A stretch of 64,000 nt of DNA from Haematobacter massiliensis (GTDB lineage Bacteria; Pseudomonadota; Alphaproteobacteria; Rhodobacterales; Rhodobacteraceae), in NCBI RefSeq assembly GCF_000740795.1, contig NZ_JGYG01000014.1, forward strand, positions 1-64,000, written 5' to 3'. This document shows, piece by piece, positions 1 to 64,000 of the stretch (positions are counted from its first letter, which is position 1; every line of letters starts with the position of its first letter). Under the pieces are notes generated by a model. That model made no database searches. It saw nothing but the letters and a program-made list of their open reading frames with translations, and was not told where the DNA came from. The translations under genes and the position numbers were made by a program.

Positions 1-112
1 GAAATCAGCGCCTTACTTGGGAAATGTGGGAGGAAACGTAATCGCGCTGCGAGAATAGCGAACGCCCCGCCAATCCATGTGCAGCGCTCCGGCACAGTTG
101 ATCCATAGAGCT

Positions 113-925
113 TTACGGCCCCGCCTGATCCAGTCGCCCGCCGACCCGCACCATGGCTTGGCGCACTGCCTTGCCGGTTGCGTCGTCCGTTTCCACGAAC
201 AGGCCGCAGAGCGTGGCCGGGCCGCTGCCCGGTTCAAACCGCCCGCTCGCCATGCCGGTGATAAAGCGGCGGAGCGGCTCCATCTTGTTCATGCCGATGA
301 CGCTGTCGTAGTCGCCGCACATGCCCGCGTCCGATTGGAATGCCGTACCGCCCGGCAGGATCTGGGCATCCGCTGTCGGCACATGGGTATGTGTCCCCAC
401 AACGACAGAGGTGCGCCCGTCGCACCAGTGGCCCATGGCCATCTTTTCGCTCGTCGCCTCGCAATGCACGTCAAGCAGGATGGCCGTGGCCGCAGCGCCG
501 AGCGGATGGGCCTTCAACACCGATTCCACAGCGGAGAACGGGTCGTCGAACGGGCGCTTCATGAACACCTGCCCCAGCACCTGCGCCACGAGGATGCGCC
601 GCCCGTCCGGAAGCGGGAACAACCGGAAGCCGCGCCCCGGCGCGATCTTGGAGTAGTTCAACGGGCGGATGATCCGCGGCTCCTGCTCGATGTAGGACAT
701 CATGTCCTTCTGGTCGAACGCATGATCGCCCAGCGTGAGGCAATCCGCGCCCGCTGCCAGCAGCGCCTTGGCATGATCGGGCGAAAGCCCCGCCCCGCCT
801 GTCGCGTTTTCGCCATTCACCACGACGAAATCGAGTTTCCATTCCGCCCTGAGCCCGGCTAGCCGCTCCGCAATGGCGGTGCGGCCCGTCCGGCCCACGA
901 CATCCCCGAGAAAGAGTATCCGCAT
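113..925 (-). CDS. YmdB-family metallophosphoesterase
   Basis: The 270-residue protein begins MRILFLGDVVGRTGR and continues with VVVNGENATGGAG, the N-terminal metal-binding motifs of the YmdB/TIGR00282 calcineurin-like phosphoesterase family. A later GTHTHVPTADAQIL stretch supplies further metal-binding histidines. Characterised members hydrolyse 2',3'- or 3',5'-cyclic nucleotides and are cytoplasmic; the substrate here is unknown. Length is normal for the family. It lies last in the minus-strand run of genes after the propionyl-CoA genes, 38 bp beyond the VOC protein, so it may be co-transcribed, though no metabolic link is evident. It is sometimes annotated as a 5-formyltetrahydrofolate cyclo-ligase neighbour in alphaproteobacteria, but no such gene is visible here. 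Confidence 0.85.
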   Translation of the reverse strand: MRILFLGDVVGRTGRTAIAERLAGLRAEWKLDFVVVNGENATGGAGLSPDHAKALLAAGADCLTLGDHAFDQKDMMSYIEQEPRIIRPLNYSKIAPGRGFRLFPLPDGRRILVAQVLGQVFMKRPFDDPFSAVESVLKAHPLGAAATAILLDVHCEATSEKMAMGHWCDGRTSVVVGTHTHVPTADAQILPGGTAFQSDAGMCGDYDSVIGMNKMEPLRRFITGMASGRFEPGSGPATLCGLFVETDDATGKAVRQAMVRVGGRLDQAGP

Positions 926-963
926 GATCTGTCCCTAGACCCGCGCGAGGCGAAGGGCAAGGT

Positions 964-1572
964 TCAGAGTGACCTGAGCCCGAGCGGCGTTTCAAACCAG
1001 GCCATCATACCGGGTGCGCCGGGCTGAACCGTGACCCGCGCGTCCGCGAGGAAGGGGGCCAGCGCCGCTGTCAACGCCGGCGCGTCGGGATGGCGCAGCT
1101 CCAGCCGCACGAGCTCTATCCCCGTATCCCCCAGACGCTGCACGGGATGGGCCACCCCCTGCCATTCGATCAGCGCCGGAAAGATGCCATCGAATGGCAG
1201 CTCTCCATTCTCCGACAGGCTGAAGCGCCAGGCGAGATCACCCCGGGTCAGATCCTGCGGCACGCCGGTGCCCGGGGGCGCATGGCGCAGCGCCGCCGTC
1301 AGATCCGGTACCGCCAACACCCAGTTGGTCAGCCGCGCAGGCCCGGTGAACCCGTCCAGCCCGAACCAGCGCGGACGGCAGGGCGGCGTCAGATGGGGCG
1401 CGGCGGAGATGACCTCCAGATAGGCCTCGCCTGCGCCCAGCAGCCGGTTGTGGGTGGCCATCAGCGGATGCTCCCCGCCACCGCCGGGAGCGACGCCAAG
1501 GTTCGCTTCCACGAATGCCGCTCCGTCCTCCAGCGTCGCGGCGGAGACGACGAGATGATCTATGACAGCCAC
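964..1572 (-). CDS. VOC-family glyoxalase-like protein
   Basis: A 202-residue protein starting MAVIDHLVVSAATLEDGAAFVEANLGVAPGGGGEH, which is the beta-alpha-beta opening of a glyoxalase-like (PF13468-type) domain. HNRLLGAGEAYLEVISAAP follows, with a further potential metal-binding glutamate. It directly abuts the mutase gene (the mutase stop is at 1573), so it is translated from the same message. Methylmalonyl-CoA epimerases are also VOC proteins, but they are about 135 residues and have a different motif set, so I do not call this the epimerase. Function unknown. Confidence 0.75.
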   Translation of the reverse strand: MAVIDHLVVSAATLEDGAAFVEANLGVAPGGGGEHPLMATHNRLLGAGEAYLEVISAAPHLTPPCRPRWFGLDGFTGPARLTNWVLAVPDLTAALRHAPPGTGVPQDLTRGDLAWRFSLSENGELPFDGIFPALIEWQGVAHPVQRLGDTGIELVRLELRHPDAPALTAALAPFLADARVTVQPGAPGMMAWFETPLGLRSL

Positions 1573-3717
1573 CTATTCCGCCGCCTCGCTTTGCCGCGAT
1601 GCCCGGATGAGATCGAGGATGTTCTTCGCCGCATCGGGAATGTTGGTGCCGGGGCCGAAGATGGCCTTCACGCCGTTGTCGTAGAGATACTGGTAGTCCT
1701 GCTGGGGAATGACCCCGCCGCAGACGACGATGATGTCGCCCGCGCCATGCGCCTTCAGCGCCTCCACCAGCTTTGGCGCCAGCGTCTTGTGCCCCGCCGC
1801 CTGGGACGAGATGCCAACCACATGCACGTCGTTGTCGATGGCGTCCTGCGCCGCCTCCTCCGGCGTCTGGAAGAGCGGGCCGACATCCACGTCGAAACCG
1901 ATATCGGCAAAGGCGGTGGCGATGACCTTGGCGCCGCGGTCGTGCCCGTCCTGCCCCATCTTTACCACCAGCATCCGCGGGCGGCGGCCATCCTCTTCCG
2001 CAAAGGCTTCCACGTCGCGCTGGATCGCGGCGAAGCCCTCATCGCCCTCATAGGCCGCCCCATAGACGCCGGCGAGCGTCTTCACTTCTGCCCGATGACG
2101 GCCAAACACCTTCTCCATCGCCATGCTGATCTCTCCCACGCTGGCCCGCGCACGCGCGGCTTCCACCGCCGCTTCGAGCAGGTTCCCCCCCTCCGTCGCG
2201 CGGCGCGCAACCTCGGCAAGAGCGGCCTCGCAGGCGGCCTCGTTCCGGGTCGCGCGGATACGCTCCAGCCGGGCGATCTGTGACTCGCGAACCTTCTGAT
2301 TGTCGATGTCGAGAATTTCGATCGGATCCTGCTGGGCGAGGCGATACTTGTTCACCCCGACGATCACGTCCTCTCCCCGGTCGATGAGCGCCTGCCGCCG
2401 CGCCGCGGTTTCCTCGATGCGGAGCTTGGGCATCCCGGTGGCGACGGCTTTCGTCATGCCGCCCATGGCCTCCACCTCCTCGATCAGCGCCCAGGCCTTG
2501 TCGGCCAGGTCCGCGGTGAGGCTTTCGACGTAATAGGAGCCAGCCAGGGGATCGACGACATGGGTGATGCCGGTTTCTTCCTGCAATATCAGCTGCGTGT
2601 TGCGCGCAATGCGTGCCGAGAATTCGGTCGGCAGAGCAATGGCCTCATCCAGCGCGTTGGTGTGAAGCGATTGTGTGCCCCCCAGCGCCGCCGCCAAGGC
2701 CTCATAGGCGGTGCGGATGACGTTGTTGTAGGGGTCCTGCTCCTGCAACGACACGCCGGAGGTCTGGCAGTGCGTCCGCAGCATCAGGGAGCCCGGCTTC
2801 TTCGGCTCGAATTCCTGCATGATCCGGGTCCAGAGCAACCGCGCGGCGCGCAGCTTCGCCGCCTCCATGAAGAAGTTCATGCCGATGGCGAAGAAGAACG
2901 ACAGCCTTCCTGCGAAGTCATCGACGTTCATGCCAGCGGCAATGGCCGCGCGGACATATTCCCGCCCGTCCGCCAGCGTGAAGGCGAGTTCCTGCACGAG
3001 GTTCGCCCCGGCTTCCTGCATGTGGTAGCCGGAGATGGAGATGGAGTTGAACTTCGGCATCTCCTTCGATGTATATTCGATGATATCCGCGATGATCCGC
3101 ATCGAGGGTTCGGGCGGATAGATATAGGTGTTGCGGACCATGAACTCCTTCAGGATGTCGTTCTGGATGGTCCCCGAGAGCACGGCACGGTCATGCCCCT
3201 GCTCCTCCCCCGTGACGATGAAGTTGGCAAGGATAGGGATCACCGCGCCGTTCATCGTCATCGACACGGAAACCTTGTCGAGCGGGATGCCGTCGAACAG
3301 GATCTTCATGTCCTCGACGCTGTCGATGGCCACGCCCGCCTTGCCGACATCGCCCACCACGCGCGGATGATCGCTGTCATAGCCGCGGTGGGTGGCAAGA
3401 TCGAAGGCCACCGACACGCCCTGCTGCCCGGCGGCGAGCGCCTTGCGGTAGAAAGCGTTCGATTCCTCCGCCGTGGAGAAGCCCGCATATTGCCGGATCG
3501 TCCATGGCCGGCCGGCATACATCGTCGCCCGCACCCCCCGCGTGTAGGGAGCGATCCCGGGCAGGCTGCCCATATGGGGGAGGCTGGCCGTGTCCTCCTC
3601 CGTATAGAGAGGCTTCACGGGAATGCCTTCCAGCGTCTGCCATGTCAGCGTATCGGGATCACGCCCCTTCAGCTCCTTCGTGGCCAACCCGCGCCATGCA
3701 TCCATCTTCTCGGTCAT
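1573..3717 (-). CDS. scpA: Methylmalonyl-CoA mutase, single-chain
   Basis: A 714-residue adenosylcobalamin enzyme converting (R)-methylmalonyl-CoA to succinyl-CoA, the last step of propionyl-CoA assimilation. The N-terminal two thirds form the substrate-binding TIM barrel ([54 protein letters not shown]). The C-terminal cobalamin domain has the DGHDRGAKV signature with the cobalt-ligand His near residue 592, then [10 protein letters not shown] and VCGGVIP. The ATG at 3717 is preferred over an upstream in-frame start at 3747 because GGAGGGAG lies just upstream. It is in the same direction as pccA, but a plus-strand gene sits between them. No MeaB-type chaperone is present in the window. Confidence 0.96.
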
Positions 3718-3827
3718 CTTTCTCCCTCCGCGCGGAGGCTGCGGCACAGGGCCGCAACCGCGATCAGCGCGCTTTTAGCTGTGAATTGCACGTAGGCCTG
3801 CCTATATCTTGCGCGACTGGAGGCCCC

Positions 3828-4331
3828 ATGAACCGCATCGCGACCGTTGTCCTTGCCGCATTGCTCGCGACCCCCCTGCTGGCGGGCACGCTGATGGCGG
3901 AGACGCTGACGGCGCCGGTTCTCAGCACCGAACACCGCGCGCTGGCGGCCGGCACCGGGGCGGATCCGCTCCCCGCCGAAGGGGTGAAGCTTTCGGAGTT
4001 CGCCTGGACCCATCGCCCGCTGGTGATCTTCGCGGACAGTCCCAACGACCCCGCCTATCTCCAGCAGCGGCAGATGCTGCTCTCCAGCCCGGAGATCCTC
4101 GCGGACCGGGAGATCGTCGTTATCGTGGACAGCGACCCGGACCAGCGGTCCGACCTGCGGACGCGCCTGCGCCCGCGCGGTTTCTCCCTTGTCCTGCTTG
4201 ACAAGAACGGTTCCGTCCTCCTCACCCGCCCGCTGCCCCGCACGGTGCGGGAGATCGCGGCGGCGGTGGACAAGACACCCCTCCGCCGTCAGGAGTTGCA
4301 GGAGCGCCGGAGCGCTCCGCGGAGCCAGTAG
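3828..4331 (+). CDS. DUF4174-domain exported protein
   Basis: A 167-residue protein with an N-terminal signal peptide (MNRIATVVLAALLATPLLAGTLMA) followed by a DUF4174-type domain: RPLVIFADSPNDPAYLQQRQMLLS, then REIVVIVDSDPDQRSDLRTRLRPRGFSLVLLDKNGSVLLTRPLP. This looks like a thioredoxin-like fold without a CxxC pair. Start chosen at the ATG at 3828 because the signal peptide begins there. It is on the opposite strand from the flanking pccA and mutase genes and ends 6 bp from the pccA stop, so it interrupts an otherwise co-directional metabolic cluster. Function unknown; probably periplasmic. Confidence 0.75.
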   Translation: MNRIATVVLAALLATPLLAGTLMAETLTAPVLSTEHRALAAGTGADPLPAEGVKLSEFAWTHRPLVIFADSPNDPAYLQQRQMLLSSPEILADREIVVIVDSDPDQRSDLRTRLRPRGFSLVLLDKNGSVLLTRPLPRTVREIAAAVDKTPLRRQELQERRSAPRSQ

Positions 4332-4336
4332 CGCGC

Positions 4337-6394
4337 TCACTCGAACTCCATGATGATATCATCCACGGCCAGGCTGGCGCCGGGTTCCGCTGCAATGTGC
4401 TTCACGACAGCCTTCTTCTCCGCGCGCAGGATATTCTCCATCTTCATCGCCTCTACCACGGCGAGTGCCTGGCCTTCCTGCACCTCCTGCCCCTCTTCCA
4501 CGAAGATGCGGACGATAAGGCCCGGCATCGGGCAGAGCAGGAATTTCGACGTGTCGGGCGGCAGTTTCTCAGGCATCAGCCGAGCGAGCTCAGCCTGCCG
4601 CGGGCTGCGAACATGGACAATCATGTCCGCCCCCTGGAAGCGGATGCGGAAGCCGGAAGTCGCATACCCCATCTTCAGCGTCAGCGGCTCTTCGTCGATC
4701 GTCACATGGGCGAGCGTTTGCCCCGGCCGCCAGTCGGAGATGACGCGATGCTCCGCGCCATCCTCGAAGGTCACGGTGGCGCCGTCGCGATCCGCCTCGA
4801 CATCAACGTTCAGGTCTTCGCCCTGCAGCGACACGACCCAGCTGTCGCCGACCTTGCGCTCGTGGTTGTCCATCCGCCCGGAGATGCGGGAGCGGCGGAT
4901 TTCCGTCACGCGGAACATCGCGGCCGCTGCTGCCGCCACCTTCCGCGCGAGCGGCTCCGGCAGCGTCACGCCCTGAAATCCCTCGGGATATTCCTCCGCA
5001 ATGAAAGCCGTGGTGATGTTGCCACTGCGGAAACGCGGATGCGCCATCACGGCGGACAGGAACGGCAGGTTGTGACCGATCCCCTCCACCTCGAAGGCGT
5101 CGAGCGCCTTCTCCATCGCATTGATCGCAGCCTCCCGATCGGGTGCCCAGGTGCAGAGCTTGGCGATCATCGGGTCATAATACATGGAGATCTCGCCGCC
5201 CTCATAGACGCCGGTATCGTTCCTTATGATGGGAAGCTTCTGCTCTGCCAGATAGTCGTCGAGGAACTGGAGGTTGAGACCGCCCTCCTCCACGCCGATC
5301 CGGCCCTCCTTCGGCGGCCGATAGCGGGTCAGACGTCCGATGGAGGGAAGGAAGTTGCGGTAGGGATCCTCGGCATAGAGGCGACTTTCGATGGCCCAGC
5401 CGTTGATCTTCAGATCTTCTTGCGCGAAGGGCAGCGGCTCCCCGTCAGCCACGCGGATCATCTGCTCCACGAGGTCGATGCCGGTGATGAGCTCGGTAAC
5501 GGGATGCTCCACCTGCAGACGGGTGTTCATTTCCAGGAAGTAGAAATTCCGCTCGGCATCCACGATGAACTCCACCGTGCCTGCCGAAGTATAGCCGACC
5601 GCCTTGGCCAGCGCGACGGCCTGCTCCCCCATGGCCTTGCGGGTTTCCGGGTCGAGGAAGGGCGAGGGTGCCTCCTCGATCACCTTCTGGTTCCGGCGCT
5701 GGATGGAGCATTCGCGTTCATGCAGGTAGACGCAATTGCCGTGCTTGTCGGCCAGAACCTGAATCTCGATATGGCGGGGCTGGGTCACGAACTTCTCGAT
5801 GAAGATCCGATCGTCCCCGAAGGAGTTTGCAGCCTCGTTCTTCGACGACTCGAAGCCTTCGCGCGCCTCTTCCGCATTCCAGGCGATCCGCATCCCCTTG
5901 CCGCCGCCGCCGGCGGAAGCCTTGATCATCACCGGGAAACCGACTTCCCCGGCGATGCGCACCGCTTCATCCGCGTCGGCGATCAGCCCCATGTAACCCG
6001 GCACGGTGGAGACGCCCGCCTCCTGCGCGAGCTTCTTGGAGGTGATCTTGTCGCCCATCGCCTCGATGGCGGAAGACGGCGGGCCGATGAAGACCACCCC
6101 CTCCTTCTCCAGCGCCTCGGCGAACTTGCGGTTCTCCGACAGGAAGCCGTAGCCCGGATGCACGGCCTCTGCGCCGGTCTGGCGGATGGCGTCCATGATC
6201 TTGTCGATCACGATGTAGGACTGGTTGGCAGGCGGCGGGCCGATATGCACCGCCTCGTCCGCCATCTTCACATGCAGCGCGTTGCGGTCAGCGTCGGAAT
6301 AGACGGCGACCGTCTTGATCCCCATCTTCCGCGCCGTCTTGATGACGCGACAGGCGATCTCTCCCCGGTTCGCGATCAGGATTTTCTTGAACAT
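4337..6394 (-). CDS. pccA: Propionyl-CoA carboxylase alpha subunit
   Basis: A 685-residue protein with biotin carboxylase and biotin carrier functions. The N-terminal biotin carboxylase domain opens MFKKILIANRGEIACRVI, the ATP-grasp glycine loop is KASAGGGGKGMRIAW, and EMNTRLQVEHPVTE is the active-site signature. The C-terminus has the biotinylation motif VVEAMKMEN with the target lysine at about residue 651. The middle region (about 470-600) matches the BT linker domain of PCC-type alpha subunits, which separates it from short acetyl-CoA carboxylase AccC. With PccB it makes methylmalonyl-CoA. It is separated from the upstream small genes by 258 bp holding a strong hairpin. Confidence 0.96.
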   Translation of the reverse strand: MFKKILIANRGEIACRVIKTARKMGIKTVAVYSDADRNALHVKMADEAVHIGPPPANQSYIVIDKIMDAIRQTGAEAVHPGYGFLSENRKFAEALEKEGVVFIGPPSSAIEAMGDKITSKKLAQEAGVSTVPGYMGLIADADEAVRIAGEVGFPVMIKASAGGGGKGMRIAWNAEEAREGFESSKNEAANSFGDDRIFIEKFVTQPRHIEIQVLADKHGNCVYLHERECSIQRRNQKVIEEAPSPFLDPETRKAMGEQAVALAKAVGYTSAGTVEFIVDAERNFYFLEMNTRLQVEHPVTELITGIDLVEQMIRVADGEPLPFAQEDLKINGWAIESRLYAEDPYRNFLPSIGRLTRYRPPKEGRIGVEEGGLNLQFLDDYLAEQKLPIIRNDTGVYEGGEISMYYDPMIAKLCTWAPDREAAINAMEKALDAFEVEGIGHNLPFLSAVMAHPRFRSGNITTAFIAEEYPEGFQGVTLPEPLARKVAAAAAAMFRVTEIRRSRISGRMDNHERKVGDSWVVSLQGEDLNVDVEADRDGATVTFEDGAEHRVISDWRPGQTLAHVTIDEEPLTLKMGYATSGFRIRFQGADMIVHVRSPRQAELARLMPEKLPPDTSKFLLCPMPGLIVRIFVEEGQEVQEGQALAVVEAMKMENILRAEKKAVVKHIAAEPGASLAVDDIIMEFE

Positions 6395-6486
6395 TCTCCG
6401 TCCCTTCCGTCACATCCCTCAGGCGAGCCGCGGCGAAAGGCCGGACTGCCCTGACATTCCTCACATGCCGGGATCCCGCCTGAAAG

Positions 6487-6517
6487 GCCGACCCGCTCCG
6501 GGGGGATGCGGGTCGGC
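6487..6517 (-). terminator. Strong hairpin in the leader of pccA
   Basis: A perfect 10-bp inverted repeat, GCCGACCCGC and GCGGGTCGGC, encloses an 11-nt loop in the 258-bp gap between the small gene at 6653 and pccA. Read on the minus strand there is no clear U-run after it, so it may be a weak terminator, a processing or stability element, or an attenuator that lowers pccA relative to pccB. Nothing else was recognised in 6395-6652. Confidence 0.4.
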
Positions 6518-6652
6518 AAGTCAGGAAAGGTTGACGGTCTGGATGGACCGGAGCGGCAACCCGCCCGCGATCAACATGCCTTCTCCGTCACCCGGCGCAA
6601 TGGCCTTTGGCATGCAGGCATCCGCAATGCGCGGGAGTCCGCCTGCCCCTTT

Positions 6653-7057
6653 TCAACCCTCATCCTCCTCATCGCCCCAATCGTCCCATTCCTCCTGGGC
6701 AGGGGCTTCCGGCTCCGCGAAAACCTGCGGGAAGGCGCGGCGCGCCTTCACCGGATCGATGCGCAGCAAGGCCTCATAGCTTTCCGGATCAAACGGATCT
6801 TCGGCCGGGAACACCTCCTGCATGAACAGCCAGGACAGCCGCCCCGCATCGAGATTCCCGCGCTCGAACGGCTCCTCCCCGAACTGTTGCCAGAGGGCCG
6901 CCATGAAGGCTTCGTCCACCGCGCGATCGACCTTCCTTCGGTCGGCATAGCGCTTGCGGGAGATGAGTTTCGTCGCGCCCTCCTTGTTGGCGCGGCGAAC
7001 GGTAAACTGAAAATCGGTACCGGGGTATCGACCCGGAAATCCGCGGTGTTTGAGCAT
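6653..7057 (-). CDS. Hypothetical protein of the pcc locus
   Basis: A 134-residue soluble protein with a basic N-terminal half (MLKHRGFPGRYPGTDFQFTVRRANKEG, KLISRKRYADRRKVDRAVDEAF) and a strongly acidic end (EEWDDWGDEEDEG). Its start codon overlaps the stop of the preceding gene (TGATG at 7055-7059), which implies translational coupling. Genes of this kind sit between pccB and pccA in related bacteria as I recall, but no function is known to me. No enzyme motif seen. Confidence 0.7.
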   Translation of the reverse strand: MLKHRGFPGRYPGTDFQFTVRRANKEGATKLISRKRYADRRKVDRAVDEAFMAALWQQFGEEPFERGNLDAGRLSWLFMQEVFPAEDPFDPESYEALLRIDPVKARRAFPQVFAEPEAPAQEEWDDWGDEEDEG

Positions 7058-7425
7058 CAGAACGCCTCCCAGATGCAGTGGCCGTTCTCGATCCGGTAGG
7101 CCTCGAAGAACTGGACGACGCCGGGATCGGCGTCACCAAAGGCAATAGCGCGATCCGCGACGGAGATCACCACCTGCACGGGCAATTCACCGATGTCAGA
7201 CATATGCGGCAGCGCGAAGCCTTCGCAGAGGGCGCGCATGTCTTGCTCCATATCCTGCTCCCCCATGCGGCTGGCCACGAAGCGGAAGCGGAAGGTCAGC
7301 CCCTCCGGCCCCTCGGTGTCGCTGAGCATCTCCTGAAAGGTCACGGCAGTGCCGGAGGGAACGCGGATCGCCTCCGCCCCTCCCATCGCCGGCAGTGCCA
7401 TGAGACCCGTCATGAGAGCGCCCAT
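7057..7425 (-). CDS. DUF6497-like exported small protein
   Basis: A 122-residue protein with a hydrophobic N-terminus ending in AMGGAEA, consistent with a short signal peptide. A region follows with PSGTAVTFQEMLSDTEGPEGLTFRFRFVA and a conserved-looking end VVQFFEAYRIENGHCIWEAF. It resembles DUF6497 proteins of Rhodobacterales. It starts 12 bp after the pccB stop and overlaps the next gene, so it belongs to the pccB operon. Function unknown. Confidence 0.7.
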   Translation of the reverse strand: MGALMTGLMALPAMGGAEAIRVPSGTAVTFQEMLSDTEGPEGLTFRFRFVASRMGEQDMEQDMRALCEGFALPHMSDIGELPVQVVISVADRAIAFGDADPGVVQFFEAYRIENGHCIWEAF

Positions 7426-7437
7426 CCGATCCCCGCG

Positions 7438-8970
7438 TCAGAGCGGGATGTTGTCGTGCTTCTTCCACGGATTGGCGAGCTTCTTGCCCCGCAGGCTGGC
7501 AAAGGCACGCGCCACGCGGCGACGGGTGGAGCGCGGCTGGATCACCTCGTCGATGAAGCCCTTCTCTGCCGCAACGAAGGGATTGGCGAACCGCTCCTCA
7601 TACTCCGCCGTGCGCGCCGCGATCTTCTCCGGGTCGCCAAGCTCCGAGCGATACAGGATCTCCACCGCGCCCTTGGCCCCCATCACCGCGATCTGCGCCG
7701 TCGGCCAGGCATAGTTGAAGTCGCCGCGCAGATGCTTTGACGCCATCACGTCATAGGCGCCGCCATAGGCCTTGCGGGTGATGACGGTCACCTTCGGCAC
7801 CGTCGCCTCGCCATAGGCGAAGAGCAGCTTCGCCCCATGCTTGATGACGCCGCCGTATTCCTGACTTGTCCCCGGCAGGAAGCCCGGCACGTCAACCAGT
7901 GTCAGGATCGGGATCTCGAAGGCATCGCAGAAGCGCACGAAGCGGGCCGCCTTGCGCGAACTGTCGATATCCAGGCAGCCCGCGAGCACCATCGGCTGGT
8001 TCGCGACGACACCTACAGTCGCGCCCTCCAGCCGGATGAAGCCGATCAGGATATTCTTCGCGTAATCCGCCTGCACCTCAAAGAAATCGCCCTCGTCCGC
8101 GATTTTGAGGATCAGTTCCTTCATGTCGTAGGGCTGGTTGGGATTGTCCGGGATGAGCGTGTCGAGGCTCGACTCCACCCGGGCGGGATCATCGAAGAAC
8201 GGGCGGACGGGAGGTTTCTCCCGGTTGTTCAGCGGCAGGAAATCGAAGAGCCGCCGGATTTCGATCAGGGCCTCCACATCGTTCGCGAACGCGCCATCGG
8301 CGACGGACGATTTGCGGGTATGCGTACCAGCACCGCCCAGTTCTTCCGCTGTCACCACCTCGTTCGTCACCGTCTTGACCACGTCGGGGCCGGTCACGAA
8401 CATGTAGGAGGAATCGCGGACCATGTAGATGAAGTCGGTCATCGCTGGCGAATAGACCGCGCCCCCCGCGCAAGGCCCCATGATGACGGAGATCTGCGGC
8501 ACCACACCGGAGGCCAGCACGTTCTTCTGGAACACGTCGGCATAGCCGGCGAGCGAGGCCACGCCCTCCTGAATCCGCGCGCCACCGGAATCGTTCAGAC
8601 CGATGACCGGCGCACCGTTCTGCATCGCCATGTCCATGATCTTGCAGATCTTCTGGGCATGGGTTTCGGAGAGCGAGCCACCGAACACCGTGAAGTCCTG
8701 GCTGAACACATAGACCATACGGCCATTGATCGTGCCCCAGCCCGTGACGACCCCGTCGCCGGCGGGCCGCGACTCCTCCATGCCGAAATCTGTCGAGCGG
8801 TGCTTGACGAACATGTCGAACTCTTCGAACGACCCCGCGTCGAGCAGGATGTCCAGCCGCTCACGAGCGGTGAGTTTGCCCTTGGCATGCTGCGCGGCAA
8901 TGCGCTTCTCGCCCCCGCCCAGCCGTGCCTCCGCCCGGCGCTCCTCCAGCGCTTCGAGAATGTCCTTCAT
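7438..8970 (-). CDS. pccB: Propionyl-CoA carboxylase beta subunit
   Basis: A 510-residue carboxyltransferase that moves the carboxyl group from biotin on PccA to propionyl-CoA. It has the acyl-CoA carboxylase domains: [20 protein letters not shown], oxyanion-hole glycines in [38 protein letters not shown], and in the C-terminal half [25 protein letters not shown] and [12 protein letters not shown]. The ATG at 8970 is preferred over one at 8994 because GGAGGGGAAG lies immediately upstream and the protein then has the usual length. Two TTTGCAAA-like elements lie upstream, matching control by the neighbouring PccR. Confidence 0.96.
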
Positions 8971-9036
8971 CTTCCCCTCCGGCTTTTCCGGCACCCTAAG
9001 CAGGGGAGGGACGGCAGGAAAGACCTTTCAAGGATA

Positions 9037-9076
9037 TTTGCAAATAAGATCGCAGCTTATAAATGCAAATTGCAAA
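9037..9076 (-). promoter_or_regulatory. PccR-type half-sites upstream of pccB
   Basis: A perfect TTTGCAAA lies at 9037-9044, 67 bp before the pccB start, and TGCAAATTGCAAA lies at 9064-9076. From the literature I recall that Rhodobacter sphaeroides PccR binds paired TTTGCAAA elements upstream of pccB. The surrounding DNA is AT-rich relative to the genome, as expected for a promoter. The published 4-nt spacing is not reproduced exactly here. Confidence 0.6.
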
Positions 9077-9100
9077 CTCAGCTAACCCCCAACAATCGTA

Positions 9101-9123
9101 ATAGCGACATCATATGTCGCTAT
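9101..9123. promoter_or_regulatory. Perfect 23-bp interrupted palindrome, likely operator
   Basis: The arms ATAGCGACAT and ATGTCGCTAT are perfect inverted repeats with a 3-nt centre. They lie 60 bp upstream of the MFS gene and about 130 bp upstream of pccB. The arm sequence is unlike TTTGCAAA, so a second dimeric regulator, perhaps one controlling the MFS transporter, is the simplest reading. No regulator gene other than pccR lies nearby. Confidence 0.55.
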
Positions 9124-9182
9124 TCTTCCACCATGCCGTTTTTGGAATGGACGCAGGGACGGAGTGCATCTAGCAGCCGGAT

Positions 9183-10397
9183 ATGACCGCGACATTCCCT
9201 CCCCCACGCAGCACGACGCGTTTCCTTGATCGGAGATCACCGCCCCATATCGGCACGCTGATCTTCATGGCAGCGCTGCCCGCTCTCACGACCAATATCT
9301 TCCTGCCCTCGCTGCCGACGATGGCGCGACATTTCAACACCGATTACCATGTCGTGCAGCTTGGCGTGTCGCTGTTTCTGGTGGCCAATGCGGTCCTGCA
9401 ACTGGCGATCGGCCCGATCTCAGACAGGTTCGGCAGACGGCCGGTGCTGCTCGCCTCCGTCGCGGGGTATCTGGTTGCGACGCTCGGGGTCATGCTCGCG
9501 CCAACGGTAGAGCTGTTCCTCGCGTTCCGCATGTTGCAGGCGGTGATCGTGGCGGGAATGGTGCTCTCCCGCGCGATCATCCGGGACACCCATCCGCCCG
9601 AACGATCGGCCGCGATGATCGGCTACGTCACGCTTGGAATGTCCATTGCCCCGATGATCGGGCCAACGCTGGGAGGGCTTCTCGACCAGACCTTCGGATG
9701 GCGGGCGAGCTTCACGCTCCTCCTCATCGCGGGCGGAGCGCTCCTTGCCCTCGCCTGGGCCGATCTGGGAGAGACGGCGCCGCTTCGGAGCCATGGCGGT
9801 TTCCGGCAGCAGTTCCGCGCCTATCCCGCCCTCCTGTCCTCCCGCCGCTTCTGGGGGTTTTGTCTGGCCGCGACCTTTTCCTCCGGGGTGTGGTTCGCCT
9901 ATGTCGGCGGCGCCCCCCTCGTCGCGAGCGACCTTTACGGGCTTACGCCCATGCAGCTCGGTATCGGATTCATCTGTCCCGCCGTCGGTTATGCCCTGGG
10001 CAACTTCCTGTCGGGCCGGCTGTCGCTGCGCTTCGGGATCGAGCGGATGGTGCTCTTCGGCAATATCGTCTGCATGCTGTTCGCGATGGTACTTCTCGTG
10101 CTGGAGATGTTCGGCCTGCTGAGCGTGACGCTCTTCTTCGGAATCGTCGCGGGGATCGGTGTCGGGAACGGCCTGACCATGCCCAATGCGATGGCGGGCA
10201 TGCTGTCTGTGCGGCCAGAACTGGCCGGCTCCGCCTCCGGGTTGGGCGGCGCGGTGACACTGGGGGGAGGCGCGGCCTGCGCAGCCCTTGCCGCGTTCCT
10301 TCTGGGAGCCGGGGAGAACGGAGCCATACCGCTGCTGCTGTTCATGGCGGTGATCGGCCTCCTGGGCCTCCTTCCCCTGCTCTGGCTTCGCCGCTAG
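9183..10397 (+). CDS. Bcr/CflA-type MFS efflux transporter
   Basis: A 404-residue inner-membrane protein with about 12 hydrophobic segments. It carries the MFS loop 2-3 motif DRFGRRPVLLASVAGYLVATLG, and the N-terminal LPALTTNIFLPSLPTMARHFN is typical of Bcr/CflA multidrug and sulfonamide exporters. It is placed between divergent pccB and co-directional pccR, 55 bp from the latter, and the PccR half-sites lie in its 3' gap. The substrate is unknown; drug, amino acid or short-chain acid export are all possible. Confidence 0.85.
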   Translation: MTATFPPPRSTTRFLDRRSPPHIGTLIFMAALPALTTNIFLPSLPTMARHFNTDYHVVQLGVSLFLVANAVLQLAIGPISDRFGRRPVLLASVAGYLVATLGVMLAPTVELFLAFRMLQAVIVAGMVLSRAIIRDTHPPERSAAMIGYVTLGMSIAPMIGPTLGGLLDQTFGWRASFTLLLIAGGALLALAWADLGETAPLRSHGGFRQQFRAYPALLSSRRFWGFCLAATFSSGVWFAYVGGAPLVASDLYGLTPMQLGIGFICPAVGYALGNFLSGRLSLRFGIERMVLFGNIVCMLFAMVLLVLEMFGLLSVTLFFGIVAGIGVGNGLTMPNAMAGMLSVRPELAGSASGLGGAVTLGGGAACAALAAFLLGAGENGAIPLLLFMAVIGLLGLLPLLWLRR

Positions 10398-10411
10398 GGC
10401 TTGCGACCCCC

Positions 10412-10440
10412 TTTGCAAAGCTTATGGTGGCGTTTGCAAA
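10412..10440 (+). promoter_or_regulatory. Paired TTTGCAAA operator of pccR
   Basis: Two perfect TTTGCAAA octamers lie at 10412-10419 and 10433-10440. Their centres are 21 bp apart, two helical turns, so both face the same side of the DNA. The second abuts the GAGGAG ribosome binding site of pccR. This is what autoregulation by an ScfR-family repressor/activator would look like. Confidence 0.7.
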
Positions 10441-10452
10441 GAGGAGACCGCC

Positions 10453-11859
10453 ATGGCGATGCAAAAGCTCTATGCCGGGGTGAAGCTGCGTGAGACACGC
10501 ACCCGTCTCGGCCTCACGCAGAAGGTCTTTGCAGAGAAACTCGGCGTCTCCCTTCCCTATCTGAACCAGATGGAGAACAACCACCGGCCGGTCTCCACCG
10601 GGGTGGTGCTGTCGCTGGCGCAGGAATTCGGGCTGGACGTCACGGAGCTCTCCACCGGCGAGGGCGAGCGGATCGTTTCCGACATGCGGGAGGCGCTGGC
10701 GGACCCGGTTTTCAGCGAGTCGACGCCGCCGCTGGGCGATCTTCGTCTTGCCGCCTCCAACGCTCCGGTTCTGGCGCGGGCCTTTCTGGACCTGCACCGC
10801 GCCTATCGGCAAAGTCAGGAGCGCCTCGCCTCGCTGGAGGATGTCCTCGGGCGAGAGGGAAGTGCACTCCGCCTGTCGCCCTGGGAGGAGGTCCGCGACT
10901 TCTTCCACTACTGCGACAACTACATCGACGCGGTGGACCGTGCAGCCGAACGCCTCACTCACGGAACGGATGGCAGACGGCGCGATCCGCACACCGCCGC
11001 GGAGGAGATGTTCGCGAGCCTCGGCTACCGCGTGGAAATGACCGAGACGCCCGTCCTGCGCAGCGCTGACCCGGAGCGGCGGGTCATCACACTCTCCACC
11101 ACCGCCCCGCCCGCGACACGCACGTTTCAGCTTCTCCATCAGCTCGCCCTGCTGACCCAGCGACCGCTGCTGGAGGCGACGCTCGACCTCGCGCGGTTCC
11201 AGACGGAGGAGGCCCGCGCGCTGGCCCGCACGGGAATGGCCAATTACTTCGCAGGCGCGGCGCTTCTGCCCTACCGCGCCTTCCTTTCGGCAGCGCGTCA
11301 GACCCGGCATGACCTTGAAAGACTGGCGGACCGCTTCGGCGCGTCGATCGAACAGGTCGCGCACAGGCTTTCCACACTGCAAAGACCGGGAGAGAAGGGC
11401 GTGCCCTTCTTCTTCGTCCGCGTCGATCAGGCGGGCACGATCACCAAGCGCCACTCCGCCACGCGGTTGCAGTTCGCCCGCTACGGCGGCTCCTGCCCGT
11501 TATGGAATGTCCATCAGGCGTTCGAGACGCCGGGCCGCTTCCTCCGACAGCTGATGGAGACGCCGGACGGGGTGCGCTATCTGTCCATCGCGCGGGACAT
11601 CTCCAAACCGGCAGGCTCCTTCGGGGCGCCGGTCCGCCGTTATGCCATCGCGCTTGGCTGCGAGATCGGCCATGCGGAGAGCATCGTCTATGCCGACGAC
11701 CTGAACGTCTCGCGGCAGAAATCCTATGAGGTTGTGGGCATTTCCTGCCGGATCTGCGAGCGGCGCAACTGCCATCAGCGATCCGTGCCGCCTCTGGAGC
11801 GTCGCTTGCGCATCGATCCGGACCATCGCGGCACCCTGCCGTACGAGATCGGCGGCTGA
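10453..11859 (+). CDS. pccR: ScfR-family regulator of propionyl-CoA metabolism
   Basis: A 468-residue regulator. Residues about 8-65 form an XRE-type helix-turn-helix (LRETRTRLGLTQKVFAEKLGVSLPYLNQMENNHRP). The remainder matches short-chain fatty acyl-CoA regulators, with an IrrE/DUF955-like middle region and a C-terminal domain with clustered cysteines (GISCRICERRNCHQRSVPPLERRLRIDP). Related proteins include PccR of Rhodobacter and RamB of actinobacteria, which sense acyl-CoA. Linkage to pccB and paired TTTGCAAA sites in its own leader support the name. The GAGGAG ribosome binding site fixes the start. Confidence 0.9.
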   Translation: MAMQKLYAGVKLRETRTRLGLTQKVFAEKLGVSLPYLNQMENNHRPVSTGVVLSLAQEFGLDVTELSTGEGERIVSDMREALADPVFSESTPPLGDLRLAASNAPVLARAFLDLHRAYRQSQERLASLEDVLGREGSALRLSPWEEVRDFFHYCDNYIDAVDRAAERLTHGTDGRRRDPHTAAEEMFASLGYRVEMTETPVLRSADPERRVITLSTTAPPATRTFQLLHQLALLTQRPLLEATLDLARFQTEEARALARTGMANYFAGAALLPYRAFLSAARQTRHDLERLADRFGASIEQVAHRLSTLQRPGEKGVPFFFVRVDQAGTITKRHSATRLQFARYGGSCPLWNVHQAFETPGRFLRQLMETPDGVRYLSIARDISKPAGSFGAPVRRYAIALGCEIGHAESIVYADDLNVSRQKSYEVVGISCRICERRNCHQRSVPPLERRLRIDPDHRGTLPYEIGG

Positions 11860-11900
11860 CCGGGGAAGGCAGAGCTTGCACCACCCCGGTCAACAAAGCG

Positions 11901-12065
11901 TCACCCGGCGGGCGTCACGCAGCGGCTGGCCGCATCATCCCAGACCTGACCGGTCACGCAGTTCTGGGCCGAGACATGTTTCGCCCCGCAGGCCGCGGCG
12001 GCGATCCCCGGCCCCAGCGCCGCGATAAGCGCAAGGGCAGTGGCAGGAAGCAGTTTCGTCTTCAT
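11901..12065 (-). CDS. Small secreted cysteine-containing protein
   Basis: A 54-residue protein starting MKTKLLPATALALIAALGPGIAAAA, a clear signal peptide, then CGAKHVSAQNCVTGQVWDDAASRCVTPAG. The mature part has only about 30 residues with three cysteines, reminiscent of a chitin-binding type knot. A GGGAGACGGAG ribosome binding site precedes the ATG. It lies 87 bp downstream of purB on the same strand. Similar short exported proteins near purB occur in Rhodobacteraceae as I recall; function unknown. Confidence 0.7.
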   Translation of the reverse strand: MKTKLLPATALALIAALGPGIAAAACGAKHVSAQNCVTGQVWDDAASRCVTPAG

Positions 12066-12152
12066 CTCCGTCTCCCTTTCGTGGTGGAAGAGGCAAGGGT
12101 CCGGCCAAAGGTGATTCGTTGCAATATGCAATCGTCCCATGGCCGGAAGGCG

Positions 12153-13460
12153 TCACGCCTCTCCGAACACCCGGCGGAAGATCGTGTCCACGTGTTTGGT
12201 ATGATAGCCGAGGTCGAATTTCTCCTCGATTTCGGCAGGCGAGAGGGCGGCGGTCACCTCCGGATCGGAGAGCAGCTCCGTCTTGAAATCCGCGCCCTGC
12301 TCCCAGACCTTCATCGCGTTCCGCTGAACGAGGCGATAGGCGTCCTCCCGGCTCACACCCGCCTGCGTCAAGGCCAGGAGCACCCGCTGCGACATGACCA
12401 GCCCTTTGAACTTGTTCATGTTCTTGAGCATGTTCTCCGGGTAGACCACGAGCTTTTCAATGACACCGGCGAGCCGATTCAGGGCGAAGTCCAGCGTCAC
12501 CGTCGCATCCGGCGCAATGCCCCGCTCCACGGAGGAGTGGGAGATGTCGCGCTCATGCCAGAGCGCCACGTTCTCCATGGCAGGCGTCACGGCAGACCGC
12601 ACCAGCCGCGCCAGACCCGTCAGGTTCTCGGTGAGAACGGGGTTGCGCTTGTGCGGCATGGCGGAGGAGCCTTTCTGCCCGGGGGAGAAATATTCCTCGG
12701 CCTCCAGCACCTCGGTGCGCTGCATATGCCGAATTTCGATGGCGATATTCTCCATCGACGAGGCGATCACACCCAGCGTGGCAAAGAACATCGCATGCCG
12801 GTCGCGAGGGATGACCTGCGTGGAGATCGGTTCGGGCTTCAGCCCCATCTTCTCGCAGACATATTCCTCCACTCGCGGGTCGATATTGGCGAAGGTGCCG
12901 ACCGCGCCTGAGATGGCGCCAGTCCGCACTTCCTCGCGTGCGGCCACCAGCCGCTCCCGGCCCCGCGCCATCTCCGCGTAGAAGCGCGCGAAGGTCAGGC
13001 CCATCGTGGTCGGTTCGGCGTGGATGCCATGGCTGCGTCCGATCCGCACCATGTCCTTTGTCTCGAAGGCGCGTTTCTTCAGCGCGGCCAGCACCTTGTC
13101 CATATCGGCCAGCAGGATGTCCGCCGCGCGGACGAGCTGCACGTTCAGCGTCGTGTCCAGCACGTCCGAGGAGGTCATGCCCTGATGCACGAACCGCGCC
13201 TGCTCCGCGCCGATATGTTCGGCCAGATGGGTGAGAAAGGCGATGACGTCATGCTTGGTGACCGCCTCGATCTCGTCGATCCGGGCCACGTCGAATTCCA
13301 CGTCCTTGGCTTTCCAGACCGCTTCCGCGTTTTCCTTCGGGATCACGCCGATCTCCGCCTGGGCGTCGGAGGCATAGGCCTCGATCTCGTACCAGATGCG
13401 GAATTTCGTCTCCGGCGACCAGATGGACACCATTTCGGGGCGGGAATAGCGGGGGATCAT
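12153..13460 (-). CDS. purB: Adenylosuccinate lyase
   Basis: A 435-residue fumarase-superfamily enzyme acting twice in purine synthesis: SAICAR to AICAR, and adenylosuccinate to AMP. The family signature GSSAMPHKRNPV is present, along with HQGMTSSDVLDTTLNVQL and the catalytic His region RIGRSHGIHAEPTTMG. Start at the ATG at 13460 (MIPRYSRPEMVSIWSPE) because GAGGAG lies 7 bp upstream and the length then equals that of related PurB proteins. Transcribed away from the downstream DUF3445 gene. Confidence 0.96.
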   Translation of the reverse strand: MIPRYSRPEMVSIWSPETKFRIWYEIEAYASDAQAEIGVIPKENAEAVWKAKDVEFDVARIDEIEAVTKHDVIAFLTHLAEHIGAEQARFVHQGMTSSDVLDTTLNVQLVRAADILLADMDKVLAALKKRAFETKDMVRIGRSHGIHAEPTTMGLTFARFYAEMARGRERLVAAREEVRTGAISGAVGTFANIDPRVEEYVCEKMGLKPEPISTQVIPRDRHAMFFATLGVIASSMENIAIEIRHMQRTEVLEAEEYFSPGQKGSSAMPHKRNPVLTENLTGLARLVRSAVTPAMENVALWHERDISHSSVERGIAPDATVTLDFALNRLAGVIEKLVVYPENMLKNMNKFKGLVMSQRVLLALTQAGVSREDAYRLVQRNAMKVWEQGADFKTELLSDPEVTAALSPAEIEEKFDLGYHTKHVDTIFRRVFGEA

Positions 13461-13672
13461 GGCGGCTCCTCGGGCAGCTTGAAAATGGCTCGGATCGGAA
13501 CGGGGGCGCCGCGCGTCGGGCACGGCTGACCGGGGCCGTTTAGGCCCTGACGGCCGCTTCGGCAAGCGCCGCCTCTGCGAATGCCGCTTTGAGACGCCGC
13601 GATCCTGCGCCAATATGGCGCGCCAGGCTCCCGTCCGGAGCCTCCAGCCTTCAGCCAGGTTCGCTTCTCCCC

Positions 13673-14488
13673 ATGACCGACACCCCTTCCCTGCCCCCCG
13701 TTTTCCACGATGCCCTGCCCATCGCCGCATGGATGGACGAGAAGACCCGCCGCCTTCCCGGCATCCAGCCCCTCGCGCCCGGCGACTGGCTCCGGGTGGA
13801 CGAGGCATTTGCCGGGCAGATGGCGCTCCGTGACAGGCTCATCACCACGCGGCGGGACGAGGTTCTCGCGCTGGAGGACAACACCCGACCGGCAGCGGAG
13901 GAGTTGCTGGAGCGCGTGCTGGCGGAGATCACGGCCCATCCGCGCTTCACAGTCGAGGCAGGGGTGGTTCGCCGCCCTGACGGTGTTGAGGTGACGATCG
14001 ACCGGCGTGATCCGCTCGCCACCGCGGGGCGGCTCGTGCAATGCGATCTCTGCCTGCTCGACAATCCGGGCGGTGGGGAACATGTGCTGCTGGGCGCGGT
14101 GCTCTGCTTTCCGGCAAGCTGGACGCTGCGGGAGAAGTTCGGGCGCGGGCTGCTCTCCATCCACGAGCCGGTGCCTCGCTATGACACGGATGTGGCCAAG
14201 CGGGTGCAGCGGCTGTTCGACGCCGTGCGGCCGGAACAGCCGCTCTGGCGGGTGAACGCGCTCTCCTACGGATCGGCGCTTCTGCACCATCCCCGCCCTG
14301 AATATGCCCCCCGCTCGGCCCCGGGGCCGGAGAGCTATGTGCGCGCGGAACGGCAATGTATTCTCCGCCTCCCGGTGACGCGGGCGGTGGTCTTTTCGAT
14401 CCACACCTATCTGCTGCCGCGCGAGCGTCTGTCGGAGGAACAGGAGGCCGGGCTGACGGCGCATCCGTTCCACCGCTTTTCAGCCTGA
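13673..14488 (+). CDS. DUF3445 heme-dependent oxidative N-demethylase family
   Basis: A 271-residue protein of the DUF3445 family (PF11927), whose characterised members are heme/FMN-linked oxidative N-demethylase subunits. Visible features include ALEDNTRPAAEELLERVLAEI, QCDLCLLDNPGGGEHVLLGAVLCFPASWTLREKFGRGL (a family hallmark), IHEPVPRYDTDVAKRVQRLFD and the C-terminal YVRAERQCILRLPVTRAVVFSIHTYL. Partner subunits (ferredoxin reductase, FAD subunit) are not adjacent, so this is probably a stand-alone member. Substrate unknown. Confidence 0.8.
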   Translation: MTDTPSLPPVFHDALPIAAWMDEKTRRLPGIQPLAPGDWLRVDEAFAGQMALRDRLITTRRDEVLALEDNTRPAAEELLERVLAEITAHPRFTVEAGVVRRPDGVEVTIDRRDPLATAGRLVQCDLCLLDNPGGGEHVLLGAVLCFPASWTLREKFGRGLLSIHEPVPRYDTDVAKRVQRLFDAVRPEQPLWRVNALSYGSALLHHPRPEYAPRSAPGPESYVRAERQCILRLPVTRAVVFSIHTYLLPRERLSEEQEAGLTAHPFHRFSA

Positions 14489-14562
14489 CGCGCCGGCAGC
14501 ATTAACGATTTGTAAACCGCTTCCGGGCAAGGTCGGGCCGTGACCAGCAGGAAGGTTTCCCG

Positions 14563-16101
14563 ATGACGGCCCGCGCCTATACCGTCGCTTTCGAAGGGGT
14601 GGAGGCACGGATCGTGGAGGTGCAATGCGCCCTTTCCGCCGGGTTGCCCGCCTTCTCCATCGTCGGGCTTCCCGACAAGGCGGTGTCGGAGGCAAGGGAG
14701 CGTGTACGCGCGGCGCTGGCGGCGATGTCCATCGCCCTGCCCAGCCGCCGCATCACCATCAACCTCTCCCCCGCCGACCTGCCGAAGATCGGTTCGCATT
14801 TCGACCTGCCCATCGCCATTGCCCTGCTGGCCGCGCTCGAGATCGTGCCTCGGGATGCGGTGGAGGGCGCGGTATTCATCGGCGAGCTGTCGCTTGACGG
14901 CCGATTGCAGGCGGTAAGCGGCGCGCTGCCGGCGGCCATGGCGGCTGCGGCCGAAAACCTCGGCCTCGTCTGCCCCAGGGATTGCGGGCGCGAGGCAGCA
15001 TGGGTGGAGGCGGCGCAGGTGATCGCCCCCCGCTCGCTTCTGGAACTGGTCCGGCATTATACCGGGCAGCAGCCCCTCCCCCCCGCCGAACCCGGTGAAG
15101 TCGCCGCCGCGGCAGCCACCCGCGATCTGGCCGATGTCAAGGGACAGGAACGGGCGAAGCGGGCGCTGGAGATCGCTGCGGCGGGGCGCCATCACCTCCT
15201 GCTCATCGGCTCTCCCGGATCGGGGAAGTCCATGCTGGCCGCGAGGCTTCCGGCCCTGATGCCGCCGCTTTCTCCCGCGGAGGCACTGGAAACCTCCATG
15301 ATACACTCGCTCTCCGGCCTGATCCGGGAGGGCGGGCTGTCCAGAAGTCGCCCCTTCCGGGAGCCGCATCACACCGCCTCCATGGCCGCGATCGTGGGTG
15401 GCGGGCGTACTGCCGCGCCAGGAGAGGTCTCGCTCGCCCACAACGGCGTGCTGTTTCTGGATGAATTCCCCGAGTTTCCCCGCGCCGTGCTGGAGACGCT
15501 CCGCCAGCCGCTGGAAACGGGGGAAATCGTCGTCTCCCGTGCCAATGCCCATAGCCGCTACCCCTGTCGTTTTCTGCTGGTCGCCGCCGCGAACCCCTGT
15601 CGATGCGGCTTCCTTGCGGAACCCGCGCGGGCCTGCGCCAAGGCCCCCGATTGTGGAGCAGACTATCTCTCCCGCATATCCGGCCCGCTGATGGACAGGT
15701 TCGACCTTCGGGTCGATGTCCCGCCGGTGGCCTATGCCGACCTCGACCGACCCGAAACGGGCGAAGGCTCCGCCCCGGTGGCCGCGCGTGTGACAGCGGC
15801 ACGGGCACTCCAGAGCCAGCGCTACGAAGGGAAACCAGGCATCCGTTCGAACGCCGATGCGGAGGGCCGACTGCTCGAGGAGATCGCGACGCCAGACATC
15901 TTTGGCAAGGCGCTTCTCAACCGCGTGGCGGAGCGGTTCGGCCTTTCCGCGCGCGGCTATCACCGCGTACTGCGTGTGGCCCGCACCATCGCCGATCTCG
16001 CGGGTTCGGACATCGTGCGAGAGGCGCATGTGGCGGAAGCGGTCAGCTACCGCCTCAACCTTGACACCGCCGAAACCAGTTCGTCCCGCAAGGAGGCTTA
16101 G
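14563..16101 (+). CDS. YifB/ComM-family Mg-chelatase-like AAA+ ATPase
   Basis: A 512-residue protein. The N-terminal ChlI-like domain begins MTARAYTVAFEGVEARIVEVQCALSAGLPAFSIVGLPDKAV, with Walker A GSPGSGKS at residues 216-223, Walker B LFLDEFPEFPR, and the zinc-like CRCGFLAEPARACAKAPDC. ComM homologues are hexameric helicases that help branch migration in natural transformation; despite the family name they are not chlorophyll enzymes. A good GGAAGG ribosome binding site fixes the start. The last sense codons and the TAG stop lie inside the first copies of the 9-bp tandem array that follows. Confidence 0.92.
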   Translation: MTARAYTVAFEGVEARIVEVQCALSAGLPAFSIVGLPDKAVSEARERVRAALAAMSIALPSRRITINLSPADLPKIGSHFDLPIAIALLAALEIVPRDAVEGAVFIGELSLDGRLQAVSGALPAAMAAAAENLGLVCPRDCGREAAWVEAAQVIAPRSLLELVRHYTGQQPLPPAEPGEVAAAAATRDLADVKGQERAKRALEIAAAGRHHLLLIGSPGSGKSMLAARLPALMPPLSPAEALETSMIHSLSGLIREGGLSRSRPFREPHHTASMAAIVGGGRTAAPGEVSLAHNGVLFLDEFPEFPRAVLETLRQPLETGEIVVSRANAHSRYPCRFLLVAAANPCRCGFLAEPARACAKAPDCGADYLSRISGPLMDRFDLRVDVPPVAYADLDRPETGEGSAPVAARVTAARALQSQRYEGKPGIRSNADAEGRLLEEIATPDIFGKALLNRVAERFGLSARGYHRVLRVARTIADLAGSDIVREAHVAEAVSYRLNLDTAETSSSRKEA

Positions 16102-16580
16102 GAGGCTTAGGAGGCTTAGGAGGCTTAGGAGGCTTAGGAGGCTTAGGAGGCTTAGGAGGCTTAGGAGGCTTAGGAGGCTTAGGAGGCTTAGGAGGCTTAG
16201 GAGGCTTAGGAGGCTTAGGAGGCTTAGGAGGCTTAGGAGGCTTAGGAGGCTTAGGAGGCTTAGGAGGCTTAGGAGGCTTAGGAGGCTTAGGAGGCTTAGG
16301 AGGCTTAGGAGGCTTAGGAGGCTTAGGAGGCTTAGGAGGCTTAGGAGGCTTAGGAGGCTTAGGAGGCTTAGGAGGCTTAGGAGGCTTAGGAGGCTTAGGA
16401 GGCTTAGGAGGCTTAGGAGGCTTAGGAGGCTTAGGAGGCTTAGGAGGCTTAGGAGGCTTAGGAGGCTTAGGAGGCTTAGGAGGCTTAGGAGGCTTAGGAG
16501 GCTTAGGAGGCTTAGGAGGCTTAGGAGGCTTAGGAGGCTTAGGAGGCTTAGGAGGCTTAGGAGGCTTAGGAGGCTTAGGA
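16092..16580. repeat. Perfect 9-bp tandem array, 54 copies
   Basis: The unit GGAGGCTTA repeats without any visible mismatch from 16092 to 16577 (54 copies), followed by a partial GGA. The period of nine keeps all reading frames constant: one plus frame has a stop in every unit, while the others would encode Arg-Arg-Leu or Gly-Gly-Leu repeats, and the minus strand Lys-Pro-Pro. I treat those as artefacts. The array begins inside the end of the ComM gene and supplies its stop codon. Each unit holds TTAGGAGG, a perfect Shine-Dalgarno core, and the paired GG tracts can form two-tetrad G-quadruplexes. Confidence 0.97.
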
Positions 16581-16922
16581 AAAGGACTTGTCGTTCCGAG
16601 TAAAGCAGAAATGTCTGAAATCTGACGCAATCAGGAGATATAAGGAATACGCGTCATTTTCCGTCGAGCGCTCGGCTTGCAGAGCTGGGGAGGCGCGACA
16701 AACTTGCAGCAGCCTTGCGGGGGTTCGGCGCGGCCGAGCCGTGACGGAGCCGGAGGCGCTTGGTCCACCGGGGCAGGCAACGCCTTTAGCCAGCCGCTCC
16801 ACGAACCGCTCGTCCATGCCCGAACAAGCCCGCATCAGCTCACAAACGGGGCACAGACGGTGCCGACGACACCCGAAGCACCGCCTGCGCCAGTTCATCG
16901 GAAGCGCGCGGCTTCCCATCGG
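16581..16922. other. Convergent intergenic region after the 9-mer array
   Basis: The 342-bp gap between the array and the end of the ParA-like gene has lower GC just after the array and no convincing gene, tRNA or clear terminator. Transcription from the ComM gene and from the ParA-like gene converges here. Confidence 0.6.
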
Positions 16923-17558
16923 TCAGTTCGCCAGCCTCTCCTTGATCTCCTTGCACAGCACAGCAATCTCCTGCGCGGCGAGGCTGCTTCGTGCGGCTTC
17001 CAGCGCCGAAAGGCCCTGCCCGAGAGTTTCGGCATAAACCACCCGGTTACCGAGCGTCGCGCCTGCCAGATCGGCGTTCAGGGATCGGGCCGCTTCGGCC
17101 ACTTCACTCGCGAGGCGCGTTCCGGGCTTTGTCCGGTTCAGCACCAGCACCGCCGTGCGCTTCACCCGCTCCGCCAGATCGAGCACCCCTTCGGTCGCCC
17201 AGAGATCGACATGCGAGGAGGCCACCGGCACGAGCACCAGATCCGCCTCCCGCAGGGCGGGGCGAAGGTCGGAGTCCACTTTGGGAGGCGTATCTATGAT
17301 GACGTAATCCGCCATCCTGCGCAGCTTGTCGCATTCATAGGACACGCCCCAGGCGGAGGCCGTGGAGAATTCCAGCCCCGTATTCCCCAGCCGCTCCCGC
17401 CGGGTCATGAACCAGCGGCCAAGGCTGCCCTGCGGATCCGTGTCGATCAGCGCCACCGAATTGCCTTCCGCCGCCAGCGCGACGGCAAGGTTGGCCGCGA
17501 TAGTGGTCTTGCCACTCCCGCCTTTCTGCTGCGCAACGGTGATGATCCTGCCAGTCAT
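16923..17558 (-). CDS. ParA/MinD-family partition-type ATPase
   Basis: A 211-residue protein starting MTGRIITVAQQKGGSGKTTIAANLAVALA, with the deviant Walker A KGGSGKTT that defines the ParA/MinD family. LIDTDPQGSLGRWF and YVIIDTPPKVDSDLRPALREADLVLVPV follow. No parB or parS-like gene is adjacent, so this is an orphan member, perhaps for positioning a protein cluster rather than the chromosome. Start at 17558, not at an upstream in-frame codon, because the conserved fold begins there. The next gene upstream is the SseB-like gene, 79 bp away. Confidence 0.85.
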   Translation of the reverse strand: MTGRIITVAQQKGGSGKTTIAANLAVALAAEGNSVALIDTDPQGSLGRWFMTRRERLGNTGLEFSTASAWGVSYECDKLRRMADYVIIDTPPKVDSDLRPALREADLVLVPVASSHVDLWATEGVLDLAERVKRTAVLVLNRTKPGTRLASEVAEAARSLNADLAGATLGNRVVYAETLGQGLSALEAARSSLAAQEIAVLCKEIKERLAN

Positions 17559-17636
17559 GCCTGTCCCCTTCAGCCCCTGGTCCAGCCTACCGACCATGCC
17601 GCAGCGCGGAAAGGAAAACTTGCGAAATGCCGGGGT

Positions 17637-18425
17637 TCAGCGCAGTCGCGGCGGCTTCGCCGGATCCATGCCGGGTGGAAGCGACGCCGTTTCCACCCGC
17701 ACGGGGGCGGCTTCCGGAAGATCGAAGCGCAGGCCCACACGGGCAAGTCGCGCCGCGATCGGATCGGAGAGGTCGAAGAAGGCCACGTCGAGCGCGCCTG
17801 CCTCTATCCCCGAAAAGGCCAGCGCCTCGTGCGTCGCACGAACCAGCGCCTGTGTTGCCCCCGGTGCGGCTGCCATGAAGGCCAGCATGTGGCTCGGCCG
17901 CCCATCCGCGTAGCGCACACCGACGAGATAGGCGGAACGTGCAAGCCCGGCAGCGAGCGCCAGCTTGGTATCCAGCGCCGCGACGAAGCTCTCCGGCAGG
18001 CCACGCGGCGGCAGGATCTCCTCCGGTCGGGCCTCCAGTTCCTCCGCCTCGCGATCCAGCGTTTCCGCGAGCCAGCGAACCGCATCAACCGGCATCAGAA
18101 AGCCGGAGGCGGCACCAAGGTTCAGCGCCAGACCCAGACCCTCCCCCGCCAACATCCCAGCGACCACCCGTCCCGGCAGGGCGACATAAGGGGCAACCCC
18201 CTCTGCAAAGGCCGCCAACCGGTCCTCCCGATCGAAGGCCGCAATCATCGCGCCGTCTTCAAGCGGGAAGATACGGGGACGGACGGTATCGTCCTCCGTT
18301 TCCTCCTCCAGCAGCAGGTAAAGCTCCGAATCGGCCACCCGCTCATAGAAGGAGAGCCGAAGCGCCTCGTCCTCCGGATGGGCCTCCATCGCCTCATGCG
18401 CCAGATCGATCGCCGTCTTCTGCAT
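17637..18425 (-). CDS. SseB-family protein
   Basis: A 262-residue soluble protein. The N-terminal part (about 1-110) resembles the SseB N-terminal domain (LRLSFYERVADSELYLLLEEE, VRPRIFPLEDGAMIAAFDREDRLAAFA). The C-terminal part (about 130-240) contains YLVGVRYADGRPSHMLAFMAAAPGATQALVRATHEAL, like the SseB C-terminal domain. E. coli SseB has been linked to serine sensitivity, but the molecular role is unclear. GGAG at the ATG at 18425 supports the start. It follows the UDG-like gene by 10 bp, so the two are probably co-transcribed. Confidence 0.75.
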   Translation of the reverse strand: MQKTAIDLAHEAMEAHPEDEALRLSFYERVADSELYLLLEEETEDDTVRPRIFPLEDGAMIAAFDREDRLAAFAEGVAPYVALPGRVVAGMLAGEGLGLALNLGAASGFLMPVDAVRWLAETLDREAEELEARPEEILPPRGLPESFVAALDTKLALAAGLARSAYLVGVRYADGRPSHMLAFMAAAPGATQALVRATHEALAFSGIEAGALDVAFFDLSDPIAARLARVGLRFDLPEAAPVRVETASLPPGMDPAKPPRLR

Positions 18426-18435
18426 CGCCGCTCCT

Positions 18436-19050
18436 TCAGCCTTCATCCAGCACTTCCCGCACGCGCGCCCTGAGCACGGGAAGCAGCTCCGCCGCGAACC
18501 AGGGGTTCCGTTTCAGCCATCCGGTATTGCGCCAGGAGGGATGAGGCAAGGGGAAGAAGCGCGGCGCATGGGAGCGCCAGCCGGCCACGGTCTCCGTAAC
18601 CCCACCCTTTGCGCCCAGATGCCAGCGATGGGCGTGGCCTCCGACCGGCAGGAGGAGCGGCATCTCGCCCAGCGCCTCCGTCACCTGACCGTGCCATGTA
18701 GCCGCGCAACGCGGCGGTGGCGGGAGATCGCCGCCCTTGGCGTCATAGCCGGGAAAGCAGAATGCCATCGGAACCACCGCAACACGTGTAAGATCGTAGA
18801 ATTCGTCCTCCGACATGCCCAGCCATTCCCTAAGCCGTCTGCCGGATGCGTCCCAGAACGGCCGTCCGGCCTCATGCACGCGCAGGCCCGGCGCCTGACC
18901 GGCGATGAGGATTCGTGCACCCGGACGGAACCAGACCACCGGACGTGGCTTGTGGGCCGTCGCGGTGCGTGCGAAATCCGGCGCGCACAACCGGCAGGAT
19001 TCGATCCCCCGGACAAGCTCCGGCGCGGTTTCAGGTGGCAATATGGACAT
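18436..19050 (-). CDS. Uracil-DNA glycosylase superfamily protein
   Basis: A 204-residue protein with the UDG-superfamily motif 1 variant ILIAGQAPGLRVHEAGRPFWDASGRRLREWLG and motif 2 LPHPSWRNTGWLKRNPWF. The N-terminal SCRLCAPDF lacks the full four-cysteine Fe-S set of family 4 enzymes. It fits the COG1573-like group of unassigned glycosylases; the target base (uracil, hypoxanthine or other) cannot be read from sequence. It may act in base-excision repair. It is first of a short operon with the SseB gene. Confidence 0.75.
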   Translation of the reverse strand: MSILPPETAPELVRGIESCRLCAPDFARTATAHKPRPVVWFRPGARILIAGQAPGLRVHEAGRPFWDASGRRLREWLGMSEDEFYDLTRVAVVPMAFCFPGYDAKGGDLPPPPRCAATWHGQVTEALGEMPLLLPVGGHAHRWHLGAKGGVTETVAGWRSHAPRFFPLPHPSWRNTGWLKRNPWFAAELLPVLRARVREVLDEG

Positions 19051-19194
19051 GCGATACTAGGTAGGCATCGGGATGCGCGGTGACAATCGCTGCGTTTACC
19101 GGATGGTAGGACGTTCATGACATACCGCGCGTGACGGCGCGATAAGCCGCGAATGAAGACAAGAATAGACAGGTGACACTCTGGCTGCACGAAA

Positions 19195-19491
19195 ATGTTG
19201 CATCCGGAGGATACACAGGCCACCATACCCCTGTTTGGACAGGTGATTTTAGGAATGAGTATTCGGGTAAGACGGTTTCGCACCCGCTCCGGCGAAGCGC
19301 TGGGACCGCTGGCGCCGCCGGTGACCGGGAGCATTGCGGCGATTGCTGCGGAGCGTGTCATGATGCAGGCACAGTTGCCCCTGGCCGGCGCGGTGGCGGA
19401 TGTCCCACAGATGGGGCTTGCCGCCGAGGAGAAACGGGACGAGCGGATTGCCGCCGTGGGTTCCGTCGGCGTGGACTGGCGCTCCGCGTGA
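19195..19491 (+). CDS. Possible small protein upstream of kdsA
   Basis: A 98-codon open frame, or 78 codons from the ATG at 19255. Its third-position GC is high, as in true genes here, and it contains TGSIAAIAAERVMMQAQLPLAG and an acidic-basic end. Neither start has a good ribosome binding site and I recognise no family. It lies in the 490-bp space between the UDG gene start and kdsA, which otherwise shows only low-GC promoter-like DNA near 19100-19260. Confidence 0.3.
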   Translation: MLHPEDTQATIPLFGQVILGMSIRVRRFRTRSGEALGPLAPPVTGSIAAIAAERVMMQAQLPLAGAVADVPQMGLAAEEKRDERIAAVGSVGVDWRSA

Positions 19492-19540
19492 TCTTACCTA
19501 TTTTGGCGTCAACAGAATTCAGCGTTACGGAGACGCCGGA

Positions 19541-20374
19541 GTGACAACGTTTCGTATTGGAGAGGTGGAGGTCGGCAACGACCTTCCCATGGTGCTCATC
19601 GGTGGTCCCTGCCAGCTGGAGACCGCCGATCATGCCCAGATGATCGCGGGCCGGCTGAAGGAGATCTGCGAAGGTCTGGGCATCGGGTTGATCTTCAAGT
19701 CGAGCTTCGACAAGGCGAACCGCTCCTCCCTTACCGGCAGGCGGGGCGTCGGGATGGAGACCGGACTGAACATCCTGGCGGGCGTGAAGCAGATCTTCGG
19801 CCTCCCGGTGCTCACCGATGTTCATGAGAGCTGGCAGTGCGAGGACGTGGCTGCGGTGGTGGATGTCATCCAGATCCCCGCCTTCCTCAGCCGCCAGACC
19901 GATCTGCTGCTTGCCGCAGGACGGACGGGGACGGCCGTTAACATCAAGAAGGGGCAGTTCCTTGCCCCCTGGGACATGCCGAACGTCGCCGAAAAGGTCG
20001 CCTCCACCGGTAACGACCGTATCCTGCTGACGGAACGGGGCACCACTTTCGGTTACAATACATTGGTGACGGATATGCGATCTCTCCCCCAGATGGTGCG
20101 GACGGGATATCCGGTCATCATGGATGCCACCCACTCCATCCAGCAGCCGGGCGGCCTCGGCACCGCTTCCGGCGGCCAGCGCGAATTTGCCCCCGTCATG
20201 GCGCGGGCGGCGATCTCGCTCGGCATCGCGGGCGTGTTCATTGAGACGCACCAGGACCCCGACAACGCGCCATCCGACGGTCCGAACATGATCCGGCTTG
20301 ATCGCATGCCCGCGCTTCTGGAAAGTCTCAAGGCATTCGATATGCTTGCCAAAGCCGACCCGATCCGCATCTGA
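19541..20374 (+). CDS. kdsA: 3-deoxy-D-manno-octulosonate-8-phosphate synthase
   Basis: A 277-residue TIM-barrel enzyme joining phosphoenolpyruvate and arabinose-5-phosphate to make KDO-8-P for lipopolysaccharide. Characteristic stretches are IGGPCQLETADHA, FKSSFDKANRSS, LTDVHESWQCEDV, IKKGQFLAPWDM and MDATHSIQQPGG. I place the start at the GTG at 19541 because GGAG lies 8 nt upstream and the length then fits the family; longer in-frame extensions would add unrelated residues. It lies 22 bp upstream of the phosphomannomutase gene, so the two form an envelope-sugar operon. Confidence 0.95.
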   Translation: MTTFRIGEVEVGNDLPMVLIGGPCQLETADHAQMIAGRLKEICEGLGIGLIFKSSFDKANRSSLTGRRGVGMETGLNILAGVKQIFGLPVLTDVHESWQCEDVAAVVDVIQIPAFLSRQTDLLLAAGRTGTAVNIKKGQFLAPWDMPNVAEKVASTGNDRILLTERGTTFGYNTLVTDMRSLPQMVRTGYPVIMDATHSIQQPGGLGTASGGQREFAPVMARAAISLGIAGVFIETHQDPDNAPSDGPNMIRLDRMPALLESLKAFDMLAKADPIRI

Positions 20375-20396
20375 TCCCCCCAAACGAGAGTTCCGT

Positions 20397-21890
20397 ATGA
20401 AACCCTTGCCCGTCTCCAAGCCCAACACGTGGGAATTCCTGCGCGATCCGATGATCGCCCCCACCGGATTCCGCGAATATGACGCGCGGTGGAAGTATCC
20501 GCAGGAAATCAACCTGCCCGGCATGACGGCGCTGGGTCTGGGCCTTGGCACGCAGATGTGGAAACGCGGGATCGAGCCGGTGATCGCCGTCGGCAACGAC
20601 TATCGCGATTATTCTCTGGCCATCAAGAACGCGCTGATCCTCGGCCTCATGCAGGCGGGCATCCATGTAAAGGATATCGGCCCCGCGCTGTCCCCCATGG
20701 CCTATTTCAGCCAGTTCTATCTGGATGCGCCCGCAGTGGCGATGGTCACGGCCTCTCACAACCCGAACGGCTGGACCGGTGTGAAGATGGGCTTTGAACG
20801 CCCCCTCACCCACGGGCCGGACGAAATGGCGGAGCTGAAGAACATCGTCCTGAACGGTGAGGGCGAGGCCCGCGAGGGTGGCAGGTACGAATTCGTCGAT
20901 GGCGTGAAGGAAGCGTATCTGGACGATCTCGTCGGTGACTTCCGTATCTCCCGTCCGCTGAAGATCGTCTGCGCCACCGGCAACGGCACCGCCTCCGCCT
21001 TTGCGCCCGAAGTGCTCAAGCGCATGGGGGTTGAGGTCGTGCCGTTGCACAATGAGCTCGACTACACCTTCCCGAACTACAACCCGAACCCCGAAGACAT
21101 GGAGATGCTCCATGACATGGCCCATGCCGTGACGGCGTCGGGCGCGGACATGGCGCTCGGCTTCGACGGCGACGGGGACCGCTGCGGTGTCGTGGATGAC
21201 GAGGGCGACGAGATCTTCGCCGACAAGGTGGGCGTCATCATGGCGCGCGATCTGGTGAAGCTCTATCCCGGTGCGACCTTCGTGGCCGATGTGAAATCCA
21301 CGGGCCTCTTTGCCTCCGACCCGGACCTGATCGCGGCGGGCGCCAAGGCCGATTACTGGAAGACCGGCCACAGCTACATGAAGCGTCGGGTCAAGGAACT
21401 GGGTGCCCTCGCCGGGTTCGAGAAGTCGGGCCACTACTTCCTCGCCGAACCGATCGGTCGTGGCTACGATGACGGGATGCGCGTCGCGGTGGAGATCTGC
21501 AAGCTCATGGACCGCAATCCGGGCGCCAAGTTCTCCGACCTGAAGAAGGCGCTGCCCAAGACCTTCTCGTCGCCCACGATGTCTCCCGCCTGCCCGGATA
21601 CCGAGAAGTATCAGGTGCTGGGCCGGATCGTGGAAAAGCTGGTCAAGCGCGGGGAGGAAGGCGGCTCCCTCGGCGGTGTGAAGATCAAGGAAGTGGTGAC
21701 CGTGAACGGTGCTCGCGTCATCCTTGAAAACGGCGGCTGGGGGCTTGTGCGGGCATCCTCGAACACCCCGAATCTCGTGGTCGTGGTGGAAAGCCCGGAA
21801 AGCGATGAACAGCTCCGCGCGATCTTCAAGGATCTGGACAGCGTGATCCGCACCGAACCCTCGGTCGGTGACTACGACCAGACGATCTGA
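20397..21890 (+). CDS. Phosphomannomutase/phosphoglucomutase
   Basis: A 497-residue alpha-D-phosphohexomutase. The active serine loop is TASHNPNGWTG with Ser near residue 120, the metal loop is GFDGDGDRCGVVDDEGDEIF, the sugar-binding loop is FEKSGHYFLAEP, and the phosphate-binding loop near the end is GLVRASSNTPNLVVVVES. It interconverts mannose- or glucose-6-phosphate and 1-phosphate for surface polysaccharide synthesis. It is downstream of kdsA and ends at a shared terminator. Which sugar dominates cannot be told from sequence. Confidence 0.92.
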   Translation: MKPLPVSKPNTWEFLRDPMIAPTGFREYDARWKYPQEINLPGMTALGLGLGTQMWKRGIEPVIAVGNDYRDYSLAIKNALILGLMQAGIHVKDIGPALSPMAYFSQFYLDAPAVAMVTASHNPNGWTGVKMGFERPLTHGPDEMAELKNIVLNGEGEAREGGRYEFVDGVKEAYLDDLVGDFRISRPLKIVCATGNGTASAFAPEVLKRMGVEVVPLHNELDYTFPNYNPNPEDMEMLHDMAHAVTASGADMALGFDGDGDRCGVVDDEGDEIFADKVGVIMARDLVKLYPGATFVADVKSTGLFASDPDLIAAGAKADYWKTGHSYMKRRVKELGALAGFEKSGHYFLAEPIGRGYDDGMRVAVEICKLMDRNPGAKFSDLKKALPKTFSSPTMSPACPDTEKYQVLGRIVEKLVKRGEEGGSLGGVKIKEVVTVNGARVILENGGWGLVRASSNTPNLVVVVESPESDEQLRAIFKDLDSVIRTEPSVGDYDQTI

Positions 21891-21895
21891 TTGGC

Positions 21896-21920
21896 AGGGG
21901 GCCGGCTGCCCGGCCCCTTT
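21896..21920. terminator. Bidirectional terminator after the phosphomannomutase gene
   Basis: GGGGCCGG (21898-21905) pairs with CCGGCCCC (21910-21917) around a 4-nt loop. The hairpin is followed by TTT on the plus strand and flanked by matching A and T. It sits between the convergent phosphomannomutase gene and the small membrane protein gene. Confidence 0.75.
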
Positions 21921-21922
21921 AC

Positions 21923-22180
21923 CTACCCGCGGATCACACGCAGCGCAGCTCCGCGCAGCGCCATGACCACGCCAAGGATCAGCGCATTCGCGACCAGACC
22001 CGTCGCAAAGGCCGCCATAAAGGGCTGGCCCTGATGGAGCGTCATCGGGATCAGCGCCGCGACGAAGGCAATCCCGGCAAGCGATGGGACAAGCACGCCC
22101 GTGGTCGCCCGCGTGTTGGAAATAGTGAATGTCAGCGCAATGAGCAGCCCGATCCGAAACGGATCGGCAAGCTGGCTCAT
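21923..22180 (-). CDS. Small two/three-helix membrane protein
   Basis: An 85-residue protein with hydrophobic segments RIGLLIALTFTI, LVPSLAGIAFVAALIPM and FATGLVANALILGVVMALRGAAL. I use the ATG at 22180. A TTG seven codons upstream, placed just after GGAGG, could instead be the true start and would add LNLLNLF. No family recognised. It is read away from the 7-mer array, which lies upstream of it. Confidence 0.6.
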   Translation of the reverse strand: MSQLADPFRIGLLIALTFTISNTRATTGVLVPSLAGIAFVAALIPMTLHQGQPFMAAFATGLVANALILGVVMALRGAALRVIRG

Positions 22181-22314
22181 GAACAAGTTCAGCAAATTCA
22201 AGTCATCCTCCCCAAAAGTCTCCCGAGGGGGATACTGCACGCTCGCCTCTCAAAAAGAAACTTAAAACGGGGCTTTGCGATTTCCGTTCAAAGCACACCG
22301 TTTCCGCGCATCAG

Positions 22315-22710
22315 GCGGTCTGCGGTCTGCGGTCTGCGGTCTGCGGTCTGCGGTCTGCGGTCTGCGGTCTGCGGTCTGCGGTCTGCGGTCTGCGGTCTGC
22401 GGTCTGCGGTCTGCGGTCTGCGGTCTGCGGTCTGCGGTCTGCGGTCTGCGGTCTGCGGTCTGCGGTCTGCGGTCTGCGGTCTGCGGTCTGCGGTCTGCGG
22501 TCTGCGGTCTGCGGTCTGCGGTCTGCGGTCTGCGGTCTGCGGTCTGCGGTCTGCGGTCTGCGGTCTGCGGTCTGCGGTCTGCGGTCTGCGGTCTGCGGTC
22601 TGCGGTCTGCGGTCTGCGGTCTGCGGTCTGCGGTCTGCGGTCTGCGGTCTGCGGTCTGCGGTCTGCGGTCTGCGGTCTGCGGTCTGCGGTCTGCGGTCTG
22701 CGGTCTGCGG
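22315..22710. repeat. Perfect 7-bp tandem array, 56 copies
   Basis: The unit GCGGTCT repeats perfectly from 22315 to 22706 (56 copies) with a partial GCGG to 22710. Since seven is not a multiple of three, each frame cycles every 21 bp and would encode GLRSAVC or PQTADRR repeats; these long frames are artefacts of the array. It ends at GCGGAGAG, which can pair with CTCTCC/CTCCGC a few bases on, giving a short hairpin at the border. Intergenic, between a small membrane protein gene and the IclR regulator gene. Confidence 0.97.
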
Positions 22711-23170
22711 AGAGCACACTCTCCTCCGCTGAAAAGTACAATCCGTAATCCCGGTACGAGGCCCATTATTGCGCGGTGCCTGTTAGCCGGACCTTGCGGA
22801 TACGTCCACGATCGCGCCCGAACTGGCCGAGAGGCGTCGGTCGATGGCCTGACCTTTCAAGCTCAAACGGGGGATGACGTTCGTCTCAGGCATTCCGCTC
22901 ACCACGGCTGACGTATGTCATGGGCAGGGCGCGCTTGTCGTCGGCGGGGGCAGCCTCCTGGCCCGCAAGAAACTCCTGGCCCGCAAGAAAATCGTCATGC
23001 CCTGCTCCCCCGGCAAAACGTGAGTGACAGCGATATCTTTCACCATCGGTGCCCGAAGCCCGCTGCCGGGACTCCAAGGCCGCAAGAACCGAGCCGGGAT
23101 CAACCGCTCCGCTTCCTGACAGAGCCTAACAGGCCAGAAGGCCGCGAAGCAGCGCCCGCTCGCGATCCCC
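22711..23170. repeat. Intergenic region with an 18-bp tandem duplication
   Basis: This 460-bp stretch downstream of the IclR regulator has no convincing gene. It contains an exact tandem duplication, CTCCTGGCCCGCAAGAAA at 22955-22972 and again at 22973-22990. No terminator with a clear T-run was found. Confidence 0.6.
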
Positions 23171-23926
23171 CTATGCGAGCAGGGGGCGCAGCGCGGCCTG
23201 CACCATGCGCAGAGGGGGCAGGAAGCGCCCCGCCATTTCCACCGCCGGAACCTGCGCCGCCGGGGCGCCGATGTTCAGCGCGGCAATGACCTGTGCCCGA
23301 TCGTTCAGAACCGGCACGGCTATGGAACACAGGCCGATTTCCAGTTCCTGATCGATCACTGCATAGCCCTGCTGGCGGATATGGGCGAGTTCCTGCATCA
23401 GCAGAGCAGGATCGGTGAGCGTATGCACGGTAAAGGCGCGACGGTCGGCGGAATGGATCAGGGCCTCCGCCTGCCTTTCCGGCAGCGCGGCCAGCAGAAC
23501 ACGGCCCATGGACGAACAGAACGCCGGCAGACGGCTCCCCGCCATCAGGTTGATCGACATGATCCGTTGCTGGGCGGCGCGCGCGATGTAGACGATCTCC
23601 GCTCCATCCAGCACGGAGACGGAGGAGCTTTGACCGACCTCCATCGACAGCTTGTCGAGCCGCGGCTGGATCACCGTGGCGAGCGGCAGCCCCTGCAACC
23701 ACGCTTGGCCGAGCCGCGCGATCTTGGGGGTGAGCGCGAAGAACTTGCCGTCATGCTCGGCATAACCGAGCTTGACGAGCGTCAGCAGACAGCGCCGCGC
23801 CGTTGCCCTGTCCAGCTCGGCCCGCTCCGCCACGTCGGTAATGGTGAGCCGCGGCACCCCGGCGAAGGTTTCGATGACCCGCAGGCCCTTTGCAAAACCG
23901 CCCATCAGGTCGCGTGCATCGGTCAT
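23171..23926 (-). CDS. pcaR: IclR-family regulator of the beta-ketoadipate genes
   Basis: A 251-residue regulator. The N-terminal winged helix (residues about 10-75: GGFAKGLRVIETFAGVPRLTITDVAERAELDRATARRCLLTLVKLGYAEHDGKFFALTPKI) and the C-terminal effector domain (GSRLPAFCSSMGRVLLAALP, RQQGYAVIDQELEIGLCSIAVPV) match the PcaR/PcaU/PobR subgroup. It is divergent from pcaIJF and shares a 149-bp control region with a sequence close to the known PcaR site. PcaR-type proteins usually respond to beta-ketoadipate. Confidence 0.88.
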   Translation of the reverse strand: MTDARDLMGGFAKGLRVIETFAGVPRLTITDVAERAELDRATARRCLLTLVKLGYAEHDGKFFALTPKIARLGQAWLQGLPLATVIQPRLDKLSMEVGQSSSVSVLDGAEIVYIARAAQQRIMSINLMAGSRLPAFCSSMGRVLLAALPERQAEALIHSADRRAFTVHTLTDPALLMQELAHIRQQGYAVIDQELEIGLCSIAVPVLNDRAQVIAALNIGAPAAQVPAVEMAGRFLPPLRMVQAALRPLLA

Positions 23927-23940
23927 TTCCGGCCCTCAAA

Positions 23941-23964
23941 TGCGATAATCGAACAAATATCGCA
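23941..23964. promoter_or_regulatory. PcaR-like operator
   Basis: On the minus strand 23941-23954 reads GTTCGATTATCGCA, one mismatch from the GTTCGATAATCGCAC element I recall for Pseudomonas putida PcaR. It also forms the left arm of a perfect inverted repeat, TGCGATA and TATCGCA (23958-23964), with a 10-nt spacer. It lies 15 bp before the regulator start and about 112 bp before pcaI, suited to control of both. Confidence 0.7.
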
Positions 23965-24075
23965 TAGCGCACAAAGCTGTTGCTGTCGAGGAAAGCTGGG
24001 CATAGGGTCGCGCGCGACGGCCGGCCCGGACCCGTTCCGACCCCGAAGCGCGCGGCCCGCAGGAAGGAGACCCGC

Positions 24076-24798
24076 ATGGACAAGACACTCCCGAGCACGG
24101 CGGACGCCGTGGCGGAGATCGGTGACGGCGCGACGTTGATGATCGGCGGTTTCGGCGGATCCGGCGCACCGCTGGAACTGATGGCGGCGCTGATCGCCCG
24201 CTTCAAGGAAACCGGCAGCCCGAAGAACCTGACAATCGTCAACAACAACGCCGGAAATGGCCGCGTCGGTATCGCCGCGATGATCGACCTTGGCATGGTC
24301 GCCAAGATGATCTGCTCCTTCCCGAAATCCAGCGATCCCCGCGCCTTCACGGAGCGCTACCTGGCCGGTGAGATCGAACTCGAACTGGTGCCGCAGGGAA
24401 CGCTGGCCGAGCGGATCCGGGCGGGCGGCGCGGGCATTCCCGCCTTCTACACGCCCACCGGCTACGGGACCGAACTTGCCGAAGGCAAGAAGATCGAGGA
24501 ATTCGACGGTCGCCCCTATGTGCAGGAGCGGTGGCTGAAGGCCGATTTCGCCCTCATCAAGGCCCGGGATGCCGACAGGCTGGGCAACCTGACCTACAAC
24601 ATGGCCGCCCGGAACTTCTCCCCCATCATGTGCACCGCCGCGGCCACGACGATCGTACAGGCCAGCCATATCGTGGAGCCGGGGAGCATCGACCCGGAGA
24701 ACGTGATCACGCCCGGCATCTTCGTGGACCGCATCGTCCACGTCGCCGAACCCGAGCAGGAAGAGGTGCTCATCCGCGCAGGAGTTTCCCAGGAATGA
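24076..24798 (+). CDS. pcaI: 3-oxoadipate CoA-transferase subunit A
   Basis: A 240-residue alpha subunit of the transferase moving CoA from succinyl-CoA to 3-oxoadipate. It has the family opening LPSTADAVAEIGDGATLMIGGFGGSGAP with the glycine-rich GGFGGSG, then NNNAGNGRVGIAAM, GAGIPAFYTPTGYGTELAEGK and KARDADRLGNLTYNMAARNF. GGAAGGAG precedes the ATG at 24076. The stop overlaps the start of pcaJ (ATGA), so the two subunits are translationally coupled. Confidence 0.95.
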   Translation: MDKTLPSTADAVAEIGDGATLMIGGFGGSGAPLELMAALIARFKETGSPKNLTIVNNNAGNGRVGIAAMIDLGMVAKMICSFPKSSDPRAFTERYLAGEIELELVPQGTLAERIRAGGAGIPAFYTPTGYGTELAEGKKIEEFDGRPYVQERWLKADFALIKARDADRLGNLTYNMAARNFSPIMCTAAATTIVQASHIVEPGSIDPENVITPGIFVDRIVHVAEPEQEEVLIRAGVSQE

Positions 24799-25484
24799 CC
24801 GTGAACGTTCGCGACGACATCAAGCTTTCCAATGCCCAGATCGCCTGGCGCGCGGCGCAGGACATCCGGGACGGCGCCTATGTGAACCTCGGCATCGGCT
24901 TCCCTGAGATGGTGGCGCGCTACCAGCCGCCCGGCCGCAAGGTGATCTTCCATACCGAGAACGGCATTCTCGATTTTGGTGCCGCCCCGCCCGAAGGGCA
25001 GGAGGACTGGGATCTCATCAACGCCGGCAAGAAGGCGATCACGCTCAATCCGGGCGCGTCCTTCTTCCATCATGCCGACAGCTTCGCCATGGTACGCGGT
25101 GGCCATCTGGACGTGGCGATCCTCGGCGCACTTCAGGTGGCGCAGAACGGCGACCTCGCCAACTGGCGGGTGGGCGACAAGGGCGTTCCCGCCGTTGGTG
25201 GCGCGATGGACCTTGTCCACGGCGCGAAGCAGGTCTGTGTCATCACCGAACACGTGACCAAGAAAGGCGAGCCGAAGCTGGTGGAGAGCTGCACCTTCCC
25301 GCTGACCGGCGTGGCCTGCATCACCCGCGTTTACACCAGCCATGCGGTGGTGGACATCAGGGATGGCCATTTCATCCTGCGGGAGAAGCTGGCCGCGATG
25401 ACCTTGGATGAACTGCAAGCGATGACCGGCGCCAGGCTGGTGATCGACGGGCCGGTCGGCGATCTGACCGTTCCGGCACTGTGA
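24795..25484 (+). CDS. pcaJ: 3-oxoadipate CoA-transferase subunit B
   Basis: A 229-residue beta subunit with the catalytic glutamate in VIFHTENGILDFGAAP (Glu near residue 55), preceded by GAYVNLGIGFPEMVARY. The C-terminal VESCTFPLTGVACITRVYTSHAVVDI is also typical. It follows pcaI with an ATGA overlap and precedes pcaF by 10 bp. The substrate could be 3-oxoacid in general, but the thiolase and PcaR-like neighbours favour 3-oxoadipate. Confidence 0.94.
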   Translation: MTVNVRDDIKLSNAQIAWRAAQDIRDGAYVNLGIGFPEMVARYQPPGRKVIFHTENGILDFGAAPPEGQEDWDLINAGKKAITLNPGASFFHHADSFAMVRGGHLDVAILGALQVAQNGDLANWRVGDKGVPAVGGAMDLVHGAKQVCVITEHVTKKGEPKLVESCTFPLTGVACITRVYTSHAVVDIRDGHFILREKLAAMTLDELQAMTGARLVIDGPVGDLTVPAL

Positions 25485-25494
25485 GGAGGACAGA

Positions 25495-26697
25495 ATGACC
25501 GAAGCCTATATCTGCGACTATATCCGCACCCCCATCGGCCGTTTCGGCGGGGCGCTTTCCTCGGTCCGCGCCGACGATCTGGGCGCGATCCCGATGAAGG
25601 CGCTGATGGACCGTAACGCGGGCATCGACTGGGAAGCCATTGACGACGTGATCTACGGCTCCGCCAACCAGGCGGGCGAGGACAACCGCAACGTGGCGCG
25701 CATGTCCCTGCTGCTGGCGGGCCTGCCGGTCGCCGTGCCGGGAACCACGATCAACCGGCTGTGCGGGTCCGGCATGGATGCCGTCATCATGGCGGCGCGC
25801 AGCATCAAGGCGGGCGAAGCCGAGATCATGATCGCAGGCGGCGTCGAGTCGATGTCCCGCGCCCCCTTCGTGATGCCGAAGGCGGACACGGCCTTTTCCC
25901 GCAATGCCGAGATCTATGACACGACCATCGGCTGGCGCTTCGTCAACCCGCTGATGAAGGCGCAATATGGCGTCGATTCCATGCCGGAGACCGGCGAAAA
26001 CGTGGCCGAGGATTTCCATATCAACCGCGAAGACCAGGACGCCTTCGCCCTCCGCTCCCAGGCCAAGGCCGCCGCAGCACAGGAAAATGGCCGGCTGGCC
26101 AAGGAAATCACCCCGGTGACCATTCCCCAGCGCAAGGGCGACCCGAAGGTGGTCGACAAGGACGAGCATCCCCGCGCCACCACGATGGAGGCGCTGGCCA
26201 AGCTCGGCACGCCGTTCCGCAAGGGCGGCACGGTGACGGCCGGCAATGCTTCCGGCGTGAATGACGGCGCCGCAGCGCTCATCATCGCTTCCGAAGCGGC
26301 GGTGAAGAAATATGGGCTGACACCCATCGCGCGCGTTCTGGGCGGTGCCGTCGCGGGCGTTCCGCCGCGGATCATGGGCATCGGCCCGGCACCCGCATCC
26401 AAGAAGCTGATGGCGCGGCTTGGCCTGACGGAGAAGGACTTCGACGTCATCGAGCTGAACGAAGCCTTCGCGAGCCAGGGCCTTGCCACGCTCCGCGATC
26501 TGGGCATCGCGGATGACGATCAGCGCGTGAACCGCAACGGCGGGGCCATCGCGCTCGGCCACCCGCTCGGCATGTCGGGCGCACGGATCACCGGCAGCGC
26601 CGCGCTCGAACTGCAGGAGACGGGCGGCAAGCGCTCTCTGTCCACGATGTGCATCGGCGTGGGCCAAGGGATCGCGGTGGCGCTCGAACGCGTCTGA
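25495..26697 (+). CDS. pcaF: 3-oxoadipyl-CoA thiolase
   Basis: A 400-residue thiolase that cleaves 3-oxoadipyl-CoA into acetyl-CoA and succinyl-CoA, ending aromatic catabolism. The nucleophile is Cys90 in INRLCGSGMDAV. GGAIALGHPLGMSGAR carries the active His and STMCIGVGQG the second Cys. AYICDYIRTPIGRFGGALSSVRADDLGAIPM at the start is typical of PcaF rather than acetoacetyl-CoA thiolases. It is last in the operon and followed by a strong terminator. Confidence 0.93.
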   Translation: MTEAYICDYIRTPIGRFGGALSSVRADDLGAIPMKALMDRNAGIDWEAIDDVIYGSANQAGEDNRNVARMSLLLAGLPVAVPGTTINRLCGSGMDAVIMAARSIKAGEAEIMIAGGVESMSRAPFVMPKADTAFSRNAEIYDTTIGWRFVNPLMKAQYGVDSMPETGENVAEDFHINREDQDAFALRSQAKAAAAQENGRLAKEITPVTIPQRKGDPKVVDKDEHPRATTMEALAKLGTPFRKGGTVTAGNASGVNDGAAALIIASEAAVKKYGLTPIARVLGGAVAGVPPRIMGIGPAPASKKLMARLGLTEKDFDVIELNEAFASQGLATLRDLGIADDDQRVNRNGGAIALGHPLGMSGARITGSAALELQETGGKRSLSTMCIGVGQGIAVALERV

Positions 26698-26717
26698 CAC
26701 TGACCAAACACAGCGAA

Positions 26718-26748
26718 AAGGGGCGGCGGGATCAATCCGCCGCCCCTT
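26718..26748. terminator. Strong terminator between pcaF and the TerC gene
   Basis: AAGGGGCGGCGG (26718-26729) and CCGCCGCCCCTT (26737-26748) form a perfect 12-bp stem with a 7-nt loop. A/T bases flank both sides, so it can end transcription from both convergent genes. Confidence 0.9.
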
Positions 26749-26751
26749 CTC

Positions 26752-28329
26752 TCATTCATTGACCCGCTGATGAGGTTCGTCCAGCCGCCGGATACGCACC
26801 TTGTCTATGGCGTGGCCGTTCATTGCCGTCACCTCGAACTCCAGCGCGCCCGCACTCACCCGTTCGCCCACGGCGGGCAGATGGCCGAGCTGCCACAGGA
26901 TATAGCCGGCGAGCGTCGAATAGCGTTCGGTCGCATCCTCCAGATCGGTTTCCAGCAGGTTGGAGGCCCGCCGGATATCCACCCAGCCGCTGACCAGATA
27001 GGAGCCGTCGTCGAGCCGCTCCATAGTGGTTTCGTCGTCGTGCTCATCCGCGAAATCGCCGGCGATGGCTTCGAGGATGTCGGTTGGCGTGGCGATGCCT
27101 TCGATGGTGCCGAATTCGTCCACGATCACCGCCATCTGCACCGGCGTCTTGCGGAGCTGCTCCATGACGCGGAGCGCATTGACGCTTTCATGCAGCACAA
27201 GCGGCTGTTTCAGTGAGCGATCGAGGTTGATCGCCCCTTCCGCCAGAACATCCCGCATCAGGTCGCGGGTAAGCGCTACGCCCACGAAGTTTTCGATGCT
27301 GCCCCGCGCGACCAGATACCGCGAATGCCCTTCGCGCAGGATCTGCTCCTGCAGCGCCGCAACGGGCATGTTCAGATCGAGCCAGTCGATCTCCGTCCGT
27401 GGCGTCATGACGGAGGTCGCGGGGCGTTCCGCCAGCGTCAGGACACCCCGGATCATCTCCTGCTCCTCCGCGCCGAACAGGCCCGCCTCGCTCGACTGCT
27501 GGGCAATCACCTCGGCGTCGCCCGACAGCTCTCCCGAGGACCGGGACCGCCCGCCGAGCATGCGCAGCACCGCCTCCGCCGCCCTGTCCCGCATGTCGCC
27601 GGAGGTCAGCGACCGCTCCCGGTTACGACGGCTGATCTGGTTCAGCGCCTCGACCATCACCGAGAACCCGATGGCAGCATAGAGATATCCCTTCGGCAGG
27701 TGGTAGCCGAAGCCCTCCACCACCAGCGAGAACCCGATCATCATCAGGAAGCCGAGGCACAGGATCACCACCGTCGGATGGCGCGAGACGAAGGCCATCA
27801 GCGGCTTGGCCATCAGCAGCATCACGCCCACCGCGATGATGACCGCGATCATCATGACGGAGACATGTTGCACCATGCCGACCGCCGTAATCACGCTGTC
27901 GAGCGAGAAGATGGCGTCCAGCACGATGATCTGCACGATGACCTGCCAGAACACCGCATGGGCCACGCGCTGTTCCTTGTGCGCCATGTGGCCTTCCAGC
28001 CGTTCGTGCAGTTCCATCGTCCCCTTGAACAGCAGAAAGACGCCGCCCACGATCAGGATGATGTCGCGCCAGGAGAAGCTGTACCCCCCCAGTGAAAACA
28101 CGGGCTGGGTCAGCGTCACGATCCACGCGATGGAGGCCAGCAGCCCCAGCCGCATGACGAGCGCAAGCGTAAGGCCGATGATCCGCGCCTTGTCACGCTG
28201 ATGCGGCGGCAGCTTGTCGGCCAGAACGGCGATGAAGACGAGGTTGTCGATGCCGAGAACGATTTCCAGAACGACGAGCGTGGCAAGCCCCACCCAAGCC
28301 GACGGATCGGACATCCATTCAAAGAACAT
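26752..28329 (-). CDS. TerC-family membrane protein with CBS and CorC domains
   Basis: A 525-residue inner-membrane protein. Residues about 1-240 are the TerC domain with several hydrophobic helices and the acidic metal-site motif [15 protein letters not shown] and [16 protein letters not shown]. Two CBS domains follow ([52 protein letters not shown]), then a CorC/HlyC domain ([39 protein letters not shown]). This matches the YoaE/YegH group. TerC members have been linked to metal (manganese, tellurite) export; the role here is not proven. Confidence 0.9.
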
Positions 28330-28766
28330 TAGGAAAATCCTGTTGGAGTGTTCGGTGCAGCATATGCCCCGGCCCGCGTCACGGCAGACGGAACTCCATC
28401 GCGGAAACTCGACATGTCAAGACAAGCGGACAGGGGGGCTGGCCCCCTTCGTCGTGGTCCCTCTCCGGGACTGTCGTCCTCCGGGGGAGGAAACGTGTCT
28501 GAATGCGAGGGCATTCTTCCGCTCTTTATGCTGCCCGCAAAGCCTAGCGCAGCCATACGTGTCCCGCAACCGGCCTGCAGCGCCCGGGCTGCGGCGAATT
28601 GCTACAGCCTCCGCGCCAAGCACTCCGTCATCCTGCCTGAGAGACGGTCGTTTCGCGCGCCCTGCCCCGTCCGCCGGCCGTTGCAAAGCCGCAGGACGGC
28701 GGGGCGCAAAAAGTGCGATTTTCCGTCTTGCACCCCCCCGCGCCCTTCGCTAAACACCGCCGCAGT
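28330..28766. other. Intergenic leader between the TerC gene and tRNA-Gln
   Basis: The 437 bp hold no gene I can support. It should contain the TerC-gene promoter and, near 28700-28760, the promoter of tRNA-Gln. A short inverted repeat around 28470-28500 (GGGACTGTCGTCC) is weak. Confidence 0.55.
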
Positions 28767-28841
<75 letters not shown>

Positions 28842-28965
28842 TCTACCGGAAAGCATCTGCATCCTTGCGATAACCCGATCCTTTCCGGGCCTGCTTTTGC
28901 CAACCTCTAGGCGATGATGGATCATCCGCCACTCCCCCATGCAGGACGGGTGACGGCGAAGGGTT

Positions 28966-30021
28966 TCAGACCACCTCCACCCTCACCGGACCCTCCGTCA
29001 CCTCCCCGGCAAGGCTGGCGCGGTCATAGCCCGCGGCGCGGATGCGGGCGAGCGTTGCCTCCGCGGCCTCCGGCGCGACGGCGACCAGCAGCCCCCCCGA
29101 GGTCTGCGGATCCGTGAGCAGCTTCAATCGCCAGTCGGGCAAACCTTCGGGCAACACCACGTCCCCGCCATAACTGGCCCAGTTCCGGGTCGAAGCGCCC
29201 GTCGCCAGCCCCCCTTCTGCCAGTGCCTCGGCATGGGCAAGGACAGGCAGCGCCCCCATCTCAAGACGCAGACCGAGGCCCGCGCCCTTCGCCATCTCCA
29301 GCCCGTGCCCCAGAATGCCGAAGCCGGTGACATCGGTAATCGCATGCACCGCCGGGTCGCGGGACAGCTCTCCCCCGATCCGGTTGAGAAGCGTCGTCGT
29401 CGCGATCATCTCCTCGTAGCCGCCGGAAGGCAGAACGCCTTTCTTGATGGCGGCGGAATAGATGCCGACGCCCAACCCCTTGGTGAGGATGAGCTTGTCG
29501 CCTGCCTGCGCGGCGCCGTTGCGACGGATATCCTCGGGCGCGGCCAGCCCGATGACGGCAAGGCCGTAGATCGGCTCCGGCGCGTCGATGGAGTGGCCCC
29601 CCGCAACCGGAATGCCCGCCTCCGCACAGATCTCCGCGCCCCCGGCCAGAATGGCCCTGACAGTCGGCACGGAAAGCTTGTCGATCGGCATGCCGAGAAT
29701 GGCGAGCGCCATGATCGGCCGGCCGCCCATGGCATAGATGTCGGAGATCGCATTCGTCGCGGCGATACGCCCGAAATCGCGCGGATCATCCACCATCGGC
29801 ATGAAGAAATCCGCCGTGGCGATCACACAGGTCCTGTCATCCACCTGCCAGACCGCCGCATCGTCCGAACTTTCGTTCCCCACCAGAAGCTGGGGGAAGG
29901 CCTGCGCCAACGGCTGTTCGGCCAGAAGGTCACGCAGGACGGATGGCGCGAGCTTGCAGCCGCAGCCGCCTCCATGCGCCAGCGAGGTGAGCCGGGGTTC
30001 GGAAAAGATCTGATCGGACAT
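28966..30021 (-). CDS. selD: Selenide, water dikinase
   Basis: A 351-residue enzyme making monoselenophosphate from selenide and ATP. The catalytic loop [12 protein letters not shown] has Cys20 and Lys23 (cysteine form, not selenocysteine). Also seen are [48 protein letters not shown] and [19 protein letters not shown]. selA, selB and mnmH are not in the window, so it is not clear whether it serves selenocysteine or tRNA 2-selenouridine. The nearest gene is tRNA-Gln(TTG), one of the tRNAs MnmH can modify. Confidence 0.94.
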
Positions 30022-30142
30022 GGCAGAAGCTCCGTTCTCAACCTGCAAAGTCTCGCACGTGGCCTGCCCGGGGTCGAGGCCTGGTTTGCCTCTGGCCCTC
30101 GCCCGCTATATTCCCATGTGGAACACATGAAGGAGGGACGCC

Positions 30143-31357
30143 ATGCGTCTTTTGTCCTGCGCAACCTTGGCCACGGTGATCGTGGGGGGTGCCGCCTTTG
30201 CCCAGCAACGCGACGTGACGGGAGAACTCACCTACCGGGAGCGGATCGCCTTGCCGGATGGCGCGGTCGCAAGTCTGGAACTGCGCGATGAGACGGGACG
30301 GGTGGTCGCCGCGCGGGATTTCGGAACCGAAGGGCGGCAGGTGCCGATCCCGTTCGACATCAAGGGACCGGCCGATATTCCGCTGGTATTGCGCGGCGCC
30401 ATCCAGCTCGGGGGAGAGGTGAGGTGGGTGTCGGATGCCACGCCCATCGCCTCGGGAAGCGGCCCGGTGGCCGTACCTCCGCTGAGGATGCATCAGCACA
30501 TGTCGATGGGTTTCGCCTCCACCTATCGCTGCGGTGACCGGCTGGTGGAGATCGGCTTCGTCAACGACGGAGCGCGCATGCGGATAGGGGCTGACTACTA
30601 CGATCTTCACGAAGCCAAAACCGCCTCTGGTGCGAAGTATGAGGCAGAGGATGACCCGGGAACCTTTGTCTGGAGCAAGGGACCGGCCGTCACCGTGAGT
30701 CTTGGCGGCGGAGCGCTTCCGGAGTGCCAGATCGACATAGACAGCACCGCCAATGCCGATTTCATGGCGCGGGGCAATGAGCCGGGCTGGAGCCTCGCGC
30801 TCACCAACGGCAGCTTCACCTTTACCCCGCAGGAGGGCGAAAGCATCTCGGGCCATCTCTCCCCCCCGGAAGTGATGCCTCAGGGCCGCCGCTACACCGG
30901 CGGAAGCGACGTGGTTCTGGCAATCGCGGATGCCGTCTGCAGGGATTCCATGACCGGGCTGCCTTTCCCGCGCCAGGTGACAGTTATGGCCGGAGAGCGG
31001 GAGTTCAAAGGCTGCGGCGGAGCGCCCGAACAACTCCTCATCGGGCAGGACTGGCAGGTGGAGGATATCGGCGGCGGCGGGATCATCGACAACTCCCAGG
31101 TCACGCTGCGCTTCGCTAACGGGCGTGTGTCGGGGCGCGCTGGCTGCAACGGCTACTTCGCGGGCTATGAGCTGACGGGGGAGACGCTGCGCTTCCAGCA
31201 GGCGGGCGCGACCATGATGGCCTGTGCCCCGGCCCTGATGGATCAGGAGCGGAAGTTCCTCGACACGCTGGCAACCGTCACGGGGTTCGACTTTTCCGAC
31301 GACGGGGCGCTGCTGCTGAAGTCAGGGGACGAGACGGTGCTCAAGGCCCGCCACTGA
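30143..31357 (+). CDS. Multidomain secreted protein with MliC-like and META domains
   Basis: A 404-residue exported protein. Signal peptide at residues 1-20 (MRLLSCATLATVIVGGAAFA), then a YbaY-like beta domain (about 22-105: VTGELTYRERIALPDGAVASLELRDET, VPIPFDI). A lysozyme-inhibitor-like MliC domain follows (about 125-200: YRCGDRLVEIGFVNDGARMRIGADYYDLHEAKTASGAKYE), then a COG3650-like domain (FMARGNEPGWSLAL, about 205-290). The C-terminal META/HslJ domain contains WQVEDIGGGGIIDNSQVTLRFANGRVSGRAGCNGYFAGY. Likely periplasmic, for envelope stress or protection from host or rival lysozyme; the combination in one chain is inferred from motifs. Confidence 0.8.
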   Translation: MRLLSCATLATVIVGGAAFAQQRDVTGELTYRERIALPDGAVASLELRDETGRVVAARDFGTEGRQVPIPFDIKGPADIPLVLRGAIQLGGEVRWVSDATPIASGSGPVAVPPLRMHQHMSMGFASTYRCGDRLVEIGFVNDGARMRIGADYYDLHEAKTASGAKYEAEDDPGTFVWSKGPAVTVSLGGGALPECQIDIDSTANADFMARGNEPGWSLALTNGSFTFTPQEGESISGHLSPPEVMPQGRRYTGGSDVVLAIADAVCRDSMTGLPFPRQVTVMAGEREFKGCGGAPEQLLIGQDWQVEDIGGGGIIDNSQVTLRFANGRVSGRAGCNGYFAGYELTGETLRFQQAGATMMACAPALMDQERKFLDTLATVTGFDFSDDGALLLKSGDETVLKARH

Positions 31358-31850
31358 ACACGGGGGATTCGTCCTTCACCGCCTCCATCGCGACAAAGGT
31401 CGAGGTGGAGGCGACATGCGGGAGAGTGGACAGCTTTTCCCCCAGCACCGCGCGATAGTCGGCGATATCGCCCGTCCGCACCTTCAGCAGATAGTCGAAG
31501 GAGGCAGCCATCATGTGGCACTCCTCCACCTCCGGGATCAACTGCACCGCGCGGTTGAACGCCTGCAAGGCCACCTCCCGGGTGTCAGACAGCCGAACCT
31601 CGACAAAGGCCACATGTGCGAGGCCCAGTCGGATCGGGTCCAGCACCGCGCGATAGCCCTTGATGTAGCCTGCCTCTTCCAGCCGCTTCACCCGCGCCTG
31701 AACCGGGGACTTGGACAGGCCCACCTTGCGCGCCAGTTCCGTCACCGGCAGCCGTCCGTCCACCGACAGGGAGCGCAGGATGGCCCGATCAAACCGGTCC
31801 AGATCGTCGCTTTGCATGTCAAACCGCGGCGCTGCTACTTTTCGGTCCAT
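31341..31850 (-). CDS. putR: Lrp/AsnC-family activator of putA
   Basis: A 169-residue regulator with an N-terminal helix-turn-helix (LDRFDRAILRSLSVDGRLPVTELARKVGLSKSPVQARVKRLEEAGYIKGY) and a C-terminal RAM ligand domain (AHVAFVEVRLSD, VEECHMMAASFDYLLKVRTGDIADY). It is divergent from putA, as putR is in Rhodobacter and Agrobacterium, where it activates putA with proline. The start at 31850 has GAGAAGG upstream; an ATG 11 codons later (31817) has no such site. It overlaps the preceding plus-strand gene by 17 bp at its 3' end. Confidence 0.85.
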   Translation of the reverse strand: MDRKVAAPRFDMQSDDLDRFDRAILRSLSVDGRLPVTELARKVGLSKSPVQARVKRLEEAGYIKGYRAVLDPIRLGLAHVAFVEVRLSDTREVALQAFNRAVQLIPEVEECHMMAASFDYLLKVRTGDIADYRAVLGEKLSTLPHVASTSTFVAMEAVKDESPVFSGGP

Positions 31851-31929
31851 CCGCCTTCTCTTGTGCTGAATGCAGGCAATCCGCCTTCTCAAAGGGGTAT
31901 ATCATGGGTGAATAACGGGAGAAAAGCGG

Positions 31930-34900
31930 ATGCGCGACGCGGCGATGGACCTTCAGACAAAGATCGAAGCCCTGACATTGGCAGAGGAAGGCCCCCTCCT
32001 TGCCCGACTGATGGAGGAAGCGCGGTTGTCGTTGGAGGACCGCGCCCGGATCGCCGCCAAAGGAGCGGAACTGGTTCGCCTGATCCGGGAAAGCGCGAAA
32101 CCCGGGCTGATGGAAGTGTTTCTTGCCGAATACGGCCTGTCCACCGATGAGGGTATCTCGCTCATGTGTCTGGCAGAGGCGCTGCTGCGCGTCCCGGATG
32201 CCGAGACAATGGATGCGCTGATAGAGGACAAGATCGCCCCGTCGGACTGGGGCAGGCATCTGGGCAAATCCTCCTCCAGCCTCGTCAATGCCTCCACCTG
32301 GGCGCTGATGCTGACCGGGCGGGTGCTGGACGAGCGGGAGCCGGGCGTGGCGGGCCATCTGCGTGCCGCCGTGCGGCGTCTGGGCGAGCCGGTGATCCGG
32401 GGCGCCGTTTCCCGCGCGATGAAGGAAATGGGGCGACAATTCGTCCTTGGCGAGACGATCCAGTCGGCCATGAAGCGCGCAGAGGGAATGGAGGCGAAAG
32501 GCTTCACCTATTCCTACGACATGCTGGGAGAGGCCGCGCGGACGGAGGCGGACGCCCGCCGCTATCACCTCGACTACTCCCGCGCGATCACGGCAATCGC
32601 CGCCGCCGCGAAGGGCAGCGACATCCGCTCCAATCCCGGCATCTCTGTGAAATTCTCCGCCCTGCATCCGCGCTACGAAGTGGCAAAGCGCGCGCGCGTC
32701 ATGGAGGAGCTGGTGCCCCGCGTGCGGGCGCTCGCCGGTCTCGCCCGTGCGGCGAACCTCGGCTTCAATGTCGATGCGGAGGAAGCGGACAGGCTGACCC
32801 TCTCGCTCGAGGTGATCGAGGCGGTGCTGTCGGACCCCGCGCTGAAGGGCTGGGACGGTTTTGGCGTGGTCGTTCAGGCCTATGGCAAGCGCTGCGGGCC
32901 AGTGATCGACCGTCTCTACGATCTCGCCACCCGGCTCGACCGCAGGATCATGGTGCGTCTGGTGAAAGGCGCCTACTGGGACAGCGAGATCAAGCGCGCG
33001 CAGGTGCTGGGGCTGGACGGGTTCCCCGTATTCACCCGCAAGGCCGCGACCGATGTGAGCTATATCGCCAATGCGCGGAAGCTGCTCGGCATGACGGACC
33101 GGATTTATCCGCAGTTCGCAGGCCACAACGCCCATACCGTTGCGGCGATCCTCGACATGGCGACCGACCCCGACGCCTTCGAGTTTCAGCGTCTGCACGG
33201 CATGGGAGAGCGCCTCCACGACATCGTGCACGAGCGGGAGGGCACCCGGTGCCGCATCTATGCGCCGGTCGGGGCGCATCGCGACCTGCTGGCCTATCTT
33301 GTCCGCCGCCTGCTGGAGAACGGTGCGAACTCCTCCTTCGTGAACCAGATCGTCGATGAGGATGTGCCCGCCGAAACCGTCGCCGCCGACCCGTTCGCCG
33401 AGGTGGAGGCGCATCTGGCCGATGCGCATAACCCGGTGATCCGCCGCCCTGCCGAGATATTCGAGCCGAGCCGCGGCAATTCACGGGGCTTCGATCTGAC
33501 CGACGCGGGCGATCTCTCCCGGATAGAGGCCGCACGCACGCCATTCCTCACCGCCCGGTTCCGTGCTGCGCCGATCCTTGCGCGACCCGTCACGGGCGGC
33601 GAGCCTGTCACCGTGATGAACCCCGCCGATCCCGCCGATACCGTCGGCACCGCGGTTTTCGCAACACCCGATCAGGTGGAGGCCGCACTCGAAGCGGCCC
33701 GGCCATGGAATGCCCCTGCCGCCGACCGCGCCGCCGTGCTGAAACAGGCCGCCGATCTCTACGAGGCCGATTTCGGCCGCCTCTTCGCCCTGCTCTCGCG
33801 AGAGGCTGGAAAGACGCAGGCCGATGCGGTGGCGGAGCTGCGGGAGGCGGCCGACTTCCTGCGCTACTACGCCGAAGGTGCGACCGCCCTTCCCCATCCC
33901 GCTCGCGGCACCTTCGCCTGTATCTCTCCGTGGAACTTCCCGCTCGCCATCTTCACCGGTCAGATCGCCGCGGCGCTTGCCGCCGGAAACGCGGTGATCG
34001 CGAAGCCGGCAGAGCAGACCCCGCTCATCGCCGCACTTGCCGTGGAGCTTCTGTTGAAGGCGGGCGTTCCCGCAACCGCCCTGCAACTGCTGCCCGGCGA
34101 CGGCGGCGTGGGCGCCCGGCTTACTTCCGATCCGCGGATAGACGGTGTGGCCTTCACCGGCTCCACGGAGACCGCGCTGGCTATCCGCAAGGCCATGGCG
34201 GAGCATCTCTCCCCCGGCGCCCCCCTGATCGCGGAGACCGGCGGCCTGAACGCGATGATCGTGGATTCCACTGCCTTGCCCGAGCAGGCTGTCCGCGACA
34301 TCGTCGCCTCCGCCTTCCAGTCCGCCGGGCAGCGCTGCTCCGCGCTTCGCTGCCTCTATGTGCAGGAGGATGTGGCGCCCAGTGTCACGCATATGCTCTT
34401 CGGCGCGATGGATGAGCTTGCTCTTGGCAACCCGTGGACGCTCACCACCGACATCGGCCCGGTGATCGACGCCGAAGCCGCCTCAGGCATCGCGGCTCAT
34501 GTCGCACGGGCGCGCAGCGAAGGGCGGCTGCTGAAAGACGTTTCCGCCCCCGGCACCGGCCATTTCATCGCGCCCGCTGTCATTCGCGTCTCCTCCATCA
34601 CCGATATCGGGCAGGAAATCTTCGGCCCCGTTCTGCACCTTGCCACTTTCCGCGCGGGGGAGATCGACAGGGTCATCGACGCGATCAACGCTACCGGTTA
34701 CGGGCTGACCTTCGGCTTGCACACCCGGATCGACGACCGGGTACAGGAGGTGGTGGAGCGCATCCACGCAGGCAATATATACGTCAACCGCAACCAGATC
34801 GGCGCAGTCGTCGGTTCGCAACCCTTCGGCGGCGAGGGCCTTTCCGGCACCGGCCCGAAGGCGGGCGGGCCAAACTACCTCGCGCGCTTCACGCTTTTCG

Positions 34901-35379
34901 ATGCCCCCAAGGCAGAAAGCACGGACAAGGCGGAAGCTGATCTGGTGTCTCTCCGCGGCGCGCTCGCCCGCTCCTCCGCTGCTGCGGAGCAAACGGTGCT
35001 GATGCCCGGCCCCACGGGCGAATCGAACCGACTGGAGCTCCGCCCGCGCGCGCCGATCCTGTGCCTCGGTCCCGGTGATGCGACGCGCGCGGCTCAGAAA
35101 GCGGCGGTGGAGCGCCTGGGGGGCAGAGCGGTTGTCGTCAGCGGATGCCTGCCGCCTGAAGAGCTCGCCACGGTGACAGGTGTCTCCGGCGCGCTCTGGT
35201 GGGGCGACGCGGCAGCGGGGCGCGCCTATGCCAAGGCGCTCGCCGCGCGCAAGGGGCAGATCCTGCCACTCATCACCGCTGAGCCGGACGCAGGTCACGT
35301 GCTGATCGAACGTCATCTCTGCGTGGACACCACCGCCTCGGGGGGCAATGCGGCCCTCCTCGCGGACGTCGGAGAATAA
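31930..35379 (+). CDS. putA: Bifunctional proline dehydrogenase / P5C dehydrogenase
   Basis: A 1149-residue enzyme oxidising proline to glutamate. The FAD proline dehydrogenase barrel occupies about 130-450 (FTYSYDMLGEAARTEADARRY, VRLVKGAYWDSEIK, FAGHNAHTVAAI, EFQRLHGMGERLHD). The P5C dehydrogenase occupies about 520-990, with catalytic Cys803 in SAGQRCSALR and Glu769 in AETGGLNAMI. A C-terminal tail of about 140 residues resembles the inactive ALDH-like domain of long PutAs. It lacks the N-terminal ribbon-helix-helix of E. coli PutA, so it is not an autorepressor; control falls to PutR. Confidence 0.96.
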   Translation: MRDAAMDLQTKIEALTLAEEGPLLARLMEEARLSLEDRARIAAKGAELVRLIRESAKPGLMEVFLAEYGLSTDEGISLMCLAEALLRVPDAETMDALIEDKIAPSDWGRHLGKSSSSLVNASTWALMLTGRVLDEREPGVAGHLRAAVRRLGEPVIRGAVSRAMKEMGRQFVLGETIQSAMKRAEGMEAKGFTYSYDMLGEAARTEADARRYHLDYSRAITAIAAAAKGSDIRSNPGISVKFSALHPRYEVAKRARVMEELVPRVRALAGLARAANLGFNVDAEEADRLTLSLEVIEAVLSDPALKGWDGFGVVVQAYGKRCGPVIDRLYDLATRLDRRIMVRLVKGAYWDSEIKRAQVLGLDGFPVFTRKAATDVSYIANARKLLGMTDRIYPQFAGHNAHTVAAILDMATDPDAFEFQRLHGMGERLHDIVHEREGTRCRIYAPVGAHRDLLAYLVRRLLENGANSSFVNQIVDEDVPAETVAADPFAEVEAHLADAHNPVIRRPAEIFEPSRGNSRGFDLTDAGDLSRIEAARTPFLTARFRAAPILARPVTGGEPVTVMNPADPADTVGTAVFATPDQVEAALEAARPWNAPAADRAAVLKQAADLYEADFGRLFALLSREAGKTQADAVAELREAADFLRYYAEGATALPHPARGTFACISPWNFPLAIFTGQIAAALAAGNAVIAKPAEQTPLIAALAVELLLKAGVPATALQLLPGDGGVGARLTSDPRIDGVAFTGSTETALAIRKAMAEHLSPGAPLIAETGGLNAMIVDSTALPEQAVRDIVASAFQSAGQRCSALRCLYVQEDVAPSVTHMLFGAMDELALGNPWTLTTDIGPVIDAEAASGIAAHVARARSEGRLLKDVSAPGTGHFIAPAVIRVSSITDIGQEIFGPVLHLATFRAGEIDRVIDAINATGYGLTFGLHTRIDDRVQEVVERIHAGNIYVNRNQIGAVVGSQPFGGEGLSGTGPKAGGPNYLARFTLFDAPKAESTDKAEADLVSLRGALARSSAAAEQTVLMPGPTGESNRLELRPRAPILCLGPGDATRAAQKAAVERLGGRAVVVSGCLPPEELATVTGVSGALWWGDAAAGRAYAKALAARKGQILPLITAEPDAGHVLIERHLCVDTTASGGNAALLADVGE

Positions 35380-35454
35380 GCTTCGGGAGGGTGTGGAAAA
35401 GTTGTCTTTTGCCTCTGGACAGCCCCCGCACCCCCCGCTATACCGCCCCCGTGT

Positions 35455-35529
35455 TCCGGCGTAGCTCAGCGGTAGAGCAGTTGACTGTTAATCAATTGGT
35501 CGTAGGTTCGATCCCTACCGCCGGAGCCA
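35455..35529 (+). tRNA. tRNA-Asn (anticodon GTT)
   Basis: A 75-nt cloverleaf. Acceptor TCCGGCG with CGCCGGA then GCCA, D-arm GCTCAGCGGTAGAGC, anticodon stem GTTGA/TCAAT around loop CTGTTAA (anticodon GTT), T-arm GTAGG-TTCGATC-CCTAC. CCA is encoded. No partial second copy of its 3' end was noticed on the far side of the module downstream. Confidence 0.97.
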
Positions 35530-36446
35530 AAAAATCCTAGAAAAGCAAGGGCTTAGCGCTTGCCAGTCTCGTTGTGCAGTGTAGTGCTACGATACACTGT
35601 GGCAGGAATGTGCGCATCTCCGGTATCTCTTCGGCTTGCGTCATCCCATGGGCGACGAGGGACCATTGACGATGGCAGATACCGCTTCCCACTGACCGCC
35701 CTTTTCCCCGGCAGGACGACCAAGGCCAGGGCCTGGCCGGAGAAACGATAGACCGGTTAGGTCGATCAGGGACGGACCTTGCGTGCGAGGGGGACTCCGC
35801 TTCGGAGAGCCGGGACGCGGGCCGGTGATCAGCTACCGCTCAACTGGGTGACCCAGCTCTCGTGATTTGCGGCGAAATGAATCACCCGATGACAGCAACA
35901 CCACTGCGCAGCGCGGCACCGTCCATTAGACGCAAAATTCGCGTGGATAGCCAGCTGAACGGGTAGAAGGGGTCGGGCTTGACCAAGCCTCATTCGTCAT
36001 CCGCCCGCAATCTCGCATACGCCACGACAGAACGCGACGCGAGGACCACGCATAGAGGATTTCAATCCTTCTGACGGAGCGGAACGTTCCAGAACCGTTG
36101 TCCTGTTGGGGATATTTTGCCTTGGCGATTCGGGCTCGAGCATCGGGAATGGCCGCGGCGCTCGCCGAAATTGCGTTTGGAAAGCCTGTCGGGGGAGCTA
36201 TCAGGACCAGTAAATTTACGATGGACCGTTCTCTAAATTAGAACGATTAATTAATAGGCATAAAATTGGCTTGAACTCTGAGAAGAAGTTCGAAGGACAC
36301 AATTAATAAACTGTATTTATTATATTTTATGTTTTGCTTACGCCTTGTTCGTTTCAAGGCGCAATTCGTGCCCAATCTTTAATCGATATCTCAAAAGTCG
36401 ATTCTTCATTGCGCGATCAGGCCAAAAATCAGCATAGTCAGGGCTG
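35530..36446. other. Gene-poor, partly AT-rich spacer
   Basis: About 0.9 kb without a convincing gene. The last 250 bp (36200-36345) are strongly AT-rich, with runs such as TTAATTAATAG and TTTATTATATTTTATG, unlike the rest of the window. It lies directly after tRNA-Asn and leads into the riboswitch-controlled module. It probably contains the promoter of that module and may be a relic of an insertion event. Confidence 0.6.
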
Positions 36447-36486
36447 CGAGTAGAAGCAGTCGGGGCACAGTCCTGGACATTGCTCG
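36447..36486 (+). ncRNA. NMT1-motif / xanthine-I riboswitch, copy A
   Basis: The closing helix is CGAG (36447-36450) with CTCG (36483-36486). The 5' core is TAGAAGCAGT, the inner hairpin CGGGG with TCCTG around a 5-nt loop, and the 3' core GACATTG. The cores are identical to copy B 2.9 kb downstream, while the helices differ with compensation. The core fits my memory of the NMT1 motif, shown to bind xanthine and urate and typically found before NMT1-like transporter genes, as here. TCGAC (36484-36488) can alternatively pair with GTCGA (36499-36503), which would exclude the closing helix and border the ribosome binding site of the next frame. Confidence 0.8.
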
Positions 36487-36515
36487 ACGGAACCCTCTGT
36501 CGAACGGAAACGCAA

Positions 36516-36698
36516 ATGCTTGCCAACACACTGATAGAAGACGGAAATATTTCAGACATTGCGCAGCACCGCTGCTTTGGATGCTTGACCGGCGGCGACG
36601 CGGGAAAGCGAGCCTGCGCAATACGCCAGCTTTTCGCCGAGGGAATTGCGGCTGAGCGGCTCGAAACCCTCGCTGCGTCCTCCAAAACCGCACACTGA
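36516..36698 (+). CDS. Small cysteine-containing protein at head of transporter operon
   Basis: A 60-codon frame starting MLANTLIEDGNISDIAQHRCFGCLTGG and ending 17 bp before the solute-binding protein gene. It lies 30 nt after riboswitch copy A, and GGAAA sits 5 nt before the ATG. It has three cysteines (CFGC and a later C), recalling small CxxC...C proteins of Rhodobacterales. The sequence LANTLIEDGNISDIAQHRCF...RQLF also faintly recalls a degraded AraC-type helix-turn-helix. It could be a real small protein, a leader peptide or a regulator relic. Confidence 0.4.
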   Translation: MLANTLIEDGNISDIAQHRCFGCLTGGDAGKRACAIRQLFAEGIAAERLETLAASSKTAH

Positions 36699-36715
36699 TC
36701 CAGAAAGGTTCCGCC

Positions 36716-37705
36716 ATGCTGCACCAACGGCTCGCCGCCTCTGCCCTGGCCATTGCCGCTTTCTCCGCCCCGGCCGTCGCGGCCGACAAGGTCACCTTCC
36801 AGCTCGACTGGCTGCCGGGCGGCGACAAGGCGCCGATCTATGTCTGTATCCACGAAGGCATCTGCGAGGCGGCGGGCCTGGAGGTCACCATTTCCTCCGG
36901 GCGCGGCTCCACCGACGCCATCTCGCGGCTCTCCGCCGGCAGTTCGGATATCGGTGTGTCCGATATCGGCGCGCTGATGGCCGCCCGGGCGCAGGAAAAG
37001 GTAGGCGTAACCGCCGTTCTCTCGATCTTCAACAAGGGGCCGCACGCTTTCTACGCCGTGAAGGGCACGGGGTTCGACAACGTGGCCGACGTGAAGGGCA
37101 AGACCATCGCCACCTCCCCCTTTACCTCCTCCAACGTATTCCTGCCGCTGGTCCTGAAAGACGCGGGCATCGCGGAAAGCGACGTCGAGGTGATCAAGGC
37201 CGATCCTGGTGCCTTGGGGCCGATGCTGATGACCGGGCAGGTCGACGGCATCATCGCCTGGATGACCGACCGCACGCGCTATACCAACCAGGGCACGGAG
37301 GCCGGCAAGGAAATCGAGGTGATGCCGTGGTCGGCCGCGGGGCTGGATCTCTATTCCGCCGCGCTGATCGCGAATGACGAGTTCCTCGCCAACCGGCCGG
37401 ATGTCGCCAAGCGCTTCGTCGAAGCCTATCGGAAGTCGATGCAGTTCGCCCATGACAACCCGGAGAAGGCGGCGGATGCGGTCACCTCGATGGTGGCGGA
37501 ACTCGGCGCCGAGGATGTGCTCGGATCGCTGAAGGACATGCTGCCGCTGGTCTTCAACGAGGTCACCGAGAAGGATGGCCTGGGCAGCTTCGAGCCCGGC
37601 CGGCTTGCCGCGACCTGGGCGCGCGTCTCGGCGGCGCAGGGTATCGATCCGTCGGGCTACGACGTGGAGACGACCGTCACCCGCAGCCTCATCCCGGAGA
37701 TGTGA
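36716..37705 (+). CDS. NMT1/THI5-like ABC transporter solute-binding protein
   Basis: A 329-residue periplasmic protein with signal peptide MLHQRLAASALAIAAFSAPAVA and the NMT1/THI5-like fold: VTFQLDWLPGGDKAPIYVCIHEGICEAAGLEVTISSGRGSTDAISRLSAGSSDIGVSDIGAL, then DVKGKTIATSPFTSSNVFLPLVL. Relatives bind pyrimidine precursors, riboflavin, sulfonates or nucleobases; they are not thiamine synthases. The upstream NMT1-motif RNA points to a purine-type ligand. First large gene of a three-part ABC operon. Confidence 0.9.
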   Translation: MLHQRLAASALAIAAFSAPAVAADKVTFQLDWLPGGDKAPIYVCIHEGICEAAGLEVTISSGRGSTDAISRLSAGSSDIGVSDIGALMAARAQEKVGVTAVLSIFNKGPHAFYAVKGTGFDNVADVKGKTIATSPFTSSNVFLPLVLKDAGIAESDVEVIKADPGALGPMLMTGQVDGIIAWMTDRTRYTNQGTEAGKEIEVMPWSAAGLDLYSAALIANDEFLANRPDVAKRFVEAYRKSMQFAHDNPEKAADAVTSMVAELGAEDVLGSLKDMLPLVFNEVTEKDGLGSFEPGRLAATWARVSAAQGIDPSGYDVETTVTRSLIPEM

Positions 37706-37708
37706 GCC

Positions 37709-38485
37709 ATGCAGCCGCCCCCAGCCATCCGCTTCTCCCATGCGGGCCAGGTGTTCGAAACCCGCTCCGGCCGGACCGAAGCGCTGCGCGATGTGAGCTT
37801 CGAGGTCGCCCGGCACGAGTTCCTCGCCGTGCTTGGCCCCTCGGGCTGCGGCAAGTCCACACTTCTGCGGATGGTCGCGGGGCTGCTGCCGCCGACGCGG
37901 GGCCAGGTCGAGGTGTTCGGCCTGCCCGTGACGGGGCCGCGCGAGGACATCGGTATCGTCTTCCAGAAACCCACGCTCCTGCCCTGGGCCACGGTCGAGG
38001 ACAACGTGACCTTCCCCGTCCGTCACAAGCGCGGCCGGGTCAGCGCGGAGGATCGCGACCGGGCACAAGATCTGCTGCGGATGGTTGGCCTGGAGGGCTT
38101 CGGCAAGCGCCTGCCCGACGAGCTTTCGGGCGGGATGCAGCAGCGCGTCGGCATCGCGCGGGCGCTGCACCTCGATCCTGACATCCTGCTGATGGACGAG
38201 CCCTTCTCGGCGCTGGACGCGCTGACGCGCGAGGTGATGGGGTTCGACCTGCTCGACATCTTCGCAAAGCGTCCCAAGACGGTGATGTTCATTACCCACT
38301 CCGTGAATGAGGCAGCCCTGCTTGCTGACCGCGTGCTGGTGATGACCGGCCGTCCTGGCACCGTGCTGACGGAAATCCCCGTGCCCGCGGGCCGTCCGCG
38401 GGGGCCGGAAACCATGAAGGAGCCTGCGATCCATGACCTCGCTTCCCATCTTCGCGACCTCCTCCTCCGGCGCGAGGCCGCCTGA
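37709..38485 (+). CDS. ABC transporter ATPase
   Basis: A 258-residue SsuB/TauB-type ATPase with Walker A GPSGCGKST, signature LSGGMQQRVGIARAL, Walker B DILLMDEPFSALD and the switch FITHSVNEA. It follows the solute-binding protein by 3 bp and precedes the permease by 1 bp, so the three are one importer. QKPTLLPWATVEDNV is the usual Q-loop of nitrate/sulfonate/NMT1-type importers. Confidence 0.93.
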   Translation: MQPPPAIRFSHAGQVFETRSGRTEALRDVSFEVARHEFLAVLGPSGCGKSTLLRMVAGLLPPTRGQVEVFGLPVTGPREDIGIVFQKPTLLPWATVEDNVTFPVRHKRGRVSAEDRDRAQDLLRMVGLEGFGKRLPDELSGGMQQRVGIARALHLDPDILLMDEPFSALDALTREVMGFDLLDIFAKRPKTVMFITHSVNEAALLADRVLVMTGRPGTVLTEIPVPAGRPRGPETMKEPAIHDLASHLRDLLLRREAA

Positions 38486-38486
38486 G

Positions 38487-39299
38487 ATGGAGAGTGCAGA
38501 CGTCCTCCGCCCTTCCGACCGCATGGCCTGGCTGCGGCAGATCGGCCGTCTCCCCGGCCTGGCCACGCTGGCCACGCTGATCGGCACGGTGCTGCTCTGG
38601 GAGGCGATGGTGCACTTGTTCACCATCCCGTCCTACCTGCTCCCCGCGCCCTCAACGATCCTGGCCGCCTTTCCCGCCATCGGCGCCGAGCGCTGGATGC
38701 AGCATATCTGGTCAACGCTGCGCGTCGCGCTTCTGGGCTTCGGGCTGTCGATCGTCGTGGCGATCCCGCTCGCGGTTGTGATGATGCGCTCGCCCTTCCT
38801 GTCCAGAACGCTCTACCCGTTGCTGGTGGTGGTCCAGTCGACACCCGTGGTTGCCATTGCGCCGATCATCATCGTGGCTCTTGGCGCAGGCGATGCGCCG
38901 CGCATCGTCATCACCACGCTGATCACTTTCTTCCCGCTGGTGGTCTCCACCGCCACCGGCCTCGCCGCCACCCCGCCGGAGCTGATAGAGCTGTCCCGCT
39001 CCCTGCGTGCGCCCGCCTTCCGCGAGATGACGCAGATCCGGCTGCCCTTTGCCGTGCCCTACATCTTCTCGGCGCTGAAGATCTCCATCACGCTGGCCGT
39101 CATCGGTGCCGTGGTGGCGGAGTTCTGCGCCTCCAACGCCGGGGTCGGCTATTTCATCCAGTTCTCGACCTCGCTCTTCAAGCTGCCGCAGGCCTGGGCC
39201 GGCCTCTTCGTACTGGCGGCGATGTCGCTGATCCTGTTCCAGGCCGTCGTCCTGGCACAGCGGCTCCTGTTCCCCTGGAGCCTTCCCAAGCAACGCTGA
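38487..39299 (+). CDS. ABC transporter permease
   Basis: A 270-residue inner-membrane protein with about six hydrophobic segments and the binding-protein-dependent transport loop ELIELSRSLRAPAFREMTQIRLPFAVPYIFSALKISITLAVIGAVVAE. It belongs to the SsuC/TauC/NMT1-associated group. I use the ATG at 38487 just after the ATPase stop; an earlier in-frame ATG at 38433 would overlap the ATPase by 53 bp. It completes the importer with the two genes before it. Confidence 0.92.
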   Translation: MESADVLRPSDRMAWLRQIGRLPGLATLATLIGTVLLWEAMVHLFTIPSYLLPAPSTILAAFPAIGAERWMQHIWSTLRVALLGFGLSIVVAIPLAVVMMRSPFLSRTLYPLLVVVQSTPVVAIAPIIIVALGAGDAPRIVITTLITFFPLVVSTATGLAATPPELIELSRSLRAPAFREMTQIRLPFAVPYIFSALKISITLAVIGAVVAEFCASNAGVGYFIQFSTSLFKLPQAWAGLFVLAAMSLILFQAVVLAQRLLFPWSLPKQR

Positions 39300-39310
39300 T
39301 CTTTTCCCCC

Positions 39311-39347
39311 GGAGTAGAAGCAGTCGGGTTCGCCCGGACATTGCTCC
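39311..39347 (+). ncRNA. NMT1-motif / xanthine-I riboswitch, copy B
   Basis: The closing helix is GGAG (39311-39314) with CTCC (39344-39347). The core is TAGAAGCAGT, the inner hairpin CGGG-TTCG-CCCG, and the 3' core GACATTG. The closing-helix pair G-C replaces the C-G of copy A, a compensatory change. The strand CTCCT (39344-39348) can instead pair perfectly with AGGAG (39356-39360), the ribosome binding site 6 nt before the dioxygenase start, so ligand binding would be expected to expose it and turn translation on. The direction is deduced from pairing only. Confidence 0.82.
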
Positions 39348-39366
39348 TCAATCTCAGGAGACTGCA

Positions 39367-40356
39367 ATGACCCAACAAGATTACGCTCTGGCCGAGCTGA
39401 ACAAGGAAACCACCATCGGCGGCGAAGGGACCACCGTCGAACGCGCGGTGCCCGTCATCGACCTCTCGGACTTCGAGAACCGCAAGCAGGAGATCGCCGA
39501 CGCGCTCTGGGCGGCCTCCACCGACATCGGCTTCTTCCAGGTCACCAACCACGGCATCCCGCAGGAGGATATCGACGCGGCCTTCGACAATGCCTGGGAC
39601 TTCTTCAACCTGCCGACCGAGGTGAAGGCGCAATACCCGATGCCGAAGGGCACCAACGCCGGCTGGGAGTTCAAGGCGCAGGTCCGCCCCTCCACCGGTA
39701 CGCCGGACAACAAGGAGAGCTATCAGGTCACGCGGCCGCTGATGGAGGGCAAGTGGCCGAGCGAGGAGGAGCTTCCCGGCTTCAAGGAACGCGCGCTCCG
39801 CTTCGAGGCGCAGAACTGGCATCTCGGGATGCGCATCCTCTCCTGCTTCGCGCTCAAGATGGGCTTTGAGGAGGATTTCTTCGCCAAGGCGCATGACCCG
39901 GCTTCCGACCAGTACCAGTCCACCCTCCGCATGATCCACTACATGTCGATGGAAGACGCCAAGCCGGAAGACTTCGCCGCATGGCGCGCGGGCGCGCATT
40001 CCGACTTCGACTGCCTCACCATCCTGCACCAGAAGGAAGGCGAGGGCGGGCTTCAGGTCTGCCCGGGCAAGGACGCGGCCTCCGGCGCCTGGACCGACGT
40101 GCCGCCGCGCAAGGGCCACATCACCTGCAACATCGGCGACATGCTGATGCGCTGGTCGGACGATCAGCTGCAGTCGACGCTGCACCGCGTGCGGATGCCG
40201 CGGGAGGGCGAATACATGGGCCGCCGCCTTTCGCTGCCCTTCTTCTGCCAGGCGAACCGCGATGCCCTTATGGTCGGCCCGCTCGGCAAATACGAGCCCA
40301 TGACCGCGGGTGACTATCTGACCATGCGCATCAACGCGAACTTCGCCAAGGTATGA
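39367..40356 (+). CDS. 2-oxoglutarate-Fe(II) dioxygenase, IPNS-like
   Basis: A 329-residue soluble oxygenase of the isopenicillin N synthase-like (DIOX) class. The N-terminal region has VPVIDLSDFENRKQEIADALWAASTDIGFFQVTNHGIP. The iron triad is His and Asp in AHSDFDCLTILHQ and His in QSTLHRVRMP, with the oxoglutarate-binding RRLSLPFF. Fungal thymine-7-hydroxylase belongs to this class. It sits under riboswitch copy B and next to a nucleobase-type importer and a cytosine-deaminase-like enzyme, so oxidation of a purine or other nucleobase is my inference; substrate not shown. Confidence 0.88.
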   Translation: MTQQDYALAELNKETTIGGEGTTVERAVPVIDLSDFENRKQEIADALWAASTDIGFFQVTNHGIPQEDIDAAFDNAWDFFNLPTEVKAQYPMPKGTNAGWEFKAQVRPSTGTPDNKESYQVTRPLMEGKWPSEEELPGFKERALRFEAQNWHLGMRILSCFALKMGFEEDFFAKAHDPASDQYQSTLRMIHYMSMEDAKPEDFAAWRAGAHSDFDCLTILHQKEGEGGLQVCPGKDAASGAWTDVPPRKGHITCNIGDMLMRWSDDQLQSTLHRVRMPREGEYMGRRLSLPFFCQANRDALMVGPLGKYEPMTAGDYLTMRINANFAKV

Positions 40357-40366
40357 GGCGTTGAGC

Positions 40367-41344
40367 ATGGGCCTTTCGGGTGACATTGTAAGGACGATCG
40401 AACCCGGAAGGACCATGCTGCACGGACGCGCCCTGCGCTACATCGACGAAGTTGCCCGGCAGGGGTCCATCCGCCGGGCCGCTAAGGAGTTGAATGTCGC
40501 CGCCTCCGCCATCAACCGCCACGTGATCGAGCTGGAGACCGAGCTTGGCGCGCCGATCTTCGAGCGGTTGCCGCGCGGGTTGAAGCTCACTTCGACAGGT
40601 GAGCTGCTCGTCGCCCATATCCGTGAGACGCTGCGCGCGCATGACCGGATGCGATCGCAGATCCAGTCCCTGCGGGGTCTGAGCCGGGGCGAGGTTTCTC
40701 TTGCCACAATGGCAACGCTGGCGGCCGGGCGACTGGCCGATGTGGTCGCCGCCTTCCGCGAAACGCATCCGCTTGTAAGCGTCAGGATCATGGTCGGCGA
40801 CCGGGCGGGGGTGACGGAGATGATCACGTCCGGCCGGGCGGAAATCGCGCTGGCCTACAACCTGCCGCAGGACAGCCGGATTCAGCGGGCGGCGGAGTTT
40901 CAGCACCGCCTCGGCGCGGTGATCGCGAAGGAGCACCCGCTGGCGTTGAAGAAATCGGTGCGCGTGGCTGATTGCCTTGTCTATCCGCTGGTACTGGCCG
41001 ACAAGAGTTCCTCGCTGCGGGACCTCGTCGAGAAACTCGCGCCCGCGAATGTCGAGGTGGTGCCCGCGGTCGAAACCAACTCCATGGAGCTGATGAAGCG
41101 CCTCGTGCGCCAGTCGCAGCATGTCACCTTTCTGAACCGCGTCGATGTGGATCAGGAGTTGCGCGACGGCGATCTCGCTTTCCTGCCGCTGAGCGGTGCG
41201 GCGGGTAGGCAGCGGGTCAGCCTCGTGCACCGCTCCCGCGGTTCCCTCTCGCCTGCGGCGAGCCGCTTCATGCAATTCGTGATGGACCACTTCGGAACCT
41301 CGAATGAGGCGAAGCGGCTCCCTGAGGGACAGGAAGATCCATGA
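40367..41344 (+). CDS. LysR-family regulator
   Basis: A 325-residue regulator with an N-terminal helix-turn-helix (RALRYIDEVARQGSIRRAAKELNVAASAINRHVIELETELGAPIFERLPRGLKLTSTGELL) and a LysR effector domain (GEVSLATMATLAAGRLADVVAAFRETHPLVSVRIMVGDRAGVTEMI). Two starts are possible: the ATG at 40367 (GAGG 8 nt upstream) used here, or the ATG at 40415 (GGAAGG 3 nt upstream), which gives a more typical N-terminus. It is 10 bp after the dioxygenase and overlaps the amidohydrolase (ATGA), so it is part of this operon. Confidence 0.9.
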   Translation: MGLSGDIVRTIEPGRTMLHGRALRYIDEVARQGSIRRAAKELNVAASAINRHVIELETELGAPIFERLPRGLKLTSTGELLVAHIRETLRAHDRMRSQIQSLRGLSRGEVSLATMATLAAGRLADVVAAFRETHPLVSVRIMVGDRAGVTEMITSGRAEIALAYNLPQDSRIQRAAEFQHRLGAVIAKEHPLALKKSVRVADCLVYPLVLADKSSSLRDLVEKLAPANVEVVPAVETNSMELMKRLVRQSQHVTFLNRVDVDQELRDGDLAFLPLSGAAGRQRVSLVHRSRGSLSPAASRFMQFVMDHFGTSNEAKRLPEGQEDP

Positions 41345-42702
41345 TACAGGACTTTGGCCGGGCAGGTCCGGCGCAGATGCTCACCGGGCGCGGCGCGCTT
41401 CTCCTCTCCCGCGCCCAGGTACCGGTCTCCTTGCTTGCCGACGGCGCGCCTGCCGGGGCACCCTTGGCGCCGGATGGCACGGTGTCAGTCGACATCCGCC
41501 TCACCGACGGACTGGTCGCCGCAGTTCAGGCGCCCGGCGCCACGGAGGGTCCGGCCTGCGATCTGGGGGGGCGCCAGGTCTGGCCGATGCTCATCGACAT
41601 GCACGCGCATCTCGACAAGGCGCACGTCCTCGGCCGCGCACCGGACTCGGGGGGAACTCACGCGGGCGCGCGGGAGGCCACGACCCGCGACCGGCTCGCT
41701 CACTGGACGCGCGAAGACCTGATGCGGCGGATGGATTTCGCCCTTGCCTGCGCCGAGGGGTACGGCACGGCCGCCATTCGCACGCATCTGGACAGCCATG
41801 AGGGCCAGGCGGAGACGACATGGGGTGCCTTTGACGCAATGCGCGCCCGCTGGGCGGGGCGGGTGGAATTGCAGGGTGTGGCGCTGGTGCCGCTCGATGC
41901 CTACGGAACCGGCCATGGCGCGCGGCTCGCGGACCTCGTGGCGGCGAATGGCGGGCTTCTCGGCGGCGTCACACGGGTGAGTGGCGGCACCCATGGCGGT
42001 GGCCTTGACGACATCGACGCGCTGCTCGATCGCCTCTTTGCCCTCGCGCGGGAGCGGGATCTGGATGTCGATCTGCATGTCGATGAGGCGGCGGTCGCCT
42101 CTGCGTTGCCGCATGTGGCGCGCGCCGTGCTGCGGCACGGTTACGAGGGGCGGGTGACCTGCGGTCATTGCTGCTCGCTCGCGCTCCTGCCAGAGGAGGA
42201 GGCTGCCGCGGTAATCGCCCTCCTGGCCGAGGCCGGGGTCGCGCTGGTGACGCTGCCGACGGTAAATATGTATCTTCAGGACCGCACACCTGGGCGCACG
42301 CCGCGTTGGCGCGGGGTCACGCCGGTGCAGGAACTGCGCGCGGCGGGTGTGCCGGTGGCTGTCGCCGGGGACAACACCCGCGACCCGTTCCATGCCTATG
42401 GCGACGGCGACATGCTCGACACCTGGCGGCAGGCGGTACGTGTGCTGCATCTCGACCACCCCTTCGCCGATGCGCCCGCGCTGGCAGGGGCCGTGCCGGC
42501 AGCGATCACCGGCTTCGCCGCTGGGACCATTCGCGTTGGCCGTCCCGCTGATCTGATGATCTTCGAGGCCTGGTCCCTCGACCAGATCATCGCGCGCCCG
42601 CAATCGGACAGGCTGCTGGTTCGCCGCGGTGCGCTATCTGCCGCGCGACCACCCTCCTACGCGGCCCTCGCGCCGCATGAAGAACCCGCCCCTGTGGGTT
42701 GA
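41341..42702 (+). CDS. Cytosine-deaminase-like amidohydrolase
   Basis: A 453-residue TIM-barrel metal hydrolase. Metal ligands are visible in MHAHLDKAH, DLDVDLHVDEA, GHCCSLAL and AVAGDNTRDPFHAYGDGDMLDTW, the order found in CodA-like deaminases. These remove an amino group from cytosine, isoguanine, creatinine or related rings. It is translationally coupled to the LysR gene and lies last in the dioxygenase operon. Given the xanthine-type riboswitches, a purine substrate such as an oxidised guanine is plausible but unproven. Confidence 0.85.
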   Translation: MIQDFGRAGPAQMLTGRGALLLSRAQVPVSLLADGAPAGAPLAPDGTVSVDIRLTDGLVAAVQAPGATEGPACDLGGRQVWPMLIDMHAHLDKAHVLGRAPDSGGTHAGAREATTRDRLAHWTREDLMRRMDFALACAEGYGTAAIRTHLDSHEGQAETTWGAFDAMRARWAGRVELQGVALVPLDAYGTGHGARLADLVAANGGLLGGVTRVSGGTHGGGLDDIDALLDRLFALARERDLDVDLHVDEAAVASALPHVARAVLRHGYEGRVTCGHCCSLALLPEEEAAAVIALLAEAGVALVTLPTVNMYLQDRTPGRTPRWRGVTPVQELRAAGVPVAVAGDNTRDPFHAYGDGDMLDTWRQAVRVLHLDHPFADAPALAGAVPAAITGFAAGTIRVGRPADLMIFEAWSLDQIIARPQSDRLLVRRGALSAARPPSYAALAPHEEPAPVG

Positions 42703-43467
42703 AGCAGAGATTGCGGATAATCGCCCGGAGATGACCTGATCGAACCCGGGCACAGACTGGTGCTGCTTCATCCGGGGTCGGAAACCAGCCAAACTCGACG
42801 CGAACCGAAGGCTCTGTCCGAACCATGAATGCCCTGCTCTTGGGGGTCTTGTTTCAGCGTGTCTGCGCGCGCCATGATTGCGCCCTGCCGCTAAGAAAAC
42901 ATTGGAACAGCACTCAATTTATTATGTGAGATCTCCCCGCACCCGCCTAAAGAGGCTTTGGCAATCCCTCGCAGAATTATTCGCGAGGGGCATAATCATA
43001 TCCCGGCAGAACGCGACTGTAGCTGGTGGTCGCAACTCTTCTTCTTTCTTCGGATTGAGAGGGAGAAGACGACCGGCGTTGCACCAGAAATAGTTGGCCT
43101 GGGGCGACCGCTCAGACCTGCATCGGCTCTGATGAGCAGCTCGTTCTGCCTGCCGTGCGCGCGCGAGGCGACGGTCGCGACTGGCCTGATAAGGCGCAGC
43201 ACCTGACCGATCTGGAGGTGCCGCTGCGGCCTTCGGCGCCACTGGTGGCTATCAAGAGAGGACGTTTCGAGTTGCCGATGACGCCGCTGCGCGCCACCGG
43301 CCCGCTGGGAGAAAGCGGGAAGAGCGCTTCGATATTTCGCCCGCCGTGTGATTCCAGACGCATTGAAGAGGCAGCCAGACGCCCCGGTCGCTTGCCGGGG
43401 CCGCCAGCGTTGCTCTGGACCCCGGCGGGCCAAAGTGCTTTACCCATCGCGACTGAAGGAGCTTGCC
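42703..43467. other. Gene-poor spacer before the aminotransferase
   Basis: About 765 bp with no supported gene. A hairpin CCCTCGC/GCGAGGG (42966-42989, 10-nt loop) lies in a lower-GC patch (42895-42990). A second, GCCCCGG/CCGGGGC (43381-43401), lies 66 bp before the aminotransferase start and could be a leader hairpin. This spacer and the one at 35530 flank the accessory module on both sides. Confidence 0.55.
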
Positions 43468-44340
43468 ATGGCATTCGGAACCAATATCCGCACTTATTTC
43501 AACGGCACCTGGCATGACGGCGACATTCCGGTAATGCGCGCCGCCGATCACGGCATGTGGCAGGGATCGAGCGTGTTCGACGGCGCCCGCCTGTTCGAAG
43601 GAATCACGCCCGACCTGGACACCCACTGTGCCCGGGTCAACCGCTCCGCCGAAGCGCTGATGATCACGCCGAACGTCGACGCGGGCGAGATGGTGGATAT
43701 CGTGCTCGACGGGCTGAAGTCCTATGGGCCGAAGGCAGCTGTCTATATCCGCCCGATGTACTGGGCGATCCACGGCAGCGAACTCGGCGTCGCGCCGCTG
43801 AAGGGCGAGACCGGCTTCGCCATCAGCCTTGAGGAAGTGGCCATGCCGCCGATCACCTCCTCCACCACGCTGACCACGACCTCCTTCCGCCGCCCGGTGC
43901 TGGCCGACAACGTGACCAACGCCAAGGCGGGCTGCCTTTATCCGAACAACGCCCGGATGCTGGTGGAGGCGCAGGCCAAGGGCTTCGGCAATGCGCTGGT
44001 GCAGGATGCGCTCGGGAATGTTGCCGAAACCGCAACGGCGAACGTGTTCATGGTGCGGGATGGCGAGCTGTTCACTCCGATCGCCAACGGCACGTTCCTC
44101 TCCGGCATCACCCGTGCCCGGCACATCGCCAATGCCCGTGCCGCGGGCATCACGGTGCACGAAACCATCCTGACGCTCGACGATTTCCGCAAGGCGGATG
44201 AAGTCTTCCTGTCGGGCAACTTCTCCAAGATCACCCGCGTGTCCGCCTTCGAGGACACGACCTACAAGACCGATACGATGACGCGCCGGATGCGCGACAT
44301 CTACTGGGACTGGGCCCATTCGACCGCAGCCGCGGCCTGA
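43468..44340 (+). CDS. Branched-chain-type aminotransferase (class IV)
   Basis: A 290-residue PLP enzyme of fold class IV. It has YFNGTWHDGDIPVMRAADHGMWQGSSVFDGARLFEG at the start, the PLP lysine near residue 153 in TNAKAGCLYPNNARML, and the glutamate region GNVAETATANVFMVRDGELFTP. These fit IlvE-like enzymes that transaminate valine, leucine and isoleucine; D-amino-acid transaminases share the fold. GAAGGAG before the ATG at 43468 fixes the start. Confidence 0.88.
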   Translation: MAFGTNIRTYFNGTWHDGDIPVMRAADHGMWQGSSVFDGARLFEGITPDLDTHCARVNRSAEALMITPNVDAGEMVDIVLDGLKSYGPKAAVYIRPMYWAIHGSELGVAPLKGETGFAISLEEVAMPPITSSTTLTTTSFRRPVLADNVTNAKAGCLYPNNARMLVEAQAKGFGNALVQDALGNVAETATANVFMVRDGELFTPIANGTFLSGITRARHIANARAAGITVHETILTLDDFRKADEVFLSGNFSKITRVSAFEDTTYKTDTMTRRMRDIYWDWAHSTAAAA

Positions 44341-44377
44341 ACCTTCCGGGCGGCGGTTCCGCCGCCGACTCGCCGCG

Positions 44378-45349
44378 ATGCTCTCGGCGGGCATTGCGGT
44401 GGCAACGCTCGGAAGCACGATCCTTGTGCTCCGGGACAATCCCTTCGCCGCGCCGTTTGTGGAGCGATCGACGGCGGAGATCGCCCGCGCGGCTGATCGC
44501 GCCATGGCGCGCGCCGTAACGGCGGACTGGCTTCTCCCCCGGCTCAGCCAGGCGCTGCGGGCGGGGGACGAGGACGCCGTTTCCTTCTACGCCGCCCTTG
44601 CGGTGGACCACCATATCCCCCTGCCCCAGCCGCTTTCGGAAGACCTTGCCGCCTTCCGCGCCGAGCAGTCGGGGAGTTTCGCGTGGATATCCGATTGCGC
44701 GGCCTGCGCCTATGACATGACCCGCTGCGCGAGTGTGCAACGGCTCGCGATCTGCGCCCTGCCGGTGGAAATGACCCCGCTGGGCGATCTGAATGCCCTC
44801 CGGCGAGGGGGTGCGGCATATCTCTCCGGCCAGTCGCCCGACCGGCTGGAGACGGGCCTCGCCGTCGTGGGGCTGGGGGCGACGGCGGCGGCAGTTGCCA
44901 CCGGCGGGGGCGGTCTGGTCGTCAAGGCAGGGGCGACGACGCTCCGCCTTGCGCACCGGTTGGGGAGGATCACCCCCGGCCTTTCCCGCGCGCTGACGGA
45001 AGGCGCACGCCTGCCGTTGGGCAGCGGCGCGCGTGCTGCCCGTTCCGCAGACGTGACCGCGGATCTACTCCGGCTCGGCGGAAACGCTGGGGTGGTGCCG
45101 ACGCTGCATCTTCTTCGCCATATCGACAGTGCCGAGGATGCGGCGCGGATCGCGCGCCTGTCCGATGCTGCCGGCCCCCGCACGCGGGGCGTTGTGGAGG
45201 TACTGGGCAAATCCCGTGCACTGCGGCTGACGGTCCGTCTGGCAGACAGGGTGCTGGCAGCGATGGCGTTGATCTACGCTCTCGTCCTGCAACTCGCCCT
45301 GTGGGTGGCGGGGCGTCTGGGGCGGGCGGCTCTCCGCGCACTGGCTTGA
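44378..45349 (+). CDS. Hypothetical membrane-associated protein
   Basis: A 323-residue protein. A hydrophobic N-terminal segment (MLSAGIAVATLGSTILVL) is preceded in the same frame by an arginine-rich stretch, so the true start may lie upstream. A soluble part contains FAWISDCAACAYDMTRCASVQRLAICALP with several cysteines. Hydrophobic segments occur at about 160-190 and near the end (LADRVLAAMALIYALVLQLALWVAGRLG). It begins 37 bp after the aminotransferase gene. I do not recognise a family. Confidence 0.7.
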   Translation: MLSAGIAVATLGSTILVLRDNPFAAPFVERSTAEIARAADRAMARAVTADWLLPRLSQALRAGDEDAVSFYAALAVDHHIPLPQPLSEDLAAFRAEQSGSFAWISDCAACAYDMTRCASVQRLAICALPVEMTPLGDLNALRRGGAAYLSGQSPDRLETGLAVVGLGATAAAVATGGGGLVVKAGATTLRLAHRLGRITPGLSRALTEGARLPLGSGARAARSADVTADLLRLGGNAGVVPTLHLLRHIDSAEDAARIARLSDAAGPRTRGVVEVLGKSRALRLTVRLADRVLAAMALIYALVLQLALWVAGRLGRAALRALA

Positions 45350-45407
45350 CGGTTGCGGCGGACGCCCGGCTTTGACATCATCGAACGGCTCTCAGAAGGG
45401 ATCTGGA

Positions 45408-45863
45408 ATGCGCAAGTTTCTGGTGGTGCTGGATGACACCAAGGAATGCCTCAACGCCATGCGGTTCGCCACGCTTCGCGCGGCGCATACCGGGGGCGGC
45501 GTGCAGGTCATCTCCATCATTCCGCCGGAGGAGTTCCAGCATTGGATGGGTGTGGCCGACATCATGCGGCAGGAAGCGCGCGACCGGATAGAGGCGCATT
45601 TCGAGGTTTTCGCCAAATGGATGCGCGACAAGCATGGCGTGGACCCCGAGCTGGTCATTCGTGAGGGCGAGCCGGTGACGGAGATTCTCGCCCAGGTGAA
45701 AGCCGACCCGGAGATCGGCATCCTCGTGCTGGGCGCAGGGGCGGAAAGCGCGGATCCCGGCCCCCTCGTTACCCAGATGTCCCGCAGTTCCGGCTCCCTG
45801 CCGATCCCGATCACCATCGTTCCGGGCGGCATGTCCAAGGAGCGTCTGGAGGAGGTCGCCTGA
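45408..45863 (+). CDS. Universal stress protein family
   Basis: A 151-residue cytoplasmic UspA-fold protein: MRKFLVVLDDTKECLNAMRFATLRAAHTGGGVQVISIIPP at the start, then PVTEILAQVKADPEIGILVLGAG and the end SLPIPITIVPGG, which replaces the usual G-x2-G-x9-GS ATP loop in a less typical form. Start at the ATG at 45408 with AGAAGGG upstream. Relatives help cells endure stress; the direct role here is unknown. A GC-rich inverted repeat (GCCACC/GGTGGC, 45871-45898) follows and may be a weak terminator. Confidence 0.85.
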   Translation: MRKFLVVLDDTKECLNAMRFATLRAAHTGGGVQVISIIPPEEFQHWMGVADIMRQEARDRIEAHFEVFAKWMRDKHGVDPELVIREGEPVTEILAQVKADPEIGILVLGAGAESADPGPLVTQMSRSSGSLPIPITIVPGGMSKERLEEVA

Positions 45864-46432
45864 CCCCTTCGCCACCCGAGGCTTCGCCGCCCGGTGGCAT
45901 AATCGCCTGATGCTTCGCTGCGCCGTCTGCTGGCTCCCTCCGCGAAGCTTCACCACGGCGGTTTCATCGTCCGCAGGTCGGGGCTTCTTGCGGGCCAGAT
46001 ACCCCGACACGGTCGCTCAGCCACCTTGCGCCTCGGTGCCGTGTTCGCTGTCGCGAAATGGCCCCACATCGCGGCGGCTGTCATGCGTTTCGTCATGGTC
46101 GTTGATCCGGCGGGGCCGGCCTTCCTGGCCAGCCAGCGCGATTTGCGCGGCACGGGAAAGGGCCGGAGCTTTCGCCTGTGCCACGGCTTTCCGGACGCCG
46201 GGAGCCGAGAGAAGGCGGACGACAGCGAGCACGCCCACAGACGGATGAAAATGGCTTTCGGCAAGCCCTGCGCAGAAGACCTGCCGAACCGTCCCGGCTC
46301 CAGCACCTGATTTCCCGGCGCCGCGCGAGCCTTTTCGGCGGCCTGGCCAAACGGCCCGTCTTTTCCGCAACCCGCCCTGCTGTCCAGTGCAGCGCTGGCG
46401 CCGGCCGGGCCGGCGCCTCTCGCATCGTCCCT
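45864..46432. other. Intergenic region between stress protein and acyl-CoA synthetase
   Basis: About 570 bp between convergent genes. Several open frames exist on both strands but none shows conserved motifs or a good ribosome binding site. A GC-rich inverted repeat at 45871-45898 may terminate the stress-protein message. Confidence 0.5.
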
Positions 46433-48085
46433 TCAGGCGACTGCGGCTGCCGCCCGCTCCACTTCCTGCTTGCGCAGCAGAAAGCGCTGGATCTTGCCGC
46501 TCGGCGTCTTGGGCAGATCGTCCACGAACTCGATCTCCCGCGGGAAGGCATGCGCGGACAGCCGTTTGCGCACATGCTGCTGAAGCTCCTCGGCCAGCGC
46601 GCGGCTCGCTTCGAACTTCGGGCTGAGGACGACGAACGCCTTGATGAGCTCCGTTCGCTCCGGGTCGGGCTTGCCCACCACGGCGGCTTCCACCACAGAT
46701 GGATGCTCGATCAGCGCGCTTTCCACATCGAACGGTCCCACGCGGTAGCCGGAAGTGGTGATAACGTCATCCGCGCGGCCTACGAAGCTGATCGTGCCGT
46801 CCTCGTTCAGTTCGACCGTATCGCCCGTCAGGTAGTATTTCCCCTTGAACGCCTTGGTTTCCTGCTGGTGGTAGCCGCCGAACCAGAACATCGGCGAGGC
46901 TTCGCGGTCCATCGCCAGAATCCCCGGCTGCCCCGCCCCCAACTCCTCCAGCGTCTCGGGGTTCACCACGACGAGCCGGTGCCCCGGCATCGCGAAACCA
47001 GCCGAGCCGAGCCGCACCTCATGCGACAGCCCGTGGAAGTTGCAGAGCACCATGCCGAGTTCGGTCTGCCCGTAGTGGTCATGGATGACGGTCTCCAGCT
47101 CGCTCGCACACCAACGGATGACCTCCGGCGTCAGGGGCTCGCCCGCGCTGGAGATGGCGCGGACCTTGCCCCTCAGCGCCGGGCCGACACGATCCCGCGC
47201 GGCGAGCAGCATGCGGTAGGCGGTGGGGGAGCCTGCAAGCACATCCACCTCCCGCCGCTCGATCACGCCGATCGTGCTCTCCACCGTGAAACCGCCTTCG
47301 TAGAAGGTCGTCGGATGGCCCATGCAGAGCGGGCCGGAGAGAGCGTAGTAAAGACCGTAGGCCCAGCCCGGATCCGCAACGTTCCAGAAGGAATCGCTGT
47401 CTTCCAATCCGATCGCCAGCCGCATGTATTGCGTAAAGGGCACCAGCGCCTTGAGCGGCACGAAGAGCGCCTTGGCAAGCCCCGTGGTGCCGGAGGTGAA
47501 CATCATCAGAAACGGATCGTCGCCCGTTCGCATGACCGGCGCGAAGGTTTCCGGCTGGAGCGCCATCTCGGCCCAGAAGCTGTAGTCGCCCCGACGGATA
47601 CCCTCTCCCCTGGGGCCGCCGACGGTCACCACGGGGGGCAATCCCTCGACCCCCTCCAGCTTGTGGCGGTTGGTCGGGTCCGTCACGATCACCTTTGCCT
47701 CGGAAGTGGCAAGCCGATGCTCGATCGCCTTCGAGCCGAAGGCGGTGAACAGCGGCACATAGACCGCACCGGCCCGCCACGTTCCAAGCAGAACGACGAG
47801 AAGCTCCGGCGTACGCGGCAGGAGACAGGCGACCATATCGCCCGGCTGCACCCCCAAGGACTTGAGAAAGCCAGCGAAGCGCGCCGCCTGCTTGCGAAGC
47901 TCGGCAAATGTGTGGGTTGATGACCCACCATCCCTGCCCTCATAGAACAAGGCAATCCGTCCCGGCAGCGCGTGCCGGTCGCAACATTCCACGCAGGCAT
48001 TCATCGCTTCCAACGAGCCGGAAAGCGTCTCCCGCACCAGCGCGTCATAGTCAAAGGCGGCGGTTGCCTCCTGATGGGTCTGCAT
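46433..48085 (-). CDS. AMP-forming acyl-CoA synthetase
   Basis: A 550-residue ANL-superfamily ligase activating a short or medium carboxylic acid to its CoA thioester. The ATP loop is FTSGTTGLAKALF, then YGQTELGMVLCN, the hinge region YYLTGDTVELNEDGTISFVGRADDVITTSGYRVGPFDVESAL, and the catalytic lysine motif PKTPSGKIQRFLLR. The family matches acetyl/propionyl-type acyl-CoA synthetases, but the substrate cannot be fixed. Upstream lies a short inverted repeat GCAAAT/ATTTGC in the divergent control region. Confidence 0.9.
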   Translation of the reverse strand: MQTHQEATAAFDYDALVRETLSGSLEAMNACVECCDRHALPGRIALFYEGRDGGSSTHTFAELRKQAARFAGFLKSLGVQPGDMVACLLPRTPELLVVLLGTWRAGAVYVPLFTAFGSKAIEHRLATSEAKVIVTDPTNRHKLEGVEGLPPVVTVGGPRGEGIRRGDYSFWAEMALQPETFAPVMRTGDDPFLMMFTSGTTGLAKALFVPLKALVPFTQYMRLAIGLEDSDSFWNVADPGWAYGLYYALSGPLCMGHPTTFYEGGFTVESTIGVIERREVDVLAGSPTAYRMLLAARDRVGPALRGKVRAISSAGEPLTPEVIRWCASELETVIHDHYGQTELGMVLCNFHGLSHEVRLGSAGFAMPGHRLVVVNPETLEELGAGQPGILAMDREASPMFWFGGYHQQETKAFKGKYYLTGDTVELNEDGTISFVGRADDVITTSGYRVGPFDVESALIEHPSVVEAAVVGKPDPERTELIKAFVVLSPKFEASRALAEELQQHVRKRLSAHAFPREIEFVDDLPKTPSGKIQRFLLRKQEVERAAAAVA

Positions 48086-48168
48086 GAATTTCCTCCCTCT
48101 CGGCCGCGATTTGGAAGCGGCCCTCCCGCGGAAACTCTAAAAGCGCCGGAAAGCGACTGCAAGCGGAG

Positions 48169-48187
48169 GCAAATTAACTTGATTTGC
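48169..48187. promoter_or_regulatory. Inverted repeat in acyl-CoA synthetase/hdeD control region
   Basis: GCAAAT (48169-48174) and ATTTGC (48182-48187) form a perfect inverted repeat with a 7-nt spacer, between two divergent genes. The arms resemble half of TTTGCAAA, the PccR-type element. It may be an operator for an acyl-CoA-responsive regulator. Confidence 0.35.
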
Positions 48188-48239
48188 GCGGTTTGCCCGC
48201 CAGATGACTCAGTGTCTTCCGCTTGCAACGAGGTTGATT

Positions 48240-48791
48240 ATGACACTCTCACCCGAAGCTGACGACCGCGACGCCATTCGCAAAAGCTGGGGATGGTTTC
48301 TTGCCCTCGGTATTTTGTTGCTTGTTTTCGGTTTTATCGCGGCCGGTAATCTGTTCCTCGCCACTATAGCCTCGACCTATCTCGTCGGCATCCTGATGAT
48401 CATTGCGGCCTTCGCCGAGATCATCCACGCCTTTTCCGTTCCCGGATGGGGCAGCAAGATATTCGCCGTCATCGCCGCCGCCCTCTATGGCTTTGCGGGA
48501 TACTTCGCCTTTTCCCAACCGCTTGCTGCCACGGCGACACTGACGCTCGCGCTCGGTGCCCTGCTGCTGGCGACGGGTGTCATCCGGGCCTTCATGGCCT
48601 TTAGGGATCGGGATGTCATCGGCTGGGGATGGCTGCTCTTCGGCGGCATCGTGACAGCCATCGCAGGACTTCTCATTCTATCGGGATGGCCGGGCAACAG
48701 CGTCTGGGTGCTGGGCCTTGTCCTCGCGGTAGACATGATCGCCACGGGTATCGGCTATATCATGATCTCTCTCGGCCTGAAGGACGTGTAA
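48240..48791 (+). CDS. HdeD-family membrane protein
   Basis: A 183-residue inner-membrane protein with six hydrophobic segments in the HdeD/DUF308 pattern: SWGWFLALGILLLVFGFIAAGNLFLATIAS, YLVGILMIIAAFAEIIHAF, ALYGFAGYFAF, LTLALGALLLATGVIRAFMAF, GWGWLLFGGIVTAIAGLLIL, VWVLGLVLAVDMIATGIGYI. Such proteins are linked to acid resistance in E. coli; the role here is unknown. Start at the ATG at 48240, just after GAGG. Confidence 0.88.
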   Translation: MTLSPEADDRDAIRKSWGWFLALGILLLVFGFIAAGNLFLATIASTYLVGILMIIAAFAEIIHAFSVPGWGSKIFAVIAAALYGFAGYFAFSQPLAATATLTLALGALLLATGVIRAFMAFRDRDVIGWGWLLFGGIVTAIAGLLILSGWPGNSVWVLGLVLAVDMIATGIGYIMISLGLKDV

Positions 48792-48797
48792 TCCTGA

Positions 48798-49253
48798 TCA
48801 CCGGCGACGGGCGAGGAAGAAATCCTTGAGGAGCCGCTCTGCCTCGCCCTCACCGATACCGTCGTAGACTTCCGGTATGTGATGACTTTGCGGATGGGAG
48901 AAAACACGGGGGCCATGTGCCACGCCGCCGGATTTCGGATCGGAGGCGCCGTAATAAACCCGGGCTATCCGCGCCTGCGAAATAGCCGAGGCACACATGG
49001 GACACGGCTCCAGCGTCACATACAGGTCATGTCCCGGCAGCCGCTCGGACCCGAGCGCCGCACAGGCGGAGCGGATCACGAGTATCTCGGCATGGGCCGT
49101 GGGATCGGCAAGTTCCCGCGTCCTGTTGCCGGCGCGCGCAACGATCTGCCCTGCCGGATCGACCAACACCGCACCCACAGGAACCTCGCCGCGGAGGGCA
49201 GCAGCTTCTGCTTCGGCGAGCGCTATATCCATATGGCTGCGGAACGGAGACAT
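48798..49253 (-). CDS. tadA: tRNA-specific adenosine deaminase
   Basis: A 151-residue zinc deaminase converting A34 to inosine in tRNA-Arg(ACG), an essential step. Zinc and catalytic residues are visible in TAHAEILVIR (His54, Glu56) and EPCPMCASA (Cys84, Cys87). The C-terminal end GGVAHGPRVFSHPQSHHIPEVYDGIGEGEAERLLKDFF is also typical. The gene is divergent from the pseudouridine synthase gene, an arrangement common in alphaproteobacteria. Confidence 0.94.
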   Translation of the reverse strand: MSPFRSHMDIALAEAEAAALRGEVPVGAVLVDPAGQIVARAGNRTRELADPTAHAEILVIRSACAALGSERLPGHDLYVTLEPCPMCASAISQARIARVYYGASDPKSGGVAHGPRVFSHPQSHHIPEVYDGIGEGEAERLLKDFFLARRR

Positions 49254-49328
49254 GCGCCTAGGTGAAACCTTTCACGCGGCGGTGCAAGCCCGCTTCCGCT
49301 GAAGCGGCTTTGGATGTATGGCGACGCG

Positions 49329-51260
49329 ATGACACAGGAACAAAAGACGGGCGAGCGCATCGCCAAGGTTCTGGCGCGGGCGGGGATCGCCTCCCGCCGG
49401 GACGCAGAGCGGCTGATCGCCGCGGGAGCCGTAACGGTGAACGGGCGGGTCATTGACTCGCCCGCGCTCGACGTCACGCCGAAGGATCGGATCGCGGTTG
49501 AGGGTCGCCCCCTTCCCGCAGCCGAGCCGCCGCGGCTGTGGCTCTATTACAAACCCATCGGGCTGGTCACCACCGAGCGCGATGAAAAGGGCCGCGAGAC
49601 GGTTTTCGAGAACCTGCCGGAGGAGCTGCCGCGCGTGCTCTCCGTCGGGCGTCTCGACCTCAACTCCGAGGGTCTGCTGCTGCTCACCAACGATGGCGAG
49701 ATCAAGCGGCGGCTGGAACTGCCTTCCACCGGCTGGCTGCGGCGTTACCGCGTCCGGGTCAACGGCCGACCGGAAGACAGCGTGCTCGACCCGCTTCGCA
49801 AGGGGATTGAGATCGAGGGTGAGCGGTTTCAGCCGATGCAGGTCGTGCTCGACCGTCAGCAGGGAGCAAACGCCTGGCTGACCGTCGGGCTGCGGGAAGG
49901 CAAGAACCGCGAAGTCCGCCGGGCGATGGAGGCGGTTGGTCTTGCCGTGAACCGGCTCATCCGGGTGAGCTATGGGCCCTTCAAGCTCGAGGATCTCGAA
50001 CCGGGCGAGGTGCGGGAGGTCCGCTCCCGCGTTCTTCGCGATCAGCTCGGCCTCAAGCCAGAGCCGGAGCAGACAGTCGCCATCACGCGCCGGCTTGGCA
50101 CGAAGGCGGAGAAGGACAGCCCTTCCGGCAAGCCGCGCAAGCTTTCCGCCGGGCCGCGGGACATGACCGGCGCGACTGACCCCTCGCGCTCGCTCCGCGT
50201 GACGAAGCCCATGCCGCTCCGCACGGAAAGCGTTCGGCCCCCGCGTGGCGAAGGCGTCAAGCCGCGGGAGCGCAGCACGGGCGACGCCTCGCCCCGCCCC
50301 CTCCGCAGTGATGCGCCGAAACCGGCCCGTTCGGGCTGGGGCGAGGACAAGCCGCGCAAGCCCCGCGCCAATGCCTCCGCAGATCGCGGCTTCGCGTCCG
50401 ATACACCGCGCAAGCCAAGGTCCGAGGGCTTCAGGAGCCATGGCGGTGGAGAGGGCAAGCCCCGCTCCGAAGGTTTCCGCAGCCATCGCGAGGCATCGCG
50501 CGAGGATCGCGGGGCCTCCCGCGATTTCCCGCGTGAGGAGGGCAGGCCGCGCCGCGAAGGCGGTGACAGACCGCGCCCGCAGGGTGACGACCGCAAACCC
50601 CGGAGCGGCGGCTTCCGCAACGACGATGCCAAAGGCTCGGGTGAACGCGGCGGAAAATTCGGTGCGAAGCCCCGTGCGGAAGGCTTCCGTAGCCACGCGC
50701 AGAATGAGGAGCGGCCACGGTCTGCAGGCGAGCGGAGCGGCAAGCCTCGCTTCGAGGGCCGCCGCGAAGAGTCCGACAGGCCCCGCAGCGGCGGCTTCAA
50801 ACCGGCTGGCAAGAGCTTTGCCTCCCGTGGCGCCGCCGGTGAGGAGCGCAGCGAGCGTGCGCCGCGGTCCGGCTTCGGCAAGGCGCCCTCCTCCCGCGCT
50901 GGGTCCGAGGGCGAACGCGGGCAGCGCTCGGGGTTCGGCAAGGGCAGTTCGGAACGATCCGGCAGCCGTAGCTTTGGCAAGGGTGCCGGCGAACGTTCCG
51001 GCGGCGGCGGCTTCGGCGGAAGTCGGAGCGACGGCGGGCGGAGCGGCGACGGCGAACGGGGCTTCGGCAAGGGCCGGGCCGCTTCCGGTGAAAACCGCTT
51101 CGACAAGGGCCCTCGCCCCGCACGCGGCGGCCCGGATCGCGCAGGTGATCGCCCGGGCGGGGATCGCCGTGGCGCGGACCGGGGGGAGCGCGGCGGGCCG
51201 GACCGCAGTGGTCCCGGAAACCGTCCGCGCGGGCCGAAAGGCCCCCGCCGGGGCGAATAG
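49329..51260 (+). CDS. RluB-type pseudouridine synthase with long disordered tail
   Basis: A 643-residue protein. An S4 RNA-binding domain lies at about 10-55 (RIAKVLARAGIASRRDAERLIAAGAVTVNG), then the RsuA/RluB catalytic domain to about 245 with Asp110 in VGRLDLNSEGLLLLTND and GLREGKNREVRRAMEAVGL. It should modify U in 23S rRNA helix 93 or 16S rRNA. The remaining 400 residues are low-complexity Arg/Gly/Ser/Lys with repeats such as KPRSEGFRSH and GFGKG, far longer than in E. coli RluB (about 290 residues total). Start at the ATG at 49329. Confidence 0.88.
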   Translation: MTQEQKTGERIAKVLARAGIASRRDAERLIAAGAVTVNGRVIDSPALDVTPKDRIAVEGRPLPAAEPPRLWLYYKPIGLVTTERDEKGRETVFENLPEELPRVLSVGRLDLNSEGLLLLTNDGEIKRRLELPSTGWLRRYRVRVNGRPEDSVLDPLRKGIEIEGERFQPMQVVLDRQQGANAWLTVGLREGKNREVRRAMEAVGLAVNRLIRVSYGPFKLEDLEPGEVREVRSRVLRDQLGLKPEPEQTVAITRRLGTKAEKDSPSGKPRKLSAGPRDMTGATDPSRSLRVTKPMPLRTESVRPPRGEGVKPRERSTGDASPRPLRSDAPKPARSGWGEDKPRKPRANASADRGFASDTPRKPRSEGFRSHGGGEGKPRSEGFRSHREASREDRGASRDFPREEGRPRREGGDRPRPQGDDRKPRSGGFRNDDAKGSGERGGKFGAKPRAEGFRSHAQNEERPRSAGERSGKPRFEGRREESDRPRSGGFKPAGKSFASRGAAGEERSERAPRSGFGKAPSSRAGSEGERGQRSGFGKGSSERSGSRSFGKGAGERSGGGGFGGSRSDGGRSGDGERGFGKGRAASGENRFDKGPRPARGGPDRAGDRPGGDRRGADRGERGGPDRSGPGNRPRGPKGPRRGE

Positions 51261-51279
51261 ACTGCACATAGGCTTGGGG

Positions 51280-51301
51280 ACGGAGGGCCTGCGGGCCCCG
51301 T
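51280..51301 (+). terminator. Possible terminator after the pseudouridine synthase gene
   Basis: ACG and GGGCC pair with GGCCC and CGT around a small loop, with a 2-nt bulge, and TT follows. It is GC-rich with only a short T-run, so the call is tentative. Next to it, GGGAAGGGCCA is tandemly duplicated (51415-51436). Confidence 0.4.
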
Positions 51302-51454
51302 TTCGCCCCAGCCTCGGTCCCCCGCTATATGGCCCAAGTGAATCACGCCAATGGGCCGAAGGGAGAAGCCCCCTGACATCTCCTGCGGCGGGGGCGCTCC
51401 GGCATGATGATCGAGGGAAGGGCCAGGGAAGGGCCAGGCGAGGGAAAGTCACGA

Positions 51455-52432
51455 ATGCCTTATTTCTTTACTCGCGACGAGCTGGTGGACGCTGCAGCAC
51501 TTGTGCATCGTCAGCTTTTTCCGACGCCGCAGATCAGCTGGCCGCTTCTGTCGCAGGCGATCGGGGCTGATGTTCTGGTCAAGCACGAAAACCACCTGCC
51601 AACCGGCGCCTTCAAGGTTCGGGGCGGCATCACTTACGTGGACTGGCTGCGCCGCACTCAGCCCACGGTACCGGGCCTTTGCACGGCGACGCGCGGAAAT
51701 CACGGCCAGAGTCAGGCCCGCGCCGCGACAGCGGCTGGTTTGCGGGCCCTGATCTATGTCCCCCACGGCAATTCGCAGGAGAAGAATGCCGCGATGCGGG
51801 CCTATGGCGCGGAGGTCGTCGAATTCGGACGGGATTTCGATGAAGCCCGGGAGGAAGCCTATCGCGTGGCCGCACGCGACGGGTTGGCGATCGTGCCGCC
51901 CTTTCACAGGGAGCTGGTGCGTGGCGTGGCCACCGCGGGGCTGGAACTGCTCACCGCCTGCCCTGACCTGCACACGGTCTATGTGCCCATCGGAGCAGGA
52001 TCGGGCATCGCCGGAATGATCGCGGCGCGCGACGCACTCGGCCTCGCCACACGGATCGTGGGTGTGGTCGCGGCGGGCGCACCTGCGGTGAAACTGTCTC
52101 TGGTCGCCGGCGAGCCGGTGGCGACGAACCGGGCGGAGACGATCGCGGACGGACTTGCGGTGCGCGTTCCCGTCCCGGAGGCGCTGGCCGTCATCGCGGA
52201 AGGCGCGGAGCGGGTCGTTTCAGTGACGGATGAAGAAATTGCCCAGGCGATGCGGCTTTACTTCCGCACGATCCATTCTGTCGCCGAAGGGGCCGGCGCT
52301 GCGGCTCTCGCCGCTTTGCTTGCGGAGCGGGAGCGGATGGCAGGGCATCGCGTAGGCGTGGTGCTGTCAGGCGGAAATGTCGATAGCGACCGTTTCGCAA
52401 CGATTCTGTCGGGCGGCCTTCCCCCACCCTGA
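51455..52432 (+). CDS. Threonine/serine dehydratase-like PLP enzyme
   Basis: A 325-residue fold-type II PLP enzyme. The PLP lysine lies in NHLPTGAFKVRGGITYVDWL, then TATRGNHGQSQARAATAAGLRALIYVPHGNSQEKNAAM and the phosphate loop IPIGAGSGIAGMIAARDALGL in the form VYVPIGAGSGIAGM. Such enzymes deaminate threonine, serine or hydroxyaspartate-type amino acids. No C-terminal regulatory domain is present, so it is a catabolic-type enzyme. Start at the ATG at 51455 because conserved sequence begins there. Exact substrate uncertain. Confidence 0.87.
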   Translation: MPYFFTRDELVDAAALVHRQLFPTPQISWPLLSQAIGADVLVKHENHLPTGAFKVRGGITYVDWLRRTQPTVPGLCTATRGNHGQSQARAATAAGLRALIYVPHGNSQEKNAAMRAYGAEVVEFGRDFDEAREEAYRVAARDGLAIVPPFHRELVRGVATAGLELLTACPDLHTVYVPIGAGSGIAGMIAARDALGLATRIVGVVAAGAPAVKLSLVAGEPVATNRAETIADGLAVRVPVPEALAVIAEGAERVVSVTDEEIAQAMRLYFRTIHSVAEGAGAAALAALLAERERMAGHRVGVVLSGGNVDSDRFATILSGGLPPP

Positions 52433-52492
52433 GACGGGTTGAATTTGTCGCCGGAATCCATAGGTGTGACAGGTTCACGACGGAATGACCCC

Positions 52493-52909
52493 ATGATCCG
52501 CTATACGCTGAAATGCGACCGGGACCATGCCTTTGAAAGCTGGTTCCAGTCCGCGGGAGCCTTTGATGCGCTGGAGAAGGCCGGGCAACTCGCCTGCCCA
52601 AGCTGCGGGTCTTCCACTGTGAGCAAGGCGTTGATGGCCCCTGCCGTGAAGCCTGCGGAGCAGGAGGTTCGCCCGCTCACCCAGCAGACCGAGCAGGAAA
52701 AACTTCTGGCGGACGTCCGGCGGCATCTGGAGGAGAACTCCGAATACGTCGGCATGAACTTTGCGAGCGAGGCACGCGCCATCCATGAAGGTGACGCGCC
52801 CGATCGCGCCATCTATGGTGAGGCACGGGCGGACGAGGCCCGGAAACTGATCGAAGATGGCGTTCCTGTGGCCCCCCTGCCCTTTCTGCCAACGCGTAAA
52901 GCCAACTGA
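52493..52909 (+). CDS. DUF1178-family protein
   Basis: A 138-residue protein starting MIRYTLKCDRDHAFESWFQSAGAFDALEKAGQLACPSCGSSTVSKALMAP. It has a CDRDH and CPSCG metal-binding pair like small zinc-ribbon proteins, which is the DUF1178 signature. The C-terminal ADEARKLIEDGVPVAPLPFLPTRK is also typical. Function unknown. It follows the dehydratase by 60 bp. Confidence 0.85.
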   Translation: MIRYTLKCDRDHAFESWFQSAGAFDALEKAGQLACPSCGSSTVSKALMAPAVKPAEQEVRPLTQQTEQEKLLADVRRHLEENSEYVGMNFASEARAIHEGDAPDRAIYGEARADEARKLIEDGVPVAPLPFLPTRKAN

Positions 52910-53315
52910 GGCCAGTCTGCACCTGACGGGATAACCTGCGGGCGCGGAGACCAGCGACCAGCCAGAAATCACATTCGGGTCTCAGAAAGCTCGCCGTTGC
53001 GCCATTCGCTGGCCTTCGGCAACGCCCCTCCTGAGAAGACGTTCAAGACAGTCCCGGAGGCTACGTAGGCTTACCACACCGGGAAATCGGGCGCCGTCGG
53101 ATGCGCGTGCCGGCTCTGCAGCGGATGACGGGTCTTCATGCCCGGCAAGCCGGGTAAGGCACACGGCGAAAGATATCCATGCAACTTTAGAGGGCCTTGC
53201 GGAATGTCAGGCGGAGCGCTGCGCACGCCACGCGCCCCGATGGTCCCTTGCCCTTGCTCCGCCGCTCACTTATGACCCCCGGCTGACGGGCGCGGGAAGA
53301 CGAACGGGGGGCAGC
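52910..53315. other. Leader region upstream of lysC
   Basis: About 400 bp with no recognised gene. I looked for a lysine or other riboswitch core and saw none. It should hold the lysC promoter; GGAAGACG is near the start, and CTCCGCCGCTCA near 53255 is unremarkable. Confidence 0.5.
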
Positions 53316-54575
53316 ATGCCGCTTCTGGTGATGAAATTCGGGGGAACCTCGGTCGCGGATCTGGCGCGGATCAGGAATGCCGCCGAAAAGGTCAAGCGTG
53401 AGGTGGAGCGGGGCTATGACGTGATCGTCATCGTCTCCGCCATGTCGGGCAAGACCAACGAGCTGGTCGGCTGGGTGGAACAGACCTCCCCGCTGTTCGA
53501 CGCGCGTGAATACGATGCGGTCGTCTCCTCGGGCGAGAACGTGACCGCAGGTCTCATGGCGCTGACCCTGCAGGAAATGGATGTGCCGGCGCGCTCCTGG
53601 CAGGGCTGGCAGGTGCCGATCAACACAACCTCGGCCCATTCCGCCGCACGGTTCGTGGACATTCCGCGCCGCAATATCGACCAGAAGTTCGCCGAAGGCA
53701 TGAAGGTCGCCGTGGTGGCGGGCTTTCAGGGGCTGTCGCCCGAAGGGCGGATCACCACGCTTGGCCGCGGCGGCTCCGACACGACCGCCGTCGCCTTTGC
53801 CGCGGCCTTCGACGCGGAGCGCTGCGACATCTATACGGACGTTGACGGGATCTACACGACCGACCCCCGGATCACGTCCAAGGCGCGCAAGCTCGACAGG
53901 ATCGCGTTCGAGGAGATGCTGGAACTGGCCTCGCTCGGCGCGAAGGTGCTCCAGACACGTTCGGTCGAACTGGCAATGCGTTACAAGGTGAAGCTGCGGG
54001 TACTCTCCAGCTTCGAGGATACTGACGAAAACTCCGGCACCCTGGTCTGCGACGAGGAGGATATCATGGAATCGCAAGTCGTCTCTGGCGTGGCCTACAG
54101 CCGCGACGAAGCCAAGATCACCCTCTTCACCATCGAGGACCGCCCCGGCATCGCCGCGGCGATCTTCGGCCCGCTGGCGGATGCGGGAGTGAATGTGGAC
54201 ATGATCGTCCAGAACATCTCTGAAAAGGACTATGACGAGGCGCATCCGGGCGCGGTCACCGACATGACCTTCTCCGTCCCGGTGAACCAGGTCGCGCGCG
54301 CGCGGAAGGCGATGGAGGATGCTCAGACGAGCAGCCTCATCAACTACGACGAACTCATCATCGACGATGAGGTGGCCAAGGTTTCCGTCGTCGGCATCGG
54401 GATGCGCAGCCATGCCGGCGTGGCAGCGAAGATGTTCGAGGCGCTGTCGGCGCATGGGGTGAACATCAAGGTGATCTCCACCTCCGAGATCAAGATTTCG
54501 GTGCTTATCGACCGGAAATACATGGAACTTGCGGTTCAGGCGCTGCATGATGCCTTCGAGCTGGAAAAGGCCTGA
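53316..54575 (+). CDS. lysC: Aspartate kinase
   Basis: A 419-residue enzyme starting the aspartate-family amino acid pathway. The amino acid kinase domain opens MPLLVMKFGGTSVADLARI and has GRGGSDTTAVAFAAAFDAERCDIYTDVDGIYTTDPRI. Two C-terminal ACT domains (ITLFTIEDRPGIAAAIFGPLADAGVNVDMIVQ; VSVVGIGMRSHAGVAAKMFEALSAHGVNIKVIST) allow feedback by lysine and/or threonine. It is 17 bp upstream of ptsP, a pairing common in Rhodobacterales. Confidence 0.96.
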   Translation: MPLLVMKFGGTSVADLARIRNAAEKVKREVERGYDVIVIVSAMSGKTNELVGWVEQTSPLFDAREYDAVVSSGENVTAGLMALTLQEMDVPARSWQGWQVPINTTSAHSAARFVDIPRRNIDQKFAEGMKVAVVAGFQGLSPEGRITTLGRGGSDTTAVAFAAAFDAERCDIYTDVDGIYTTDPRITSKARKLDRIAFEEMLELASLGAKVLQTRSVELAMRYKVKLRVLSSFEDTDENSGTLVCDEEDIMESQVVSGVAYSRDEAKITLFTIEDRPGIAAAIFGPLADAGVNVDMIVQNISEKDYDEAHPGAVTDMTFSVPVNQVARARKAMEDAQTSSLINYDELIIDDEVAKVSVVGIGMRSHAGVAAKMFEALSAHGVNIKVISTSEIKISVLIDRKYMELAVQALHDAFELEKA

Positions 54576-54592
54576 ACTGCGACCGGAGTGCG

Positions 54593-56839
54593 ATGCCCGA
54601 CCTGAGCGAGAGTGATAGCCGCAAACTGCTGCGGCGCCTTCGCGATACCCTGGCGCTTCCCGCGGCGGGGCAGGAACGGCTGGATCGGGTGACGAGCCTC
54701 ATTGCTTCCTCCCTCAAGACGGAGGTCTGCTCGATCTATCTCTTCCGGGATGATGACACGCTGGAGCTTTGCGCCACGCAGGGCCTCCGCCCGGAAGCGG
54801 TTCATCAGACGCGGATGCGGCTTGGCGAAGGGCTTGTCGGCCGCGTCGCCAAGACGGGCAAGTTCATCAACACCGCCAATGCGCCCGCCCAGAAGGGCTT
54901 CCGCTACATGCCCGAGACGGGGGAGGAAATCTACTCCTCCTTCCTCGGTGTGCCGCTGCAGCGGCTGGGCGACCGGCTGGGCGTTCTGGTCGTGCAGTCG
55001 AAACGCGCGCGCGAATTCTCGGAGGACGAGCTTTACGCGCTCGAAGTCGTCGCCATGGTGCTGGCGGAGATGTCTGAACTCGGTGCCTTCACCGGCGAGG
55101 GGGAAGCGCTGCAGGCCCCTCATCAGGGGCCGGAGGTATTCCGCGGCGCCACCGGGCAGGAGGGCGCGGCGGAGGGGCGGGTCTGGCTCCATGAACCGCG
55201 TGTGGTCATCACGAACCCCGTCAATGACGATCCCCGCCGCGAGAAGGCACGTCTGCGCGCCGGAGTGGAGCGGCTGTCCGCCGATGTGGACAGGATGATG
55301 CAGGCCATCGGCGCGGCGGACAAGGAACAGCAACAGGTGCTGGAAGCATATCGCCTGTTTGCAAATTCCCGCGGCTGGCGGCGGCGGATGGAGGAGGATA
55401 TCGACCGTGGCCTTTCTGCGGAGGCGGCGGTGGAAAAGGAGCAGTCCACGATCCGCGCCCGGCTTCAGCAGTCGCAGGATCAATATCTTCGGGAACGTCT
55501 CGACGATATCAACGACCTTTCGAACCGGCTGTTGCGCATCCTGACCGGACAGGGACAGGAAACCGGGGCGGAGATGCCGGAAAATCCGGTGCTGGTCGCG
55601 CGCAACATCGGGCCTGGCGAGCTTCTGGAATATGATCGGAAGTTGAAGGCAGTCGTCCTGGAGGAAGGCTCCGTCGGCAGCCATGCCGCCATTGTCGCGC
55701 GGGCTTGGGGCATCCCGCTCGTCATCCGCGCGGAGGGCATCGTCACGGAGGCGCTGAACGGCGACCAGATCCTCGTGGATGGCGACTCGGGCGTGGTCCA
55801 TCTCCGCCCGGAGGAGACGATCGCCGCCGCCTTCCGTGACAAGATCGCCATGCAGGCAAAGGCGCTCGAACGCTACGCCGACCTGCGCCCCCTGCCCGCG
55901 CTCACCAAGGACGGCAGGCGGATCGCGCTGCACATGAATGCGGGGTTGATGGCCGACCTGCCATCCCTCACCCATTCCGGCGCCGAGGGAGTGGGCCTGT
56001 TCCGCACTGAGCTGCAGTTCCTGATCCGCAGCCACGTCCCGGGACGGGAGGAGTTGGCGCGCCTCTACTCCCGCGTGATGGATGCGTCGAAGGGCAAGCG
56101 CGTGGTGTTCCGCACGCTCGACATCGGGTCGGACAAGGTACTGCCCTACATGAAGCCGCAGGACGAGCCGAACCCCGCGCTCGGCTGGCGCGCGATCCGC
56201 GTCGGGCTGGACAAGCCAGGTGTGCTTCGGATGCAGTTGCAGGCGCTGATCCGCGCGGCTGCGGGTCGCCCGCTCAGCATCATGTTCCCCTTCATTGCCG
56301 ATCCGCGCGAATTCTACGAAGCGCGCGAGGTTCTGATGCGGGAGATGGCGCGAGAGGCGCGGCTGAACCGCGTCCTGCCCGCGAGGCTCGAAGTCGGCGC
56401 GATGCTGGAGACACCGAGCCTTGCCTTTGCGCCCCGTCAGTTCTTCGAGCAGGTGGATTTCCTGTCCATCGGCGGCAACGACCTGAAGCAGTTCTTCTTC
56501 GCGGCCGACCGCGAGAATGAGAGGGTGCGTCGTCGATATGACACGCTCTCCAGCGAGTTCCTGGGTTTCATCGCCCGGATCGTGGAGCGCTGCCGGGAGG
56601 TCGGCACCCCACTGTCCTTCTGCGGAGAGGACGCGGGGCGGCCGGTGGAGGCGGCATGCCTTGCCGCCATGGGTTTGGACATGCTGTCCATGCGCCCCGC
56701 CTCCATCGGGCCGGTGAAGCATCTGCTGCGCCGCACCAATCTCACCAATCTCGCCGGTGTAATCGCCGGTGCGCAGGCGGAGGGCGCGCAAAGCGTGCGC
56801 CCGATGGTGATGACCTATCTCGCCGGTCTGAAGGATTAG
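54593..56839 (+). CDS. ptsP: PEP-protein phosphotransferase of the nitrogen PTS
   Basis: A 748-residue EINtr enzyme that takes phosphate from phosphoenolpyruvate and passes it to NPr. The N-terminal GAF domain occupies about 15-165 (KTEVCSIYLFRDDDTLELCATQGLR). The phosphohistidine is His364 in GSVGSHAAIVARAWGIP. The PEP-binding barrel includes GVGLFRTELQFLI, FRTLDIGSDK and SIGGNDLKQF. It regulates carbon/nitrogen balance and potassium physiology rather than sugar uptake. NPr and EIIA-Ntr are not in the window. Confidence 0.95.
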   Translation: MPDLSESDSRKLLRRLRDTLALPAAGQERLDRVTSLIASSLKTEVCSIYLFRDDDTLELCATQGLRPEAVHQTRMRLGEGLVGRVAKTGKFINTANAPAQKGFRYMPETGEEIYSSFLGVPLQRLGDRLGVLVVQSKRAREFSEDELYALEVVAMVLAEMSELGAFTGEGEALQAPHQGPEVFRGATGQEGAAEGRVWLHEPRVVITNPVNDDPRREKARLRAGVERLSADVDRMMQAIGAADKEQQQVLEAYRLFANSRGWRRRMEEDIDRGLSAEAAVEKEQSTIRARLQQSQDQYLRERLDDINDLSNRLLRILTGQGQETGAEMPENPVLVARNIGPGELLEYDRKLKAVVLEEGSVGSHAAIVARAWGIPLVIRAEGIVTEALNGDQILVDGDSGVVHLRPEETIAAAFRDKIAMQAKALERYADLRPLPALTKDGRRIALHMNAGLMADLPSLTHSGAEGVGLFRTELQFLIRSHVPGREELARLYSRVMDASKGKRVVFRTLDIGSDKVLPYMKPQDEPNPALGWRAIRVGLDKPGVLRMQLQALIRAAAGRPLSIMFPFIADPREFYEAREVLMREMAREARLNRVLPARLEVGAMLETPSLAFAPRQFFEQVDFLSIGGNDLKQFFFAADRENERVRRRYDTLSSEFLGFIARIVERCREVGTPLSFCGEDAGRPVEAACLAAMGLDMLSMRPASIGPVKHLLRRTNLTNLAGVIAGAQAEGAQSVRPMVMTYLAGLKD

Positions 56840-56979
56840 CAGGCCGCCCGGTCATCACCTTGACAGTGCGGTGCCGTTGGCGATTTCGCCCCCGTAGGTG
56901 AAACGGCTCCGAACAACCCTCGTCGGGTTATCCGGTAACGATGCCCTGTTATCCAGCAGCCAAATCGCCCGGCGGCTTG

Positions 56980-57792
56980 TCAGGAAAGCCGCTTCGGCTC
57001 CATCGCAGCGGCGAAGGCAGCGGCGACCGCCACCGGATCGTGGTCCCGGGCAAGGCGTTTCAGCCCGAAGCGGACCCGGGCCATCTCCTGATAATAGCCG
57101 ACAAAGGCAAAATTGATCGAAGCTCCCGCCGCAGCGCCGATCAGCGGCACGCTCTGCGCCGCGATTTTCTGGCCCAGCACCACGGAGAAGGGGGCAGCTG
57201 CGCTGGCGATAAGGCGCTGCATCGTCGGGCCGGTAATGGTGAAGCGCGCCGTGAGAAAGGCCGTGTTCACCCCGTCATCAAGCTTCAGCGGCCCGCCGCT
57301 GGCAAATACCTGCAGGCAGTCAAACAGCGTGCGTTCATCGCTCGGATCGAAGCCGTTATCTGCCGCGATCCGCTGCAGGCCCCGAAAGATCATGGTGATG
57401 GTGACGGGCAGCTCCACGATGGAGGTGCCGATCCCCCCCATGCCGCCCACCGCGCCAGAGAGGGTCGCGACCGCCCGATGCGCCCCCGGTCCGAGCGGAC
57501 CCTTTCCGCCGCCGGTGCGCACGGCCAGCCTGTAGGCGCGTTCCAAGCCGTTGCGGGTGACCTTCTCGATACGGTCCTTCACCCCGTCTGGCAAGCGCTC
57601 CAGCCCGTTCTCCACCACCCCGCCAGCCGCGTTGACGAGGCTCAGCAGAAGCGAACCCGCCTCCTTCTGGCGGCGCGCCAGTGCCTCGATCTCAGCTTTT
57701 ACGTGGGGGGGGAGGTCATGGCTCCGCTCGCCCGGAAGCTCGTCCACGGGCGGAGCAGATTTCACGGAGTCGTCGTCGCGCGCATGTGTCAT
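56980..57792 (-). CDS. EcsC-family protein
   Basis: A 270-residue protein matching the EcsC family. Helical stretches include VTRNGLERAYRLAVRTG, GGMGGIGTSIVELPVTITMIFRGLQRIAADNGFDPSD and FSVVLGQKIAAQSVPLIGAAAGASINFAFVGYYQEMARVRFGLKRLA. EcsC was named for a gene next to an ABC exporter in Bacillus; its job is not known. Start at the ATG at 57792. The upstream neighbour on the same strand is the GNAT gene, 43 bp away. Confidence 0.85.
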   Translation of the reverse strand: MTHARDDDSVKSAPPVDELPGERSHDLPPHVKAEIEALARRQKEAGSLLLSLVNAAGGVVENGLERLPDGVKDRIEKVTRNGLERAYRLAVRTGGGKGPLGPGAHRAVATLSGAVGGMGGIGTSIVELPVTITMIFRGLQRIAADNGFDPSDERTLFDCLQVFASGGPLKLDDGVNTAFLTARFTITGPTMQRLIASAAAPFSVVLGQKIAAQSVPLIGAAAGASINFAFVGYYQEMARVRFGLKRLARDHDPVAVAAAFAAAMEPKRLS

Positions 57793-57835
57793 GGCTGGGA
57801 ATCTGGCCCGCCACAGCACCGCTTTCAAGGGCCGA

Positions 57836-58339
57836 TCACTCGGGAATCACCACGCCCTCATGCCGCGTGACTTCTCCGCCGACGCTGCTCCAACCACCGG
57901 GCGCCAGCTCAAAGCCCAGTACTCGTTCCGGATTGGTCGGCGGCGGCATCACCACATCGGCGCGGCGGGAGAAACCGAAACGGCGGTAGTAGGGCGCATC
58001 CCCCACCAGCAGAATGCGGCTCCAGCCCATGCGGCGTGCCTCGCCCATGCTCTCGCGCATCAGCAAGCCGCCCAGCCCCTCCGATTGCCGCGTGGGATGG
58101 ACGGCGACAGGGCCAAGCAGCAGCGTCGACCGCCCGCCCACCAGCACCGGCCAGTAGCGGATGGCGGCCGAGACGTTCTCCACCTCATCCCGCAGGAGCA
58201 GGCAAAGCGGCGCCACCGGCTGAACCCCATCGCGCAGCCGGTAGGAGGACAGCGCCGTCCGCCCCGGCGCGAAGCAAAGGTCATAGAGCGCCTCCACCTC
58301 CCACAAGTCGTCGGGGGTTTCCTCCGTCAGCCTGAACAT
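57836..58339 (-). CDS. GNAT-family N-acetyltransferase
   Basis: A 167-residue acetyltransferase with the acetyl-CoA loop VHPTRQSEGLGGLLMRESMGEARRMGWSRILLVGDAPYYRRFGF. The last part is the typical YhbS-like ending of this subgroup. The acceptor is unknown. Start at the ATG at 58339 (MFRLTEETPDDLWEVEALYDLCF). Divergent from the flavin reductase gene. Confidence 0.88.
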   Translation of the reverse strand: MFRLTEETPDDLWEVEALYDLCFAPGRTALSSYRLRDGVQPVAPLCLLLRDEVENVSAAIRYWPVLVGGRSTLLLGPVAVHPTRQSEGLGGLLMRESMGEARRMGWSRILLVGDAPYYRRFGFSRRADVVMPPPTNPERVLGFELAPGGWSSVGGEVTRHEGVVIPE

Positions 58340-58433
58340 GCGCGCTGCCCCTTCCCGCCGCCCGTCGCTTTCGGGCTGGCAATCGTTTTCCGACGCTCTA
58401 GGAAGGATCCACGCTGAACGCAACGGAGACTCT

Positions 58434-59042
58434 ATGTTCTATACCCCCGCCGAAGGCCATGGCCTGCCGCATAATCCGTTGAACGCCATTGTCACGCCGC
58501 GTCCCATCGGCTGGATTTCCACCCGTAGTGCGGATGGGTCGGAGAATCTGGCGCCTTATTCGTTCTTCAACCTCGTGGCCTATGTCCCCCCGCAGGTCAT
58601 GTTCGCCTCCACCGGCCGCAAGCCCGACCGGGAGGAGGGCAAGGATACGTTGTCCAACATCCGCGAAACCGGTGTCTTTTGTGTGAACATCACCGGCGAG
58701 GCGCATCTCGACGCCGTCAGCGCCTCCTCCGCCGCCTTCGGGCGCGAGGTGGACGAGTTCGAGGCAACCGGCGTGGCGCGGGAGGATTGCGTGACGATCC
58801 CCTGCTCCCGCGTGGTCGGCACGCCCGCGACGCTGGAATGCCGGATGACGGAAATCGTCACGCTCCGCGGCCAGAACAACTTTCTTGTTCTGGGAGAGGT
58901 GACGGGCATTCACCTGAACGACGCCTGCCTGATCGAGGGTCGTTTCTCGCCCGAGGTGTTCCAACCCCTCGCCCGCATGGGCTATCGCGACTATGCCGTG
59001 GTACGGGACGTGTTCGAGAAGCTTCGCCCCGGCGAGAGCTGA
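58434..59042 (+). CDS. Flavin reductase-like (FMN-binding) protein
   Basis: A 202-residue protein of the flavin reductase domain family: LNAIVTPRPIGWISTRSADGSENLAPYSFFNLVAYVPPQVMFAS is the FMN-binding opening, followed by TLSNIRETGVFCVNITGEAHLDAVSASSAAFGREVDEFEATG. Members reduce flavin for a partner oxygenase or bind FMN alone. No oxygenase is adjacent, so the partner is unknown. Start at the ATG at 58434. Confidence 0.88.
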   Translation: MFYTPAEGHGLPHNPLNAIVTPRPIGWISTRSADGSENLAPYSFFNLVAYVPPQVMFASTGRKPDREEGKDTLSNIRETGVFCVNITGEAHLDAVSASSAAFGREVDEFEATGVAREDCVTIPCSRVVGTPATLECRMTEIVTLRGQNNFLVLGEVTGIHLNDACLIEGRFSPEVFQPLARMGYRDYAVVRDVFEKLRPGES

Positions 59043-59111
59043 AAAGAGCGGACAGGCGGCAGCACTGATCCGGGCTTGCACAGCTGCCCGGCATCAGTCT
59101 TTCTGTCGCGC

Positions 59112-59759
59112 ATGGACGGCGCTTACGAATCCCTCCCGCATTTTCAGCTTGAACTTCGCCTCATCGCGCAGGGCGTCCTGCGTGTGGCGGGGGTGGATGA
59201 GGTCGGGCGCGGTCCGCTCTGCGGGCCAGTGACGGCCGCCGCGGTGCGCCTCCGGCCCGATTGCATTCCTCCGGGGCTGAACGACTCGAAGAAGTTGACG
59301 CGCGAGAAGCGGGAGGACCTGGCCCTCCGCATCATCGACTGCGCCGAGGTGGCGATTGCCCACGCGACGGTGGAGGAGATCGACACCCATAACATCCTCC
59401 GCGCCAGCCATATCGCGATGTGCCGCGCCCTGGCAGCCTTGCCGGGCGGCTGCGATCACGCCCTGATCGACGGCAACATGCTGCCCCGCGACCTTGCCAT
59501 CCGGGCAGAGGCGGTCATCGGGGGCGATGCGATATCGCTCTCCATCGCCGCCGCATCCATCGTCGCGAAGGTGGAGCGGGACAGGATCATGGTGGATTTG
59601 GCGCAACAGCATCCGGGCTATGGATGGGAAAGAAACGCCGGATACTCCACCGCCGCACATCTGGAGGCGCTCCGGACACTGGGGCCGACCCCACATCATC
59701 GGCGTTCCTTCCGGCCCGTCCACAACATCCTGTATCAAGACCTTTCAGCAACGCCTTGA
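59112..59759 (+). CDS. rnhB: Ribonuclease HII
   Basis: A 215-residue enzyme cutting RNA in RNA-DNA hybrids. The acidic active site starts with VAGVDEVGRGPLCGPV (Asp29, Glu30), then LIDGN and SIAAASIVAKVERDRIMVD. Start at the ATG at 59112, not at an upstream TTG, because the conserved fold begins there. It is 92 bp upstream of ccrM; this pair is conserved in Rhodobacterales as I recall. Confidence 0.94.
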   Translation: MDGAYESLPHFQLELRLIAQGVLRVAGVDEVGRGPLCGPVTAAAVRLRPDCIPPGLNDSKKLTREKREDLALRIIDCAEVAIAHATVEEIDTHNILRASHIAMCRALAALPGGCDHALIDGNMLPRDLAIRAEAVIGGDAISLSIAAASIVAKVERDRIMVDLAQQHPGYGWERNAGYSTAAHLEALRTLGPTPHHRRSFRPVHNILYQDLSATP

Positions 59760-59793
59760 CTCAATAAACAAATTGACGGCGATTCGCTGATTC
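59758..59793 (+). promoter_or_regulatory. Cluster of three GANTC sites upstream of ccrM
   Basis: GACTC (59758-59762), GATTC (59781-59785) and GATTC (59789-59793) all match GANTC, the recognition sequence of CcrM. The last ends 58 bp before the ccrM start. In Caulobacter the ccrM leader holds GANTC sites that make transcription depend on methylation state, and the same may apply here. Confidence 0.65.
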
Positions 59794-59809
59794 GCCATTT
59801 TTTGCCTAA

Positions 59810-60958
<1,149 letters not shown>

Positions 60959-61012
60959 CCCCCGCCCCCTGTCGCCAGCGCCGCCGGCGGACCGATCGCC
61001 GCAGCACAACTC

Positions 61013-61042
61013 CCCCGCCATGCTGCCATGGCGGGGTCTTTT
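61013..61042 (+). terminator. Rho-independent terminator of ccrM
   Basis: CCCCGCCATG (61013-61022) pairs perfectly with CATGGCGGGG (61027-61036) around a CTGC loop, followed by TCTTTT. It lies 54 bp after the ccrM stop. Confidence 0.93.
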
Positions 61043-61097
61043 CATTGGCCTCTCGCCTTCCCATGTCTGAACTCTCACCGGTCGGGAGAGATGAGCC

Positions 61098-61397
61098 ATG
61101 TTCACCGCAACAACGCATTTCAGCCTGCCGCGCGCCGCGGAACATCTGCCGGAAATCGCCATGCTGTTCGCTGGAGCCGGAGAGGTCAGCCATGACCGCA
61201 ACCGCGCCGATGCCCTGATGCCTTTCGGACGGCTCACCTTCTGCGCCGTTGCAGCGGGGCTGGATGTCACGCTCGTCGCGCCGGATCCGCGCGCGCTGGC
61301 GCAGGGGCGGAAGATGGTGGAACATCACCTGCGCCGGGTTGTCTTCCCGCTCCGCTTCGAAGGGCTTGCCTGGACCTCGCCCGTGGCGCTGGCCTGA
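61098..61397 (+). CDS. DUF2218-like small protein
   Basis: A 99-residue protein with the DUF2218-like pattern MFTATTHFSLPRAAEHLPEIAMLFAGAGEVS, FGRLTFCAVAAGLDVTLVAPDPRALAQGRKMVEHHLRRVVFPLRFEGLAW. These small alpha-beta proteins have no known function. It overlaps the 3' end of mutY by 73 bp in convergent orientation. GGGAGAG before the ATG supports the start. Confidence 0.75.
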   Translation: MFTATTHFSLPRAAEHLPEIAMLFAGAGEVSHDRNRADALMPFGRLTFCAVAAGLDVTLVAPDPRALAQGRKMVEHHLRRVVFPLRFEGLAWTSPVALA

Positions 61398-62446
61398 TCC
61401 GCACGGACGAGGTCATAGGCCTTGCGCATCACCGTTGGCAGATGCGCGGGGCTGAGCATCATGAAGCACCCCTGAGTCGGCGCTGCAGTCTCCGGCAACT
61501 CCGCCACACGGAGGGCGAGGCGCAGGTGGAAATGCGTGAACGTATGCAGCACCTCTCCCCCCGGATCGCGCCACTCTGCTGCGACCGGGGGGGCCTCCTC
61601 CGGCGCCTCCACCGTCCAGTCCGTGCCCGGAAAGCCCAGCATCCCGCCCAGCAGCCCGCTTTCCGGCCGGGTCTCCAGAAGCCATGCGCCATCCGCGCGC
61701 CGCGCGAGATACAGGATGCCGCGCCGCACCGGCTTCGCCGCCTTCGGCAGCTTGCGCGGCAGCTCTGCCTGCACCCCCTCCGCACGGGCGATGCATGGAT
61801 CCCGCCATGGACAGATGCCGCAAGCGGGGCTTCTTGGCGTGCAGATGGTGGCGCCCAGATCCATCACCGCCTGTGCATAATCGCCCGGCCGCTGGGCCGG
61901 GGTAAGCCGCGCGGCCAGCGCTGTCAGCTCCGGCTTGGCGAGGGGGAGCGGCGTCTCCACCCGGAAGAGCCGTGCGATCACCCGCTCCACATTGCCATCC
62001 ACCACCACCTCCGGGGCATCAAAGGCGATGGAGGCCACAGCGGCAGCGGTGTAAGGACCGACACCCGGCAGCGTCAGCAGACCCTCCCGCGTGGCGGGGA
62101 AGCGTCCGCCATGCTCCGCCACGACGGCCCGTGCACCCTTCAGCAGGTTCCGGGCGCGGGCGTAGTAGCCAAGCCCCGCCCATTCCGCCATCACCGCCGC
62201 ATCCTCAGCCGCCGCAAGCGCAGCAACATCCGGCCAGCGCTCTGTGAACCGCCGAAAGTAGTCGCGCACGGCAACCACTGTCGTTTGCTGGAGCATCACC
62301 TCCGACAGCCAGATGCGATAGGGATCAGGCCGAACGCCAGCCTTCCGCTCCGCCGGTCCGATCCGCCAGGGCATGACGCGGGCGTGGCGATCATACCACT
62401 CCAGAAGCGCCGCGGAGAAATCGGCCGATGTCCAGTCCTGTCTCAA
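61325..62446 (-). CDS. mutY: Adenine DNA glycosylase MutY
   Basis: A protein of about 373 residues removing adenine mispaired with 8-oxoguanine. The helix-hairpin-helix is LTLPGVGPYTAAAVASIAF, the catalytic acid follows in VVDGNVERV, and the Fe-S cluster motif is CTPRSPACGICPWRDPC. The C-terminal NUDIX-like domain recognises 8-oxoG (GILYLARRADGAWLLETRPESGLLGGMLGFPG). No ATG is well placed. I suggest the TTG at 62446, with a TTG at 62455 or GTG at 62482 as alternatives. Confidence 0.9.
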   Translation of the reverse strand: MRQDWTSADFSAALLEWYDRHARVMPWRIGPAERKAGVRPDPYRIWLSEVMLQQTTVVAVRDYFRRFTERWPDVAALAAAEDAAVMAEWAGLGYYARARNLLKGARAVVAEHGGRFPATREGLLTLPGVGPYTAAAVASIAFDAPEVVVDGNVERVIARLFRVETPLPLAKPELTALAARLTPAQRPGDYAQAVMDLGATICTPRSPACGICPWRDPCIARAEGVQAELPRKLPKAAKPVRRGILYLARRADGAWLLETRPESGLLGGMLGFPGTDWTVEAPEEAPPVAAEWRDPGGEVLHTFTHFHLRLALRVAELPETAAPTQGCFMMLSPAHLPTVMRKAYDLVRADQASATGEVQASPSKRSGKTTRRR

Positions 62447-62536
62447 GTCAAGCAAAATTCCGTCAACTCCGATCGCTTCCACTGGTGCGTCGCTGGTTCG
62501 CTGCCTTAGAATAGGGTCTGGATCCGGAAAACAAAG

Positions 62537-63088
62537 ATGCCGCGCAAGACGACACCGCCATTCTCTCCCCCCTCTCGCCGGATGCGCGGGTTCGAACCTG
62601 CCGCGGGCCTTCTGGGCGAACGTATCCGGCAGGCGGGAGAGAAACGTGGTTTCGCGGTTGCCCGGCTTCTTACCCACTGGGCGGAGATCGTGGGGCCGGA
62701 GATCGCCGCAATGGCCCGGCCCGTCAAGATGTCCTATGGCCAGCAGGGCTTTGGCGCAACGCTGACGCTGCTGACCACGGGAGCGCAGGCTCAGATGCTC
62801 CAGATGCAACTGCCCTCGATCGTTGCACGGGTGAATGCCTGCTATGGCTATTCCGCCGTGTCGCGCATCACGATCACCCAGACGGCACCCACTGGTTTCG
62901 CTGATGGCCATGCCGCTTTTACAACCCCCCAGCCCCCGCAAATGCCCCAGCCCGCACCGGAGATCACACGCCGCGCAGCGGAGGCCACGGGCGGCGTGCA
63001 GGACGAGGGGCTTCGCGCTGCGCTGGAGCGGCTTGGGCAGAACGTGATCGCCCGCGCCCCCGGCAAAGACAGAACGTTTGGAAAATGA
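62537..63088 (+). CDS. DUF721 (DciA-like) protein
   Basis: A 183-residue protein. The N-terminal DUF721 domain (about 15-110: GLLGERIRQAGEKRGFAVARLLTHWAEIVGPEIAAMARPVKMSYG, LTLLTTGAQAQMLQMQLPSIVARVNACYGYSAVSRITI) resembles DciA, which helps load replicative helicase. A proline-rich linker and a short tail follow. It is divergent from mutY and overlaps the next gene by an ATGA. Confidence 0.8.
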   Translation: MPRKTTPPFSPPSRRMRGFEPAAGLLGERIRQAGEKRGFAVARLLTHWAEIVGPEIAAMARPVKMSYGQQGFGATLTLLTTGAQAQMLQMQLPSIVARVNACYGYSAVSRITITQTAPTGFADGHAAFTTPQPPQMPQPAPEITRRAAEATGGVQDEGLRAALERLGQNVIARAPGKDRTFGK

Positions 63089-63096
63089 GGATGACG

Positions 63097-63756
63097 ATGA
63101 AGACCACCCTTTCCGCCCTTGCGATGGCAACGCTTGCCGGTGCCTTCTGGCTGGGCGCTTCGGCGCTTCCCGATACGGGCGCGGCCCGGGCTCAGGCTGC
63201 CGGCACCGCCGCTCCGGCTGCGGCAGAAGACCCTGCGCGCGATATTATCATGGGCAATGTGGACGCGCCGGTGACGATCATCGAATACGCGTCCTTCACC
63301 TGCCCGCACTGTGCGGCTTTCTCCAACGACGTGTTCCCGGAGATCAAGAAGGAATACATCGACACCGGCAAGGTGAAGTTCATCCAGCGCGAGGTCTATT
63401 TCAACCGCTACGATCTCTGGGCCGCTATGGTCGCACGCTGCGGCGGTGACATGCGCTATTACGGCTTCTCCAAGACCTATTTCGCCAAACAGCGCGATTG
63501 GGCCGGGTCGGACGATCCCGCCGTCGTCGCGGAAAACCTGCGCGGGATCGCGCGGGCGGGCGGATTGAACGACGAACAGGTCAACGCCTGCCTGAACGAT
63601 CAGGCCACCGCGGAAGCGCTGGTGAAGGCCTATTCGGAGCGGGCGCAGGCGGATGGCATCAACTCCACCCCGACCTTCATCATCAATGGGGAGAAGCACA
63701 ACAACATGTCCCTTGCGGACATGAAGGCGGCTCTCGACAAGGCGGTATCGCAATAA
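63097..63756 (+). CDS. DsbA-family thiol oxidoreductase, periplasmic
   Basis: A 219-residue exported protein with signal peptide MKTTLSALAMATLAGAFWLG and the thioredoxin-like active site FTCPHCAAFSNDVF (Cys69 and Cys72). The C-terminal NSTPTFIINGEKHNNM has the usual cis-proline region. It probably makes or repairs disulfides in exported proteins. I use the ATG at 63097 (GAGGA 5 nt before it), although ATGs at 63085 and 63091 are in frame and the first overlaps the stop of the DUF721 gene. Confidence 0.9.
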   Translation: MKTTLSALAMATLAGAFWLGASALPDTGAARAQAAGTAAPAAAEDPARDIIMGNVDAPVTIIEYASFTCPHCAAFSNDVFPEIKKEYIDTGKVKFIQREVYFNRYDLWAAMVARCGGDMRYYGFSKTYFAKQRDWAGSDDPAVVAENLRGIARAGGLNDEQVNACLNDQATAEALVKAYSERAQADGINSTPTFIINGEKHNNMSLADMKAALDKAVSQ

Positions 63757-63829
63757 GAATTCCCGCCGCTTGACAGTCAGGGGGCGCGGGGCTTAGGGCC
63801 GTTACGAAACCGTTACAAGCCCTGCGTCC

Positions 63830-64000
63830 ATGCCCCCTGAAGTCTTTGGCCTCGTTCTTGTCGCCGCGTTGATGCACGCGGCGTGGAACGCCATCGTCAA
63901 GGCCTCCGGCGACAAGACCCTCACCGCCGTCATGGTCGCCGGAGCGGCCGCACTCATCTCCCTGCCCGTCATGCCGTTCCTCGCCGCCCCGGCGCGGGAA
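63830..64000 (+). CDS. EamA/DMT-family transporter, 5' part
   Basis: The first 57 codons of a membrane protein cut by the window end: MPPEVFGLVLVAALMHAAWNAIVKASGDKTLTAVMVAGAAALISLPVMPFLAAPARE. The LHAAWNAIVKASGDK pattern is typical of EamA drug/metabolite transporters. Substrate unknown. Confidence 0.75.
   Translation, partial: MPPEVFGLVLVAALMHAAWNAIVKASGDKTLTAVMVAGAAALISLPVMPFLAAPARE

Follow-up and report, generated by a model that had tools for sequence, protein, structure and literature searches.

The window (the whole 64,000-nucleotide stretch of Haematobacter massiliensis DNA analysed here) contains two xanthine-I riboswitch aptamers, referred to as copy A and copy B, which lie 2864 bases apart and flank a transporter operon. 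The order is copy A, a 60-aa open reading frame, an NMT1/TauA-like gene, an ATPase, a permease, copy B, a dioxygenase, a LysR regulator and a cytosine deaminase. The features used below are the following (P1, closing helix of the aptamer; P2, its hairpin; SD, Shine-Dalgarno sequence).

36443–36490, + strand: xanthine-I aptamer, copy A (cmscan 37.4 bits)
36483–36503, + strand: hairpin TCGACGG...CTGTCGA, sharing the P1 3′ strand of copy A (sequence; related hairpins in relatives)
36516–36698, + strand: small open reading frame, 60 aa, family HxCxxCL...CA (conserved place in relatives)
36716–37705, + strand: NMT1/TauA-like ABC solute-binding protein (Pfam NMT1, 8.3e-38)
37709–38485, + strand: ABC transporter ATPase (Pfam)
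38433–39299 (start may be 38487), + strand: ABC transporter permease (Pfam), with its stop 11 bases 5′ of copy B P1
39307–39351, + strand: xanthine-I (NMT1, RF03054) riboswitch aptamer, copy B (cmscan 38.8 bits, gathering threshold 36)
39311–39314, + strand: copy B P1 5′ strand GGAG (sequence, model alignment)
U39315-G39343 and A39316-U39342, + strand: probable copy B P1 extension, by analogy with a crystal structure (PMC8266621)
39325–39336, + strand: copy B P2 hairpin CGGG-UUCG-CCCG (sequence, folding)
39339–39344, + strand: copy B aptamer segment CATTGC, complementary to GCAATG at 39364–39369
39344–39348, + strand: copy B P1 3′ strand CTCC plus T, the candidate anti-SD strand (sequence; comparison of direct leaders)
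39356–39360, + strand: dioxygenase SD AGGAG (sequence)
39361–39369, + strand: ACTGCA plus ATG, partly occluded, like the SD, in the folds predicted without ligand
39367–40356, + strand: 2-oxoglutarate/Fe(II) dioxygenase, 329 aa (Pfam DIOX_N and 2OG-FeII_Oxy)

By sequence, the best solved chains for the dioxygenase are 9ovh and the thymine dioxygenase 5c3p. The cytosine deaminase found nearby (within 39367–42702) scores 576 bits at a cut-off of 403. Given this deaminase and the likeness to thymine dioxygenase, the operon may also process pyrimidine bases. Pfam and NCBIfam searches gave no match for the 60-aa open reading frame; it was matched in 3 of the 30 genomes searched, each time just 3′ of a xanthine aptamer. 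An HxCxxC...CA frame lies between aptamer and TauA-like gene in 13 records (window included, all selected by that motif) from Rhizobium/Agrobacterium, Paracoccus and Roseobacter kin. The aptamer spacing in relatives is also similar, at 2867–2868 bases in rhizobial L031, L061 and L075, 2867 in G940 and 2891 in G414. As judged from these sequences, the two-riboswitch transporter operon is a conserved arrangement.

Both copies exceed the RF03054 gathering threshold of 36 bits (B, 38.8; A, 37.4), and alignment to the model identified J1 (GAAGC), the 3′ side (GGACAUUGC), P1 and P2 of the consensus in each of them. The neighbouring genes fit the class, with Pfam DIOX_N, 2OG-FeII_Oxy and NMT1 downstream of the aptamers. 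No other RF03054 matches occur in the 4.13 Mb genome. A search of 35300–40500 at E ≤ 0.1 returned a tRNA and the two RF03054 matches, and no three-stem purine aptamer of the xanthine-II type. We infer that xanthine (or urate) is the ligand of copy B. The aptamer class is already known; the novelty lies in the expression platform and the sign predicted for it.

Copy B is intercistronic, since the permease stop codon lies only 11 bases before its P1. Its closing helix is formed by GGAG (39311–39314) and CTCC (39344–39347), and that of copy A by CGAG (36447–36450) and CTCG (36483–36486). The first-pass annotation had pointed out that both partners of one closing pair differ between the copies while pairing is kept. 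This is confirmed; a single pair is weak when taken alone, and within the family the closing pair co-varies, being standard in 181 of 215 aptamers, where permutation gave 80.0 on average and never more than 104 (2000 permutations, relatedness uncorrected). The same annotation had claimed a perfect pairing of CTCCT with the dioxygenase SD, and here too the coordinates and the complement hold: CTCCT (39344–39348) and AGGAG (39356–39360) are exact complements, separated from the ATG at 39367 by a six-base spacer (39361–39366). The gap between P1 and SD is only 8 bases.

The overlap extends to the start codon itself. The ATG lies inside GCAATG (39364–39369), the exact complement of the aptamer segment CATTGC (39339–39344), and this pairing has unconstrained probabilities of 0.58, 0.77 and 0.91 in three sequence contexts. 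Judging by our own analogy with the crystal numbering in PMC8266621, as far as that source gives it, the segment probably comprises ligand-pocket and P1 bases. The P1 fold and the start-pairing fold would then be incompatible at the pocket as well. The copy B core GCAGT (39320–39324) can also pair with ACTGC (39361–39365). This helix is present in the minimum-energy fold of 39300–39400, yet its probability in the three contexts is 0.04–0.24. As a conserved part it is not supported, as the partner is changed in L043 (GCCGTC) and L084 (GCGTTC) and GACTGC is kept.

Folding of progressively longer copy B transcripts showed the aptamer as the minimum-energy fold for ends at 39347–39357, and no longer so for ends at 39360 or later. 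In transcripts ending at 39360–39366, the SD is predicted to pair with pyrimidines near 39303–39308, not with CTCC, so a P1-independent partner of the SD exists. From 39369 on, the SD and start are taken up by pairing with the CAUUGC strand and the bases that follow. The SD is unpaired with a probability of 0.25–0.30 when unconstrained and 0.58–0.59 with P1 and P2 formed (three contexts), which means that the model keeps it partly paired even with P1 in place. Placing the copy A closing pair in copy B removes the modelled change (0.54 vs 0.57). Relative to the free ensemble, the state with P1 and P2 costs 2.1 to 4.2 kcal/mol, and a stricter aptamer state 8 to 10 kcal/mol. A computed ligand titration on the stricter state gave no switching up to 1 mM; it was set aside, as the non-canonical pocket is beyond what the energy model can score, and it lends no support either. 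The region 39300–39400 as a whole was no more stable than shuffled sequences (z 0.43).

Relatives were collected by a pattern scan of genome contigs, which gave at least 119 stretches, and by whole-genome Rfam searches, with matches in 15/394 genomes for the family, 5/149 for the order, 2/385 for the class and 17/398 for the phylum; these samples are not disjoint, and the genome of the window is counted in every tally. From 173 records (window included) we extracted 221 candidate aptamers, of which 6 were dropped before counting and 215 retained. N-terminal motifs served to type the downstream genes; frame, start codon and SD served to assign the starts, with the same rule for all. A dioxygenase aptamer is referred to as direct if it lies within 60 nt of the dioxygenase start (n = 57) and as distant if it lies further away (n = 40). 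Five of the 40 distant aptamers share their downstream gene with a direct aptamer. No aptamer was extracted from L049, L072 and L133, the last of which has an Rfam match that the extraction rule missed. Among the pattern matches listed are one in a cyanobacterium (L039) and two in Oscillospiraceae (L049 and L072), all three probably due to chance because P1 is incomplete.

The two groups of dioxygenase leaders differ strongly in the P1 strand. The aptamer 3′ end is CTCC in 55 of the 57 direct leaders vs 3 of the 40 distant ones, and two of these three are among the five that share their gene with a direct aptamer. A Watson-Crick complement of the last four aptamer bases is found at −20 to −3 in 52/57 direct and 4/40 distant leaders. 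The SD motif GGAG itself is similarly frequent before the start in both groups (53/57 and 33/40), whereas CTCC is not, so it is the P1 strand, far more than the SD, that sets them apart. As compared to control gene starts, GGAG is enriched (53/56 direct dioxygenase starts vs 137/280 controls). The distance from P1 to the start in direct leaders has a median of 40 nt (range 16–54).

The closing pair shows the same division. It is G-C in 55 direct leaders, G-T in one and A-T in one, with no C-G; the distant group has T-A 19, T-G 7, A-T 5, C-G 3, C-C 3, C-A 2 and A-G 1, with no G-C. As C-G would be equally stable in P1, the G-C orientation points to the SD and not to P1 stability alone. In 28 of the 29 records that contain a direct dioxygenase aptamer together with another one, the direct aptamer has G-C; among the other aptamers of those records there is a single G-C, at the deaminase aptamer of L045.

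The influence of relatedness was assessed on a tree of 89 of the 97 dioxygenase rows, leaving out three called proteins shorter than 250 aa and repeats of one protein. The direct/distant label switches 10 times on this tree, at least 9 of them on well supported branches, and 8 times after removal of two tandem-aptamer rows whose records also have a direct aptamer. In the seven independent pairs, the closing pair follows the label in six, opposes it in none and is equal in one (sign test, p 0.031). Scoring the 3′ base alone gave 5, 0 and 2 (p 0.0625). The tree test gives modest support, restricted by the small number of independent pairs, to a link between closing pair and placement.

Co-variation beyond CTCC:GGAG was examined by permuting partners (5000 permutations) in the 53 direct dioxygenase leaders that have a usable SD, where the four bases following CTCC pair with those preceding GGAG in excess of the permuted level; 35 of these leaders are less than 75% alike. 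In these 35 leaders, the four bases after CTCC form 66 pairs (13, 21, 16 and 16 by position) with the bases before GGAG vs 47.0 expected, and with the constant N:G pair added the count is 101 vs 82.0 (p about 2e-4). By itself, the base next to CTCC was not significant (13 vs 10.5, p 0.20; 35 leaders), and the extension bases of 10 deaminase leaders showed no co-variation (28 vs 25.4, p 0.18). Duplex energies gave a similar picture. In direct dioxygenase leaders, own partners give stronger duplexes (−9.73 kcal/mol) than swapped partners do (−8.78 kcal/mol; p 4e-3). The own duplexes are also stronger than those with a sample of 150 control gene starts (p 4.8e-5), among which their median rank is only 0.34, with 4/56 in the best 5%. 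Direct deaminase duplexes are stronger than the control ones (p 5.4e-5; median rank 0.11), though no stronger than swapped ones (p 0.30), and distant dioxygenase duplexes were better than neither controls nor swapped duplexes.

GAGCA is found at the start region of 18/27 direct deaminases vs 13/280 controls, and GAGCAATG, the complement of CATTGCTC, at 7/26 TauA-like starts located 61–140 nt away vs 0/280 controls. These seven cases (L006, L040, L081, L089, L102, L105 and L109) count as about one, since they are enterobacterial and closely alike. In the enterobacterial L006 and L081 leaders (GCTCAGC...GCTGAGC) and in the Pseudomonas putida leader L053 (CTCTGGC...GCCAGAGGAG), the P1 3′ strand can pair with an element lying further downstream. 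The aptamer core also varies, with GCGTTC...GGAAATTGC in L146, GGGTCATTGC in L123 and GCGGCAG...GGCATTGC in L010. The L146 type is the form that was crystallised with xanthine (PMC8266621, as far as that source was available). Going by their core sequences, the L123 and L010 variants may differ in ligand preference.

The predicted effect of P1 on the SD was then compared between leader types, with P1 forced in the model. In direct dioxygenase leaders SD accessibility rises from 0.26 to 0.46, a gain of 0.19 vs 0.05 in shuffled leaders (p 1.2e-5); by leader, 31 of the 57 are ON-like, 2 OFF-like and 24 neutral. Direct deaminase leaders change from 0.20 to 0.40 (16 ON-like, 3 OFF-like and 8 neutral of 27), and their shuffled counterparts behave alike (0.24 to 0.44). 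For long leaders of 61–140 nt the model gave 6 ON-like, 5 OFF-like and 15 neutral of 26 dioxygenases, and 4 ON-like, 1 OFF-like and 22 neutral of 27 TauA-like genes; the mean gain of the latter is small but above that of shuffles (0.03 vs −0.02, p 8.4e-4). The ON reading thus does not clearly carry over to long leaders. The betaproteobacterial leaders sampled, some of them with aptamer pairs in the opposed arrangement reported for Hydrogenophaga intermedia, whose own sequence was looked for and not found, showed mixed, mostly small changes.

Copy A was modelled in the same way. Its hairpin lies directly 5′ of the 60-aa open reading frame, and related hairpins are found in rhizobial and Paracoccus relatives; in L073 bases are altered with pairing kept, and in several relatives the hairpin reaches the SD of the small open reading frame. 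For leaders of the copy A type the accessibility model gave 7 ON-like and 3 OFF-like of 13 (2 of the 13 have no SD by the rule used). Copy A of the window is not ON-like, with an SD accessibility of 0.69 when free and 0.49 with P1. The copy B arrangement is therefore not clearly shown in copy A, and we confine the ON reading to copy B and its kin instead of extending it to the whole class.

P1 and the SD-sequestering stem of copy B are mutually exclusive, as the first-pass annotation had proposed; this is well supported by the comparison of leaders (CTCC in 55/57 vs 3/40) and more weakly by folding. On sequence and modelling, we consider copy B probably to be an intercistronic xanthine-I riboswitch that acts as a translational ON switch. 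In the ligand-free state, the aptamer 3′ strand (CAUUGCUCCU) would leave P1 and the pocket and pair with the dioxygenase SD and start, so that the 30S subunit would bind poorly. With xanthine (or urate) bound, P1 and the pocket would retain the strand, leaving the SD free and the dioxygenase open to translation. Disruption of P1 in a relative abolished xanthine binding, according to the available text of PMC7373994. If binding needs P1, the bound RNA cannot spend CTCC on the SD, which is the ground for the ON sign. We infer both this sign and its size for copy B. Of the earlier claim of a translational ON switch, the part concerning copy B is favoured by its architecture and folding; the OFF sign published for the class (PMC7373994, as far as available), the 24 of 57 neutral leaders and the copy A model speak against it.

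The opposite sign would follow if a ligand-stabilised aptamer ending at −20 hindered the 30S subunit sterically, with CTCC:GGAG too weak or too slow to matter. The class was described as OFF, "likely by regulating translation initiation" (PMC7373994, available text), and in copy B a mere 8 bases separate P1 from the SD. Such a block leaves the CTCC preference near the start (55/57 vs 3/40) and the co-variation past CTCC unexplained, and the distance between P1 and start in direct leaders (median 40 nt, range 16–54) makes it less likely; we regard it as unlikely for copy B. Translation of the permease offers another explanation, in which terminating ribosomes melt the aptamer, CTCC:GGAG mainly curbs independent initiation and xanthine has a minor effect, giving mixed control by translational coupling. 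Terminating ribosomes may indeed act on the aptamer, since the permease stop is 11 bases from P1 (39297–39316) and long frames are common upstream: an open reading frame of at least 200 codons ends close before 37 of the 57 direct dioxygenase aptamers, and in 17 of those 37 the frame stops no more than 11 nt from the aptamer or slightly inside it. The other 20 leaders have no such frame, the same CTCC occurs in all but two of the 57, and the entire aptamer core is conserved. Coupling as the main control is, in our view, rather improbable.

The complementarity could also be trivial and without function, a matter of chance and composition, as CTC is near-invariant in P1 and SDs are rich in GAG. 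A CTC:GAG match is in fact built in, and the deaminase leaders, for which chance may hold, have no leader-specific signal. For dioxygenase leaders we rejected chance CTC/GAG complementarity on the basis of the co-variation, the accessibility gain, which differs from that of shuffled leaders, and the P1 3′ base, which differs between direct and distant leaders; the GGAG frequency differs from that of the 280 control gene starts as well. We judge this explanation very improbable.

Copy B, with its favoured ON reading, can be compared to known systems. The xanthine-I (NMT1) class as described in the available text of PMC7373994 has the same core, the same P1/P2 layout and the same neighbours (dioxygenase and NMT1/TauA-like transporter) as copy B. 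It differs in the published sign, which is OFF from one H. intermedia fusion, whereas the P1 3′ strand of copy B is an anti-SD strand that predicts ON. The OFF sign is based on a Hydrogenophaga intermedia lacZ fusion in E. coli BW25113, in which the wild type was compared with one pocket mutant in LB and M9 media; the methods, in the text available, state no added xanthine (PMC7373994). The same source calls sequestration of the ribosome binding site common in the class (PMC7373994; Yu and Breaker, 2020, available parts). Both ON and OFF signs may be present within xanthine-I. The xanthine-II riboswitch, a variant of the guanine riboswitch, is likewise a xanthine sensor associated with dioxygenase and purine-catabolism genes, and its architecture was judged consistent with ON, as we predict for copy B; it differs by a three-stem junction aptamer of unrelated fold, with overlapping terminator stems in some examples (PMC9295807, as far as available).

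A search of the open-access literature by titles and beginnings of abstracts, with subscription papers mostly outside it, gave no report of an ON xanthine-I switch or of a P1 strand acting as anti-SD; a search of the same kind gave none of a bacterial xanthine dioxygenase of this family. The add adenine riboswitch is a translational ON switch in which the ligand keeps P1 and thereby releases the SD from a competing helix. Copy B resembles it in the proposed mechanism only, as aptamer, ligand and genes differ.

With an ON sign for copy B and its kin, the physiology would be an ordinary substrate induction of a catabolic operon, the sign of the xanthine-I class would become a sharp question, and a single closing base pair would be able to re-wire an aptamer class. 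We give an even chance to the broader reading that directly placed xanthine-I riboswitches are mostly ON throughout Proteobacteria, with a 3′ strand, CAUUGCUC[C], that doubles as half of the pocket and as anti-SD/anti-start (complement GGAGCAAUG), a closing pair tuned to the SD, and a class-wide OFF label that is wrong for them. Were it true, direct members of the class would induce, not repress, the uptake and oxidation of purine bases.
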